The notes under the pieces were generated by a model. The model was not told where the DNA came from. It did no database searches and saw only the letters and a list, made by a program, of their open reading frames with translations. Position numbers and translations under genes: made by a program. Positions 1-33,124 of a stretch of DNA of 33,124 nucleotides are shown piece after piece. Origin of the DNA: an uncultured Schlesneria sp. (lineage in GTDB: Bacteria > Planctomycetota > Planctomycetia > Planctomycetales > Planctomycetaceae); NCBI GenBank assembly GCA_903858935.1, contig CAIOKO010000074.1, positions 1 to 33,124 on the forward strand, read 5' to 3'. The first letter of the stretch is position 1; every line of letters starts with the position of its first letter.

Positions 1-132
1 GGTCAATTGCGCCAGAGCGGTTTTGGTGGACCGGTTTACCGGTCGCTACATCAGAACTCTCAAATCAATAACAAAAACAGTCCGCATCATTCGACAATCC
101 TGATTCTTGAACTCTCCAACCTGTTCATACGA

Positions 133-168
133 AACCGTCACCCGGCTCACGTCGGGTGACGGTTTTTT
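133..168 (+). terminator. Rho-independent terminator of an upstream plus-strand unit
   Basis: A perfect 12-bp stem (133-144 with 153-164, core CCGTCACCCG / CGGGTGACGG) closes an 8-nt loop and runs into six T residues (163-168). The T tract lies only on the plus-strand side, so it should end a transcript that enters from left of the window. That gene is not identifiable. One frame has a stop at 69-71 and could be its last 22 codons, but nothing confirms this. Confidence 0.85.
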
Positions 169-253
169 CGTTGCCACTTCTAAATCAGCCAAGGCGATCG
201 TTTTCGCTGACGTAAAGAGAAGGACGACGAGGAGAAAGACGACAAGGAAGGAT

Positions 254-285
254 TTTTAACCACGAAGAGCGCGAAGATCACGAAG
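254..285 (+). repeat. 'CACGAAG' dispersed repeat, copy 1 (arm of an inverted pair)
   Basis: A 32-base stretch built on the unit CACGAAG (ACCACGAAGAGCGCGAAG...). It is repeated in inverted orientation at 336-367 with 28 of 32 positions matching, so the two arms could fold into one long hairpin over a 50-base spacer. A third, shorter copy lies at 16191-16212. The rest of 169-406 holds no convincing gene. Purine-rich ORFs here are low-complexity translations of the repeat (TTKSTKSTK-type peptides). Confidence 0.8.
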
Positions 286-335
286 TGAAGAGATGAGAAA
301 ATGCTTCGAGTTTCCTTCTTAACAACACTATTCTT

Positions 336-367
336 CTTCGTGCTCTTCGTGCTCTTCGTGGTAAAAT
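336..367 (-). repeat. 'CACGAAG' dispersed repeat, copy 2 (inverted arm)
   Basis: Reverse-complement partner of the repeat at 254-285. On the plus strand it reads as three CTTCGTG units followed by GTAAAAT. It ends 39 bases from the stop of the sugar-binding protein gene, so the paired arms may also act as a 3' end for that minus-strand transcript, although there is no clean U tract. Confidence 0.8.
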
Positions 368-406
368 CTCTTTGCATTCGGCCTCTTGTCGCCGGAACGT
401 TCAACA

Positions 407-1444
407 TCAGACGATGCAATGCAGCGGATCTGCGAGGTAATACATCGCTTCGAGTGCTCGAGGGTCATCAGCCGTCACCAGTGGTCCCGGCGTGATAATT
501 TCCAGCGGAACTGTTTCGATCTTTTCTTTGTTTCGGGCGATGAACTGACCCAGGAACAGTGCCGTCTGGTGGATTCGGCAGACCGGATTGACTGCGGATG
601 CGGCGAGTGTGCCGTTCTTGATCGCATCGAGTCCATCCTTCTGGCCATCAACGGCAACGACGACCATTTTTTCGTGAATCGTTCCCTTAAGTGCGGGAAT
701 TGAGCCCAACGCCATGTCATCACTGTGGAAAAAGGCTCCGGCGATCGGAGTCGTTTCCTGCTGGAGCAATGCCTCAAACGTATTACGAGCTTTTTCCTTT
801 TTCCAGTCGCACCAGCGGACGCCGCCACCAACGACTTCCACTTCGGGAAATTTCTTGACGATGTTTTCGAAACCTTGACGTCGGCCCTGGGCACCGCTGT
901 GACCGTCCAGTCCGCCGATATGAATCACTTTTCCTTTCCCGCCGATCTTCTTCATCAGGTATCCGACGCTTTTCTCGGCCATGTCAACGTGGTCTGGAGT
1001 GACCTCGCACCAGACCCCCGTGTCTCGCATCTTGTCCATGTCAACAAGCAGCGTATCCATCGAGATCACTGGAATCCCACGTGCTTTGAGACGCTTGCAC
1101 GGTTCTGCGAGTGAGTCGATCTGGACCGCCTGAAAGCAGCAGAAATCCCAGTCGCGAGTGGTCAATGAGTCAATCTTGTCACGTTGCCGACCGGGATCGA
1201 ATTCGCCATCGAACCATTCGATTTCGACGTTCAATAGTCCACCCCAAAGTTCGGCTGTTTTCTTCCCCAGCTCGCACCATGTGCTTTGCAGACCTGCGTT
1301 AGAAAATGCGGCTCTCAAAGGCTTTTTCGTGGATTCGGTTGCAGGTGGCAGTGCTGACTGTGCACATCCGGCGATTGTCATTCCCAAGGCACCTGTTGTG
1401 CCGATCGCCAATGTTTCGAGAAAATCACGTCGTGATGCAGCCAT
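407..1444 (-). CDS. Tat-exported sugar-binding lipoprotein (ABC-type periplasmic binding protein, Peripla_BP_4 family)
   Basis: This 345-residue protein opens with a twin-arginine signal (SRRDFLETLAIG) followed by a hydrophobic stretch and a lipobox (IAGC), so it should be exported folded and lipid-anchored. The rest resembles ribose/galactose-type substrate-binding proteins: two alpha/beta lobes, an 'IPVISMDTLL' strand, 'GKVIHIGGLDGHSGAQGRRQGF' split around a ligand-site Gly/Arg-rich segment, and 'AVDGQKDGLDAIKNG' near the end. I chose ATG 1444 because AGAGGA lies just upstream; a start 17 codons earlier has no ribosome site and would spoil the Tat n-region. No permease or ATPase gene adjoins it, so the ligand and transport partners are unknown. 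It is last in a minus-strand run, 61 bases after the kinase gene. The family call is firm; the substrate is not. Confidence 0.88.
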   Translation of the reverse strand: MAASRRDFLETLAIGTTGALGMTIAGCAQSALPPATESTKKPLRAAFSNAGLQSTWCELGKKTAELWGGLLNVEIEWFDGEFDPGRQRDKIDSLTTRDWDFCCFQAVQIDSLAEPCKRLKARGIPVISMDTLLVDMDKMRDTGVWCEVTPDHVDMAEKSVGYLMKKIGGKGKVIHIGGLDGHSGAQGRRQGFENIVKKFPEVEVVGGGVRWCDWKKEKARNTFEALLQQETTPIAGAFFHSDDMALGSIPALKGTIHEKMVVVAVDGQKDGLDAIKNGTLAASAVNPVCRIHQTALFLGQFIARNKEKIETVPLEIITPGPLVTADDPRALEAMYYLADPLHCIV

Positions 1445-1505
1445 GGTATTCCTCTGATTTAAGGAGTTGAGTGAAGATGTTTTTTCGAGTTTCAACGGGC
1501 TTTAT

Positions 1506-3173
1506 CTACAGTCGTCCGCTGCGGAAAATTCCGTAGACCAGCCAGATCGCCAGAAGACTTGAAATGACAAAGATAGGTAACGTCACCCAGATCGTGCTTG
1601 AGCCTCTTGAGATAATCAGCGCCGATGCCACGATCAAGGAGCCGATTACCATACCAACAACCAGGCGATTACTCGAACGTTCCAGCTCGAGAATAAAGTG
1701 GTCCAGATTGCGGTGTTCGAGCTGTATTCGCAAGTCGTCCTGGCTGAGCTTACGCAGAGTCCGATTAATATGACCTGGGATGTCATGTGCATAGCCAAGC
1801 AGGCTTTGCGACTCGGACCACATCCGCTCGGCCATGCGCGAAGGTGAGTATCGATCTTTCACCAGTTTTTCGACGAACGGCTGTAAGTGAGCGGCCAGAT
1901 TAAATTCGGGGTCGAGCGTGCGTCCGACACCTTCCAGCGTCACCAGACAACGAATCAGCAGCATGAGACTGCCCGGACATCGAATTCCGTGATTCGATAA
2001 AATCGCAACGAAGTCGGAAAGAATATGTCCGACATTCAAGCGTTCGAGTTCGACTCCATAATAGTTTGAGACGAAATCCCGCATGTCGATCTGTAGAAGT
2101 GGCCGATCAATTTCCCGATGTATCTCACCGATCTGAAGGACGAGCCTCACGGCCGCATCAACATCCTGCTGGCTGATCGCCAATAGCAGGTCGACAAGTT
2201 GCTCGCGAGTTTTCCCGTCGAGCATCCCGATCATTCCATAGTCGAGCAAACAGAGTGTTCCATCGCGCAAAATGCGGACATTGCCGGGATGTGGATCGCC
2301 ATGAAAAACCCCGAATTCGAAGGCTTGCTTCATGAAAATTCGGGCACCGTTGGCCGCGATTTCTTCCGGTGTAAACCTGGCTCCGACCATCAATTTCAGT
2401 TCGTCAATCCTGAGTCCATCGACATATTCCATCGATAAGACCGCTTCGGTCGTCAGTTCCCAATAGACCTGCGGAACGTAAAGCGTGGCGTCCTGGCGGA
2501 ACAGACGACGAAATTCGTCCATCGTCCTCCCTTCGCGGGCAAAATTCAGTTCGCGTCGAATGGACCGGGCGAAGTGATTGACGAGTCCGATTGGATCAAA
2601 AATCCGCGACTCAGGGATATTGCTTTCAAGCAGGATCGCCAGCTCTTGCATCAGCAACAGGTCCCGTTCGACATCGCGAACGGCTGTGGGGCGCCGAATT
2701 TTGATTGCCAGGGGGGTTCCATCAAAATGCGTTGCACGATGGACCTGCCCCAGGGAACCAGCGGCGAGAGGAGACCTGTCGAAGGTGGCGAACAGCTTTT
2801 CGACGGGTTGACCGAGTTCGGTTTCCAGCTGAGCGACAGCCTCTTCCGAAGGGAATGGAGGGACACTTTCCTGCAGCTTTTGTAATTCGATCAGCATTCC
2901 AGGGGGCACGAGGTCCGGCCGGGTGCTCATCACCTGGCCGAACTTGATGAATGTCGGCCCGAGCTTTTCGAGCGCCATCCGGATTCGTTCCACCTGCTTC
3001 AGATGGCGTAACGGCTCCGGAGGATTGCGGCTGAAACTACGTCGCCACCGATACCAGAAATTGCGCAGTCCAATACGATCCACGAGGTCCCCGAACCCGT
3101 GGTTCAAAAGAACCGTTACAATTTCGCTGGTTCGTCCGATATTTCGGAGCAGCCGAAAGGGATTGGCTTCCAC
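1506..3173 (-). CDS. ubiB: ABC1/UbiB-family atypical kinase, membrane anchored
   Basis: A 555-residue member of the ABC1/ADCK/UbiB family, whose members support ubiquinone or isoprenoid-lipid metabolism through an atypical kinase/ATPase fold. Visible family marks are the KxGQ motif (K77-F-G-Q80), the Ala-rich loop (AAGS, 137-140), the ATP-site lysine in LAIKIRRP (K158), the catalytic segment HGDPHPGN (291-298) and the DYG metal-binding motif (311-313). Two hydrophobic helices at the C-terminus (about 510-552) should anchor it in the membrane, as in other bacterial UbiB proteins. The start is GTG 3173, set by AGGAG eight bases upstream. It begins 20 bases after leuD and is probably cotranscribed with it. 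The family is certain. The exact quinone-related role is inferred, and no ubiquinone biosynthesis gene lies nearby. Confidence 0.93.
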   Translation of the reverse strand: MEANPFRLLRNIGRTSEIVTVLLNHGFGDLVDRIGLRNFWYRWRRSFSRNPPEPLRHLKQVERIRMALEKLGPTFIKFGQVMSTRPDLVPPGMLIELQKLQESVPPFPSEEAVAQLETELGQPVEKLFATFDRSPLAAGSLGQVHRATHFDGTPLAIKIRRPTAVRDVERDLLLMQELAILLESNIPESRIFDPIGLVNHFARSIRRELNFAREGRTMDEFRRLFRQDATLYVPQVYWELTTEAVLSMEYVDGLRIDELKLMVGARFTPEEIAANGARIFMKQAFEFGVFHGDPHPGNVRILRDGTLCLLDYGMIGMLDGKTREQLVDLLLAISQQDVDAAVRLVLQIGEIHREIDRPLLQIDMRDFVSNYYGVELERLNVGHILSDFVAILSNHGIRCPGSLMLLIRCLVTLEGVGRTLDPEFNLAAHLQPFVEKLVKDRYSPSRMAERMWSESQSLLGYAHDIPGHINRTLRKLSQDDLRIQLEHRNLDHFILELERSSNRLVVGMVIGSLIVASALIISRGSSTIWVTLPIFVISSLLAIWLVYGIFRSGRL

Positions 3174-3193
3174 TTGGATGCTCCTTTTGGCGA

Positions 3194-3787
3194 CTACGCT
3201 TTAAAGCCGGTCATATAGGGAAGCTGACTGGCCGTTTGTTTGACCGAAGTGGCACCGTCAAGCAACTGTCCAAGGAAGTCCCAGTTACCCGTTGTCAGCG
3301 AGGAACGTGCACTTTCCAGGATCTCGATACCGAACACGATCTCATCGGAGCGAACTTGTTTGGTCAGGAGATCAACGGTGATGACACGTGGCGGATTCTC
3401 CTCAACCGCTTTGGAGAGACGATCGAGGTCCGCACGCGAGGCAGCGACGCAGGGAATTCCCAGCGTCGTGCAATTCCCGAAAAAGATTTCAGCGAATGAC
3501 TCGGCGATGATCGCTTTAATTCCCCAGCGCATTAAGGCCTGGGGTGCGTGTTCGCGGGACGATCCACAACCGAAGTTTCGTCCGCCGATCAGCACAGAAC
3601 CGTGTCGATAATGAGCGTCGTCAAACGGATGCGACTTGTCCTGAAGACGGTCATCCTCGAAAGCATGGTCTCCGAGACCGTCAAAGGTCACGCAGCGCAG
3701 GAAGCGGGCAGGGATAATTCGATCGGTATCGATGTCATCCAAAAGTAAGGGAACGCCGCTGCCAAAGATTTTGGTGATATTTTGCAT
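3194..3787 (-). CDS. leuD: 3-isopropylmalate dehydratase, small subunit
   Basis: At 197 residues this has the normal LeuD length. LeuD pairs with LeuC to isomerise 2-isopropylmalate to 3-isopropylmalate in leucine biosynthesis. The N-terminal [14 protein letters not shown] (17-30) and the [14 protein letters not shown] block (69-82) are signatures of the aconitase swivel domain, with the Ser/Arg substrate-contact residues present. The protein ends in the usual variable helical tail. It lies 18 bases downstream of the MFS gene and 20 bases upstream of the UbiB-like gene on the same strand. LeuC is not in the window, so the large subunit must be encoded elsewhere. The ribosome site before ATG 3787 is weak (AAAAGATCC), which suggests coupling to the upstream gene. 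Confidence 0.95.
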
Positions 3788-3805
3788 GGTTAAGGATCTT
3801 TTCGT

Positions 3806-5350
3806 TTAGTCTTGTTCGGGCTTTGGCTCGGGCAAGAAACAGGACAGAATCAAATTCAAAAAGAACAATGTTCCGGCAACACCCGCAGCGACATATGCCG
3901 TTTTGGCTTCAGGTGACTCACCAGGAATGAATGATTGTAATGCCAGATACTGAGTGACGGCAGCGAACGGGGTTCCGATCATTCGGCCACCGATATTCGC
4001 CGCAAAGCTTTCTCCCGTACCTCGCAGGTGCATCGGGTAAGCTGCCGGGAGATAGTTTCCCCAGAAGCTGAATTGTGCCACGGTGAAGAGACCAGCCAGA
4101 AAAATTCCAATTCCTAACAGGGAGATGTGGAATCCGTGAAAACCGGGTATCCAACTGATGTCGGCACTGAAGAAGGTAGTTTCATGACCACGTGCAAACG
4201 CAATAAAAATTAACGGAGTGAGAATAAACCCGGGGATCAAAAAGAATCTCAACAGCCTTCGGCGGCTGGCAAAATAGACGACGAGAGCCGCAAGGCCGAA
4301 TCGACCGACAAGGCCTCCAATCTCTTGTGCCTTTGTGTATTCCGCCGCCTTCTTCTGTCGAATTTCTCCGGCGACCCGTCCTGCTGCGGCTTTTGCCTTC
4401 TCGGCAGCCTTTTCTTGATCAGGCTCTTTCTCAAGCTCTTTTTCTTTCGCAAGTTTCACTTTTTCGCCGGTCTCGGCCTTCACCGCATCGATGCCACCTA
4501 CGATTTGAGGCATTTGCTGAATTGCACCGAAAGCGACTCCGTAGCTGCACGCAAACATGGCGGTTGTAATCAGCGTTGTCGTTCGCAATTCCGGAGAAAA
4601 AAGCTCGGCGATGCTTGGCCGACGCAAAGTTCCCGAGGCCTTTTTCTGAGCCCATTTCGGCGACTCGGGCAAGAATGGACGAATCACGATCAGTGGAATC
4701 GCCGGGATGAGGCCCGACATCAGCGTATATCTCCACGCCGCATGCGAATCTGTGATTGATCCACCGAGAAAACTCAGGAAACCAGGCATACTGATTTCGG
4801 GGAGCAACTTCGCGTATTGCAGGATCAATCCGTTGGCGATGGCGACAAGCAACCCGCCAATGGAAGAAAACGCCTGCGTGTAGCCCAGGACTTTCTCACG
4901 CTGTTTTGGGTCATCGAAAAGTTCTGCCAACCAGGCCACTGCTGCAACAAACTCGACGCAAACACCGATAAAGGTTGTCGTTCGAAAGAACAGCAACATT
5001 GGCAAGCTGGTGGAAAACCCGGCTGCAAAAGCCGAAAAAGCGTATAGAAGAATGCTCCACGTGAGAACCCGACGACGTCCCAGGCGATCGGTCAAATATC
5101 CACCAAGCAGTCCAAATATCCCGCCGCATACGGCCGGAACATAGAACATCATGCTGAACCAGAACGCGAACTGCTCCTTTTTCGCCGGGGTGATATCCGC
5201 CAGTTCCTTTAACGCCGGGCCGATCACCAATGGCAACATGAGCAGTTCGTAGATATCGAACGCAAAGCCAATCGCAGCGATCACGCAAATTAACCATTGT
5301 GTGCTGGTCAACCGGAGTGGTGCGGCGTGAGCCGGAGCGGGAGCGGACAT
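3806..5350 (-). CDS. Major facilitator superfamily transporter with a charged helical insertion
   Basis: A 514-residue, 12-helix MFS permease of the metabolite:H+ symporter / sugar-transporter type. The family loop between helices 2 and 3 is clear (GGYLTDRLGRRRVL, 83-96), and the RYTLMSGLIPAIPL and FLPESPKW segments (about 207-232) match the end of the first six-helix half. Between the seventh and eighth helices it carries an unusual highly charged Lys/Glu/Ala stretch (residues 289-342) expected to form a long helix or coiled coil. Start ATG 5350 follows a strong GAGGAG. It heads a minus-strand run with leuD, the ABC1-type kinase and the sugar-binding protein, and is divergent from the ATP synthase operon. 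The substrate cannot be told from sequence. The link to leuD may be only positional. Confidence 0.9.
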   Translation of the reverse strand: MSAPAPAHAAPLRLTSTQWLICVIAAIGFAFDIYELLMLPLVIGPALKELADITPAKKEQFAFWFSMMFYVPAVCGGIFGLLGGYLTDRLGRRRVLTWSILLYAFSAFAAGFSTSLPMLLFFRTTTFIGVCVEFVAAVAWLAELFDDPKQREKVLGYTQAFSSIGGLLVAIANGLILQYAKLLPEISMPGFLSFLGGSITDSHAAWRYTLMSGLIPAIPLIVIRPFLPESPKWAQKKASGTLRRPSIAELFSPELRTTTLITTAMFACSYGVAFGAIQQMPQIVGGIDAVKAETGEKVKLAKEKELEKEPDQEKAAEKAKAAAGRVAGEIRQKKAAEYTKAQEIGGLVGRFGLAALVVYFASRRRLLRFFLIPGFILTPLIFIAFARGHETTFFSADISWIPGFHGFHISLLGIGIFLAGLFTVAQFSFWGNYLPAAYPMHLRGTGESFAANIGGRMIGTPFAAVTQYLALQSFIPGESPEAKTAYVAAGVAGTLFFLNLILSCFLPEPKPEQD

Positions 5351-5679
5351 AGAAACTCCTCTGAGGTGTCAATCGGCGGGATTCGAAACAGGAGGGCGCG
5401 TCGAGACATCAGTTTAAGCCGATATTCGCCGCCCGACAACCATGTGAAGAAGAACATTGTGAATGCCGATACCTTGATCGCGGTTTGGCGTCGTCCAGTT
5501 TTCGCCCCCGTCAGACGCCACAGTCATGTGGCAAATTGCCAAGAATGGGTATTGTCCTCGAAGTCAAGAACCAAAAGTGAGAATTTTACCCTCGTAAAAC
5601 CCCCAGCTTTGACATCAGAAATGGCCGTGGCTAGGATTCGGCTTTCCTGAACGTTCCGTAATGATTTTCCGAGTACGTT
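5351..5679. other. Divergent intergenic region between the MFS gene and the ATP synthase operon
   Basis: These 329 bases hold no convincing gene. On the plus strand there is a good promoter at 5609-5637 for the ATP synthase operon. On the minus strand I see the GAGGAG ribosome site of the MFS gene but no clear -35/-10 pair for it. Confidence 0.6.
5609..5637 (+). promoter_or_regulatory. Sigma70-like promoter of the ATP synthase operon
   Basis: TTGACA (5609-5614) and TAGGAT (5632-5637) are separated by exactly 17 bases. The -35 box is a perfect consensus match and the -10 box matches four of six. Transcription would start near 5644, leaving a leader of about 36 bases before atpZ. Confidence 0.65.
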
Positions 5680-5919
5680 GTGACCAAAAGCGACAACAAT
5701 CGCGACGGCCGTAACTCAGTCGCTCGGGGCTACGTCATCGCAACTCGGGTGTCGTCGATCGGGATGCAGATGGCCATTCCACCCTTAATTGGGTATTGGG
5801 CAGATGCAAGGTTTAATACCGCACCCTGGTTGGTGATTCTTGGGGCGGCATTAGGTTTCTCGGTTTCGCTGCTGGAGTTGATAAAGTTTGCTAAGGACAG
5901 CGAAGTTCCAAAAGATTAA
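5680..5919 (+). CDS. atpZ: AtpZ/AtpI-family small membrane protein of the ATP synthase operon
   Basis: A 79-residue protein with a hydrophilic N-terminus and two membrane helices (about 21-42 and 49-70). The spacing and the GYWADARFNTAPW turn between the helices match the AtpZ type (putative F0F1-ATPase subunit), often first in bacterial atp operons. AtpZ is linked to assembly of the c-ring and, with AtpI, to ion (Mg2+/Ca2+) handling. The start is GTG 5680 with only a weak ribosome site. It sits about 36 bases after the predicted transcription start and 33 bases before atpI, which fits its being the first operon gene. Family assignment rests on size, topology and position. Confidence 0.82.
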   Translation: MTKSDNNRDGRNSVARGYVIATRVSSIGMQMAIPPLIGYWADARFNTAPWLVILGAALGFSVSLLELIKFAKDSEVPKD

Positions 5920-5952
5920 GGCCAAAGGGCTTGTTCGAAGTTGAGGGTTGGG

Positions 5953-6360
5953 ATGTACTCCCTTGCACGTCGTCAGGCTGTGTTTACGTTGGGGATGCTG
6001 GTATTTGGCGGTATTGCTGCTGGTATTGCGTTCGGGGCGGTAGGCCTGAAGGGTGTTGAGGGCGTTTGTTATTCGGTTTTGTTGTGTTTGATTCCTGGGT
6101 GGTTGACGATCTACTCCAGTGTTTTGTTAAAAAGTCCCCAGCTTACTGCGTATGTTGTGCTTGTGGGAACCGCGCTTCGGATGGTTTTCGTATTGTTGGG
6201 CTTGTTTGCGGTCGGTGTTCTTCGTCAGGATCTTGGGTTTCGCGAATTTACGGTTTGGGTAATTTTCAGCTATCTGGTTGCATTAGCTCTTGAGACCTGG
6301 ATGGTTTTGTTGCCTGCTTCGTCTGAAGCGGTTTCGGCAGAGGCGGTTTCGAGTCGTTGA
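5953..6360 (+). CDS. atpI: ATP synthase protein I-like membrane protein
   Basis: 135 residues with four predicted membrane helices and little else, placed between atpZ and atpB. This matches the AtpI / ATP synthase I group, thought to help assemble the c-ring, though sequence conservation in the family is low. I chose ATG 5953 because GAGGG stands five bases upstream; a TTG start 12 bases earlier (5941) has no such site. The coding strand is markedly rich in G and T here (TTG, GTT, GGT, TTT codons), partly because of the hydrophobic composition. The stop lies 23 bases before the preferred atpB start. Confidence 0.75.
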   Translation: MYSLARRQAVFTLGMLVFGGIAAGIAFGAVGLKGVEGVCYSVLLCLIPGWLTIYSSVLLKSPQLTAYVVLVGTALRMVFVLLGLFAVGVLRQDLGFREFTVWVIFSYLVALALETWMVLLPASSEAVSAEAVSSR

Positions 6361-6383
6361 AATTGTTGGTATCGGCGGAAGTT

Positions 6384-7295
6384 ATGGATCCATTTCATCA
6401 CGTGCGAGACGGCAGCGAATGGGAGCTCCCCCAGTTCGTGCTCAATTTCTTCGGCCGTGATACGCAGTTTGTGTTGCCGTTCGGGCTCACAAAATACATG
6501 GTTTTGCAGGTTGTCGCTGCGGTTCTTGCGTTTTTGGTTTTCCGTGGGCTTTCGCAACGAGTTGCGGGTGGTAAGCCGGTAAAGGGTGTTTTCTGGAATT
6601 TCTGGGAAATGCTCGCCTTGTACGTACGTGATGAGATTGTCCGTCCGTCAATCGGAATCCCGCATGACGATCACGGCCACGACGATCATGGGCATGCCGA
6701 CGCTGGTCATGAACATGGTAGTTCTGTGAAAGACTCGCATGCAGCGGAGGCTCATTCTGCTGTAGAGGTCGGTCATCCTGCAGATAAATACCTTCCGTTT
6801 GTGTGGAGTGTCTTTTTCTACGTTTTGTTCTGTAATCTGCTTGGTGCCCTTCCTTTGATGGGTTCACCAACTGCGAATATTAATGTGACCGCCGTACTCG
6901 CCTTGATGGTGTTTATCCATGTGGTGATGTATGGGTCTCAGAAGTCTGGATTTGGTGGATATTTAAAGTCACTCGTGCCGCATATGGATCTGCCTGGTCC
7001 GATTGCCGTGTTGCTTTTGCCAATGATCTGGGTGATTGAGGCAGGTGGCCTGTTGATTAAGCACGGTGTGCTGGCAATTCGGCTTTTTGCCAATATCATG
7101 GCTGGGCATACGGTTCTGGGTGTGTTTCTCGGTTTCATTGCCTTGGCTGGTTCGTTATGGCCTGTTGTGATTCCTGCCAGTATTTTGGGTCAGGTCGGAA
7201 TCGGGATGCTGGAATTGTTTGTTGCTTTCCTTCAGGCCTATGTGTTCGCGTTGTTAACGTCGTTATTCATTAGTGCGGCTGTGAATCCTCACTGA
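6384..7295 (+). CDS. atpB: ATP synthase Fo subunit a with histidine-rich loop
   Basis: The a subunit forms the proton half-channels next to the c-ring. The conserved helix with the essential arginine is present (AIRLFANIMAGHTVLG), as are the helix around NLLGALPLMGSPTANINVT and a final hydrophobic pair ending near the C-terminus. The protein is 303 residues from ATG 6384, preceded by GGCGGAAG; a TTG at 6357 overlapping the atpI stop would add nine residues. Between helix 1 and helix 2 (residues 94-131, DNA 6663-6776) it has a loop with ten histidines plus many Asp and Gly, absent from E. coli AtpB. By E. coli topology this loop would face the cytoplasm. Its role is unknown; metal or proton buffering are guesses. 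Confidence 0.95.
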   Translation: MDPFHHVRDGSEWELPQFVLNFFGRDTQFVLPFGLTKYMVLQVVAAVLAFLVFRGLSQRVAGGKPVKGVFWNFWEMLALYVRDEIVRPSIGIPHDDHGHDDHGHADAGHEHGSSVKDSHAAEAHSAVEVGHPADKYLPFVWSVFFYVLFCNLLGALPLMGSPTANINVTAVLALMVFIHVVMYGSQKSGFGGYLKSLVPHMDLPGPIAVLLLPMIWVIEAGGLLIKHGVLAIRLFANIMAGHTVLGVFLGFIALAGSLWPVVIPASILGQVGIGMLELFVAFLQAYVFALLTSLFISAAVNPH

Positions 7296-7355
7296 TGTTT
7301 TGGTGTGTCAAATGTCATTGGGGTATCCCCAAGTTTCCTGGTCAGGAGAGTTGAA

Positions 7356-7673
7356 GTGAGTCAGAATTTGCGAGTCTTGGTTTACGGTGTTGGGTTGTTC
7401 CTCGTATTTGCAGCCCCTGCTCTGGCCGCCGATGGCGGTAATAGCGGTTTGCATTTCTCCGGTGCAATCGGTGCAGCTCTGACGATCATCGGTGCTGGCT
7501 GGGCCATCGGAAAGATTGGTACCGCTGCTGTTGAAGGAATGGCTCGTCAGCCAGAAGTGGCTGGCAACATTCAAACTGCAATGATCATCGCCGCCGCTCT
7601 GGTCGAAGGTGCGACGTTCTTTGCGTTGATCGTCTGCATGGGCAGCAACAAGGATTACAAGCCTTACAACTGA
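7356..7673 (+). CDS. atpE: ATP synthase Fo subunit c with signal-peptide-like N-terminus
   Basis: The c subunit forms the rotor ring. The helical hairpin is clear: a Gly-rich first helix, the polar loop ARQPE (63-67), and a second helix with the ion-binding glutamate E84 (AAALVEGATFF). The first 25 residues look like a cleavable signal peptide ending APALA-AD, so the mature protein would be about 80 residues, the usual c size. GTG 7356 is preferred because AGGAGAG lies just upstream; an upstream GTG at 7305 would add 17 residues. The residues that bind Na+ in Ilyobacter-type c subunits (Gln in helix 1, Ser/Thr next to the Glu, Tyr) are replaced by Ile, Gly/Ala and Phe, so proton coupling is likely. 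Confidence 0.95.
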   Translation: MSQNLRVLVYGVGLFLVFAAPALAADGGNSGLHFSGAIGAALTIIGAGWAIGKIGTAAVEGMARQPEVAGNIQTAMIIAAALVEGATFFALIVCMGSNKDYKPYN

Positions 7674-7717
7674 TTGGGTCTTGGTTGAGTTTGGTTCGTT
7701 TAGTCAGGTGATCGGTT

Positions 7718-8353
7718 ATGTGTCGCGTGCTTTCACGACTGATGTCCGTTCTGATGTTGTTTCTGGTGCTCTGTTCTCCAGTGCTGGTTTGTGCGCAAGC
7801 TCATGCCAATGCCGAAGGTCATCACGAGGAAGGGCACGCGGGAGCTCATGCCGAAGGTCTGCCGATGGAGCCGAAATGGGACTTGGCTCTCTTTTCGGTC
7901 ATCACGTTCGGTGTGTTTCTGGCAGCCTTGCGATTTGGTGCCTGGGGCCCATTGCAAGCGGGTCTGAATGAGCGTGAGCGAGGTGTTAAGCAAAACATTG
8001 CTGATGCCGAGGCCGCTCGTTTGAAATCCGAAGCGCTGCTGAAAGATCACGAAGTCAAACTCGCCAAGGTTCAGGAAGAAGTGCGGGATATCCTGGCAGA
8101 AGCAAGGCGAGATGCCGAGCATACGAAGCAGGAGATCATCGCGGTTGCTCAGAAGGAAGCAGACGCGACGAAGCACCGTGCGATTGCCGAAATCGAGCGA
8201 TCAAGAGATCAGGCGATCTCGGAGTTGTTCGACTATGTGTCGAACAATGTCGTCGATGCGACAGAGAAGGTCATTGGACGTCATCTCACTGGAGAAGACC
8301 ATGACCGACTTGTGAAAGAAGCCTTGGCTGAATTAAACGTTCGGCGGAACTAG
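7718..8353 (+). CDS. atpF: ATP synthase Fo subunit b with signal-like and His-rich N-terminus
   Basis: Subunit b is the peripheral stalk. From about residue 54 the protein follows the family: one membrane helix (WDLALFSVITFGVFLAAL), then GPLQAGLNERERGVKQNI and a long charged coiled coil rich in Ala, Glu, Lys and Arg. Unlike E. coli b (156 residues), this 211-residue form has an extra N-terminus: a hydrophobic signal-like segment (about 5-27) and a short His/Glu-rich linker (29-44, five histidines) before the normal helix. That linker would be outside the membrane. ATG 7718 has a modest upstream site (CAGGTGAT). It lies between atpE and atpH in the standard order. Confidence 0.94.
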   Translation: MCRVLSRLMSVLMLFLVLCSPVLVCAQAHANAEGHHEEGHAGAHAEGLPMEPKWDLALFSVITFGVFLAALRFGAWGPLQAGLNERERGVKQNIADAEAARLKSEALLKDHEVKLAKVQEEVRDILAEARRDAEHTKQEIIAVAQKEADATKHRAIAEIERSRDQAISELFDYVSNNVVDATEKVIGRHLTGEDHDRLVKEALAELNVRRN

Positions 8354-8366
8354 GGAGCTGTCTGAC

Positions 8367-9011
8367 GTGGATTCGCAAGATCTCCGTACTCGTATCCCTT
8401 CCGTGATGGAAGACCCCGGCGCCCGATCGGTCGCCAAGGTCTACTCACATGCTTACCTGGAATCTGCAGCGAGCGCTGGTGGCGTCGAGTCGGCTCTGGA
8501 AGAACTTGGCTCGTTCGTCAAGGACGTCCTCGGCGGTAACCCCGAGTTCGACCGAATGTTGCGGACGCAAGAATTGAATGTCGAGGCGAAATTGCAACTG
8601 CTTGAAAAAGTGGTTGTGCCTCGATCGAGTCCTTTGTTTGGAAATTTTATTCGCGTCGTCGCTCATCACGATCGACTCGAATTGTTGCCGCTGATTTATG
8701 ACCTGGCCGTTCGTGAGAGCGAACTGCGTCAGAACCAGCGGCGAGTGCAGATAACGAGTGCATCCGAGCTCTCACCAGAGACGCTCGAATCCATTCGACA
8801 TAAAGTGGCTACGGCCTTGTCAACACAGCCCATTTTGGAAACGCGAGTCGATCCATCATTACTTGGTGGAATGCTGATTCGCGTCGGCGATACCGTCTAT
8901 GACGGTTCCTTGAAAACTCAAGTAAAACAACTTCGCGTACTTTTGCGCGAGAGGTGTCTGAATGAAATTCAACGCGGGCGAGATCGCTTCAGTCATCAAG
9001 ACGGAAATTGA
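8367..9011 (+). CDS. atpH: ATP synthase F1 subunit delta
   Basis: Delta (OSCP) joins the b stalk to the top of F1. The 214-residue protein has the N-terminal helical domain ([14 protein letters not shown]...) and the C-terminal family signature ([26 protein letters not shown], split here as the strand-turn around LLGG and the YDGSLKTQ end). The start is GTG 8367 with GGGAG about nine bases upstream, 13 bases after atpF. The reading frame continues 50 bases into atpA, giving a 16-residue tail (beginning NEIQRG) after the usual end of the domain. This is a longer overlap than the few bases typical of atp operons. Confidence 0.94.
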
Positions 9012-10500
9012 AGGCTTTCGCGGTCAGATTCAAACCAGTGAAGTCGGTCGAGTCGTGGAGGTCGGTGACGGCATCGCACGAGTTTACGGCTTGGCAACCG
9101 CCATGGCCGGCGAAATGGTCGAATTCACCAGAAGCGGTGTTCGAGGCCAGGTGTTTAACCTGGAAGAGAACTCCGTCGGTGTGATCATTCTCGGCGATTA
9201 CCTGAAAATCACCGAAGGTGAAGAGGTACGGACGACCGGTTCGTTGCTGTCAATTCCCGTTGGGGACGAGCTGATTGGCCGTGTCGTCGATCCGCTGGGC
9301 AATCCACTCGACGGCAAAGGCCCGGTTCTGTCGACTCATACACGCCCTCTGGAGACGACCGCTCCTGGTGTCGCCGGACGGCAACCAGTGAAGCAACCGC
9401 TGCAAACAGGCATTAAAGCTGTTGACGCAATGACTCCTGTCGGACGCGGTCAGCGCGAATTGATCATCGGCGACCGCAAAACCGGAAAGACAGCGGTTGC
9501 AGTCGACGCGATCATTAACCAGAAGGGCGGCGACGTCATCTGCGTTTATGTGTCGTGTGGTCAGCGAGCCAGTTCGACGGCCGGTGTGGTTGAGGCGCTC
9601 ACGAAGGCCGGTGCGATGGATTACACCATCGTTGTCAGTGCCTCGGCGAGTGATCCTGCCCCGCTTCAGTACATCGCCCCGTACGCCGGTGCTTCGATCG
9701 CCGAATACTTCATGTACCAGGGTAAGCATACCCTCGTTGTGTATGACGACCTGACCCGTCAGGCGACCGCCTATCGTCAGTTGTCCTTGTTGATGCGACG
9801 TCCGCCAGGCCGTGAAGCTTACCCCGGTGACGTGTTCTACTGTCACAGTCGTCTGCTGGAACGAGCAGCGAAGTTGAGCGATGAACTTGGTGGTGGTTCG
9901 ATGACGGCGCTGCCGATCATTGAAACGTTGGAAGGTGAAGTTTCGGCTTATATTCCCACCAACGTGATTTCGATTACGGACGGTCAGATTTATCTGGAAC
10001 CCGATTTGTTCTTCAAAGGGGTTCGTCCGGCCATCAACGTCGGTATCTCTGTTTCCCGCGTCGGTGGTAACGCTCAGACTAAGGCAATGAAAAAGGTCGC
10101 TGGTAGTTTGCGACTGGATCTTGCTGCGTTCCGCGAATTGGAAGCGTTTGCTCAGCTCGGTACCGAACTCGACAAAGCAACGCAACAACAGTTGGATCGC
10201 GGTTACCGCATGGTCGAGCTGTTGAAACAGCCTCAGTTCCGCCCGTTAAACATGGCCGATCAGGTCATGAGTATTTACGGCGGATCAAAGGGCTATTTCG
10301 ATAAGGTTCCAGTACCGCGCGTACAAGAAGCCGAACAGAACATGATTCAGTTCATGCGGGAAGAAAAGAGCGAAGTTCGAGATGCCCTGATTAAAGGTGG
10401 TGTTTTGGACGACGCAACGGAAGGGGCTTTGAAAAAGGCATTGGAAGAGTGGCGTGACCGCTGGCAAGCGACCGAAAGTAAAGCAGCCGAGAAGAAGTAA
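8962..10500 (+). CDS. atpA: ATP synthase F1 subunit alpha
   Basis: Alpha is the non-catalytic nucleotide-binding subunit of the F1 hexamer. At 512 residues it is full length, with an N-terminal beta-barrel, a P-loop GDRKTGKT (170-177), the stretch [12 protein letters not shown], and the ATP synthase alpha/beta signature [14 protein letters not shown]. The C-terminal helical domain ends in a Lys/Glu-rich tail. ATG 8962 overlaps the end of atpH by 50 bases and has GAGAGG upstream. The 131-base gap that follows before atpG contains several hairpins, unlike the short gaps earlier in the operon. Confidence 0.98.
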
Positions 10501-10501
10501 T

Positions 10502-10597
10502 AAGGTTCGAGCTCTTGAGGAACCTTGCGTTGAAAGTATCGCCAGATTTCCTTGGGGGCATGGAGCAAAAACTCCAGGCGAACCACCTGTGCGGTTC
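10502..10597 (+). promoter_or_regulatory. Hairpin cluster in the atpA-atpG gap
   Basis: Three inverted repeats follow the atpA stop: AAGGTTC/GAACCTT (10502-10508 with 10520-10526, with an inner CTC/GAG), TGGAG/CTCCA (10561-10565 with 10572-10576) and GAACC/GGTTC (10580-10584 with 10593-10597). None is followed by a T tract. They may stabilise or mark processing sites in the mRNA; this is inferred. Confidence 0.45.
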
Positions 10598-10631
10598 ACT
10601 GTTTCGTAACTGTTTGTAGTACAAGAGAACC

Positions 10632-11519
10632 ATGGCAAAAGCACGTGCGATCATCAAGCGGTTGAAAGCCGTTCGCAACGTCCGAAAGATCACTCGGACG
10701 ATGGAACTGGTCGCGACTGCACGCTTTAAAAAGGCGATGGATCGAGCCACGCAAGCCGCTGCGTACACCCGCAAGATCTCTGAAATCGTGTCCGACTTGT
10801 CGAACACTATGGAAGAAGGGGCCTCGTCCTTCACTCACCCTTTGCTGCAGCAGCGCGAGACGGAAAAAAAGAGTATTCTTCTGGTCATTACGTCTAACCG
10901 CGGACTGTGTGGTGGTTATAACGGTGGTGTGCTGCGACACGCACAGACTCGGATTCGGCAGACGAAGGCTGATCAGATTCCGCTGAATATTGAAGTATCG
11001 GGCAAGCGAGGAATCGGATTCTTCAAGTTCCAGAAGATCGAAACAGCAGCCAGTTATACTCATTTCGAAGATAAGCCAACGTTCGACGAAGTCGATGTTC
11101 TCGCCAAGCGTTACATTGATCTCTTCGTTCGAGGTGAGATCGATCGGCTTGACGTTTCCTACACAAAGTTTGAAACAATGTCTCGCCAGAAGGCGGTCAT
11201 CGAAACTCTGCTTCCGATCGGGAAATTGACATCGGCAGAGCCCGCTTCGTCAAAACCAAAGGTGGAATACGATTTTCTGCCGACGCCCAAAGAGATTCTC
11301 GAAGAGATCGTTCCGGCTTCGTTCAAGGCTCGATTGTTTAAGTGCTTTCTCGACGCAGCGGTGAGCGAACAAATCGCCCGAATGGTGGCGATGAAGAGTG
11401 CAACCGACAATGCAGATGATATGATCCGATCGATTCGTGCTCAGTATAACCGTGCTCGCCAATCGCAGATTACATCGGAACTGAGTGAAATTATCGGCGG
11501 TGCAGCAGCATTGGAATAG
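10632..11519 (+). CDS. atpG: ATP synthase F1 subunit gamma
   Basis: Gamma is the central rotor shaft. The 295-residue protein shows the N-terminal coiled-coil helix (IIKRLKAVRNVRKITRTMEL), the conserved SNRGLCGGYN segment in the Rossmann-like middle domain, and the C-terminal signature helix MVAMKSATDNADDMI followed by YNRARQSQITSELSEI, which is the expected end. The length is normal for bacterial gamma, with no large regulatory insertion. ATG 10632 is preceded by AAGAGA. The 95-base gap to atpD contains a 10-base palindrome (TAACGCGTTA, 11540-11549) but no clear terminator. Confidence 0.97.
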   Translation: MAKARAIIKRLKAVRNVRKITRTMELVATARFKKAMDRATQAAAYTRKISEIVSDLSNTMEEGASSFTHPLLQQRETEKKSILLVITSNRGLCGGYNGGVLRHAQTRIRQTKADQIPLNIEVSGKRGIGFFKFQKIETAASYTHFEDKPTFDEVDVLAKRYIDLFVRGEIDRLDVSYTKFETMSRQKAVIETLLPIGKLTSAEPASSKPKVEYDFLPTPKEILEEIVPASFKARLFKCFLDAAVSEQIARMVAMKSATDNADDMIRSIRAQYNRARQSQITSELSEIIGGAAALE

Positions 11520-11542
11520 TCCAGTGCGAATACACAAAATAA

Positions 11543-13070
<1,528 letters not shown>

Positions 13071-13114
13071 GTAGCTGGCGAATCAAAGTATTTTCGTCAG
13101 GCGATATGATTCGA

Positions 13115-13173
13115 ACCCGCTTCGGGTAGAGTTGATTGCGAGAGAAATTAAGGTGAAGAGAAATTTCTTCACC
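13115..13173 (+). promoter_or_regulatory. Two further hairpins in the atpD-atpC gap
   Basis: ACCCG-CTT-CGGGT (13115-13127) and an 8-bp stem GGTGAAGA/TCTTCACC (13152-13159 with 13166-13173, 6-base loop) lie between the atpD hairpin and the atpC ribosome site. The second ends 26 bases before the atpC start. Confidence 0.5.
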
Positions 13174-13199
13174 GTCAGTGAATGGGTAGTGAGGTTAAC

Positions 13200-13610
13200 A
13201 TGGCAAGTGGCGACAAATTACGACTGATCGTCGTGACTCCCGAGCGAACATTGCTCGATGAGCCTGTCTCCGCATTGCGTTTTCCGCTCTACGACGGCGA
13301 CATTGGAATCCTGCCCGGTCGTATCCCGTTGATCGGCCGACTCGGCGTGGGTGAGCTTCGAGTGAAAGCCGCGTCAGGCGATACCAATTACTTTATCGAC
13401 GGCGGCTTCGTCCAAGTGATCGGCTCGAACGTGACGTTGCTAACGAACCGTGCGATTCCAGCGAAAGAAATTTCCGCTGCAGACGCCGAAAAGCAACTCG
13501 AAGAAGCACGTTCTCGCGTGGCGAAGACCGATGAAGAGACGACAGCCAAGTTCGCCGATCAGCAACGAGCACGTAAGTTGCTCGCGATCGCCCAGCGCTC
13601 GCGTTCGTAA
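13200..13610 (+). CDS. atpC: ATP synthase F1 subunit epsilon
   Basis: Epsilon sits at the foot of the central stalk and can inhibit ATP hydrolysis. The 136-residue protein has the family's beta-sandwich (RLIVVTPERTLLDEPVSALRFP, split by the usual turn, then YDGDIGILPGRIPLIGRLG) and a C-terminal two-helix region rich in Ala, Glu and Arg. ATG 13200 is preferred because GAGG lies just upstream; an ATG six codons earlier (13182) has no ribosome site. It is the last operon gene, and the 145-base gap from atpD is the longest in the operon and contains three hairpins. Confidence 0.95.
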   Translation: MASGDKLRLIVVTPERTLLDEPVSALRFPLYDGDIGILPGRIPLIGRLGVGELRVKAASGDTNYFIDGGFVQVIGSNVTLLTNRAIPAKEISAADAEKQLEEARSRVAKTDEETTAKFADQQRARKLLAIAQRSRS

Positions 13611-13643
13611 CGTGCTACAGGTGAATGCCGACGATTTCTAACA

Positions 13644-13667
13644 AAGAAACTTAGATCTTGGTTTCTT
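13644..13667 (+). terminator. Weak hairpin after atpC, possible operon end
   Basis: AAGAAAC (13644-13650) pairs with GTTTCTT (13661-13667) over a 10-base loop, 33 bases after the atpC stop. The stem is AT-rich and no T tract follows, so a terminator role is tentative. Confidence 0.3.
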
Positions 13668-13730
13668 GATCGCTATCCGACATCGCTGCATACCTCCGTC
13701 TGGCGCTGTCGCTTTGAGCCCGCATTGATC

Positions 13731-13776
13731 GCTTTCCACTTTGGCTCGTCCAGGTAGGAGCAAATTTGGAAACCAG
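13731..13776. repeat. 46-bp intergenic repeat, copy 1
   Basis: The sequence starting GCTTTCCACTTTGGCTCGTC recurs exactly 80 bases later (13811-13856), matching 40 of the first 45 positions. The 34-base spacer is pyrimidine-rich. It belongs to 13611-14010, a 400-base stretch without a gene. Small ORFs on the minus strand here are translations of the repeat. Confidence 0.8.
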
Positions 13777-13810
13777 AAAAACATTTCTTTCGGTTCCCTG
13801 TTTTTCTCCT

Positions 13811-13856
13811 GCTTTCCACATTGGCTTGTCCAAGTGGGAGCGAATTTGGAAACCAA
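13811..13856. repeat. 46-bp intergenic repeat, copy 2
   Basis: Second copy of the repeat at 13731-13776, starting GCTTTCCACATTGGCTTGTC. Similar 'GGGAGCGAATTTGGAAAC' strings are, from memory, scattered in planctomycete and other genomes; a genome search would show whether this is a dispersed family. Confidence 0.8.
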
Positions 13857-14010
13857 TTAGCGATCTTAGGGGAACAATATTTTACTTCATATGAGACATT
13901 CATATTTGACGTACTGGCATTTGGTAGGATTCCGAAGCAAAATGACGTGAAACGAGACCTGAATCGACGGCGTTCAGTACAAAAAACGTCAGGCCCCAGA
14001 AGGTGAATCC

Positions 14011-14577
14011 ATGGTCCCTGAAATCGGTGTCAGCGAATCCGCACTTCTGACTGACATCGCAATGTGCATCAACTACTACCGGCTATTCTCACCTGGACTT
14101 TATTGCTGCGTTCATGCCCCACTCCAACTTGACGTCGAGACCCGGCTCCGTCCCGGTATCATCGTGATGGTGAATCACGGCGAACTCAAACAATGCGATC
14201 CGGGGCTCGATTACGACTGCTTCCAAGGACCGCCGAATTTTGTCCTCGATGTCTTTCCGGGGGACAACCTGAATGGCTATCAAGACCGGCGATTCGCTTT
14301 TGAGCGAGCCAAGGTACTCGAATACGTCGCCGTAAGTGACTGAGACCCCGTTTCGTGGATTTGGAATCGGTTGGTGGGTGAGAAATTCACCGAGATCGAA
14401 ACGGTGGACAACGAGTACATCATGAGCACTGCCTTACCCGGTTTGTGGATTCCAACAGGTGCCTTCAAGCAGAGGGACTGGTGGTCCATCATGGGCGCGA
14501 TCGCGCGCGGTGTCACACGCATTGGGCACCACGACTTCATGGAAACAATTTGGAAGCTCGCTCAAAGCAGGGAATAA
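14011..14577 (+). pseudogene. Decayed Uma2-type (DUF820) endonuclease-like gene with in-frame TGA
   Basis: One reading frame runs through 14011-14577 but is cut by a TGA at 14341-14343. The pieces before and after join into a recognisable Uma2/DUF820 C-terminal half: VETRLRPGIIVM, a strand ending NFVLDVFPGDN, RAKVLEYVAVSD, then after the stop IWNRLVGEKFTEIE, STALPGLWIPTGAF and a final helix ending in a RIGHHDFMETI-type segment. The usual PD of the PD-(D/E)xK nuclease core is lost (VMVNHGEL instead of a PDL-type motif), and the N-terminal part is not recognisable. Stop codon plus missing catalytic residue point to a non-functional remnant. The frame is open upstream to about 13900 without a better start. 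Uma2-like genes are abundant in planctomycetes and cyanobacteria. Confidence 0.7.
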
Positions 14578-14913
14578 TTTGGTCGTTATGCGTTCCGGGT
14601 CGTGCGACACAGCTCCAACGGTTTCGCCATGTTCCAAGGTTTTAGCAATCGGGTGTTCTGACTTGTGTCTCTTGAGACCGTTAGGACGATGTGTTGCTTA
14701 GAACTCAGAAAATCATTTCGGCAATCGCATTAGTTTGGACGATGGTTTCGGAAAGAAGATAAGTCGAATTAACAGGCAACAGACCCGCGTCGAACCGTTC
14801 GTCTGATTTCCAAAATGCTCTCTAGGAAATAGAATTCCCGAAAAAAACGCTCAACGGGGAGCCGAGTACAGTTCCCGTTATGTTTGACGTTTCGTGCGTC
14901 GGAGTTTTTCCCT
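14578..14913. other. Intergenic stretch without recognisable gene
   Basis: These 336 bases lie between the Uma2 remnant and the ankyrin-repeat gene. ORFs here are short and lack recognisable motifs. The ribosome site CGGAG for the next gene begins at about 14900. I see no repeat or clear promoter. Confidence 0.5.
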
Positions 14914-15453
14914 ATGGGAAGACGGGTATTTGAGAAAGCAGACTTTTATCTTAGCCGCGGCGATCGAAAGCGGCTTTCAAGACTGTTGCGCAAACATCGG
15001 TATCTGCTCAATTCGCAAAACTCCGTGCTCGTCCTCCGCGCGGTTTGGCAATACCCGGGAATTTTGCCATGGCTGTTGGCCCAAGGTGTTCATCCCGACT
15101 GCAAAGAGAGTCCAGGTGACCCAACGGCTTTAATGCATGCGGCGGGAACAGGAGACCTCGAATTGATGCGATTGCTTCTTGACCATGGGGCCGAAGTAAA
15201 CGCACGAAACGGAAGCAACGAATTGCCGCTTGGGTATGCTTGTAGTTATGAGAAATGGGACGCGGCCAAGTTGCTTATCGAGCGCGGTGCGGATGTTAAT
15301 GGTATTGAACGTGAAGGAAGTACGCATTTGGATTGGGTGACGTTGGGAGGAGATGCACAAGGCATTCAGCTTCTTCGCTCGCTCGGTGGTTTACTCTATG
15401 CCGAACTCGATCACGATAAGGGCAATGAACAAGACGGTCCCGTCGGATTCTGA
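14914..15453 (+). CDS. Ankyrin-repeat protein
   Basis: A 179-residue protein without a signal peptide, made of ankyrin repeats. The clearest units are GDPTALMHAAGTGDLELMRLLLDHGAEVNAR (68-98, split by the usual helix-turn-helix) and LPLGYACSYEKWDAAKLLIERGADVNG (104-130), followed by a weaker third unit around LDWVTLGGDAQGIQLLRSLGG. The first 60 residues are probably degenerate repeats with basic helices. Ankyrin repeats bind proteins; no partner is suggested by the neighbours. ATG 14914 has CGGAG about ten bases upstream; a TTG start at 14884 would add ten residues without a ribosome site. It is flanked by a pseudogene and a thioredoxin gene, in a loosely packed accessory stretch. Confidence 0.82.
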   Translation: MGRRVFEKADFYLSRGDRKRLSRLLRKHRYLLNSQNSVLVLRAVWQYPGILPWLLAQGVHPDCKESPGDPTALMHAAGTGDLELMRLLLDHGAEVNARNGSNELPLGYACSYEKWDAAKLLIERGADVNGIEREGSTHLDWVTLGGDAQGIQLLRSLGGLLYAELDHDKGNEQDGPVGF

Positions 15454-15652
15454 ACTCGACAGTGCCTCGCCGCCGCCGGGTCATCTTTTTCTTTCGTTGC
15501 CAAAAGCAAATGACCAGCGCCCGCTTTGATTGACAGATCTCAACGATTGTCGTGTGATGATGGAATGACTTTATTGGGATCAATGATTAACGGATTGCTA
15601 GAGATTTAAAGAACGTCGGCGCGCCGGCAAATTTCTAACAAGAAGAGGCGCC

Positions 15653-16153
15653 ATGAACGACTTGCAATCCCAGTTGCCAACTTCCAGCGACTCGAAATCA
15701 CTGCCCAATCGAAAACCGTTTTTCCATTTCTGGCGAGTCTTCTGGCTTTCATTCCTCGCTGTCTCACTCGTCTACGTATTGTACTGCTTCTACGTACCGT
15801 CCAATGGCGTCGCCTGGGCTGACAACTACACGGTCGCCCAAGAGCAAGCTGTCCAGTCTGGTAAACCCATGATCCTGTTCTTCACTGGCAAGTGGTGCGT
15901 TCCGTGCCGGATCATGAAGCGCAACGTTTGGGCCGATCAGCAGGTGACGGCGACCGTCAATGCAGCGTTCATCCCCGTGATGATTGACGTGGATGAGCCT
16001 GACGCAGCCGCAGCGATGACTCGTTATCGTGTCGGTGCTACGCCAATCACGATCGTCGTTGACCCCCAAGGTGACGTCCTCAATTATAAACAAGGTGGGA
16101 TCGGCAAGGCTGAATTCCTTGAGCTGATTGGAACATTGAAACCACCAGGTTGA
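15653..16153 (+). CDS. Membrane-anchored thioredoxin-fold protein
   Basis: 166 residues: a polar N-terminus, one membrane helix (about 26-48), then a thioredoxin domain facing the periplasm. The active site is WCVPC (C82 and C85) in FFTGKWCVPCRIMK. The conserved cis-proline follows in GATPITIVVD (P131), and the strand FIPVMIDVDEPDAA is typical. Both cysteines and the cis-Pro are intact, so it should be a working thiol-disulfide oxidoreductase of the DsbD-gamma/thioredoxin_7 kind. ATG 15653 has AAGAGG five bases upstream. No cytochrome c maturation or Dsb partner lies nearby, so its redox partner is unknown. Confidence 0.88.
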   Translation: MNDLQSQLPTSSDSKSLPNRKPFFHFWRVFWLSFLAVSLVYVLYCFYVPSNGVAWADNYTVAQEQAVQSGKPMILFFTGKWCVPCRIMKRNVWADQQVTATVNAAFIPVMIDVDEPDAAAAMTRYRVGATPITIVVDPQGDVLNYKQGGIGKAEFLELIGTLKPPG

Positions 16154-16190
16154 AAGTTGGCATCAAGCGTTTCGTTCTCTGGTTCATTCG

Positions 16191-16212
16191 CACTCTTCGT
16201 GTCCTTCGTGGT
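16191..16212 (-). repeat. 'CACGAAG' dispersed repeat, copy 3
   Basis: CACTCTTCGTGTCCTTCGTGGT on the plus strand, i.e. ACCACGAAGGACACGAAGAG on the minus strand. It is the same unit as the inverted pair at 254-285 and 336-367 and lies just after the thioredoxin gene. Confidence 0.7.
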
Positions 16213-16408
16213 GGACTGGTATTTGGCCGCTTGGCAATTGGTCAAGAAATATCTACCGAATCGTGCGAGATTCCTGAAAGGCCGAACGAGTCGGTCAAGT
16301 TGACACGCTGTATCTGGTCGTTCAAAGTGCTTGCGTGTTAATTGCAAGCTCGTCGTTAATCGCGGGCACGTTACATTTCGCGTTCGGCGCCGGAGGCAAA
16401 TACGACGG

Positions 16409-16999
16409 ATGGTCCATAGCGTTTCCTGGGTGATGGGCTACCACCGCCAGTCGCAGGGTTGGCTGGATCGCGTCGGAGGTCTGCCCAGTCACCTGCCGCA
16501 ACGGTGGCCGCGATGCCAACTCTGCCAGGACCAAATGGAATTCGTTGGGCAACTCTATTCTTCGAAGCAGTTGCCGCTCGGCGGCCCACTCGGCCTTCAG
16601 TTCTATATTTGCGACAGTTGCCGGGAGACGTACAACGGTCAGGCCAACGACCGGCTGCCGATACACATGGAAGTGCTGCCATTTGGTGTCGCTGAGAACA
16701 CGGGGCGAGACGGTGTTCGGTGCCGACGTCAGCCGATCCGGCACATCTCTTACAACCCCGTCAATGACTCGACGGACCAGTTGTCCTTTAACCGGCGGCG
16801 GCTGGCCGAGGAGGACCTGCCAGACACTCACCTCCGGCAGGACAAGGTGGGCGGATTATTTCCGTACGATGGATGCGACAGCCCGCGAATCACACCATCA
16901 AATCGGATGTTGGCGCAATTCGCATGGGTAGCGGTGGGTGCCCCGATCTACCTCTATCAGTCCTCCGCAAAGAAGCTGTATCTCTATCACTATCGCTGA
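16409..16999 (+). CDS. Zinc-ribbon-like protein of unknown function (DUF1963/YwqG-like features)
   Basis: I do not recognise a named function. The 196-residue protein has two CxxC pairs (C36/C39 and C68/C71) about 30 residues apart, as in a zinc ribbon. The motif DRVGGLPSHLP (20-30) recurs in altered form near the C-terminus as DKVGGLFPYDG. The pattern 'xVGGxP ... CxxC..M.F..Q' resembles DUF1963/YwqG-type proteins. The C-terminus IYLYQSSAKKLYLYHYR is strand-like. The start is uncertain: ATG 16409 has GGAGG about 13 bases upstream, ATG 16433 is another choice, and the frame is open to 16331. The stop is 4 bases from the end of the convergent beta-propeller gene. The opposite strand also has a 169-codon open frame, but the cysteine pairs and motif repeat favour this strand. 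Confidence 0.62.
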   Translation: MVHSVSWVMGYHRQSQGWLDRVGGLPSHLPQRWPRCQLCQDQMEFVGQLYSSKQLPLGGPLGLQFYICDSCRETYNGQANDRLPIHMEVLPFGVAENTGRDGVRCRRQPIRHISYNPVNDSTDQLSFNRRRLAEEDLPDTHLRQDKVGGLFPYDGCDSPRITPSNRMLAQFAWVAVGAPIYLYQSSAKKLYLYHYR

Positions 17000-17003
17000 A
17001 GAT

Positions 17004-18254
17004 TTATTTGCTGCCGATGCAATAAAGATGCGCGTCGCTTCTCAGCAGGATATGACCGTCGACGAAGACTGGGGTTGCCACGGTCTGATCACCATCGAGT
17101 TCGTTTTCGGATAAGATTTTGAACTCGTCTCCCTGAGCCAGTACGAACGTCTTGCCATCTTCGCGTGTAATGTAAATCTTTCCGTCGGCCAGTATCGGTG
17201 ATGAACTGAATGCGAGACGATGTTTTTCGGTTTGCCCTGACCACAGGACCTTGCCAGAATCAATCGCCACGCACGTCAGGATCCCTTTGTCACTGAGAAT
17301 ATAGGCTTTTCCGTTGGCGACGGCCGGTGTGGGAACATCTGGTCCATCCCCTTGTTTCTGCCAGACCACGTGACTTGATGTGACGTCACCGTGGCCACCA
17401 AGCTTGATGCCCGTCACCGAACCGCCACGCGCATAAGGTGCGACAACGATTCCATCGGAGACTGCGGCCGAGGCGATGGATCGAAAGAATCCGTTTTGCG
17501 ATGGATTCAATCCACCTACTCGCCAAAGTTCTGCACCTGTATCTGTACGATGCGCCGTCACATGATCGGCTCCCAGAATGACCAGAATCTCCTGGCCTCT
17601 GTCAGTCAGGACGACGGGGGTCGAATAGCTTTGGGCAGCTTCTTTCGGCGCGTCGAGATTTCGATCGACCTTCCAGGCAACGATGCCGGAGGCTTTGTTC
17701 AACGCGACGACGTAGGACCCGCCAGTTTGCATGACAGCCACAACGCAATAATCTTTGGTCAAAACGGGCGACGTTCCGAGGTCCCACCACAAGGTGTCCT
17801 CGCCGAATTTTTCTTGCAGATTGATCGTCCAGAGCTCTTTGCCACTGAGATCAACTGCGACCAGGTCACCACTCTTGAAGTAGGCAAAGACCGTTTTTCC
17901 GTCTGTCACGCAAGATGAATTGCAGCTGGAGGCCTTTTTATGTTTGCCCGGTCGCTCCTTGCCGATCTCTTGCCGCCAAAGCTCTTTACCTTGAAGGTTA
18001 TACGCCAAAAGACCGTTTTTGCCGTCGATGCCACAGGTCAGGAAGATCTTGTCACCCCAGACAATCGGCGTCGATGAGCCACGTCCAGGAAGCTCCACTT
18101 TCCAGGCGATATTTTTACTGTCGCTCCACTCAGTCGGGTACCCCGACCCGTCAGCGACACCGTTGCCATTCGGACCCCGCCAACTAGCCCAGTTACCCGC
18201 CCAAAGAGGAGATGCCATCACCAGGGTGACACACAAAGCGGCAATCAATCGCAT
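17004..18254 (-). CDS. Secreted PQQ-like beta-propeller protein (BamB-like fold)
   Basis: A 416-residue protein with a clear signal peptide (MRLIAALCVTLVMASPLWAG) and then WASWRGPNGNGVADG, the usual opening of planctomycete PQQ-like WD40 proteins. Repeated blades carry the 'GKELW' pattern (LQGKELWRQEIG, LSGKELWTINLQ, TGAELWRVGG, SGKVLWSGQ), the tryptophan-docking mark of PQQ/BamB propellers. No PQQ-binding catalytic residues or dehydrogenase domain are visible, so it is probably a structural or binding propeller acting outside the cytoplasm. AAGGA lies nine bases before ATG 18254. It follows coaD by 51 bases on the same strand. Function beyond the fold is unknown. Confidence 0.87.
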   Translation of the reverse strand: MRLIAALCVTLVMASPLWAGNWASWRGPNGNGVADGSGYPTEWSDSKNIAWKVELPGRGSSTPIVWGDKIFLTCGIDGKNGLLAYNLQGKELWRQEIGKERPGKHKKASSCNSSCVTDGKTVFAYFKSGDLVAVDLSGKELWTINLQEKFGEDTLWWDLGTSPVLTKDYCVVAVMQTGGSYVVALNKASGIVAWKVDRNLDAPKEAAQSYSTPVVLTDRGQEILVILGADHVTAHRTDTGAELWRVGGLNPSQNGFFRSIASAAVSDGIVVAPYARGGSVTGIKLGGHGDVTSSHVVWQKQGDGPDVPTPAVANGKAYILSDKGILTCVAIDSGKVLWSGQTEKHRLAFSSSPILADGKIYITREDGKTFVLAQGDEFKILSENELDGDQTVATPVFVDGHILLRSDAHLYCIGSK

Positions 18255-18305
18255 CGAAGCTATCCTTCAATAGACTCTGGTATTGGTTGTTGAACAGGGC
18301 GACCG

Positions 18306-18857
18306 TCAAACGGCCGCCGAGCCGGTGCGTTTATATTTTCGTAGTAACGGTTCAATCACTTCGGGAGGGACGAATTCGTTCAACTTTCCCTTGGCCGTTC
18401 CGGCTGCCAGTTGAGCGATCTGCTTGATCAGTGTACTGGAAACATGAGTAAATCGCTCACTGGCCATAAGAAACAGGGTATCGATTTCAGGATCGAGAGC
18501 ACGATTGGCCAACGTCATTGTAAACTCAGTCTCGATATCGGAAAGCGTGCGAACGCCTCGCAGCAAGACCCGAGCGTTGCACTGACGGACGAACTCGACG
18601 GTCAGTCCCTCAAAGCACTTGATTTCGACATTCTTCAGCGGTGAGAGGACAGCCTTAGCGAGCGACAATCGTTCGTCCGGCGTGAACAGTGGATGTTTAT
18701 CGGGATTGATACCGATCCCGACCGTAATCCGGTCGAAGACAGCGGCACCGCGTCGAATGATATCGACATGCCCCAGGGTCAGCGGGTCGAAGCTGCCCAC
18801 ATAGACAGCATGATGAGAGCTTAACGGGGTCGCCACGGCGAAATCTCCGGCAGACAT
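18306..18857 (-). CDS. coaD: Phosphopantetheine adenylyltransferase
   Basis: CoaD transfers AMP from ATP to 4'-phosphopantetheine, the fourth step of coenzyme A synthesis. The nucleotidyltransferase motif GSFDPLTLGH (21-30, TxGH type) is intact. The RGVRTLSDIETEFTMTLANRAL block and the late SSTLIKQIA motif (family ISSTxVR, here with Lys for Arg) are where expected. The protein is 183 residues, about 15-20 longer than usual because of an N-terminal extension before HAVYVGSFDP. ATG 18857 has no clear ribosome site. A GTG at 18836 has GGAG eight bases upstream and would give 176 residues, so the true start may be there. Confidence 0.95.
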   Translation of the reverse strand: MSAGDFAVATPLSSHHAVYVGSFDPLTLGHVDIIRRGAAVFDRITVGIGINPDKHPLFTPDERLSLAKAVLSPLKNVEIKCFEGLTVEFVRQCNARVLLRGVRTLSDIETEFTMTLANRALDPEIDTLFLMASERFTHVSSTLIKQIAQLAAGTAKGKLNEFVPPEVIEPLLRKYKRTGSAAV

Positions 18858-18911
18858 TTTGCGAAAATTACTCGGTTCATGCAGGGTTGGCCCCGACTAA
18901 TCGTTCAGGTT

Positions 18912-18962
18912 GATGTGACTGACGGGACATATCGGACTGATATGACTTATAGGACTTCTGAC
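18912..18962. repeat. Short decayed tandem-like repeat between coaD and the MATE gene
   Basis: A run of loosely repeated units of the kind GGACATAT / CGGACTGATATGACTTATAGGACTT. It looks like a degraded short-period repeat (about 9-11 bases per unit). There is no gene in this 142-base gap. Confidence 0.35.
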
Positions 18963-19000
18963 GCTGATTCGCAAAGTCAAATATGATCGAACGTGGGGTT

Positions 19001-20425
19001 CTAATTCAGGGACGCGACCGTCGCAGCGTTCTTATCGACCGGTTCCCCATTATCGACCTCAGGAACAGGTTCAATGATCGACATTGTCATCCAACGTCCG
19101 CTCAGAAATCGTCCCAAAAAGATAAACCCGAGTGCGATGACATAAATGGAGCACCATGTCCAGCTCCAGAATAAACTGGGGCCATAAAAACGCCATGTCA
19201 AATAGGTCGGTACGACAAGTAGACCCCAGGCGCAAGCACATGTCACAAGCATTGAGAACACGGTATCGCCTGCCGCGCGTATTGCCGATCCGAAGATAAT
19301 GGCCATCGCGTCGAAAAACGAATAGAGTGCGACGAATCTTAGCAGGATAACAACAACGTCCTTCGTCGACTGAAAATCGTCTCCGTCCGCGTACATCGCG
19401 TAGGGTACCAACAGGATCTGCGGTAAAAAAACGTAGAATGCGCCGCAGATCAGCATGATGCCGCCACCAAACACGAAACCCTTCCACGTTGACGTTGCAG
19501 CAAGTTCTGGCCGCCCTTCACCGATGCGCTGGCCAACCAACGTTGAGACGGCGATTCCCACACCAATCACGGGCGTGAACGCGAGTGTATTTAAATTAAA
19601 GGCGATATTTGTCGCGGCCAGTTCGTTAGGGCCGATCCAGCCAATAATCATGATGAACGCCGTGAATCCGGCCACATCCAGAAACATCTGCATGCCGCTC
19701 GGGCCGCCGAACCGCAACAGATCTCGCATCAAGTGCCAGTCGAAGCGGAAGTGGCGGCTGAAGTAATAGGGACCGCGAATCGAATAACGATATAAAAGGA
19801 TGATATAGCAAATCGTCGCGTAAAGATTTGCGAGATTGGTGGCAATCGCAGCGCCGGGGATTCCCATTTCAGGAAACGGCCCTCTGCCAAAAATCATCGC
19901 CCAGTCGAGTCCAGCGTTCACCAGCACTGACGATGCGTTTACGGCCAGGACGACGAGGGTCTGACCTCGCCCGCTGAAAAAGCATGAGAGCGCCGCTGGT
20001 ATCATGACGGTCAACCCTCCCAGGCTGAGCCAACGGAAATAGGAGGCTTCCAGCGGGCGAACATCGGGAGAATGACCGACGAATTGGAAAAAATCCTCCG
20101 CCCAGATGGCGGGTAACATTAAGAGAAGTCCGCAGAGAATGGCGAAGTAGACCCCTTGCCAAACCGAAGCCGAAACTCGATCAGGCCGTTTCGCTCCTTC
20201 ATACTGAGCCACGAATGCGTTGAGATACGAAACAATTCCGAAGGGAAGGCTGAGGCACGACCAGAACAAAAGTCCGGCCGGAAGTGCAGCCGCCACAGCT
20301 TCCTTCGAATACCAGGTCAAATAGACACGATCGACGACGTGCATCATCGATTGAGTACTGGCACTGAGCACCATCGGCAGCGCGACTGCGATTAGCTCGC
20401 GGTAGCTACCGGCTGGCCAGCGCAT
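19001..20425 (-). CDS. MATE-family efflux transporter
   Basis: A 474-residue multidrug and toxic compound extrusion type transporter with twelve predicted helices. The N-terminal segment ELIAVALPMVLSASTQSMMHVVDRVYL, the pseudo-repeat halves and the central VGVGIAVSTLVGQRIGEGRPE block are typical of the NorM/DinF superfamily. MATE proteins exchange Na+ or H+ for cationic drugs, or flip lipid-linked substrates; the sequence does not tell which. I chose ATG 20425 because GAGGAAG stands just before it. A TTG at 20461 would add 12 polar residues and has no good ribosome site. The gene is divergent from the ceramidase-like gene, with repeat element A in the space between. Confidence 0.9.
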   Translation of the reverse strand: MRWPAGSYRELIAVALPMVLSASTQSMMHVVDRVYLTWYSKEAVAAALPAGLLFWSCLSLPFGIVSYLNAFVAQYEGAKRPDRVSASVWQGVYFAILCGLLLMLPAIWAEDFFQFVGHSPDVRPLEASYFRWLSLGGLTVMIPAALSCFFSGRGQTLVVLAVNASSVLVNAGLDWAMIFGRGPFPEMGIPGAAIATNLANLYATICYIILLYRYSIRGPYYFSRHFRFDWHLMRDLLRFGGPSGMQMFLDVAGFTAFIMIIGWIGPNELAATNIAFNLNTLAFTPVIGVGIAVSTLVGQRIGEGRPELAATSTWKGFVFGGGIMLICGAFYVFLPQILLVPYAMYADGDDFQSTKDVVVILLRFVALYSFFDAMAIIFGSAIRAAGDTVFSMLVTCACAWGLLVVPTYLTWRFYGPSLFWSWTWCSIYVIALGFIFLGRFLSGRWMTMSIIEPVPEVDNGEPVDKNAATVASLN

Positions 20426-20585
20426 GACTTCCTCATCAATCGATGTCAGTTCTTCAGACAACGGAATAACCTACGGACGGCTGCGGGATAAAAACAGGAG
20501 AGCGGGAGTATCTCTTCCCCTGCAGACAAGGGCAAGTCGTGCCTGATTAACCGTGCGCCTGAGTAAACCTCGAAACGAGAATTTT

Positions 20586-20686
20586 GTGCTAATGTTTTGG
20601 AGCCTTCGGAGAAGCAGTGACTTTTTTCGTCAGGTTTCTGTAGCCAGAAGAGCACTGCTTGACCGACGACGGTCAAGCAGTGGCAC
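20586..20686 (+). repeat. ~100-bp palindromic dispersed element, copy A
   Basis: This 101-base element aligns without gaps to the reverse complement of 23551-23651 with 78 identities, and its last 38 bases match the end of 29566-29663 at 35 positions. It starts GTGCTAATG and ends CAGTGGCAC, forming imperfect terminal inverted repeats. Inside is a perfect 12-bp palindrome CACTGCTTGACC/GGTCAAGCAGTG (20653-20664 with 20671-20682, 6-base loop). It lies in the divergent gap (20426-20820) between the MATE and ceramidase-like genes. Short ORFs crossing it are translations of the repeat. Confidence 0.88.
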
Positions 20687-20820
20687 ATTAATTAATAGGA
20701 TCGATGAACCAGGCATTACACCGGATAGTTGCCATACCGCCGTACTTCCGGCATGCTGTCACAGCGGCTGCGATTGGCCTCGACGGCAGCCCCGCTGGTT
20801 CCGGGTTTGAAAGGAATGAG

Positions 20821-22293
20821 ATGGAACTTCGGTTTGTGAAGACCGTGATCTGGTCCTGGGTTTGTCTGTCCGCAACAAATACGTTGCCTCAGGTATTCAG
20901 TGCCGAGGAATCTCCGTCATCGCTTCTGGCAGGTGCTCATGCTCAGGAGATAACTCCGCCAAAATTTCCAATCTCGGTGAATGGAAATATGGCAGATCAA
21001 CTGGCGACGTCGGCACATGATCCGCTGTTCGCTCGCTGCATCGTGTTGAAAGAAAAGAAATCGGCCATCCAGCCCGAAGCCGCGATCGCCATCGTCGTCT
21101 GCGACAGTTGCATGATCCCTCGAAACCTGTTGGACCGGGCCAAAGAGTTGGCCGCGAAGAAAACGGGAATTCCCACATCAAACATTCTCATTTCAGCAAC
21201 TCACGCCCATTCGTGTCCCACTTTGGCAGGCGTCTTTCAAAGCGAACCTGATGCGGACTATGTCGAGTTTCTGGTCGAACAAATTGCCATGGGAATCGAA
21301 CGAGCAAATACTCAATTGGAACCGGCTCGTATTGGCTGGGGATCAATCGACCAACCGAACCTGGTCTTCAATCGCCGCTGGCTGTTGAAAGAGGCAGAAA
21401 CGACAGACGATCCGTTTGGAGGCAAGGGGGACCGAGTTCAAACGAATCCCGGCTTTGGCAACTTGAAGGTGACTCAGTCTCAAAATGTCATCGACCCAGA
21501 ACTGAGTGTCTTATCAATACAATCGCGGAATGGGCGTCCGATCGCTCTGCTGGCCAATTACTCGTTGCATTACGTTGGAGGGGTCTCTGGCAATGTTGTT
21601 TCGGCCGATTATTTCGGTGAGTTCTCACAACGAGTTGCTCGCCAATTGAAGGCAACTGACGTTCAACCGCCGTTTGTGGGAATCATGTCAAACGGGACGA
21701 GTGGCGATATCAATAACGTCGATTTTCGTCAGAAATCCGTGCCGGCGAAAGAGCCATTCGAGCAGATCCAGCTTGTGGCCGAAACGCTGGCTGCAGACGC
21801 AGCGTCGGTTTTCAAAAGAATTGAATATCGTGACACCGTACCGGTACGAGCCCTTGAGGCCGAGATTGCTCTGGATGTCCGCAAGCCGGCTGCCGACGAA
21901 CGGGCTGCCGCTCAGGCAAAAATTGACGCCATTCCAGACCGTCCACTGAGAGGATTGCCCGCGATTTATGCTCGCGAGACCACGTTGCTTGCGGAATATC
22001 CAACCTCCGTCAAAGCCAGGATTCAGGTGATGCGAATCGGTTCGCTGGCAATTGTTAGTTCCCCTTGTGAGACGTTCGCCGAAACGGGTCTGGCGATCAA
22101 AAAAGGAAGTCCCTTCAAACAGACATTTACGATTGAGCTTGCGAATGGCTACAACGGATACTTGCCACCACCCGAACAACATCGGCTCGGCGGCTATGAA
22201 ACGTGGCGAGCGAGGTCGAGCTATCTTTCTGCCGATGCAGAACCAAAAGTGCGGGCAACGATGCTGCGACTCCTTTCGGAACTCAACAGATAA
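20821..22293 (+). CDS. Secreted neutral/alkaline ceramidase-like hydrolase
   Basis: A 490-residue exported protein: signal peptide (MELRFVKTVIWSWVCLSA..., cut near VFSA-EE) followed by a domain of the neutral/alkaline non-lysosomal ceramidase N-terminal family (PF04734 type). Family marks are a metal-site motif SATHAHSCPTLAG (about 123-135), a conserved NRRW, the stretch NYSLHYVGG, and MSNGTSGDINN near the middle. True ceramidases cleave N-acylsphingosines. Planctomycete homologues are common and mostly uncharacterised, so the substrate is open. The Ig-like C-terminal domain of classical ceramidases is not evident. ATG 20821 follows AAAGGAATGAG; the frame is open 39 codons further upstream, but that part is not signal-like. 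glgC follows after 12 bases. Confidence 0.87.
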   Translation: MELRFVKTVIWSWVCLSATNTLPQVFSAEESPSSLLAGAHAQEITPPKFPISVNGNMADQLATSAHDPLFARCIVLKEKKSAIQPEAAIAIVVCDSCMIPRNLLDRAKELAAKKTGIPTSNILISATHAHSCPTLAGVFQSEPDADYVEFLVEQIAMGIERANTQLEPARIGWGSIDQPNLVFNRRWLLKEAETTDDPFGGKGDRVQTNPGFGNLKVTQSQNVIDPELSVLSIQSRNGRPIALLANYSLHYVGGVSGNVVSADYFGEFSQRVARQLKATDVQPPFVGIMSNGTSGDINNVDFRQKSVPAKEPFEQIQLVAETLAADAASVFKRIEYRDTVPVRALEAEIALDVRKPAADERAAAQAKIDAIPDRPLRGLPAIYARETTLLAEYPTSVKARIQVMRIGSLAIVSSPCETFAETGLAIKKGSPFKQTFTIELANGYNGYLPPPEQHRLGGYETWRARSSYLSADAEPKVRATMLRLLSELNR

Positions 22294-22305
22294 TCGGGTG
22301 ACGTA

Positions 22306-23526
22306 ATGATGCAACGAGTACTGGCTCTGATCCTGGCAGGAGGCAAGGGGACACGGCTCGAACCGTTGACGCGAGACCGCGCGAAACCGGCGGTCCCGTT
22401 TGGCGGTGCTTATCGGATTATCGACTTCACGCTTTCCAATTGCATCAATAGTGGATTGCGTAAGATCCTGGTTCTGACGCAATTCAAATCTGCCAGTCTG
22501 GATCGTCACATGAATCTTGGCTGGCGATTTCTCTGCCGCGAATTGCATGAATACATCGATATTTTGCCCCCTCAACAAAGGATCGACGAAAACTGGTATC
22601 AGGGAACGGCCGATGCCGTTTATCAGAACATCTACTCGATCGAAAAGGCAGAATCAGATTACGTTGTCATTTTATCCGGTGATCACATTTATAAAATGGA
22701 TTACGCCGATCTGATCAGAGATCACATTGAATCCAAGGCGGTGCTGACGATCGGTTGCATCCCTTGCTCAATTAAAGAGGGACGTGAATTTGGCGTGATG
22801 GAAGTCGATTCGAATCGCAGGATCGTTGCGTTTGAAGAGAAGCCACAGAATCCCAAGCCGATCCCTGGTGACCCCGCACATTGCCTGGCCTCGATGGGGA
22901 TCTACGTTTTTAATACGAACTTTTTGTTTGAGCAGTTATGCCAGGACGCTACGAATGGGAAGAGTTCGCATGACTTTGGCAAGAACATTATCCCTTCGAT
23001 GATTCAGTCGAAGCTGGTCCGTGCCTTTCCCTTCCAGGACAAAAACACGGGTCGAAGTCTTTACTGGCGAGATGTGGGTACGCTCGACTCGTACTATGAA
23101 GCGAATATGGATCTCGTCGCCGTTGAACCGGAACTGAACCTTTACGATCGGTCGTGGCCGCTCAGGACTTACACTCCTCAAGAACCGCCGCCAAAGTTCG
23201 TGTTCGCACAAACTGCCGGAAGTAACCCTCGATTAGGTCACGCACTCGATAGCCTCGTCTGTTCGGGGTCGATCCTTTCCGGGGGCGAGGTCCGAAGATC
23301 CGTTCTTGGCTACAACGTCCGGGTGAACAGCTGGTCAACCGTTGAAGAATCAATCCTGTTTGACGGTGTGGAAATCGGTCGCAATTGCAAAATCCGTCGA
23401 GCGATCATCGACAAGCGAGTTCGTCTGCCCGAGGGAACCACCGTAGGTTATGACCTCGACCAAGACCGTGCGGCGGGACATACGGTCACCGACTCCGGGA
23501 TCGTTGTTATCGGAAAAGCGGGTTGA
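22306..23526 (+). CDS. glgC: Glucose-1-phosphate adenylyltransferase (ADP-glucose pyrophosphorylase)
   Basis: GlgC makes ADP-glucose for glycogen synthesis. The 406-residue protein has the nucleotidyltransferase start LALILAGGKGTRLEPLT (6-22) with RAKPAVPFGG, the YQGTADAVYQN motif, SGDHIYKMDY, the substrate loop EFGVMEVD, and a C-terminal left-handed beta-helix (SILSGGEVRRSVLG, NCKIRRAIIDKRV). These match bacterial GlgC throughout. It starts 12 bases after the hydrolase gene and may be cotranscribed with it, although no glycogen gene adjoins. The downstream side is convergent with the TIGR00300 gene, with repeat element C between. Confidence 0.96.
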   Translation: MMQRVLALILAGGKGTRLEPLTRDRAKPAVPFGGAYRIIDFTLSNCINSGLRKILVLTQFKSASLDRHMNLGWRFLCRELHEYIDILPPQQRIDENWYQGTADAVYQNIYSIEKAESDYVVILSGDHIYKMDYADLIRDHIESKAVLTIGCIPCSIKEGREFGVMEVDSNRRIVAFEEKPQNPKPIPGDPAHCLASMGIYVFNTNFLFEQLCQDATNGKSSHDFGKNIIPSMIQSKLVRAFPFQDKNTGRSLYWRDVGTLDSYYEANMDLVAVEPELNLYDRSWPLRTYTPQEPPPKFVFAQTAGSNPRLGHALDSLVCSGSILSGGEVRRSVLGYNVRVNSWSTVEESILFDGVEIGRNCKIRRAIIDKRVRLPEGTTVGYDLDQDRAAGHTVTDSGIVVIGKAG

Positions 23527-23550
23527 GGCCAATCACAGCGAAACGCTGTT

Positions 23551-23651
23551 GTGCCACGGCTTGACCGTCTTTGATCAAGAAGTGTTCCTCTGATTTCACA
23601 AACAGTACGGATGAAGTCACTGCTTCTCCGAGGACTCCATAACAGCGGCAC
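23551..23651 (-). repeat. ~100-bp palindromic dispersed element, copy C (inverted)
   Basis: The reverse complement of this 101-base stretch aligns without gaps to element A at 78 positions. Ends are GTGCC and GGCAC. The internal palindrome is degraded (CACGGCTTGACC at 23555-23566 against GATCAAGAAGTG at 23573-23584). It fills most of the convergent gap between glgC and the TIGR00300 gene, where it could also serve as a two-way transcript end. Confidence 0.88.
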
Positions 23652-23663
23652 AAAACCCCGATT

Positions 23664-24914
23664 TCAACTTCCGAACCCGCCTAACTCCTGCACGAGAACT
23701 CGCAAGAACGGTTCGACATCGGTGACCAGCCCAATCGTTTGAAATGTCCCTCGATCTGAGAGCTTCGTGACAGTGGCGGGATTGATATCGACGCAGACAG
23801 TTTTCACGCCGGCGGGCAACATATTTCCGACGGCAATGCTGTGTAAGGTGGTAGCAATCATCAGGCAGAATGTGACCCCCTGGACTAATTCGCGCATCCT
23901 CGTCTGTGCCACGAGTGAATCAGTAATGACGTCCGGCAGTGGCCCATCGTCGCGGATGCTTCCGGCCAGGACGTACGGAATGTTGTGCTGAATACATTCG
24001 AACATGATTCCGCTGGTTAGAAGTTTCTGTTCCACCGCCTGGCGGATTCCCCCCAATCTGCGAATGCGGTTGATCGATCGAAGATGATGTTCGTGCCCTT
24101 CTTCGGTGCTTCCTCCGCTTTGCATCGAGATACCGAGACTTGTTCCGTAAAACGATTGTTCAATGTCGTGCGTCGCCAGGGCGTTACCCGCAAAAAGCAC
24201 GTGAACATAACCCTTACGAATCAGCCAGCCGAGCAATTCACGGCTTCCCGTATGAACAACAGCAGGTCCGGCGACGACCAGGATTCGGCCGTTTCCTTCG
24301 GCAGCTCGGCGCATGCTCTCGGCAATCTCTCGAACGGTGAGGTTTTTCGGCTTTTCGCTGGAAACGGTGCTGTTCATGAATCCAAATGAATGGCCGTGAG
24401 CACGATCGCGACCGACGGGGAAGACGCGAGTCCCCAGTCGACCGACCACGATTTGATCACCCAGCTTGACGTCAGCCATCGCGACGCACCATGCCCGACC
24501 TGAAACTCGATCAAACGCGATGCCACAGTCCATCTCCTGTCGTTCAACAGGAATCCAGTGGCCGCCCCATCGAACTTCCGTCGGCTCATTCGTGGTTGCG
24601 TAGAACCCTTCGGGAAATGCTCCCGCAATGTCCGCAGGTTCCACACGAATGTCATGGTGCTGAACAGGGACCGCGCCATGCTGCCCAATCGTCGTGAGAA
24701 TCTGTTCGAGGCAATCTTTCGTCGGAGCTGAAACTGTTAAACGGATATAACTGGGGTCTCGACGATTGTGGCCGATCCTAATCTCGTGGCTGAGGTAGTC
24801 GCCGCCAAGTCCCGTGATCTCATCCAGCACTTTTGGCAGCAGCAGGCTGTCAATAATGTGCCCTGCCAATTCGACGTCCTCGGTAAAGCCTTGCGGGTGC
24901 GACGTGGCCATCAT
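23664..24914 (-). CDS. TIGR00300-family protein (ornithine cyclodeaminase type, LOR/SDH-like domain)
   Basis: The 416-residue protein belongs to the TIGR00300 / 'LOR/SDH bifunctional enzyme conserved domain' group. A methanogen member (MMP1218) has been reported as an ornithine cyclodeaminase, making proline from ornithine, and the same domain follows ArgZ/AgrE arginine dihydrolase in cyanobacteria; I give both from memory. Visible blocks are ELAGHIIDSLLLPKVLDEI near the start, the central ILVVAGPAVVHTGS, FAGNALATHDIEQSFYGTSLG, and the C-terminal KTVCVDINPATVTKL of the Rossmann part. Start ATG 24914 (or 24911) is preferred because AAAGGA is just upstream; the frame is open a further 63 codons to 25103 with no matching ribosome site. 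It is convergent with glgC. Confidence 0.85.
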   Translation of the reverse strand: MMATSHPQGFTEDVELAGHIIDSLLLPKVLDEITGLGGDYLSHEIRIGHNRRDPSYIRLTVSAPTKDCLEQILTTIGQHGAVPVQHHDIRVEPADIAGAFPEGFYATTNEPTEVRWGGHWIPVERQEMDCGIAFDRVSGRAWCVAMADVKLGDQIVVGRLGTRVFPVGRDRAHGHSFGFMNSTVSSEKPKNLTVREIAESMRRAAEGNGRILVVAGPAVVHTGSRELLGWLIRKGYVHVLFAGNALATHDIEQSFYGTSLGISMQSGGSTEEGHEHHLRSINRIRRLGGIRQAVEQKLLTSGIMFECIQHNIPYVLAGSIRDDGPLPDVITDSLVAQTRMRELVQGVTFCLMIATTLHSIAVGNMLPAGVKTVCVDINPATVTKLSDRGTFQTIGLVTDVEPFLRVLVQELGGFGS

Positions 24915-25318
24915 CAGTCCTTTGAGTTGGGGGGGATGAAAAAACAGTCGTCCATCAATTAATTGAATCATATCCGTGAGCTGACTGAAGAATAGGTACG
25001 GTTTGTAATTCGATTCGAAAGTGAAACGCTCCCCGCCAGGGGTAGTTAACGGACCTTTGCCCTGGCTTTTTCGTACGCCGATTTGTGACGATGGCGTGAT
25101 CATTCCCCGGCCCGCTGGTGCAAAGGCCCGCTAAACCACCTCAGCAGGGGAGGTAGCGTTTCGTTACGTTCTCAGGAACGTTCAGGAGCAGAACCAACAG
25201 CGAAGACGACATTCTGTCTTTATTTTGCAGTTCGGTGAATGTATGATTGAATCGACTAGCAACTACCAACACAATTCGCTGACACCTCTGATTTTTTCAG
25301 CCTTTTGAAGAAACCATC
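24915..25318. other. Divergent intergenic region upstream of the TIGR00300 and GspF-like genes
   Basis: About 400 bases without a confident gene. The minus-strand frame of the TIGR00300 gene stays open to 25103, so part may be coding if that longer start is used. I see no clear -35/-10 pair. Confidence 0.45.
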
Positions 25319-26371
25319 ATGAGCCAGTCTTCTTCACTTGATGATTTGATTCTGTTGAATCGTGAGATTGCCGCGCTGGTGAAGGCGGGCATTCCGCTCG
25401 AACTGGGCTTGCGAGGGCTTTCTGGCAGCGTCGGAACTCGCCTGGGGCGCTTGTCCGAACGTTTGTCAAAACGTCTGGCAAGTGGACGATCATTGCCGGA
25501 TGCCCTCGCGGAAGAAGGGCCGGCAGTTTCTCCAATCTACACGGCTGTCATGGAAGCGGGGTTGGCATCCGGTCGACTTCCCGAAGCACTTGAGGCAATG
25601 GCAGCATCTGGTCAACTGATTCAGGAAACTCGGCGACGGGTATTTTTGGCCGTCCTTTATCCTGTCATTTGTGCCATTATCGGCTACGTGATGTTTTGCG
25701 GATTTCTCTCGTTTATCGCACCGCAACTGGTCATCGCGGCAGAAATGTTCCGGTTTCCGTTGAGCTGGCCTATCGAATTGGCCAGAACGCTGCATCAGCA
25801 TCGCCGGTATGCGACGATGGTCATTCCATCAGTCGTACTGTCATTGTTTGTTTTGACTTTGCTTCTTCGTAAAAGCGTTGCCCGGGTTCCATGGCAATGG
25901 TTAAGTTCATTTCGCTGGGTTCCCGGTGTGAGTGTGATTCGTCGCAGCCAGGATTGGGCTCAGTTTGCGGAACTTCTTGCGATGCAGCTTGAACATTCAA
26001 CCCCGTTAGCGCGTGCGTTCACCCTTGCAGCCGACTCAATTGACAATCCTCGTTTTCATCGAGAAGCTCGCCTCGTGAGTGAGAAGCTGGGGCAAGGTGA
26101 CTCACTTTCCAAATCGCTTGTTCATGCAAAGTCGTTGCCGCCACTAATCCGTTGGATGCTCGTCGCAGGAGAGAGGCAGGGGACACTGTCTCTGACTTTG
26201 CGTCAAATGGCGGACAGTTTTCGCCGCCAGGCATTAAGGCAAGCTGCTGACCTGAAGACATGGCTTCCTGTTATCATTACAATCGGGGTTACTGGCACGA
26301 TTGGTCTTGCGTACGGACTCGCCTTTTTTATTCCCATGCGGGCGCTTCTTTTCGGGTTGATGAACGAATGA
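25319..26371 (+). CDS. Type II secretion/type IV pilus GspF/PilC-like inner membrane protein
   Basis: A 350-residue protein with two T2SSF-type cytoplasmic four-helix domains, each followed by membrane helices. The first domain (about 9-105) has IAALVKAGIPLELGL, LSKRLASGRSLPDAL and VMEAGLASGRLPEALEAMA. The second (about 213-310) repeats this with FAELLAMQLEHSTPLARAF, VSEKLGQGDSLSKSL and MLVAGERQGTLSLTL. Three membrane segments follow the family pattern. GspF/PilC forms the inner-membrane platform for pseudopilus assembly. No GspE, pseudopilin or secretin gene lies nearby, so it may work with components encoded elsewhere. The next gene starts inside its stop codon (ATGA). Confidence 0.9.
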   Translation: MSQSSSLDDLILLNREIAALVKAGIPLELGLRGLSGSVGTRLGRLSERLSKRLASGRSLPDALAEEGPAVSPIYTAVMEAGLASGRLPEALEAMAASGQLIQETRRRVFLAVLYPVICAIIGYVMFCGFLSFIAPQLVIAAEMFRFPLSWPIELARTLHQHRRYATMVIPSVVLSLFVLTLLLRKSVARVPWQWLSSFRWVPGVSVIRRSQDWAQFAELLAMQLEHSTPLARAFTLAADSIDNPRFHREARLVSEKLGQGDSLSKSLVHAKSLPPLIRWMLVAGERQGTLSLTLRQMADSFRRQALRQAADLKTWLPVIITIGVTGTIGLAYGLAFFIPMRALLFGLMNE

Positions 26372-26862
26372 CTGTCGGCACAGAATCTACTCTCCCCGAA
26401 AACAATCAAAGACAAAATCCGAGTGATCCACTCTCGCCGAAACGCTCTCGAGAAGTTCCGGGCCGGTATATCGTGATTGGTCTGCTGTGTCTGGGGATTG
26501 CAGCAACCGCATTGCTATTCATTTATTGGGACCGGCAAACGAAACCGTTTCGCCCGCTTCGAGAAGCGATTGGACGTGAATTTCGTCATTCTCGTCCCAA
26601 TGTTGAAGGGGGCCGTCCAAAAGGTCGCGGGCCGTGGACGTTGAGAGTTTCGATGACGGTAGACTTCCCACCTGCGGAAGATTCACCTCGGGCCAACAAG
26701 ATTTTCAATCGAGTGATCGAAATTGCTGGGCAGTACCAGGATCTCAGCAAGATCGACAAAATTGAAGTCAATCTGATCCAGTTCGTTCCCCAGGAATTGG
26801 CAAAAACCAGGAAGTTGATATGGAATGCTAAGGAACCGGTTGGCCCTAGCGATCCGCAATAA
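26368..26862 (+). CDS. Small membrane-anchored protein coupled to the GspF-like gene
   Basis: No family recognised. The 164-residue protein has a polar, proline-rich N-terminus (1-32), one membrane helix (about 34-52, YIVIGLLCLGIAATALLFIY) and a basic then mixed soluble domain with the strand WTLRVSMTVDF and two amphipathic helices. Its ATG overlaps the stop of the GspF-like gene as ATGA, a sign of translational coupling and of shared function. This might be a bitopic partner in a pseudopilus-type system, but that is inference. It is followed by dprA after 35 bases. Confidence 0.75.
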   Translation: MTVGTESTLPENNQRQNPSDPLSPKRSREVPGRYIVIGLLCLGIAATALLFIYWDRQTKPFRPLREAIGREFRHSRPNVEGGRPKGRGPWTLRVSMTVDFPPAEDSPRANKIFNRVIEIAGQYQDLSKIDKIEVNLIQFVPQELAKTRKLIWNAKEPVGPSDPQ

Positions 26863-26897
26863 AATCAAAAACGGAATTCGATCGACGCGAGAAGTCC

Positions 26898-28046
26898 ATG
26901 GCTAACGAGCTGTTTCCTGATGACGAGGCTGATCCGGCCGATCCAGATCGTGACTTGATCGATGTCTTGCGGTTGAATCTGGTACCGGGTCTTGGCCCGC
27001 GAACTTATCAGCTATTGCTCGAACGGTTTGGCTCGCCGCGAGGGATCCTCAACGCATCCGTTTCGAAGTTGCAAGAAGTTCAGAATGTCGGTCCAAAATT
27101 GGCCATGTCATTGATTACACATGGGACCGAATCGGCAGCGCGAGAAGAACTGGCTAAGGCTCGGGCAGCCGGAGTTTCTTTATACATTCGCGAAACGGCA
27201 AGTTATCCAACGTCGTTAGGTCGGATCCCTGACCCACCGACGGTGATCTACTGCAAAGGGACGCTCGTCGAAGCGGACGGCCTGGCGATCGGCGTCGTCG
27301 GATCGCGGCATTGTACGGCTTACGGGCGACAGCAAACCAATCGACTGGCCCAAGCCCTGGCGCGAGTCGGCATCACTGTTGTGAGCGGACTGGCTCGAGG
27401 AATCGACGCCGAAGCTCATAAAGGAGCATTAGAAGCAGGCGGCCGAACGATCGCCGTTTGCGCGACGGGAATGAACACGATCTACCCTCCTGAACACGTC
27501 GATCTGGCCGCGGCGGTTGTGAAGCAAGGATGCCTGCTCACCGAATCGCCGATGGACCAGACGCCGAAATCAGGACTGTTTCCCCAAAGGAACCGGATCA
27601 TCAGTGGTCTGTCTTTGGGAGTCGTCCTGATTGAAGCAGGCCGCAGCAGCGGCGCATTGCATACGGCTCGCCACGCGATGGAACAAAACCGTGAAGTCTT
27701 CGCGATGCCAGGCCGAGTCGATTCCGATGCGAGCCTCGGCTGCCTCGACCTGATCCGGGACGGAGCGACCCTCATTCGCGACGTCGACGACGTGCTGAGT
27801 GCTTTGGGGCCGCTCGTCAAACCGATTCAGCGTACGCCGACCGAAACAGTTCGTAAGCCTGCCGAACTAACCCTGTCAGATCAAGAACGAATAATTCTGA
27901 ACCTGGTCACAGCCGAATCGATTGCCGTGGACGACGTCATTCGAACAGCCAACATCGAAGCTTCACGAGTTCTGTCGACATTGACCGTCTTAGAAATGAA
28001 ACGCCTGGTGCGCCGACTGCCGGGCGGGTTCGTTGTCAGGTATTGA
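26898..28046 (+). CDS. dprA: DNA-processing protein DprA
   Basis: DprA binds single-stranded DNA and loads RecA during natural transformation. The 382-residue protein has an N-terminal helix-hairpin-like (SAM) part with LNLVPGLGPRTYQLLL (26-41), the Rossmann core (VVGSR 133-137, GLARGIDAEAHKGAL 164-178, FPQRNRIISG 228-237, EAGRSSGALHTA), and a C-terminal winged-helix DprA_WH domain (about 325-382) starting LSDQERIILNLV. All core residues of the family are present. It is in the same direction as the GspF-like gene and its partner. A DNA-uptake link is possible, since DprA and pilus-type pumps both serve competence, but proximity alone does not prove it. Confidence 0.95.
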   Translation: MANELFPDDEADPADPDRDLIDVLRLNLVPGLGPRTYQLLLERFGSPRGILNASVSKLQEVQNVGPKLAMSLITHGTESAAREELAKARAAGVSLYIRETASYPTSLGRIPDPPTVIYCKGTLVEADGLAIGVVGSRHCTAYGRQQTNRLAQALARVGITVVSGLARGIDAEAHKGALEAGGRTIAVCATGMNTIYPPEHVDLAAAVVKQGCLLTESPMDQTPKSGLFPQRNRIISGLSLGVVLIEAGRSSGALHTARHAMEQNREVFAMPGRVDSDASLGCLDLIRDGATLIRDVDDVLSALGPLVKPIQRTPTETVRKPAELTLSDQERIILNLVTAESIAVDDVIRTANIEASRVLSTLTVLEMKRLVRRLPGGFVVRY

Positions 28047-28490
28047 CGACGTGATTTTGAGACGGGGCAACCGTCAAACAAATTCATAGCAAATTACTTT
28101 TTCTATGCCCTTTGCAAATTGCAAATAGCGCGACGTCGAAACAGATCCTTCGGCTCGCATCGTGTTACGGACACTCCTCAAACATCGTCGCGCCGTCTCA
28201 CCGAGATGGTCCATTTTCGGCAATTGAAATGGGCAAACGCACGCAGTATTTGTGGTTTCCAGCTGTCGAGCTGGCACTTTGTTAATGTTTTTTGACGAGA
28301 ATTAGAACGAGGGATCTATTTCAGTTCGTTGTTTCAACGGTCAAGACAAGGCTTTTTTCTTTCGTTTTTCGCAAGAGATTTCAGCATCCTATTCCCTCGC
28401 ACTTGAAATGCCGAGTATACTTTTAAACAGTTCGCCGTTCGATGGTTTTGCCACGCGCGCGAGTTAATCGCGGACGTGATTGAGGCTTTT
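28047..28490. other. Intergenic region after dprA with a short palindrome
   Basis: These 444 bases contain no convincing gene. At 28259-28274 CCAGCT/AGCTGG forms a 6-bp hairpin with a 4-base loop; a T6 run comes 14 bases later (28288-28293), too far for a standard terminator. A GACGG/CCGTC stem lies just after dprA (about 28060-28074). A TATACT string lies upstream of the next gene but has no matching -35. Confidence 0.4.
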
Positions 28491-29546
28491 ATGAATAGAC
28501 TTGCTTCGTGCCTGGTAGCGATGGCATGTGGATTCGGCTTGTTGGCTTTGGATATCAAAGCGTCTCACGCAGCTGCGGAAATTTATGCTCCGCCGAAATC
28601 TGACGAGGTTCGTGGTCGAGTCCTTGCCTGGTTGACTGAGCAAAACCTCTCTGAAGCTCAACGGGAACAAGTCACGGCCGTCTGGATGGGGTTGGGTGAG
28701 ACCGTCGCGCCAGATCGGCTTTTGGAACTTGTGGTCCAGTCGTTTGCGATCGCTGATCCAGATGTCTTGAAGTTGCAGAATGAATGTAATTCCATTTCTT
28801 CCGGCCTGACCGCGCCGACTGCCGACTTCCTGAAGCAACAAGCTCGCAACCCGTTTTTTCTGGCCAATGTCAGTCTGTTTTATGGTCGCTATCTGGTCGA
28901 GCGCCGGCTGTTCGATGAAGCCTGGGAAATTCTGAAGAGCATTGATGCGCACCAGGTCGTTGATCCTTCGTCGCTCTTCTTCTTTCAAGCAGTGGCCGCT
29001 CAGGGAATGCTGGAATTAAAGCCCGCCCTCGATGCGATTGATCAATTGCTGACACATACCGAGCGGGTCCCTGTGAGATATACGGCGACGGCGACTTTGA
29101 TGCAGGCTGACTTGAAGGGTTTGCAGGAAAAGTCACTGGGCGAACTGGCTCGACTGATGGCCGATTCCGAGCGAAGATTGGAACTTGGGCGAGCCGGTGA
29201 AAAAGTGCAGGGAGTGCAAGAACGGATTATTGCGAACCTGGACGAGATCATCAAAAAGATTGAGCAGCAACAAGGGGGCGGAGGTGGAAGCGGCGGGAGC
29301 GGTCAGGGTGGAGGCAATGAAAATTCAGGCGGTGCTGCGGACGATAGTCGGGTGAAAGGGGAAGAAGCTCCTGGTGAAACCGACAAGAAGCGGTTTGAAA
29401 ATAAAGGGAGTTGGGGAAATCTGCCTGAGAAAGATCTGGCAAAAGCTAAGAATGACCTCAATAAAAATTTTCCGTCACATTACGAACAAGCGATTGAGAA
29501 GTATACGAAAAAGCTGGCTGGCCGGACCGCTAAGAAAAGCAAGTGA
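28491..29546 (+). CDS. Secreted protein of unknown function with Gly-rich linker
   Basis: 351 residues, start ATG 28491 (TGAGGC upstream; an in-frame start at 28476 would add five residues). The signal peptide MNRLASCLVAMACGFGLLAL... is cut near SHA-AA. The middle part is helical and TPR-like (FYGRYLVERRLFDEAWEILKS, FQAVAAQGMLELKPALDAIDQLL). Then comes a long helix ending in KIEQQQ, a glycine-rich linker at about 258-280, and a C-terminal module with GSWGNLPEKDLAKAKNDL and NFPSHYEQAIEKYTKKLA. That C-terminal 'WGNLP..D ... P.HY...IE.Y...LA' module is familiar from other planctomycete secreted proteins of unknown role. It precedes an NPCBM-domain gene, with a repeat element between. Confidence 0.82.
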   Translation: MNRLASCLVAMACGFGLLALDIKASHAAAEIYAPPKSDEVRGRVLAWLTEQNLSEAQREQVTAVWMGLGETVAPDRLLELVVQSFAIADPDVLKLQNECNSISSGLTAPTADFLKQQARNPFFLANVSLFYGRYLVERRLFDEAWEILKSIDAHQVVDPSSLFFFQAVAAQGMLELKPALDAIDQLLTHTERVPVRYTATATLMQADLKGLQEKSLGELARLMADSERRLELGRAGEKVQGVQERIIANLDEIIKKIEQQQGGGGGSGGSGQGGGNENSGGAADDSRVKGEEAPGETDKKRFENKGSWGNLPEKDLAKAKNDLNKNFPSHYEQAIEKYTKKLAGRTAKKSK

Positions 29547-29565
29547 AACACAAGCCGAGCGAATA

Positions 29566-29663
29566 GTGCCACTGCGCCGGAGCCTTCTCCGGTGCCATAG
29601 ATTTGGATTGCAATTTCGCCGTCAAAGAGCACTGCTAGACCGAGGACGGTCAAGCAGTGGTAC
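29566..29663 (+). repeat. ~100-bp palindromic dispersed element, copy B
   Basis: A 98-base element in the gap between the two secreted-protein genes. Its 5' part forms a perfect 6-bp stem CCGGAG/CTCCGG (29577-29582 with 29587-29592). The 3' part has the same 12-bp palindrome as element A with one mismatch (29630-29641 with 29648-29659). The ends GTGCCACTG and CAGTGGTAC form a terminal inverted repeat with one mismatch in nine. Short ORFs across it are repeat translations. Confidence 0.85.
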
Positions 29664-29696
29664 AAACTAGAGAATGCAACTAGGAATGATGCCCCG

Positions 29697-30899
29697 ATGA
29701 ATGGTCTTTCTCTGTTGGTTTTGTTGGCCGTTGCACAGGCTCCTGCGATTGAAGTTCAGACGTTGTCAGAGAGACAGCTTCAGGGGACACTGGAATCACT
29801 CACGGCGAATTCGGTGATCCTAAAAACCAGCTCAGGGCAGGAAACGGTTCCCACAACGGATATCTTGCAAATCCGATCGGACTCCACGACTTCGACCCCT
29901 GTCGTTGAGTCGATCCACGTTCGGCTTGTTGATGATTCACTGCTGAAGGTTCGAACTTTTCTTTCATCAGGGACCACGGTGACGGTCGCACATCCGCAAC
30001 TTGGAGAACTTCGAATTCCCGCGACGAGTGTTTCCAGCGTGCGGTTCGCCGCTGCGGATTCGAAGGTGGAAACCGAATGGAATCAACTCATTGAACGTGC
30101 CCCCAAGAAAGACATGATCGCCATTCAAAAAGGGGAAGTCCTGGATCATCTTGATGGCATTGTCGGCTCGATGAACGACGCAACGCTTCAGTTCCAACTT
30201 GACGGCGATGACCTGGCGGTGAAACGGGAAAAAATATTTGGCCTGATTTATTCCAAGAGAGAATCGTCGGCAAGGAAAACGGTCGCACAACTGGAATTAA
30301 CCTCCGGTGATCGGCTGTCCGCCAGGCAGATCGAATGGAATGGGACGAAGTGGCAGGTGCGGCTTGTAACGGGATTGGAATTGGGGGTCGCTCCTGAATC
30401 ACTCAAAGTGATCGACTACAGTATCAGCAAATTCACGTATCTCTCGGATCTTGAACCGCGAGGAATGAAGCACACCCCGTTTTTCCCGGATTTTTCTGAT
30501 TTCCATGTTTTTGCCTATCGACGTGACAAAGACTTCGAAGGAAATCGGATCAGTCTGGGACATAAGACATACGCCAAAGGGTTAGCAATCCACTCAAAAA
30601 CCGCGATGAAATATCGTCTGGGGGGGGACTATCGACGATTTCAAGCGGCGATGGGGATTGGTGACGAAATCAATCGAGGCAACGTCAATGTCATCATTAA
30701 AGCCGACGAGAAAATCGTCTTTAATGGATCGGTCAAAGTCGGCGAAAACAGTACTCAGAGCGCCCGCCGCCCATCGCCACAATTTCTTGACATTGATGTG
30801 ACCGGCGTGGTCGAACTTGAAATTGTCGTGGACTATGGAAGTGACGAAATCGATATCGGTGATCGGCTTTATCTTGCTAATGCTCGACTTGTCAGGTAA
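29697..30899 (+). CDS. Secreted NPCBM/NEW2-domain protein
   Basis: 400 residues with a short signal peptide (MNGLSLLVLLAVAQAPA). The first half (about 20-250) is strand-rich, with repeats of the LQGTLESLTANSVILKTSSG kind (planctomycete 'Q..G.L..L....V.L....G' pattern). The C-terminal 145 residues match the NPCBM carbohydrate-binding domain: GLAIHSKTAMKYRLGGDYRRF, AAMGIGDEI, FNGSVKVGE, ELEIVVDYGSDEIDIGDRLYLANARL. NPCBM domains are found on glycosidase-type proteins and bind carbohydrates; no catalytic domain is visible. TAGGAATG lies upstream of ATG 29697. It ends 5 bases from the convergent ruvC stop. Confidence 0.88.
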   Translation: MNGLSLLVLLAVAQAPAIEVQTLSERQLQGTLESLTANSVILKTSSGQETVPTTDILQIRSDSTTSTPVVESIHVRLVDDSLLKVRTFLSSGTTVTVAHPQLGELRIPATSVSSVRFAAADSKVETEWNQLIERAPKKDMIAIQKGEVLDHLDGIVGSMNDATLQFQLDGDDLAVKREKIFGLIYSKRESSARKTVAQLELTSGDRLSARQIEWNGTKWQVRLVTGLELGVAPESLKVIDYSISKFTYLSDLEPRGMKHTPFFPDFSDFHVFAYRRDKDFEGNRISLGHKTYAKGLAIHSKTAMKYRLGGDYRRFQAAMGIGDEINRGNVNVIIKADEKIVFNGSVKVGENSTQSARRPSPQFLDIDVTGVVELEIVVDYGSDEIDIGDRLYLANARLVR

Positions 30900-30904
30900 G
30901 CGGA

Positions 30905-31468
30905 TCACTCTGGCAAGTCACCGAAAATGACAGTACGAGCACTATGGTAATGGCATAATGCAACGGCAAACGCATCGGCGACGTCATTCGGTTCGAGCAA
31001 TTTGTCGAGTCGCAATTCTTGTCGAATCGCATGCTGAATCTGCTCTTTTGATGCCTTTCCGCTACCGGTCAACAAACGCTTGATTTGTGTCGGCGTGTAA
31101 TGAACGACCGGAATGCCTGCATCGGCCGCTGCGTACAATAGCGCCCCGCGTGCGTGGGCCATCAGGATCGCTGTTTTCGGAAATTGTGACGTGGAAAAGA
31201 CCTGTTCGATTGCCAGGACTTGTGGCTTGAATTCGTCGATCACTTCCCGCAATCCACGGCCGAGTTCGAGAATTCTTTCTGAGAGTGAAAGTTCCTTTGA
31301 CGATTGAATGACCCCACCTTCGCGTAGCACCGGCTTTTCCGCAGATCGCTCAAGAATTGCATAACCGGTCCGGTTCAATCCAGGATCGACGCCCAGCACG
31401 CAGTGAGGTCGCGCCGAGGGATCAAAATGACGGGCTTTTTGATCTGCGTCGGTGTTTGATGCATTCAT
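30905..31468 (-). CDS. ruvC: Holliday junction endonuclease RuvC
   Basis: RuvC cuts Holliday junctions with RuvAB. The 187-residue protein has the RNase H-like core: D28 in VLGVDPGLNRTGYAI, E89 in LAIEQVF, and the C-terminal D162/D165 in NDVADAFAVALCHYH, i.e. the four acidic catalytic residues. The KRLLTGSGKASKEQI segment is also typical. It has about 23 extra residues before the first strand. ATG 31468 was chosen, as an earlier TTG at 31513 would only add a basic stretch. It starts 48 bases after lhgO, likely in one transcript. RuvA and RuvB are not in the window. Confidence 0.96.
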   Translation of the reverse strand: MNASNTDADQKARHFDPSARPHCVLGVDPGLNRTGYAILERSAEKPVLREGGVIQSSKELSLSERILELGRGLREVIDEFKPQVLAIEQVFSTSQFPKTAILMAHARGALLYAAADAGIPVVHYTPTQIKRLLTGSGKASKEQIQHAIRQELRLDKLLEPNDVADAFAVALCHYHSARTVIFGDLPE

Positions 31469-31516
31469 GGAAATCCGTTTCCGCTTCGGCAAAAAAGAAA
31501 AGGCTGAAAGCAAAAC

Positions 31517-32713
31517 TCAGAATCGTGGTGCGAGTTTCTCGACAATCAGCTTTCCGATATTCAACGAGGCTGTTGCTGCGGGAGAGGGAGCGTTGCAGAC
31601 GTTGACCACGAGGTCGTTCTCCTGAATCAGGAAATCGTCGACAAGGTTTCCGTCGCGAGTCAAAGCCTGAGCTCGAACCCCTGCCGGGGCTGGTATCAGA
31701 TGTTCGCTTTGAATTTCGGGGACAAGTCGCTGCAACGCAGCGACAAAGGCGGATTTATTAAACGAGCGGTACATCTCGTTGAAGCCGGCTCGCCAGTTCT
31801 TCCATGCCATACGAAGAAATCCTGGATAGCTGAGAGATTCCAAAGTGTCGAAAAGATTAAAGCTCGTTTTGTAATAACCCTCGCGAGCGAAAGAAAACAC
31901 GGCATTGGGGCCGCATTCGACACCCCCGTGGATCATGCGGGTGAAATGAACGCCGAGGAACGGAAAATTGGGATCAGGGACCGGGTAAATCAAGTTGTGG
32001 CACAAGTGTTGTGCCGAAGGTTTCAACTCAAAGTATTCGCCACGGAAGGGGATAATTTGAGCGTCAGGACGAACTCCTGATAACCAGGCGACTCGGTCGC
32101 TTTGCAGTCCTGCACAGTTCACAACCAGACGGGCGTCTAATTCACCTGCGGTATTCTGAACGACCATGCGGTTATCATGACGGAACATCCCCGTGACTTT
32201 CGCACTCATTTTCAGTTCGCCGCCGGCCTCTTTAATTCGCTCGGCCATTTTTTCAGCGACTTGACGGTAATCGACAATTCCCGCGTCGGGGACGTGAATC
32301 GCCTGTACCCCTAACACGTGTGGTTCAATTTCCTTTAAACGTTCAGGCCCGATTCGCTCGCAACGAATATCGTTAGCCAGACCCCGTTCATGAATCTTTT
32401 CCAGCTGCGGAATCTCGTTCGGTGTGACGGCGACGATGACCTTTCCGCACCGATCAAAGGGGATATTTTCCTTCTGGCAGAATTCTTCCATCGCCAGCTT
32501 GCCTTCGCGGCAATTCGTGGCTCGCAACGATCCAGGTTTGTAATAGATTCCGGAGTGCAGCACGCCCGAATTATGACCGGTCTGATGCTGGGCGACTTCA
32601 CGTTCTTTTTCGAGAATTGTCACCTTGCGACCGGGAAATCGTTCAAGCAACCTGTACGCAGTTGCCAGTCCCACGATCCCTCCACCAATAATGACAACGT
32701 CTGCGTGCTGCAT
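31517..32713 (-). CDS. lhgO: L-2-hydroxyglutarate oxidase
   Basis: LhgO is an FAD-dependent enzyme that oxidises L-2-hydroxyglutarate to 2-oxoglutarate at the membrane. The 398-residue protein starts with a dinucleotide-binding motif [20 protein letters not shown] and the [13 protein letters not shown] motif characteristic of the LhgO/DAO group. Later marks are [46 protein letters not shown] and the C-terminal [14 protein letters not shown]. Together these match LhgO rather than glycerol-3-phosphate or glycine oxidases. ATG 32713 has AGGGA about seven bases upstream; an earlier in-frame start (32755) adds 14 polar residues. A candidate promoter lies at 32781-32810. Confidence 0.92.
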
Positions 32714-33124
32714 GTGCGATCCCTGCTGTTCTGCGAAACTGCTCCGTAGCGACAATCTGGTCGCCAGGAATTCTGTTAGCAGTATAGTTCACCTGAATCC
32801 CCGAAAGTAACCATCCTGCCTGCCTCGTCGAATTCGAGGGGACATTGAGCGAGCTACGAAACGGGTTCTTTGGCGGCAACTTTCACCGAAACAGCTTGTT
32901 CAATCGTCAAAAGTCGCCGAATCAGAACAGCCCGAATAATCGGTTAATGCTTTCCATCCGAATAATCCGATGCTGGATGTACGAGGGAATGTTAACGTGA
33001 CCGTTGCGCGTGTTTCGTGATTTTCCCGTCCAAGTCGGTGCAACCATACAAACATGGCGCAGCCAGTTTTTGAAATTCAGTCACGTTTCACGGCCTGCAA
33101 ACTTCACCCGAAGTAAAATTGGTA
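32714..33124. other. Upstream region of lhgO to the window edge
   Basis: About 400 bases with no convincing ORF. It contains the candidate lhgO promoter (32781-32810). The remaining 300 bases show no repeat, RNA gene or gene start that I can support. Confidence 0.5.
32781..32810 (-). promoter_or_regulatory. Candidate promoter of lhgO-ruvC
   Basis: On the minus strand TTACTT (32805-32810) and TATACT (32781-32786) are 18 bases apart. The -10 box matches five of six consensus bases, the -35 only weakly. The leader to ATG 32713 would be about 60 bases. Confidence 0.35.

Follow-up and report, generated by a model that had tools for sequence, protein, structure and literature searches.

In Pseudomonas fluorescens SBW25, REPINs are extragenic doublets of inverted REPs that enclose a spacer, occur in tandem clusters and lie near genes encoding Y1 transposases, and single REPs in this organism are interpreted as remnants (the sections of PMC3116915 on these elements). 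REPs that carry a GTAG or a CGTC tag are short palindromes, often arranged as head-to-head pairs and located mostly in co-directional and convergent gaps; REPs in the Planctomycetes are already in print, with R. baltica being named (PMC3733652, in the parts dealing with these families). As to the transposases, Quentin et al. (2018) assign to TnpA_Y1 subclass 1.2 the motifs DH[IV]H, WQ and Y---Q--HH and a length near 148; in the passages of this paper that cover the group, it is found mainly in Cyanobacteria and Bacteroidetes and is entered with 'no' REP (PMC6006769). The same source describes class 3 in Planctomycetes, with atypical multi-copy hairpins, the protein motif YV[VI][AENY]EQ and the hairpin foot CnGA (PMC6006769).

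In this work, we have analysed a stretch of 33,124 nucleotides from an uncultured Schlesneria sp. (the window) that contains three copies, A, B and C, of an intergenic repeat. Our work confirms that these copies are members of a family that is dispersed in Schlesneria-type planctomycetes. We propose, with a probability of about 0.75, that they are REPIN-like non-autonomous elements and that an IS200-like Y1 transposase, which recognises hairpins in single-stranded DNA, copies them in trans. A description of this repeat family was not found in the open-licence literature on planctomycete REPs and RAYTs, Schlesneria repeats, subclass 1.2 RAYTs, TnpAREP since 2018 and the 12-base core.

Results

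Copy A (20586..20686, plus strand) is located in the divergent gap between a gene on the minus strand (19001-20461) and a gene on the plus strand, 17 bp before the start of the latter at 20704; it reaches 97.6 bits with a covariance model that was trained with A itself. Copy C (23551..23651, minus strand) is inverted relative to A and occupies the convergent gap between a plus-strand gene ending at 23526 and a minus-strand gene (23664-25103), and copy B (29566..29663, plus strand) lies in the co-directional gap between two plus-strand genes, one ending at 29546 and the other starting at 29697. The repeat family with three copies in three types of gap that had originally been predicted was thus recovered as claimed: A and C are identical at 78 of 101 bases in a gap-free alignment, and B matches A at 35 of the last 38 bases of A. 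With up to two mismatches, the 12-base core occurs 11 times in the window as compared to a shuffle mean of 2.5, and none of 100 shuffles reached 11. The covariance model gave its top scores in the window to A, B and C (E 2e-26 to 2e-21), all three being training sequences; the remaining four rows are reverse-strand echoes at the copies (E 1e-6, 1e-6 and 0.06) and a match at 13825-13948 (E 0.63).

The element has the architecture of a REPIN: two REP-like hairpins, inverted relative to each other, enclose a spacer of about 30 bases. A 12-bp palindrome near one end had been proposed for each copy: a hairpin is indeed present, but in A the right REP (20653..20686, plus strand) forms a 13-bp stem with a 4-base loop and an outer GCAC, and every copy contains two inverted hairpins, which are decayed in C. 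The left REP of A (20586..20619, plus strand) is of a bulged type with a decayed outer arm. In C, the left REP (23618..23651, minus strand) is likewise bulged and the right REP (23551..23584, minus strand) has a decayed stem, as judged, like the left REP of A, by reading the sequence; the DNA fold of this copy is weak (z -1.5, 17 of 200 shuffles being equally good). In B, the left REP (29566..29599, plus strand) is a GCGCCGGAG..CTCCGGTGC variant, and the right REP is found at 29630..29663 (plus strand). The RNA folds of the three copies, a check that had been suggested at the outset, are stable (z -3.2 to -4.6). The imperfect inverted ends, GTGCC/GGCAC, had been taken as terminal inverted repeats; they correspond to the outer arms of the hairpin pair.

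The same organisation is seen throughout the family. A fully paired and a bulged REP are combined in 113 of 137 unique doublets, with a median spacer of 30 bases (24 to 35 bases, 5th to 95th percentile, n=137). At 107 loci that were selected by the REP pattern, 240 REPs are located away from the locus ends: 160 belong to outward inverted pairs, 10 stand in the opposite inverted order, 5 are on the same strand and 65 are single. As a control, the DNA of 40 of the loci was base-shuffled, and no REP was present in it. Changes on both sides were observed in 11 of 26 base pairs versus a mean of 4.9 in shuffles that do not keep relatedness, and an unaided consensus fold recovered the right hairpin alone, with 11 pairs. 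In an alignment of 26 copies, the outer hairpin foot is GTGC and the inner foot AAGA or AAGAG, and no GTAG/GGAG or CGTC tag is present at the hairpin foot. Moreover, the element also occurs in tandem arrays.

Further copies were sought in the window's own genome, and they are clearly present: at least 150 matches were obtained with the covariance model (150 of 3197 candidates scored, training copies included), and copy A alone yielded at least 52 match rows at E <= 0.001, A included (40 of 159 candidates scored). A consensus query had matches in 14 of the 15 genomes of the genus and in one of 25 other genomes, the named matches being Schlesneria and other planctomycete MAGs. Exact-pattern REP matches, which are summed over both strands so that near-perfect palindromes may count twice, amount to 216 in G005, 173 in G001, 86 in G004, 42 in G000 and 24 in G013, to 0 to 8 in each of the ten remaining genus genomes and to none in five genomes outside the genus; a control pattern had no match in any of the 20 genomes. 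REP copy numbers therefore vary widely between close species.

In stretches not selected for containing a REP, 57 of 59 REPs are located outside of called genes. Among 55 placed REPs, 22 are in convergent, 32 in co-directional and only one in divergent gaps, while divergent gaps make up about 25% of the gap bases. For this analysis, genes were called with a simple codon-usage script; the background stretches of G001, G004, G005 and a second G000 set were themselves not selected but come for the most part from contigs on which a REP or a Y1 gene had already been found, and the first G000 set consists of contig starts.

The comparison of orthologous sites revealed both conservation and change. 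At the site of A, the element is present at the orthologous position in G004 and G001. At the site of C, it is present in G005, shortened by another repeat in G004 and replaced in G001, whereas at the site of B it is found in G001 and G005 and absent from G004, where 135 bases are reduced to 3. Conservation at the same positions in all relatives had been named as an argument against a mobile element; one or more close relatives do carry an element at each site of the window, but the absence of B from G004 and the replacement of C in G001 show that this does not extend to all of them. Across species, flank matches have a REP at the target in 68 of 81 cases and none in 13; these matches are not independent, and 68/81 overstates the occupancy since most of the sequence for the site comparison was fetched for containing a REP. 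Of nine flank matches to stretches not selected in this way, three lack a REP, two of the three being one site. Many orthologous sites are common to several species, and some relatives lack the element. At five sites that lack the element in a relative, no target-site duplication can be seen; two of them are occupied by other sequence, of 66 and 70 bases, and with species that differ by 10 to 20% short duplications could have been lost.

The Y1 genes near copies of the element encode proteins of about 148 to 151 residues with the motifs DHVH, WQ and Y---Q--HH, the last being the signature of subclass 1.2. In a collection of 40 Y1 rows similar to L034, L035 or PF01797, all three motifs are present in 35 (the HuH motif being scored as DH[VIL]H); two of the five exceptions are truncated at contig ends, one is broken and two miss one motif. 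The five Y1 proteins tested match NCBIfam transpos_IS200 with 55 to 77 bits (cut-off 55). For adjacency, we considered the 22 subclass-1.2-type Y1 genes with locus sequence in G000, G001, G004 and G005, excluding G004:C17, fragments (e.g. G000:C78 and G005:C83) and longer class-2-like Y1 genes. A REP is located less than 250 bp upstream of four of them versus 0.54 expected (P 0.0018), with thresholds set after seeing the data and no clade tracking copy number; if L035 and L250 are counted as one, three events remain (P 0.016). Within 400 bp on either side there are 6 versus 2.1 expected (P 0.015), and one flank is missing for L033 and L036 because both lie at contig ends. At locus L250 of G001, the Y1 gene is accompanied by a doublet in which both REPs match 26 of 26 consensus positions. 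The class-2-like Y1 genes of G000 with locus sequence (L037 to L040) have no hairpin of the family.

A single cognate transposase defined by co-occurrence was rejected: in the tree of the 40 Y1 rows, no clade consistently tracks the REP counts. In G005, the genome richest in REPs, no intact gene of the L034 or L035 clade was found, and for the clade common to all four REP-rich genomes (L033, L221, L222, L277) the available flanks contain no REP within 700 bp. A general test for hairpins around Y1 genes was not significant (9 of 33 versus 59 of 369, P 0.08), and family-level repeats alone were therefore used as evidence.

Discussion

The Schlesneria doublets resemble the REPINs of SBW25 in that they are inverted with a spacer, extragenic, sometimes in tandem and in some cases close to Y1 genes. 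They differ from them by the lack of a GTAG-type tag and by generally containing two REP types per doublet, and the transposase candidates lack the motifs published for the RAYT subclasses (PMC3116915 for the SBW25 elements). With the GTAG and CGTC families they have in common that the palindromes are short, paired and mostly in co-directional or convergent gaps, but the outer foot GTGC and the inner foot ending in AGA or AGAG set them apart, by the description of those families rather than by their consensus sequences (PMC3733652). The Y1 proteins near copies correspond to subclass 1.2 in motifs and length; in contrast to the published members, as covered in the passages cited, they belong to a planctomycete genus and some of their genes adjoin multi-copy hairpin families (PMC6006769). 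Class 3 shares the host phylum and the multi-copy hairpins (PMC6006769); it was rejected since, as read from motifs and feet, YV[VI][AENY]EQ and the CnGA foot fit neither the Schlesneria Y1 proteins nor the hairpins.

How could such a family arise? The high copy number, the paired and covarying structure, the intergenic placement, the shared and differing sites, the tandem arrays and the position of some copies near Y1 genes are observed. We suggest that an IS200-type single-domain HUH/tyrosine transposase (Y1) would recognise the hairpins in single-stranded DNA in trans, cut beside them and put copies into new intergenic sites; once in place, the copies would be inherited and would decay through point mutations, deletions and insertions of other repeats. 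Transposition by Y1 and the single-stranded intermediate are what we infer, as is any assignment of the responsible Y1 gene.

Other explanations have to be weighed against this idea. The elements might act mainly as RNA, i.e. as hairpins in 3'-UTRs with an effect on the stability, processing or termination of transcripts, and be kept by selection on this role rather than by mobility. The enrichment in convergent gaps with nearly empty divergent ones, the stable RNA folds and the positions common to several species would agree with such a role; yet the same placement would result, without any function, from selection against insertion near promoters. Moreover, the wide differences in copy number among close species, the sites without the element in some relatives and the tandem arrays argue against an RNA function. 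An intrinsic terminator was rejected, as no terminator-like site (a stem followed by a T run) is listed at A, B or C, and so was a known Rfam RNA, with no match in the window above the gathering score. Taken together, we regard an RNA role as unlikely. The original argument that, given three types of gap, the elements do not act only as terminators is weak, since the divergent location of A is an exception in the family (a single one of 55 placed REPs).

The elements could also derive from a classical IS200/IS605 element, either as ends that have decayed or as remnants left by internal deletion, with an active subclass 1.1 IS transposase moving them. The two hairpins, the lack of a visible target-site duplication and the transpos_IS200 matches of the five tested proteins are compatible with this origin, but the Y1 genes near copies bear the subclass 1.2 signature, and no IS with a gene between the two hairpins was encountered in the course of the other analyses; we therefore consider such remnants quite improbable. 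It is even harder to see the elements as classical MITEs with terminal inverted repeats and a DDE transposase: their imperfect inverted ends would fit, but these are hairpin arms of inverted REPs, the covariation favours a structure in the single strand, and the five element-less sites show no visible duplication; the transposase genes covered here are those of the Y1 type. Of the two possibilities offered originally, MITE or REP/RAYT type, only the latter is thus supported, by the high copy number, the intergenic inverted doublets, the differing sites and the adjacency to some Y1 genes.

With REPIN-like elements moved by a Y1 transposase, the known populations would be widened to a planctomycete genus whose hairpins are untagged and vary greatly in copy number among closely related species. 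It is tempting to speculate further, although we hold this only tentatively, that subclass 1.2 Y1 proteins mobilise REPs: several Schlesneria genes might each be associated with a separate untagged hairpin family, with that of the window being one of at least three and consisting of asymmetric REPINs (one perfect and one bulged REP). If these proteins do cut the hairpins, a group described as being without REPs would join the REP-mobilising enzymes. Two further hairpin families are found next to genes of the Y1 type that also adjoins window-family copies. CCCAGGG, CCTGGGGC and CACTGC hairpins adjoin three, two and six subclass-1.2-type genes, respectively, and most other such genes examined have none of these; two further CACTGC matches, at L255 and L272, are weaker, with 19 of 26 positions. 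The CCCAGGG hairpins adjoin similar Y1 genes in G007, G010 and G013, and exact matches of this family per strand number 7, 17 and 17 in these genomes, one each in G004 and G008, and none in the other 15 genomes searched. Finally, the 'LLD.RRSS.GT' peptides encoded in the repeats are, as read by eye, frame translations of the right-hand hairpin.

An inverted doublet with the plan of a REPIN

The three palindromic elements of about 100 bp, A (20586-20686, forward strand), C (23551-23651, reverse strand) and B (29566-29663, forward strand), belong to a real, sizeable, lineage-specific and REPIN-like family. The positions originally assigned to them are right, and so are the identities reported for them, 78 of 101 bases between A and C and 35 of 38 at the right end of B. 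Moreover, the core word of the element is enriched in the window (11 matches vs. a shuffled mean of 2.5). Each hairpin, a REP, consists of CGAAGA(G), CACTGCTT, four variable bases, GAAGAC, four variable bases, AAGCAGTG and GCAC. Since the left hairpin, read on the opposite strand, repeats the plan of the right one, the element is made of two inverted REPs with GCAC facing outward. Such outward inverted pairs comprise 160 of the 240 non-edge REPs in 107 loci that had been chosen by the REP pattern. In 113 of 137 unique doublets, a REP with a fully paired upper stem stands beside a bulged partner, both REPs are paired in 19 and both are bulged in 5; the spacer between them has 24 to 35 bases (5th to 95th percentile). 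Elements also occur in tandem: in the genome G005, three elements follow each other on contig C265 (132 bases start to start) and on C57 (120 bases), and there are tandem pairs in G001 and G002.

A three-helix structure is 87.7% paired over 26 copies. Both sides have changed in 11 of 26 pairs, vs. 4.9 in shuffles that do not preserve the relatedness of the copies and 5 to 9 when the structure is slid; the unaided consensus fold recovered the right hairpin only. In the RNA folding check suggested by the original prediction, single copies fold better than their shuffles, with z-scores of -3.2 to -4.6 for A, B and C. As DNA, single copies have z-scores of about -5, with the exception of copy C (-1.5).

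At six copies (L010, L011, L014, L016, L021 and L026), the repeat GGAGCGATGATGGCTACTTTGGTC or a near-variant, with two changes in L010, is located at the left end or replaces it, which points to either recombination between REPs and other repeat families or invasion by the latter. The window contains further repeats: inverted CACGAAGAGC-type repeats at 248-373, with a similar stretch 16 kb off at 16187-16212, and at 13731-13855 a direct repeat of 45 bases (89% identical, 80 bases start to start).

PMC3116915 describes for REPINs the doublet plan, the tandem clusters and the placement that we find in the Schlesneria family, and we have good confidence that the family works like a REPIN. The elements are not members of the tagged REP families: these carry a GTAG or CGTC tag, whereas the Schlesneria elements have neither.

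Copy number and range

The further copies anticipated in the window's own genome do exist. With copy A as the sole query, 40 of 159 candidates were scored and at least 52 match rows obtained. A covariance model built from 26 aligned copies gave at least 150 matches (150 of 150 scored candidates, out of 3197), a figure that includes the training copies and is a lower bound rather than an independent test. In 691,544 bases of this genome that were unselected for REPs, there are 11 REPs with up to six mismatches and 23 with up to eight. The consensus query matches 15 of 40 genomes, i. e. 14 of the 15 genomes of the genus (all except G009) and G015 from another genus, and had no match in the 24 other genomes outside the genus. 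The REP pattern, among the matches listed, is confined to Schlesneria MAGs and a few MAGs assigned to 'Planctomycetaceae' or 'Planctomycetota'. In G001, the end of contig C185 and the start of C130 fall in or beside elements at the orthologue of site A; therefore, these repeats may interrupt draft assemblies, and the copy counts may be too low.

Site sharing and placement

Site A carries the element in G004 and G001, and in G005 it is near contig ends with a partial match only. Site C is occupied in G005, shortened by another repeat in G004, and replaced by other sequence in G001. At site B, G001 and G005 have the element and G004 has 3 bases where 135 stand; since identity among the four genomes is 82 to 90% over two genes, without a clear branching order, gain and loss are indistinguishable here. 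For 143 flanked doublets we obtained 81 flank matches in another species, not mutually independent; a REP is present at 68 of them and lacking at 13. In relatives lacking the element there are 0 vs. 198 bases at L168, 15 vs. 171 at L199, 66 bases of other sequence vs. 196 at L080, and 70 bases with a different palindrome vs. 193 before the transposase gene of L250. No target-site duplication was visible at the five inspected sites where a relative lacks the element (B, L168, L199, L080 and L250). These comparisons across species show that the family is old and mostly inherited, with gains, losses and replacements. The dispersion of the elements and the site differences between species suggest that they have moved.

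A simple gene finder based on codon usage puts 57 of 59 REPs outside genes, even though 82 to 86% of the sequence is genic. When the two REPs inside genes and two at edges are set aside, convergent gaps contain 22, co-directional gaps 32 and divergent gaps one (REPs within one doublet are not independent); these gap types make up 18%, 57% and 25% of the gap bases, respectively. The ORFs bear out the different surroundings described for the window copies, divergent for A, convergent for C and co-directional for B; with a single divergent REP among those placed, copy A is an exception. This placement, which PMC3733652 also reports for its REPs, fits selection against insertions close to promoters.

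Y1 transposases as candidate enzymes

The own genome has 13 matches to Y1_Tnp, the IS200-type single-domain HUH/tyrosine transposase, and in two of the ten with loci, family hairpins are directly upstream: a full element ends about 130 bases 5' of the ATG of L034, and the nearer of two hairpins ends 66 bases before the likely ATG of L035. The L035 orthologue of G001 (L250) has a doublet with both REPs identical to the consensus at 26 of 26 positions; in G004, the element is absent from the orthologous site. At L249 of G004, the palindrome GGGCTTTAGCC..GGGCTAAAGCCC is found 5' of the Y1 gene where G001 and the own genome carry the element. Measured from the matched gene part to the near edge of the REP, the distance is 366 bases (REP downstream) and 213 bases (REP upstream) for two G004 genes of the L034 clade, respectively, and 267 bases (REP upstream) for a Y1 gene on G005:C306. 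Compared with called genes in the genomes concerned, and with thresholds set after looking at the data, a REP is less than 250 bases upstream of 4 of 22 Y1 genes examined vs. 0.54 expected (P 0.0018; P 0.016 for three events, with L035 and L250 counted once), and within 400 bases on either side of 6 vs. 2.1 expected (P 0.015). The Y1 clade common to all four REP-rich genomes had no REP in the flanks examined, and no intact gene of either REP-adjacent clade was found in G005, the genome richest in REPs. Since the clade distribution does not follow the REPs, the Y1 genes are candidate enzymes only.

NCBIfam classes all five Y1 proteins tested as IS200/IS605 transposases (55 to 77 bits, cut-off 55); L222 also matches REP_Tyr_transpos with 28.6 bits, far under the cut-off of 80 bits. 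At E 1e-7 to 2e-5, L034 matches four solved chains that were deposited as transposases, some of which we take to be ISDra2. All three motifs of TnpA_Y1 subclass 1.2 are present in 35 of 40 Y1 rows; Quentin et al. (PMC6006769) characterise this subclass by the motif Y---Q--HH and a low copy number, and list no REP for it. According to PMC8266576, the foot guides other TnpA_REP proteins to cleave at a CT dinucleotide. That the subclass 1.2 proteins of this genus are the mobilisers of untagged REPs of their own is supported, though not established.

Other hairpin families beside Y1 genes

A second family, the hairpin CCCAGGG..GC..GC..CCCTGGG with a central mismatch, is located beside subclass 1.2-type Y1 genes, on both sides in G010 (L226) and G007 (L232) and also in G013 (L234). 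Exact matches per strand number 17, 7 and 17 in these genomes, one each in G004 and G008, and zero in the other 15 of 20; two more G010 copies adjoin Y1 fragments. The third family, CCTGGGGC..GCCCCAGG, adjoins the Y1 loci L031 (own genome, C180) and L242 (G005:C128), and, counted per strand, CCTGGGGC is matched exactly 11 times in the own genome, 11 times in G005, 6 times in G004, 3 times in G001 and never in the 16 others. Hairpins of at least 11 pairs, whatever their family, are near 9 of 33 Y1 genes; for control genes, the figure is 59 of 369 (P 0.08). At the four Y1 loci scanned from outside the genus and G015 (L230, L233, L256 and L259), there was no hairpin of at least 10 pairs within 500 bases, and the association, if real, is therefore not general. 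A 16-pair hairpin starting with CGAAAAAGGGGACAGGCACC is located 3' of the longer, class 2-like Y1 gene of L038, and presumably resembles the TIRs of TIRYT genes.
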